A DNA stretch of 10,684 nt, from contig JABXKX010000347.1 in the NCBI GenBank assembly GCA_013619035.1, forward strand, positions 1 to 10,684. The letters run 5' to 3'. The DNA comes from Peptostreptococcaceae bacterium (GTDB taxonomy: Bacteria > Bacillota_A > Clostridia > Peptostreptococcales > Acidaminobacteraceae). The translations under genes and the position numbers were made by a program. This document shows, one piece after another, positions 1 to 10,684 of this stretch (positions within the stretch are counted from its first letter, which is position 1; the number at the start of each line of letters is the position of its first letter). The notes beneath the pieces are model-generated. The model was not told the DNA's origin. It saw only the letters and a program-made list of their open reading frames with translations, and searched no databases.

Positions 1-664
1 AATTTAATGTATAACCATAAAAACTCACTTTATTAAACAACCCATATATTAGTCCAAGTGGACATAACATCTGACAGAATATACGATAAATAAAAACTGA
101 TCCTATTATGATTGATATCAAAACAAACATTTTCCAAGAAAACAAAACACCTAATGCAGATCTTAATCCTGGATTTTTTAACAATAATGGTATGGCACCA
201 AATAATGTGCCACTAGGACAAATATACTTGCAAAACCCCGGATCACCCATACCAACTTTATTTGTAAAGACGGTAGGTATTAGTATAATAAAGTATATCA
301 GAATACCATATTTCATATATTTTAGTGGTTTAAACAATTTAAACTTTTTTGTTTTTATTTTATAAAGCAGATCTTGGATGAGACCAAAGGGACATAAGAA
401 GCCACATACGAATCGTCCAAGTAATGTGCCAAATGCCATTAATAGTCCTAAGATATAAAATGAGACTTGGTATTTCATACTGCCCATCACAGATTGAAGC
501 GACCCCAAAGGACAAGAACCTAGTGCCCCAGGACAAGAATAGCAATTCAAGCCAGGTACACAGATTATTTTAGAAGAGCCTTTGAATATCCTCCCCTCAA
601 TAAAGCCTTTGATATAAGCATTTGAACTGATAAAAAATAAGATTTGAATCCATATCCTCTTCAT
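1..664 (-). CDS. NapH-like polytopic 4Fe-4S membrane protein, C-terminus cut by the window edge
   Basis: An open frame of 221 codons runs from an ATG at 664 to the left edge without a stop. Visible Cys motifs are C35, CYSC at 41-44, C51-P52, GRxxCGxxCP at 83-92, CxxxCPxG at 145-152 and RxxCxxxCPLG at 194-204. These repeated CxxxCP elements near membrane segments (about 67-90, 119-133, 170-193, and a weaker one near 4-22) are typical of NapH/YccM/NosR-type membrane iron-sulfur proteins, which pass electrons between the membrane and a redox partner. In that family two ferredoxin-like CxxCxxCxxxCP clusters usually follow; here they would lie beyond the edge. An AGGAG ribosome site (676-672) lies 7 nt before the ATG. 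An in-frame ATG 18 nt upstream has no ribosome site and follows a TGA. The start overlaps the stop of the small CXXC gene by 1 nt, so translation is probably coupled. The electron donor and acceptor are inferred, not shown. Confidence 0.88.
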   Translation of the reverse strand, partial: MKRIWIQILFFISSNAYIKGFIEGRIFKGSSKIICVPGLNCYSCPGALGSCPLGSLQSVMGSMKYQVSFYILGLLMAFGTLLGRFVCGFLCPFGLIQDLLYKIKTKKFKLFKPLKYMKYGILIYFIILIPTVFTNKVGMGDPGFCKYICPSGTLFGAIPLLLKNPGLRSALGVLFSWKMFVLISIIIGSVFIYRIFCQMLCPLGLIYGLFNKVSFYGYTLN

Positions 665-798
665 TAGCCTACTCCTATACATTCAAGGCATATATTAATT
701 GCTTTTTTTAAAACCATTGTCATTTCATGACGGTGTATACCAATTCCCATCAGCACAGCGCTCATTATTAATAAGAAATATGACAGTTTATTTTTCAC
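664..798 (-). CDS. Small CXXC membrane peptide, CD1871A-like, 44 residues
   Basis: A GTG at 798-796 opens a 44-codon frame ending with TAA at 666-664. The product has a short basic start, a hydrophobic segment at about residues 5-21, and a conserved-looking tail from K31 to G44 containing CLEC at 37-40. Its length, the single N-terminal helix and the ending AINICLECIGVG fit, from memory, the small CD1871A-type CXXC proteins of Clostridia. The frame overlaps the thioredoxin gene by 11 nt and the iron-sulfur gene by 1 nt, so the three are surely co-transcribed and probably translationally coupled. A weak GGATGG ribosome-site match (812-807) sits 8 nt before the GTG. Starting at the internal ATG (M12) would delete most of the membrane helix and has no ribosome site. 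The function is unproven; a role in relaying electrons or thiols between its two neighbours is inferred. Confidence 0.8.
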   Translation of the reverse strand: MKNKLSYFLLIMSAVLMGIGIHRHEMTMVLKKAINICLECIGVG

Positions 799-1393
799 CT
801 AACATACCATCCAACATTTTTTCTAAGGCTTCTTTTGTAGTACCTCCTGGTACAAAATTTTCTAGAATTTTACCATTTTCATCAACAAACAATGTCACTG
901 GCACATAATCGAAAGATTTTATAATTTGTTCTTTTAGTTGTTCATCTGCTTTTATTTGAGGATAAGTAATACTCAATTGTTTTAATAAGTCTTTTACTTC
1001 ATCATCTTCAGAATCAATAATAAGTCCTAAAAATTGTACATCCTCCGTCTTATAAGTTTTTGATGCTTCTTCAAACTCTGGCATTTCTTCAACACACGGT
1101 CCACACCAAGTTGCCCATAAATTTAGAACCGTTACTTTATGTCCATTAAATATCGTTTCATCTATTGAATTGCCTTCAATATCGGTTGCTGAGATATCTT
1201 TTAATATTTGTCCCGCAACTGGATTTTTTTCATTGATGTTTTCAAATCCCGTTTCCTCAACAGAAGAATCATTTGTATTATCCTCAGCTACTTCAATCGT
1301 GGTTTCATCTTTTTTACTTGTCTCATCCGTTTTACTTTGGCATCCTACCAACATCATCGTTACAATTAAAATCACTATTCCAATTTTTTTCAT
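788..1393 (-). CDS. TlpA/ResA-like thioredoxin-fold lipoprotein
   Basis: This 201-residue exported protein begins with a lipoprotein signal: KK, a hydrophobic stretch and the lipobox LVGC with C18 as the lipidated Cys. An acidic, Ser/Thr-rich linker (about 19-58) follows, then a TlpA/AhpC-TSA-like thioredoxin domain (about 59-200). The active site is WCGPC at 96-100 in the usual TlpA context ending EEMPEF, and the cis-proline is V164-P165. Such proteins act outside the cytoplasmic membrane to reduce disulfides or sulfenic acids, as in cytochrome c maturation (ResA) or repair of oxidised proteins. An AGGAGG ribosome site (1403-1398) lies 4 nt before the ATG. It is the first gene of the redox operon, so its reductant is likely to come through the two genes behind it. 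The client is unknown; no cytochrome c genes are visible nearby. Confidence 0.93.
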   Translation of the reverse strand: MKKIGIVILIVTMMLVGCQSKTDETSKKDETTIEVAEDNTNDSSVEETGFENINEKNPVAGQILKDISATDIEGNSIDETIFNGHKVTVLNLWATWCGPCVEEMPEFEEASKTYKTEDVQFLGLIIDSEDDEVKDLLKQLSITYPQIKADEQLKEQIIKSFDYVPVTLFVDENGKILENFVPGGTTKEALEKMLDGMLGEK

Positions 1394-1444
1394 GTGACCT
1401 CCTAAATCTCATTTGATAACCTACTTCCAGTTTAACTCCCAAAA

Positions 1445-1482
1445 CTTAATTCACCTTAAAGTCACTCTTAATTTAACCTTAA
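1445..1482. promoter_or_regulatory. Four CTTAA direct repeats at about 11-bp spacing, probable OmpR-family operator
   Basis: CTTAA occurs at 1445-1449, 1455-1459, 1467-1471 and 1478-1482, start-to-start 10, 12 and 11 bp, so the copies lie on one face of the helix. The block sits in the 152-bp spacer between the divergent redox operon and the response regulator gene. OmpR/PhoB/PhoP-type regulators bind direct half-sites with about one helical turn between them, so autoregulation by the adjacent response regulator is a natural reading; control of the redox genes is possible. The DNA is AT-rich, so chance copies are a risk. No convincing -35/-10 pair is clear on either side; TTTACA at 1490-1495 is the best -35 match for the plus strand. 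Confidence 0.5.
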
Positions 1483-1545
1483 TTCCAACTTTACAGATAG
1501 ATTCTAAATGAAAATATGTTAAAGTATATCTAAGGAGAAATATTT

Positions 1546-2238
1546 ATGAAATCAAAGATATTAATATTAGAAGATGATCTAGGTATCAACAATTTAATAA
1601 CAATGCAACTTCAAGCAGAAGGATATGATGTGATACAAGCTTTTGATGGACTAGAAGCAATTAACCTGTTTGATAAGAGTTTTGATTTGGCTATTTTAGA
1701 TGTCATGGTACCTATAAAAGATGGATTTGAAGTACTCGAGCATATAAGAAAAAGTAGCATTATCCCTATTATATTTTTAACTGCTCGCGATGAGGATATG
1801 GATAAAATGAGGGCTTTAGGGTTAGGTGCTGATGACTATGTCACAAAACCTTTTAGTATTATCGAAGTTATTTATAGATGTAAAGCTCACCTTAGACGGT
1901 ATCTAAACTACTCAAATCCAGTAGGTAAAGTAAGTGATACTATTAGTCATGGTGATATTAGTATGCAAAAATCTACATTTGAAGCCACACTTAATGGAGA
2001 ATGTCTAAATTTAAGTGTCAAAGAATTTGAACTCCTATGGTTTTTTACAGAACATGTTGGTCAGGTTTTTACAAGGCAACAATTATACGAACAAGTGTGG
2101 GATGCTGAATACTTTGGAGATGACAATACCATCATGGTTCATATCTCTAGGATAAGAGAAAAACTTGGTGAAAATCCTAAACATCCAAAATATATCAAGA
2201 CAATTAAAGGTTTGGGATACAGAATGGAGAAATTATGA
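1546..2238 (+). CDS. OmpR/PhoB-family response regulator
   Basis: The 230-residue protein has a receiver domain (about 1-118) followed by a winged-helix DNA-binding domain (about 133-228). Receiver landmarks are the acidic pair D10-D11, the phosphoacceptor D52 in AILDVMVP, T79 and K101-P102. The C-terminal half shows the OmpR pattern: LSVKEFELLW, a recognition-helix region ending in HISRIREKL, and the wing GLGYR. The length is typical for the family. The start has AAGGAG (1532-1537) 8 nt upstream. Its stop overlaps the kinase start in ATGA, so it is phosphorylated most likely by the downstream kinase and binds DNA as a dimer. The CTTAA repeats 63 bp upstream are the obvious candidate site. 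The sensed signal cannot be read from the sequence. Confidence 0.96.
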   Translation: MKSKILILEDDLGINNLITMQLQAEGYDVIQAFDGLEAINLFDKSFDLAILDVMVPIKDGFEVLEHIRKSSIIPIIFLTARDEDMDKMRALGLGADDYVTKPFSIIEVIYRCKAHLRRYLNYSNPVGKVSDTISHGDISMQKSTFEATLNGECLNLSVKEFELLWFFTEHVGQVFTRQQLYEQVWDAEYFGDDNTIMVHISRIREKLGENPKHPKYIKTIKGLGYRMEKL

Positions 2239-3578
2239 AATTAAAACATATTTCTAGACAACTTCTGAAAAACTATATATTCATAATGATCATTATCATC
2301 ACACTTGGTTTAACCACATTTTTTTTAGACTTGACCTATACAAACAGTAAAATAAATAATTCGATATTTGACATTGATCAATTCCTCTTTGATTATAATA
2401 GTGGATTTGATTATGCCCTATCCAAACAAAATTTAGAAAAAAAGGATTTCCTAATTGTATTTGACAACGATTATACTGTTGTAGATGTGTATAATTATGA
2501 CCTTAGAAAAAATGATCAACTCGATAGTTTAGAATTTGAAACGATATATAATAATGAAGATCAATACTCCTATTACATTTTTGAAAGTGATGATGCTGAG
2601 TATATCTTCTTGCTTTATTTAGCACCCGTTACCACCAATATGATATTTGTTATTCTGATTGTATCTGTCGCGATTATCACATTTATAATCTTCACAATTT
2701 TTCTCGCTAAGAAAACAGGGAAAAATATCATTCGTCCTTTAGAGTTGATCAGCCAAGGTGTAAAAGAGATCTCAAATGGTAACTATAATCATACCATTCA
2801 ATTTGAAACCTCAAATGAACTCGATGATATTAGAGACGATATCAATCATATGAGTTTACAACTCCAACATGAAATCGAGCGTCGTAAACAACTTGAGAAC
2901 GAAAGAAATCAGTTAATTTTAAGTTTATCACATGATATCAAAACACCTCTTACTAACGTGATTGGGTACTCTCAAATGTTGCTTAATCAGCCCATTGAGG
3001 ATAAAAATTTCAGACAATCATTGGAGATTATCAACAAATACGGATTAACTGCTGCAGCACTAACAGATGAATTATTTGATTTTACAAAACTCAATATGGA
3101 TTACCAACATATGCTTACTGAACGTCTAGATATTGTAGAGGTTATTCGATTAAAACTCATTGAATATGTAAATGAATTTGAAACACTTCATATCAATTAT
3201 CAATTTAATTTACCAAGTATGCCGATTTATACTCAACTCAATCGTATGAAATTCTATCGTGTACTCGATAATTTACTTCAAAACAGCATCAACTACAATC
3301 ATAAGTCATTTGATCTAACTGTAGGTGTAGAGTCAACAGATCGCGAAATAAAAATAACAGTAGAAGATACAGGCATAGGAATTCCAACAACCTATCACCA
3401 AACAATCTTCAATCCTATGGTTAGAGTAGAAAGCTCTAGAAATAGGAATTTAGGTGGTACTGGACTGGGTTTATCTATAGCCAAACAAATTATGATCAAC
3501 CATAATGGTGATATTACCATTGATTCTAATTACACCAACGGTTGTCGATTTGTTTTGATATTACCAATAAAAAACTAG
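2235..3578 (+). CDS. Membrane sensor histidine kinase, HAMP-HisKA-HATPase
   Basis: The 447-residue kinase has a first membrane helix at about 13-33, an extracytoplasmic sensor region of about 100 residues rich in Asp, Tyr and Asn (34-132), and a second helix at about 134-157. A HAMP linker follows (about 158-212), then the HisKA dimerisation domain with the H-box SLSHDIKTPLT (phospho-accepting H233). The ATPase domain has an N-box DNLLQNSINYN (345-355), G1 DTGIGIP (378-384) and G2 GGTGLGLSI (407-415). All catalytic boxes are intact. GGAG (2226-2229) lies 5 nt before the ATG, which overlaps the response regulator stop by 4 nt, so the two are made together. The sensor region matches no ligand-binding fold I recognise. 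The gene ends inside the stem of a minus-strand hairpin, and its own terminator follows at 3620-3654. Confidence 0.95.
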   Translation: MKLKHISRQLLKNYIFIMIIIITLGLTTFFLDLTYTNSKINNSIFDIDQFLFDYNSGFDYALSKQNLEKKDFLIVFDNDYTVVDVYNYDLRKNDQLDSLEFETIYNNEDQYSYYIFESDDAEYIFLLYLAPVTTNMIFVILIVSVAIITFIIFTIFLAKKTGKNIIRPLELISQGVKEISNGNYNHTIQFETSNELDDIRDDINHMSLQLQHEIERRKQLENERNQLILSLSHDIKTPLTNVIGYSQMLLNQPIEDKNFRQSLEIINKYGLTAAALTDELFDFTKLNMDYQHMLTERLDIVEVIRLKLIEYVNEFETLHINYQFNLPSMPIYTQLNRMKFYRVLDNLLQNSINYNHKSFDLTVGVESTDREIKITVEDTGIGIPTTYHQTIFNPMVRVESSRNRNLGGTGLGLSIAKQIMINHNGDITIDSNYTNGCRFVLILPIKN

Positions 3579-3595
3579 AGATGATACTCTCTAGT
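3568..3595 (-). terminator. Minus-strand hairpin terminator overlapping the kinase stop
   Basis: ACTAGAG (3574-3580) pairs with CTCTAGT (3589-3595) around an 8-nt loop. On the minus strand the stem is followed by six U (complement of 3568-3573); on the plus strand no T-run follows. It therefore ends minus-strand transcripts arriving from the decayed gene to its right. Confidence 0.6.
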
Positions 3596-3619
3596 CTAAC
3601 TGTATATTTAGAAGTAGCT

Positions 3620-3654
3620 AATTGGAGTTGAGTCATCAGCTCCGATTTTATTTT
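3620..3654 (+). terminator. Plus-strand terminator of the two-component operon
   Basis: AATTGGAGTTGA (3620-3631) pairs with TCAGCTCCGATT (3636-3647) around a GTCA loop, then TTTTATTTT. Two positions pair only as U-G in plus-strand RNA and would be mismatched in minus-strand RNA, which fixes the orientation. It lies 42 nt after the kinase stop. Confidence 0.75.
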
Positions 3655-3874
3655 GCAGATAAACCATTCGCACGAAGTGAATCTTCAACAATTCTAGATA
3701 GGTCTTTTAAAGTCATTAATGCATCATCCTCAAGCCATATGACCATCAAATTCCTTTAAAGTACCTTATATCGTTTTTAATTCTTTATTCAGTGATCTTA
3801 ACAGTAAGTTCTGTTCACGAATTAGTTTAAGTCTGATGCCCTAATTGGTTAAAATGATAATTGAGTATCTCTTC
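3648..3874 (-). pseudogene. Probable remnant of an unidentified minus-strand gene
   Basis: The 370-bp stretch 3579-3947 has no intact long frame, but the minus strand carries protein-like pieces in successive frames. These are a segment KEEILNYHFNQLG ending near 3837, then IRLKLIREQNLLL continuing to KELKTI and a stop, then a 32-codon frame (3746-3648) containing LEDDALMTLKDLSRIVEDS and ending in TAA. Joining them needs two frameshifts and one stop readthrough. The pieces are charged and helical, unlike random AT-rich DNA. A minus-strand terminator follows at 3568-3595, as expected for a former gene end. No N-terminal part is visible before the terminator at 3893-3932, so it was probably lost. 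The last piece could alternatively be a genuine 32-residue gene, since AAAGGA precedes its ATG. I do not recognise the family. Confidence 0.4.
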
Positions 3875-3892
3875 CTTTCTCTTAAATTACGA

Positions 3893-3932
3893 TAAAAAGT
3901 ACCGATAATCTCTTTAGAAATTACCGGTACTT
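3893..3932 (-). terminator. Terminator of the unrecognised membrane protein gene
   Basis: AAGTACCGATAAT (3897-3909) and ATTACCGGTACTT (3920-3932) form a 13-bp stem. The one non-Watson-Crick position is G-U in minus-strand RNA but A-C in plus-strand RNA, and on the minus strand a U-run follows. It starts 16 nt after the stop at 3948. Confidence 0.85.
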
Positions 3933-3947
3933 CAAATCATTTTAATC

Positions 3948-5258
3948 TTATTTCTCAAGTTTTACAGTATCGAGTATATAGTTAAATCCATTATATGTTT
4001 CGCTGAATTTAGTGTATTCCTGTGGTGACATTGCCCCAGCTTCATATAACTTTTGAATACGCTTTAAAGATTTTGCTTCTTTCTTAAAAAGATAGTTATA
4101 TATAAATGCTGTATAAACATCAGCTTTATTGGATTGTAGCAGTTTTTTTTGTTTTCTAAGTTGAGCAATACGATGATGTGCACCTTGTGAATGTGCATGA
4201 ATATAATGGCCAATCGCAAATAAAACAATCGCTTGAAGACCATATATAGCAATCATTTCAACTGTCCCTTGACCTTTTGAGACTAATGCAATCACAATAA
4301 CACCAAAAATGACAGCGCCAGATCTTAATAATAATTTTGCTTTATTGATAGACTGATTGATATAATGTTTTTCTTTTGCCATCGTAAGAATCGCTTCTTT
4401 GTAAACACCGTATAGGTGATCTTTTTTTCCTAAAATGCCATACTTTTTACCGGGATGTTCTTCAGTAATTACTGAAACAAACTCACTTACTGATGTAATA
4501 TTGTGATCTAACATAAAATTCAAAAGAGCGACTTCATCTTTTGATAACTCACCATCCATAGTCCCGTAAATAATACGTTCATTGACAATCGCAATCTGTT
4601 CTTTTTTAAACAACTTAAGTAATGTCACCATAATAAATCGACTGTTGATTCTCGACATATGTGTTTTATCTGCTTTGCTGCCAATCTTACCTCTATTGAT
4701 AATAAAGTAATCCGTGATTGGATCTGGAGATGATAACCCATTGGTACGATCAGTTAGAATAATCACGAAAGATAAAACAATCAATCCTACACTAATACCT
4801 ATAGAAGGTTTTAAAAAGGTATTGAGTATAACCGTCATATCAATGTTTAAAACATATTTGAACAGCATTAAAATACCAAATGTAATGAGAAGACCAATCA
4901 TAATATTGACTTTTAAAGAACGTTGTTCTTTCTCTTTAAAGACTCTCTTATTAAAAGCTTTTTCATGTTTTCTTTCTTTATTATCTCGTATTCGGCGTTC
5001 TTTTTTAGTCAGCGGTTTTTCAAGATGCTTCTTTATCTTAGTTGGTTTTTCTACAGGTTCGTTTACAATCTCTACTTTAGGTTCTTCGGATATTGTCTTA
5101 AGTTCTTCAAATATTTTTTTAGGTTCTTCAATAGTTGCTTCAGCCTCATCAATGATGGTATTTACTGTTTCAGAATCAGTTATTTGATTTTCAGTTGATT
5201 CTAGTTTCTCTTCGGTTACTTTTTCAATCGTTTCATTTACATTTATTTTTTCTGCCAT
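3948..5258 (-). CDS. Unrecognised membrane protein with a long charged N-terminal tail
   Basis: The 436-residue protein is not one I can name. Residues 1-115 are highly charged, first Glu/Thr-rich with loosely repeated EEPK-like units (44-70), then strongly basic (72-114). Two membrane helices follow (about 116-134 and 151-169), then a soluble stretch (170-305), another hydrophobic pair (about 313-327 and 332-352), a His-rich patch (H351, H354, H356, H361, H362) and a basic helical C-terminus (363-436). By the positive-inside rule the basic tails probably lie in the cytoplasm. The segment 205-250 loosely recalls the cytosolic region of DUF2207-type proteins (a hydrophobic run, then LSKDEVALLNFML), but this is weak. 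AAGGAG lies 8 nt before the ATG. It appears to be a single-gene transcript, bounded by the terminators at 5306-5337 and 3893-3932. Confidence 0.85.
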   Translation of the reverse strand: MAEKINVNETIEKVTEEKLESTENQITDSETVNTIIDEAEATIEEPKKIFEELKTISEEPKVEIVNEPVEKPTKIKKHLEKPLTKKERRIRDNKERKHEKAFNKRVFKEKEQRSLKVNIMIGLLITFGILMLFKYVLNIDMTVILNTFLKPSIGISVGLIVLSFVIILTDRTNGLSSPDPITDYFIINRGKIGSKADKTHMSRINSRFIMVTLLKLFKKEQIAIVNERIIYGTMDGELSKDEVALLNFMLDHNITSVSEFVSVITEEHPGKKYGILGKKDHLYGVYKEAILTMAKEKHYINQSINKAKLLLRSGAVIFGVIVIALVSKGQGTVEMIAIYGLQAIVLFAIGHYIHAHSQGAHHRIAQLRKQKKLLQSNKADVYTAFIYNYLFKKEAKSLKRIQKLYEAGAMSPQEYTKFSETYNGFNYILDTVKLEK

Positions 5259-5305
5259 AATATCATCTCCTTATGATTATCATACAGTGAGAAGATTAGA
5301 AACAA

Positions 5306-5337
5306 ATTAAAAAGAGTTTAGAAATCATCTAAACTCT
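5306..5337 (-). terminator. Terminator behind the acetyltransferase-HAD operon
   Basis: AGAGTTTAGA (5313-5322) pairs perfectly with TCTAAACTCT (5328-5337) around a 5-nt loop. On the minus strand it is followed by TTTTTAATTT. It lies 150 nt after the HAD stop; no intact gene is seen between them. On the plus strand only a scattered T-rich stretch follows, so any bidirectional action would be weak. Confidence 0.75.
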
Positions 5338-5487
5338 CACTTTTATTGCTATTTTTTTTGATTCTACCACAATTCCAAAGGCAATTAACCGAAACAGAGA
5401 TGAACCATTATGAACATCTTCATGATCTTTATCAAATGGTTATACTCACCAATCGAATAATCGGTTTCCAGATTTCTTATGATTCGT

Positions 5488-6201
5488 TCAATTGAATTTT
5501 AATAACTCCTTAAAATTCTTGATTTCACCTAACATTTTTATATGGTCATGATTGATTTTGTTTTTATTATTATACCAAATAGATTCTATACCAAGCTGTC
5601 CACTACCACTGATATCAGGTTTTAATCCATCACCTATCATAAGTGCTTCATCTGATCGAAGTTGATTTTTCTCTAAAGCTATTTCAAATAACTTTGGATT
5701 AGGTTTTCTGATGCCATAGGTATAAGAAAATGTATAATCATCGATGTAGTCATCTAATCCCTTATCAACAAAAATCTCTTTATATAGAAATGCTGGTAAA
5801 AAACAATTTGAAATGACTCCTATTTTATAAGACGCATTTTTAAAGTGTTTTAATAGTTCTAATGCACCTTCGTTAATAACTACTGTTTTCTTATACTCAC
5901 TATAAAAAGCTCTTAATACCTCTTGTTTTTGGTGTTCGCTTAATTGACCTAAATGATCTAAATACGGGTCTACATCTATTTCGATTAGCTCACTCACACG
6001 TAAGTGAAATTGACTGTAAAGTGGTTCTAGAAACCTCTTTCTAATCTCACTTAAGCTAAGTTTAATATCAACAGACTCTAAATACTTTGATACTGCAATT
6101 AAACCTAAGTTATCTTTTTCATCATCTGATTGCCCTATATGAAAATCTAGCAAAGTATTTCCCATATCAAAGAATATCATTTTTTTATTTTTAATATCCA
6201 T
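5488..6201 (-). CDS. HAD-superfamily hydrolase (probable phosphatase)
   Basis: With the start at the ATG of 6201 the product has 237 residues; AGGAG lies 4 nt upstream. A start 17 codons further up is possible but has no ribosome site. All four HAD motifs are present: motif I DMGNT (12-16) with nucleophile D12, motif II Ser in GVISNC (S131), motif III Lys in GIRKPNP (K166) and motif IV GDGLKPD (190-196). The cap between motifs I and II is helical, as in subfamily I. Motif I has Gly where most phosphatases have the second Asp; the same variant occurs in active enzymes such as YihX-type sugar phosphatases, so activity is plausible. The substrate cannot be predicted. It is the last gene of the minus-strand operon, 66 nt after the double-GNAT gene, and about 150 nt before the terminator. 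Confidence 0.9.
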   Translation of the reverse strand: MDIKNKKMIFFDMGNTLLDFHIGQSDDEKDNLGLIAVSKYLESVDIKLSLSEIRKRFLEPLYSQFHLRVSELIEIDVDPYLDHLGQLSEHQKQEVLRAFYSEYKKTVVINEGALELLKHFKNASYKIGVISNCFLPAFLYKEIFVDKGLDDYIDDYTFSYTYGIRKPNPKLFEIALEKNQLRSDEALMIGDGLKPDISGSGQLGIESIWYNNKNKINHDHIKMLGEIKNFKELLKFN

Positions 6202-6267
6202 AGTTCTCCTCGTAATAGATGTAACGGGGTATGACCAAGGTTTTTGAAGCACCTTATAATCGTTTTA

Positions 6268-7212
6268 CTATTTCCCAGTCTGTTCTTCACACAGTATTTT
6301 CTCCATATAAATCTTTTGTTTATCACGATGTGTTTCAATAAAACCCTGTTTCTTGTACGTTGCTAATGAGTTATGATTGTATAAATAGATACCACTTAGT
6401 TTTATACGGTCATAACCAAGAGTTCTTGCGTGGTCTAATAAGAAACTAAGTACTTGACTCCCAATGCCTTTGCCTTGATATTCTGGCCATATAATCATAG
6501 GCATTCTATCACTAGATAACGTCACATCACCAATGGGTTTCCAGTAAGATTCAAAGATTTCTATGAAATATAGAGTGTCATTTTTCGAAAGATACTCATA
6601 CATATTTGTAATCTCAGCCATACTATAGGGTTCTTTTCTATTCTCTGAATACCATAAAATATTCTCATTTGAATACCACTTTATAGCTGTTTTGTAATCA
6701 CTTTTTTCTACTTGTCTAAGTCTTAATGTATCAGATATTTCTAAAATAGAATGATGTAAAGATTTAATCATCAGCAAACACGGATTATATTCATCCCATA
6801 AGGTTTTGAATACCTCTAAGTGTTCATAACCCTTTTGTTCATAGAAACGTCTTGTTTTTTTATAATTAGGATCACTATGGTCTGCACTTAATGTTTTGAC
6901 CGTCATATACTTCTTACTTTTCTTTCTTGCATACTTTTCTGCATACTCTAATAACTTTGAACCGATACCTTGTCCATGATGTGATTTTAAGACACCTAAA
7001 ACATGCATATCATAGTTAACTGGGCTCGTATCTTCAAGCGCAACAAAACCCACAGGCTTCTGATTGACTTCATAACAGATAAACTCTAATGATTTAACAT
7101 GTTCTACATAATTAAGAAGTGATTCTTCTATACCGAACCATTCTGGTAAATCTCTTAATACATTAAGACAAATCTCACTTTTTATTACTGGATCATTTAT
7201 TAGTTTAATCAT
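6268..7212 (-). CDS. Tandem GNAT-GNAT acetyltransferase fusion
   Basis: Starting at the ATG of 7212 gives 314 residues; GGAG lies 6 nt upstream, while the ATG 4 codons earlier lacks a site. Two GNAT folds are joined. The first (about 1-150) has the acetyl-CoA loop HGQGIG at 79-84, with His in place of the usual Gln/Arg. The second (about 160-310) has a canonical QGKGIG at 246-251 inside a WPEYQGKGIG stretch, plus the typical NxxSLxxYKKxGF ending (NHNSLATYKKQGF, 280-292). GNAT enzymes move acetyl from acetyl-CoA to amines or protein N-termini; the acceptors here are unknown. The start overlaps the upstream acetyltransferase gene by 8 nt, so the two are translationally coupled. The odd first loop leaves open that only the second domain is catalytic. 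Confidence 0.88.
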   Translation of the reverse strand: MIKLINDPVIKSEICLNVLRDLPEWFGIEESLLNYVEHVKSLEFICYEVNQKPVGFVALEDTSPVNYDMHVLGVLKSHHGQGIGSKLLEYAEKYARKKSKKYMTVKTLSADHSDPNYKKTRRFYEQKGYEHLEVFKTLWDEYNPCLLMIKSLHHSILEISDTLRLRQVEKSDYKTAIKWYSNENILWYSENRKEPYSMAEITNMYEYLSKNDTLYFIEIFESYWKPIGDVTLSSDRMPMIIWPEYQGKGIGSQVLSFLLDHARTLGYDRIKLSGIYLYNHNSLATYKKQGFIETHRDKQKIYMEKILCEEQTGK

Positions 7213-7822
7213 TATTTTCTCCATCTGTTAAAGGGTTCTGAAACTGCTTATCATATAAAATTGCTTCTTTGCTATTGACTTCAAACAATGGCGACTCATG
7301 GAATTTACCCTGTTTATCAGCTAAATCCCCTTCAATTAATTCCATCGCCATAAATGCTGAGAAGTTTTCACCTTCTTTTGTTGTAATATGAAATTCTTTT
7401 GCTTCTTTAAATCCAAATCTAGGATAATAAGTTGGATGACCGAAGAAGATAACTGCGCCATATCCAAGTCTTTTCGCAACTTCTAAAGAATGATGCATCA
7501 AAGCACTACCAACCCCCTGTTTTTGAAAACTTGGTAAAACACTTAAGGGACCAAAGTTTAACACTTCATGTAACGAACCATCTTCTAATTCTACATGGGC
7601 TAAACTGTACATAATATTACCCACCAGTTCACCATCTATCTCTGCAACAAAGTTGAGTTCTTTAACAAACTCAGGTGCCATACGAAGTGTGTGAGCTAAG
7701 TAATGTTCATCACATCCTATACCAATTTTTTCGACTCTTTCATCTCTCCAAAACGCTTTTCTAGTTAACTGTTCTACAATGTCTATGTCTTTTACTTGTT
7801 CTAATCTTAAAATAATATCCAA
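7205..7822 (-). CDS. GNAT N-acetyltransferase, YhbS-like
   Basis: The 205-residue product has a single GNAT domain. The core strand LNFGPLSVLPSFQKQGVGSALMHHS carries the acetyl-CoA loop QKQGVG, followed by GYGAVIFFGHPTYYPRFGF, a pattern typical of YhbS-type acetyltransferases. The acceptor is unknown. The start is TTG at 7822-7820: it is preceded by AAAGG (7837-7833) with 10 nt spacing and by an extended -10 promoter, and the first in-frame ATG lies about 47 codons in, which would cut into the fold. It leads the apparent operon: its stop overlaps the start of the double-GNAT gene. The HAD gene is third. Confidence 0.9.
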   Translation of the reverse strand: MDIILRLEQVKDIDIVEQLTRKAFWRDERVEKIGIGCDEHYLAHTLRMAPEFVKELNFVAEIDGELVGNIMYSLAHVELEDGSLHEVLNFGPLSVLPSFQKQGVGSALMHHSLEVAKRLGYGAVIFFGHPTYYPRFGFKEAKEFHITTKEGENFSAFMAMELIEGDLADKQGKFHESPLFEVNSKEAILYDKQFQNPLTDGENND

Positions 7823-7855
7823 TCTATCACAACCTTTCTTAGTGTCTTTTACTTT

Positions 7856-7864
7856 ATTATATCA
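7856..7864 (-). promoter_or_regulatory. Extended -10 promoter for the acetyltransferase-HAD operon
   Basis: On the minus strand the sequence TGATATAAT is a perfect extended -10 (TG-n-TATAAT). No clear -35 sits at the right spacing, which is common for extended -10 promoters. It is about 20 nt before the ribosome site of the TTG-started gene and just downstream of the symporter terminator, giving a leader of roughly 25-30 nt. Confidence 0.7.
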
Positions 7865-7902
7865 AAATAAAATATTTTCTTCTTTTACAATACGATGACA
7901 CC

Positions 7903-7926
7903 AAAAAAGACCAGTATACACTGGCC
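7903..7926 (-). terminator. Terminator of the AGCS symporter gene
   Basis: GACCAGT (7909-7915) pairs with ACTGGCC (7920-7926) around a 4-nt loop; minus-strand RNA has one G-U pair and is followed by six U. It lies 27 nt after the symporter stop and separates it from the acetyltransferase operon. Confidence 0.85.
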
Positions 7927-7953
7927 TCTCATTGAATTTATTTTGAATCAATT

Positions 7954-9426
7954 CTAATTAACCTTTTCTACATAATCATCTGTTTCAACGGCACGGTCTA
8001 CCCAGAAATCAGCATTCTTGATACCTAATTTAATAGGGTCAAAAATTGGATCAAGGCCTGCTTTCTTTTGCTCTTCATAATCTTTAAGTGCAACCAGTGC
8101 TGGTTTTCTTAATAGAACAATCGCTACAATATTTAAGTACGCCATCAATGCAACACCAATATCACCGATACCCCAGATGACTTCTGCCTTTTGTACAGCA
8201 CCAAATAATACAGCACCCAAAAGTGCAACTCTTAATACATTGATTAACCATTTGTTGTCATTGTCTTTTGTTAAATATGCCACATTACATTCTGCAATAT
8301 AGTAATATGCCATAATTGTTGTAAATGCAAAGAACAGAAGTGAAATAGCAACAAATATTGAACCGAAACCAGGGAATACAGATTCAACTGCCATTTGTGT
8401 ATAAACTGGTCCAATTGAAACATCACCAATCTGATTTACTATGAATTCTCCACCCGGACCAATAACATTGTACATACCTGTGATAATAATCATAAATCCA
8501 GTTGCTGAACATACAAATAATGTATCGATATATACTGAAAATGCTTGAACCAAACCTTGTTTTACTGGATGTGTTACTTCTGCAGCTGCAGCAGCATGTG
8601 GTCCAGTACCTTGACCAGCTTCATTTGAGTAAATACCTCTTTTCACACCCCAAAGTACTGCATAACCAAGCAAACCACCGAATACTGGTTGAACTCCGAT
8701 AGCACTTGTGATAATTAATTTAAATACACTTGGTAACTCAGTAACATTCATACCAATAATAACTAATGATACTAGAATATATGCAATTGCCATAAACGGA
8801 ACAACAATTTCTGCTACTTTACCAATTCTTTTAACACCACCGAAAATAATTAATGCTAAAAATCCAACGATACCAATACCAGTAATAAGAGGAGAAATAC
8901 TAAATGCTTCTTCCATACCTAATGCAATACTGTTTGATTGAACACCTGGCATAAATAGACCCATAGCAAGCATTGTAATCACTGCAAATAAAACAGCATA
9001 CCATTTTTGTCCTAAACCTTTTTCAATATAATACGCGGGTCCACCACGGTACTCTCCATTTTGTTTTTCCTTATAAATTTGTGCCAATGCTGATTCAACG
9101 TACGCTGATCCTGCACCTACAAATGCAATAACCCACATCCAAAACAATGCACCTGGACCACCTAATGCGATGGCTGTAGCAACGCCTGCGATGTTACCAG
9201 TACCAACACGACCTGAAATAGAAATTGCAAATGCCTGGAATGAAGACACACCACTTTCTGATGATTCACCTTTAAATAACAATCTTACCATTTCTTTAAT
9301 GTGTCGCACTTGTAAGAATCTTGTGACAATTGTGAAGAATAAACCACTCAATAAGCACATACCTATCAACCAGTTGTTCCAAACCAATCCATTAATAAAA
9401 CTAACGACTTTTTCTAATGTTTCCAT
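7954..9426 (-). CDS. AGCS-family sodium:alanine/glycine symporter
   Basis: The 490-residue polytopic protein couples inward Na+ flow to uptake of small neutral amino acids, typically alanine or glycine, across the cytoplasmic membrane. The family signature is clear: SGRVGTGNIAGVATA (71-85), then GGPGALFWMW (89-98), and EAGQGTGPHAAAAA (269-282). About ten to eleven hydrophobic segments are spread through the chain, and the length is usual for the family (AlsT, DagA and relatives). A G-rich Shine-Dalgarno (AAAGGGGGA) precedes the ATG by 4 nt. It is transcribed alone: the upstream regulator has its own terminator at 9535-9564, and a sigma-54-type promoter lies at 9465-9481. So expression probably depends on the adjacent NtrC-like regulator. 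Exact substrate preference is inferred from the family. Confidence 0.96.
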   Translation of the reverse strand: METLEKVVSFINGLVWNNWLIGMCLLSGLFFTIVTRFLQVRHIKEMVRLLFKGESSESGVSSFQAFAISISGRVGTGNIAGVATAIALGGPGALFWMWVIAFVGAGSAYVESALAQIYKEKQNGEYRGGPAYYIEKGLGQKWYAVLFAVITMLAMGLFMPGVQSNSIALGMEEAFSISPLITGIGIVGFLALIIFGGVKRIGKVAEIVVPFMAIAYILVSLVIIGMNVTELPSVFKLIITSAIGVQPVFGGLLGYAVLWGVKRGIYSNEAGQGTGPHAAAAAEVTHPVKQGLVQAFSVYIDTLFVCSATGFMIIITGMYNVIGPGGEFIVNQIGDVSIGPVYTQMAVESVFPGFGSIFVAISLLFFAFTTIMAYYYIAECNVAYLTKDNDNKWLINVLRVALLGAVLFGAVQKAEVIWGIGDIGVALMAYLNIVAIVLLRKPALVALKDYEEQKKAGLDPIFDPIKLGIKNADFWVDRAVETDDYVEKVN

Positions 9427-9464
9427 TTTGTCCCCCTTTATCTAGCAATACCATCTATACATAT

Positions 9465-9481
9465 TGCAAGAGTGATGCCAA
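9465..9481 (-). promoter_or_regulatory. Sigma-54 (-24/-12) promoter for the symporter gene
   Basis: On the minus strand TTGGCATCACTCTTGCA matches the sigma-54 consensus YTGGCACGrNNNTTGCW except at two bases after TGGCA. The invariant GG (9479-9478) and GC (9467-9466) are separated by exactly 10 nt, as required. The predicted start near 9454 leaves a leader of about 28 nt containing the ribosome site. The neighbouring regulator contains the sigma-54 contact motif GAFTGA, which strongly supports the call. Confidence 0.85.
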
Positions 9482-9516
9482 GTTTCTATGAATACGTTTT
9501 CCTACTGCTTCCAATG

Positions 9517-9532
9517 GTTACATATTTGTAAC
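9517..9532. promoter_or_regulatory. Palindrome GTTACATATTTGTAAC, probable activator site
   Basis: Perfect 6-bp arms (GTTACA/TGTAAC) flank 4 nt. The centre is about 70 bp upstream of the predicted sigma-54 start, a suitable place for an enhancer-binding protein. The divergence from any run-of-the-mill terminator is clear: short stem, no T-tract directly after. The adjacent Fis-type regulator is the likely ligand; a third-party repressor is the alternative. Confidence 0.65.
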
Positions 9533-9534
9533 AT

Positions 9535-9564
9535 AAAAAAGAGTGAGCATTTTTTTGCTCACTC
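9535..9564 (-). terminator. Terminator of the sigma-54 regulator gene
   Basis: GAGTGAGCA (9541-9549) pairs perfectly with TGCTCACTC (9556-9564), and on the minus strand six U follow. It lies 10 nt after the regulator stop, so the symporter gene needs its own promoter. Confidence 0.92.
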
Positions 9565-9574
9565 CGTCGGAAAT

Positions 9575-10684
9575 TTATTTCTCAATTTTATATTTTTCTA
9601 CTTTATTAAACAGTTGTCTTCTCGATATCCCAAGTTGTTCAGCTGATTTTGTCATATTATATTTATTTTCTTCAAGTGTTTTGATAATAAATACTTTCTC
9701 TGCCTGATCACGATAACTTCTTAATGTTTCTCCTTCTGTAGGTTCGCCACTAAAATGTTCTGGTAAATCCTCTGCAAGTATTTCACCATTTTCAGATAAT
9801 ACAATCAACCTTTCAATAATGTTTCTCAGTTCACGTATATTACCTGGATAGTCATATTGAAGGAGTCTCGATATCACCAACTCTTCAATATGTACAATAT
9901 CTTTCTTCATTTCATTCTTAACTTTATCAAAGAAATATTGTATCAAAGCTGGCAAATCTTCTTTTCTTTCTCTCAGCGGTGGAATTGTCACTGCAATGGT
10001 ACTGACTCTATAAAACAGATCTTCTCTAAATTCTGATTGTTCAATCAAAGTATTCAAATCTCTATTTGTCGCACAAATTAATCTGAAATCAATTTCTCGT
10101 AACTGATTACTTCCAATTCGTTCAATGGCTTTCGATTCTAGTGATCTTAAGAGTTTCGCTTGAATATTTAAGGTTGTATCTCCAATTTCATCTAAAAAGA
10201 GAGTCCCATAATCAGCAGCTTCAAATCTTCCGATTCTCATTTCATTAGCACCTGTAAAGGCACCTTTTTCATGTCCAAACAACTCTGATTCTAAAAGGCT
10301 TTCAGAGAATGCATGACAGTTTACAGGTACAAATGCTTCTTGATTTCTTGGGCTTAACTGATGAATGTATTGAGCTAGAATTTCTTTACCAACACCCGAT
10401 TCACCTAATAATAAAATGCTAACATCTGTTTTTGAAGCTTTTTCAATCGTATCCAATACTTTTCTAAATCCAGGATTTTTAGTTTCAAACACAAAATCTG
10501 AAGCCTTCTGAGCGCTTCTTTTAATATAACGTCGAAGTTTTGCTACTTTTTTTATTTCAATAATCAGCTCATCAGGATCATGACTTTTAATAAAATAACT
10601 AAAAGCCCCTTTCTTCATTGCATCTACAGCATTTTGAACAGATCCATATCCTGTAAAAATAATAACTTCAGTATCTGAAAAGTC
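9575..10684 (-). CDS. NtrC-type sigma-54-dependent response regulator, N-terminus cut by the window edge
   Basis: The open frame runs to the right edge; 369 residues are visible. The first 22 codons beyond the internal Met at 10618 read VIIFTGYGSVQNAVDAMKKG, the last part of a receiver domain, so this is a response regulator and not a stand-alone AAA+ activator. The phosphoacceptor Asp lies off the window. The Lys that is normally followed by Pro is followed here by Ser (IKSHDP). The AAA+ domain has Walker A GESGVGKE (about 94-101), the sigma-54 contact loop GAFTGA (141-146), Walker B LFLDEIG (162-168) and an arginine-finger region REDLFYRV. A Fis-type helix-turn-helix ends the chain (about 343-365). 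It hydrolyses ATP to open sigma-54 promoters; the best target in sight is the symporter promoter at 9465-9481. Its sensor kinase would lie to the right. Confidence 0.95.
   Translation of the reverse strand, partial: DFSDTEVIIFTGYGSVQNAVDAMKKGAFSYFIKSHDPDELIIEIKKVAKLRRYIKRSAQKASDFVFETKNPGFRKVLDTIEKASKTDVSILLLGESGVGKEILAQYIHQLSPRNQEAFVPVNCHAFSESLLESELFGHEKGAFTGANEMRIGRFEAADYGTLFLDEIGDTTLNIQAKLLRSLESKAIERIGSNQLREIDFRLICATNRDLNTLIEQSEFREDLFYRVSTIAVTIPPLRERKEDLPALIQYFFDKVKNEMKKDIVHIEELVISRLLQYDYPGNIRELRNIIERLIVLSENGEILAEDLPEHFSGEPTEGETLRSYRDQAEKVFIIKTLEENKYNMTKSAEQLGISRRQLFNKVEKYKIEK

What the first reader, a model, noticed from the sequence alone, without database searches (positions are those of the whole stretch)
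1..1403. A compact candidate transmembrane thiol-reducing relay: TlpA lipoprotein, 44-residue CXXC peptide and NapH-like Fe-S protein
Three overlapping genes combine an exported thioredoxin (WCGPC), a one-helix peptide with CLEC at its C-terminus, and a polytopic protein with several CxxxCP motifs. Exported thioredoxins need a reductant from inside; CcdA or DsbD normally provides it, and neither is visible here. The inference is that the Fe-S protein delivers electrons across the membrane and the CXXC peptide passes them to the thioredoxin. The overlaps of 11 and 1 nt suggest a fixed stoichiometric unit. I do not know of an experimental description of this relay.
Basis: partly seen in the sequence, partly recalled or inferred. 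Interest (0 to 1): 0.72.

Follow-up and report, generated by a model that had tools for sequence, protein, structure and literature searches.

The report
Candidate iron-sulfur relay to exported thioredoxin
Many oxygen-avoiding bacteria carry a tiny membrane peptide with two reactive cysteines beside an iron-sulfur membrane protein and, usually, an exported thioredoxin, and the comparative evidence suggests that together they carry electrons out of the cell to reduce protein disulfides, a job so far credited to unrelated proteins.

Summary
A TlpA-like lipoprotein (788-1393), a 44-residue one-helix peptide ending CLECIGVG (664-798) and a NapH-like Fe-S protein (1-664, cut by the window edge) overlap by 11 and 1 nt, all under purifying selection.

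The peptide is a named family without a known function (CD1871A). It was found in 79 of 80 named loci fetched by the Fe-S protein; TlpA lies within 2.5 kb on the same strand in 99 of 121 loci. Its CxxC is kept in 119 of 120 copies; the 120th has TGA at the first Cys, read here as selenocysteine. Twelve of 33 partner thioredoxins have TGA at the same catalytic position. Elsewhere Fe-S protein and thioredoxin are fused.

Conserved cysteines and loop charge suggest Fe-S sites on both membrane faces, with a ferredoxin domain inside. Most plausible route: cytosolic ferredoxin, membrane Fe-S sites, peptide CxxC, TlpA. Donor, direction and cluster content are inferred. CcdA/DsbD proteins are under-represented, not absent; the nearest genome has them elsewhere. 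Ten searches of an open-licence library found no description.

The parts
788..1393 (-). TlpA/ResA-like exported thioredoxin lipoprotein, 201 aa
   Evidence: Redoxin 63.5 bits, AhpC-TSA 60.1 bits; ResA profile 79.1 bits, below its cut-off of 170; lipobox MLVGC by eye; closest solved chain ResA 4nmu, E 4.5e-17
1094..1108 (-). WCGPC active site of the thioredoxin
   Evidence: sequence
1398..1403 (-). AGGAGG, likely ribosome binding site of tlpA
   Evidence: sequence
664..798 (-). 44-aa CD1871A-family peptide: positively charged N-terminus, one likely transmembrane helix, C-terminal ICLECIGVG; GTG start
   Evidence: NF040920 62.3 bits against cut-off 32; dN 0.0195, dS 0.717 against G001
679..690 (-). 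CLEC, putative redox-active thiol pair of the peptide
   Evidence: CxxC[IVM]G in 119 of 120 peptides, TGA-x-x-C in the other
1..664 (-). NapH-like polytopic Fe-S protein, cut by the window edge (221 of about 272 residues): conserved Cys sets suggested on both membrane faces; the C-terminal 2[4Fe-4S]-type ferredoxin domain lies outside the window
   Evidence: PF12801 64.3 bits; full-length relative P0001; Cys conservation; AF2 model of relative P0004, mean pLDDT 91.7
1546..2238 (+). neighbour: OmpR-type response regulator, divergent from tlpA; possible regulator, not shown
   Evidence: PF00072, PF00486
2235..3578 (+). neighbour: sensor histidine kinase (HAMP, HisKA, HATPase)

Best explanation
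The three genes encode a transmembrane thiol-reducing relay for an exported thioredoxin. Proposed route: reduced cytosolic ferredoxin (or another low-potential donor) -> C-terminal 2[4Fe-4S] domain of the Fe-S protein inside -> Fe-S site formed by the invariant inner Cys pairs (C87/C91 and C197/C201, P0001 numbering) -> Fe-S site formed by the outer Cys set (C41, C44, C51, C149, with C145 and often C35) -> disulfide of the peptide's C-terminal CxxC, held at the outer membrane surface -> CxxC (or UxxC) of TlpA -> oxidised clients outside. The peptide would do the job that a cluster-adjacent disulfide does in a ferredoxin:thioredoxin reductase: turn one-electron Fe-S transfer into two-electron thiol chemistry. 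Shown here (computed): gene architecture, near-obligate peptide/Fe-S pairing among close relatives, frequent TlpA linkage, existence of fusions, Cys conservation, TGA at catalytic positions, charge-biased loops. Inferred: topology, cluster content, electron donor, direction, contact between parts, the step order peptide -> TlpA, the clients.
For: Peptide in 40 of 299 genomes of G001's phylum, 28 of them over the family cut-off. The Fe-S protein is in 45 of the same 299 at E<=1e-20: all 40 plus five, three of which have a peptide next to it. Of 80 named Fe-S loci, 79 have the peptide and 68 a TlpA in the fetched stretch (up to 6 kb each side). Order TlpA-peptide-FeS in 76, peptide-FeS-TlpA in 21 of 121 loci. 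CxxC in 119 of 120 peptides. TGA at the first active-site Cys in 12 of 33 TlpA genes of the phylum set and window (34 profile hits, two being halves of one gene), 12 of 12 interruptions being TGA; SelB in 11 of those 12 genomes against 14 of the other 28. Peptide of Clostridium tepidiprofundi has TGA exactly at the first Cys, scores 62.8 bits when read as Sec, and its genome has SelB. Fe-S protein fused to a thioredoxin domain in two fetched loci and in 119 of the 120 best hits to one of them (a search that favours fusions by its query and length limits), the catalytic Cys pair being invariant in 85 aligned; both fetched loci still have a CTEC peptide in the gene directly upstream. C41, C44, C87, C91, C149, C197 and C201 are invariant in both sets of aligned Fe-S proteins, 91 and 87; C51 is invariant in the first and at least 90% in the second. 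K+R denser in the putative inner loops; peptide N-flank positive.
Against: No biochemical data. 22 of 121 loci have no TlpA within 2.5 kb on the same strand, and no shared substitute was seen next to them by eye, so another acceptor is possible. Second Fe-S copies in G016 and G135 lack the peptide, as do the remote homologues in G125 and G197; L123 has a TlpA but no recognised peptide. DsbD_TM coexists in 18 of 43 and 15 of 44 peptide genomes. The fused-protein model was too poor to show docking (mean pLDDT 62.5). The N-terminal segment of the Fe-S protein did not reach the hydropathy mark that the other three membrane helices pass. The TGA peptide is one case; a nonsense mutation is not excluded, and its 52-nt fold is no better than shuffles (z 0.23) although a short hairpin forms locally. 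One of 12 TGA-TlpA genomes (G169, 90% complete) shows no SelB, and the folds after the TGA of five TlpA genes mostly do not beat shuffles.
Confidence: 0.68

Rival explanations
1. The Fe-S protein and peptide form the electron-transfer core, but the physiological acceptor is something other than TlpA (for example a surface oxidoreductase or metal); TlpA only keeps the outer cysteines reduced while clusters are built.
For: Peptide/Fe-S pairing is tighter (79 of 80) than TlpA linkage (99 of 121); 20 loci are peptide-FeS without a TlpA within 2.5 kb; NapH-like proteins are reported with several kinds of acceptor or donor (PMC8238504, passages).
Against: Covalent fusion of Fe-S protein and thioredoxin with an invariant catalytic Cys pair and TGA at the catalytic Cys of 12 of 33 thioredoxins point to TlpA as a working redox partner.
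Confidence: 0.17
2. The peptide's CxxC is a structural ligand of an outer Fe-S cluster rather than a thiol catalyst, the peptide being a small subunit of the Fe-S protein.
For: Near-obligate pairing with the Fe-S protein; the outer Cys set varies (C35 in 27 and C145 in 36 of 41; C51 not invariant in 87).
Against: The outer set already has four Cys invariant in 91 sequences; in one species the first Cys of the peptide is replaced by TGA, read as Sec, which suits redox catalysis.
Confidence: 0.12
3. The relay runs the other way: it drains electrons from exported thiols (disulfide formation) into the cell.
For: Fe-S proteins can work in either direction; nothing here measures potentials.
Against: Ferredoxin domain of clostridial type, thioredoxins with a likely Sec and ResA/TlpA-like folds suit reduction; these bacteria are mostly anaerobic fermenters (general knowledge).
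Confidence: 0.05

Closest known systems
CcdA-eTrx-MsrAB (pneumococcus Etrx1/2; Fusobacterium eTrx-CcdA-MsrAB2-ModRS)
   Same: Surface thioredoxin encoded with a polytopic membrane electron donor; in Fusobacterium also beside a two-component system (PMC3914529, PMC12288474, passages).
   Different: CcdA passes thiol equivalents from cytosolic thioredoxin through its own Cys pair; here the membrane protein is an unrelated Fe-S protein with a ferredoxin domain plus a CxxC peptide. The nearest genome has both kinds, at different places.
NapH-like extracytosolic electron transfer systems (NapH, PceC and relatives with FMN-binding domains)
   Same: PF12801 polytopic Fe-S protein thought to move electrons across the membrane (PMC8238504, passages).
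   Different: Those passages describe FMN-binding or oxidoreductase partners; here the partner is a CxxC peptide and a thioredoxin, in some bacteria fused to the Fe-S protein.
Ferredoxin:thioredoxin reductase (recalled)
   Same: Ferredoxin electrons, a 4Fe-4S cluster and an adjacent disulfide reduce a thioredoxin (proposed analogy).
   Different: FTR is soluble (recalled); no FTR family was listed for the proteins scanned here.
CD1871A family CXXC motif-containing protein (NF040920)
   Same: The peptide is a member (62.3 bits, cut-off 32).
   Different: The family has a name but no function; no paper in the held library contains 'CD1871A'.

Membership tests
CD1871A family (NF040920) | score over curated cut-off of 32 bits | tested here: met
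   62.3 bits
Fer4_5 (PF12801) membrane Fe-S proteins | score over gathering cut-off of 22 bits | tested here: met
   64.3 bits; 65.6 for full-length P0001
NapH proper (TIGR02163, NF007013) | score over curated cut-offs of 213.05 and 234 bits | tested here: not met
   75.6 and 62.9 bits for full-length P0001
TlpA/ResA-like thioredoxins | Redoxin/AhpC-TSA domain with a CxxC active site | tested here: met
   PF08534 63.5 bits, PF00578 60.1 bits, WCGPC
ResA proper (NF002854) | score over curated cut-off of 170 bits | tested here: not met
   79.1 bits
CcdA/DsbD thiol relay | DsbD_TM (PF02683) membrane donor in the window | tested here: not met
   no PF02683 hit in 11 window proteins scanned (ten ORFs of 90 aa or more and the peptide)
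NapH-like systems with an FMN domain | FMN-binding domain in the Fe-S protein or a neighbour | tested here: inconclusive
   no FMN_bind hit in the 11 window proteins scanned or in full-length P0001; genes beyond the window edge were not scanned
Ferredoxin:thioredoxin reductase | FTR family match | tested here: not met
   no such family listed for the three trio proteins or P0001 at the thresholds used
Transmembrane Fe-S thiol reductase (proposed function) | clusters bound; TlpA reduced in a peptide-dependent way | not testable with these tools
   needs biochemistry

The most novel reading that the evidence does not exclude
A widespread, undescribed way to reduce the cell surface: a membrane-spanning chain of Fe-S clusters feeds ferredoxin electrons to a 44-residue (seleno)peptide whose CxxC/UxxC works like a portable FTR active site and reduces an exported, often Sec-containing thioredoxin. 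It would let anaerobes drive extracytoplasmic thiol chemistry from ferredoxin rather than from NADPH/thioredoxin, with no need of CcdA or DsbD.
Probability: 0.58. Interest if true: 0.88.

Novelty: new variant of a known kind. Interest (0 to 1): 0.78.

Why it matters
How bacteria without CcdA or DsbD reduce exported thioredoxins is, to my knowledge, open. If right, this gives a non-homologous answer found in many Clostridia and, by record titles, also in some Treponema and other spirochaetes, Synergistaceae, Selenomonadales and Collinsella. It would assign a function to a named family of unknown function, add a possible selenopeptide (NF040920 and CD1871A have 0 occurrences in the main text of a 2026 selenoproteome review, PMC13188914), and link ferredoxin metabolism to cell-surface redox repair. 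It is directly testable with three small genes.

Tried and rejected
Neighbour clustering (121 loci given, Fe-S gene located in 110) gave no recurrent client: one cluster in 25 loci whose representative looks like a sensor kinase and one in 17 that looks like an ABC ATPase, both named by eye, no control made. The 22 loci without TlpA nearby were read by eye for another shared partner; none was seen. Foldseek found no match at E<=0.001 and VIA-align, a second look at Foldseek's own list, showed chiefly ferredoxin domains (residues about 212-272), so the membrane part is barely tested; this does not show that its fold is new. The fused protein was folded to see docking: the thioredoxin domain is good, the Fe-S part poor. 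A second TGA peptide was sought among the matches in 299, 146, 291 and 41 genomes; only C. tepidiprofundi had one (its genus holds no other genome). Ten literature searches found no description; the library holds open-licence papers only, and I saw listings, plus passages of four papers. Considered and rejected: the peptide as a chance ORF (dN/dS; conservation), and the Fe-S gene as true NapH (cut-offs).

Full report
What is there. On the minus strand the window holds tlpA (788-1393), a 44-codon gene with a GTG start (664-798) and the start of a polytopic Fe-S protein gene (664 down to the window edge). The overlaps of 11 and 1 nt are real. The Fe-S gene lacks its last ~51 codons here; the copy in the nearest held genome, G001 (which shares 27% of the window's sampled 31-letter words), is 272 aa and ends in two CxxCxxCxxxC motifs. 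Window and G001 differ with dN far below dS in all three genes, the peptide most of all (0.0195 against 0.717; overlaps not corrected for). All three genomes examined in G001's genus have the peptide.

The peptide is NCBIfam NF040920, 'CD1871A family CXXC motif-containing protein', a name without a function. The copies were found with profiles that contain the motif, which favours it. The 120th, from Clostridium tepidiprofundi, reads KAVRV-TGA-LECIGIG-stop, with TGA exactly where the first Cys belongs; read as Sec it scores 62.8 bits. That genome has SelB over cut-off. A short hairpin with a four-base loop follows the TGA, but the 52-nt stretch folds no better than shuffles, and no second case was seen among the matches in 299, 146, 291 and 41 genomes, so a nonsense mutation is not excluded.

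Pairing. Peptide: 40 of 299 genomes of the phylum sample, 28 over the family cut-off. Fe-S protein at E<=1e-20: 45 of the same 299, namely all 40 plus five; G037, G079 and G115 have a peptide beside it that one search had not listed, while G125 and G197 are remote homologues without one; second Fe-S copies in G016 and G135 also lack it. Starting from the Fe-S protein in named genomes, 79 of 80 loci have the peptide and 68 of 80 a TlpA in the fetched stretch (up to 6 kb each side); the 80th, L123, has a TlpA but no recognised peptide. Those 80 are the best of 582 relatives, so the figure holds for close relatives. Counted over 121 loci (40 + 80 + window; the 40 were chosen by the peptide), the order is TlpA-peptide-FeS in 76, peptide-FeS-TlpA in 21, FeS-peptide-TlpA in 1, TlpA-FeS in 1, and no TlpA within 2.5 kb on the same strand in 22 (in two of these, L080 and L081, a TlpA lies a little further). 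The constant core is thus peptide plus Fe-S protein; TlpA is a frequent third part.

Fusions. A search with the L207 fusion listed 120 best proteins of 5435; 119 carry PF12801 together with Redoxin, and P0219, annotated as partial, does not. Query and length limits favour fusions in that search, so it shows that fusions are numerous, not what share of Fe-S proteins is fused. In 85 aligned fusions the catalytic Cys pair is invariant. A predicted helix (390-416) and a confident thioredoxin domain follow the ferredoxin domain, which places the thioredoxin on the side opposite the ferredoxin if that helix spans the membrane.

Selenocysteine thioredoxins. Of 33 TlpA genes in the phylum set and window (34 profile hits), 12 begin directly after an in-frame TGA that takes the place of the first active-site Cys; 12 of 12 are TGA. 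SelB is over cut-off in 11 of those 12 genomes (not in G169, 90% complete) and in 14 of the other 28. The five stretches folded (L035, L042, L046, L049, L061) share the letters GTGCTGCAGTTGCAGCC after the TGA; the hairpin they could form is in the predicted fold of three (L042, L049, L061), and only L042 comes near to beating shuffles (z -1.98, 7 of 200 fold as well). The same letters encode a conserved LQLQP, so they are weak evidence of a SECIS. Two more TGA TlpA occur among the named loci (L126, L148), both genomes with SelB. Sec forms of TlpA-like proteins are already listed in a 2026 review (PMC13188914, passages); its main text does not contain NF040920 or CD1871A.

Topology and clusters. 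In 91 aligned Fe-S proteins C41, C44, C51, C87, C91, C149, C197 and C201 are invariant and C145 nearly so; in a second set of 87, C51 is only nearly invariant and C35 and C145 are invariant. Charge per loop (87 sequences; boundaries set by me from the AF2 helices): K+R 4.03 of 43 and 2.47 of 40 residues in the loops with C41/C44/C51 and C145/C149; 6.43 of 33 and 11.0 of 77 in the loop with C87/C91 and in the C-terminus. This is the pattern expected if the first two are outside and the others inside. Three membrane helices are clear by hydropathy; the N-terminal segment did not reach the mark. The peptide's N-flank carries +2.16 net charge and its C-part +0.15, so its CxxC is expected outside. 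By sequence the solved relatives found match only the C-terminal ferredoxin part.

CcdA/DsbD. DsbD_TM occurs in 209 of 299 genomes of the phylum sample: 15 of 40 with the peptide, 194 of 259 without (Fisher p 8.7e-6); with the three extra peptide genomes added, 18 of 43 against 191 of 256 (p 4.6e-5). In a class sample the peptide is in 44 of 291 (42 over cut-off) and DsbD_TM in 151 of 291: 15 of 44 against 136 of 247 (p 0.0135). I counted the overlaps by hand from the listings. The two samples share at least two genomes (equal coordinates, G027/G477 and G198/G509) and are not corrected for kinship, so this is a tendency. G001 itself has three DsbD_TM matches; one lies beside a thioredoxin-like gene (WASWCSIC) and an MsrAB-like gene (L222), both named by eye, another apart (L221), the third was not fetched. 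The trio therefore looks like a parallel system in this lineage, and 'neither is visible here' does not mean that the organism lacks CcdA.

Interpretation. The simplest reading that covers fusion, TGA at catalytic sites, near-obligate pairing, Cys sets on both faces and an inside ferredoxin domain is an Fe-S-driven thiol reductase for an exported thioredoxin. Not shown: cluster content, donor, direction, contact of peptide and TlpA, clients. The strongest doubt is the acceptor, since about a fifth of the loci have no TlpA nearby. By function it works like CcdA-eTrx (PMC3914529, PMC12288474, passages) and, by proposed chemistry, like FTR (recalled); by descent it belongs to the wider NapH-like Fe-S proteins (PMC8238504, passages), with a partner set not described in the passages seen.

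Print status. Ten searches of the held open-licence library found no description of this trio; most subscription papers are not held.

Noticed in passing
L141:5810-5953 (Clostridium tepidiprofundi): CD1871A peptide with in-frame TGA at the first Cys of CLEC, read here as a selenopeptide; single case.
   Followed up: partly
L207:4634-5530 (-), L208:4226-5053 (-): The CxxC peptide forms the C-terminus of a longer protein with several hydrophobic stretches and no Pfam hit, directly upstream of an Fe-S/thioredoxin fusion.
   Followed up: partly
window 1546-3578: Two-component system divergent from the trio; in Fusobacterium a two-component system (ModRS) lies beside a CcdA-eTrx-MsrAB cluster (PMC12288474, passages). 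A cluster that looks like sensor kinases was near 25 of 110 trio loci, no control made.
   Followed up: partly
L222:2750-5273 (G001): Separate CcdA, thioredoxin-like (WASWCSIC) and MsrAB-like genes in the nearest genome; only CcdA was scanned, the others are named by eye.
   Followed up: partly
P0043, P0051, P0065: Some Fe-S homologues have a Cys-rich C-terminal tail (such as CTGSCASCSKTC), possibly metal binding.
   Followed up: no
L077, L078 (G016, G135): Second Fe-S copies with NCSSC instead of NCYSC/NCYAC and no peptide found nearby.
   Followed up: no
L123:5700-6040: The one of 80 named Fe-S loci without a recognised peptide; the stretch upstream of the Fe-S gene was only glanced at in three frames.
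   Followed up: partly
window 9575-10684: Sigma-54 activator (AAA+, Fis-type HTH), cut by the window edge.
   Followed up: no
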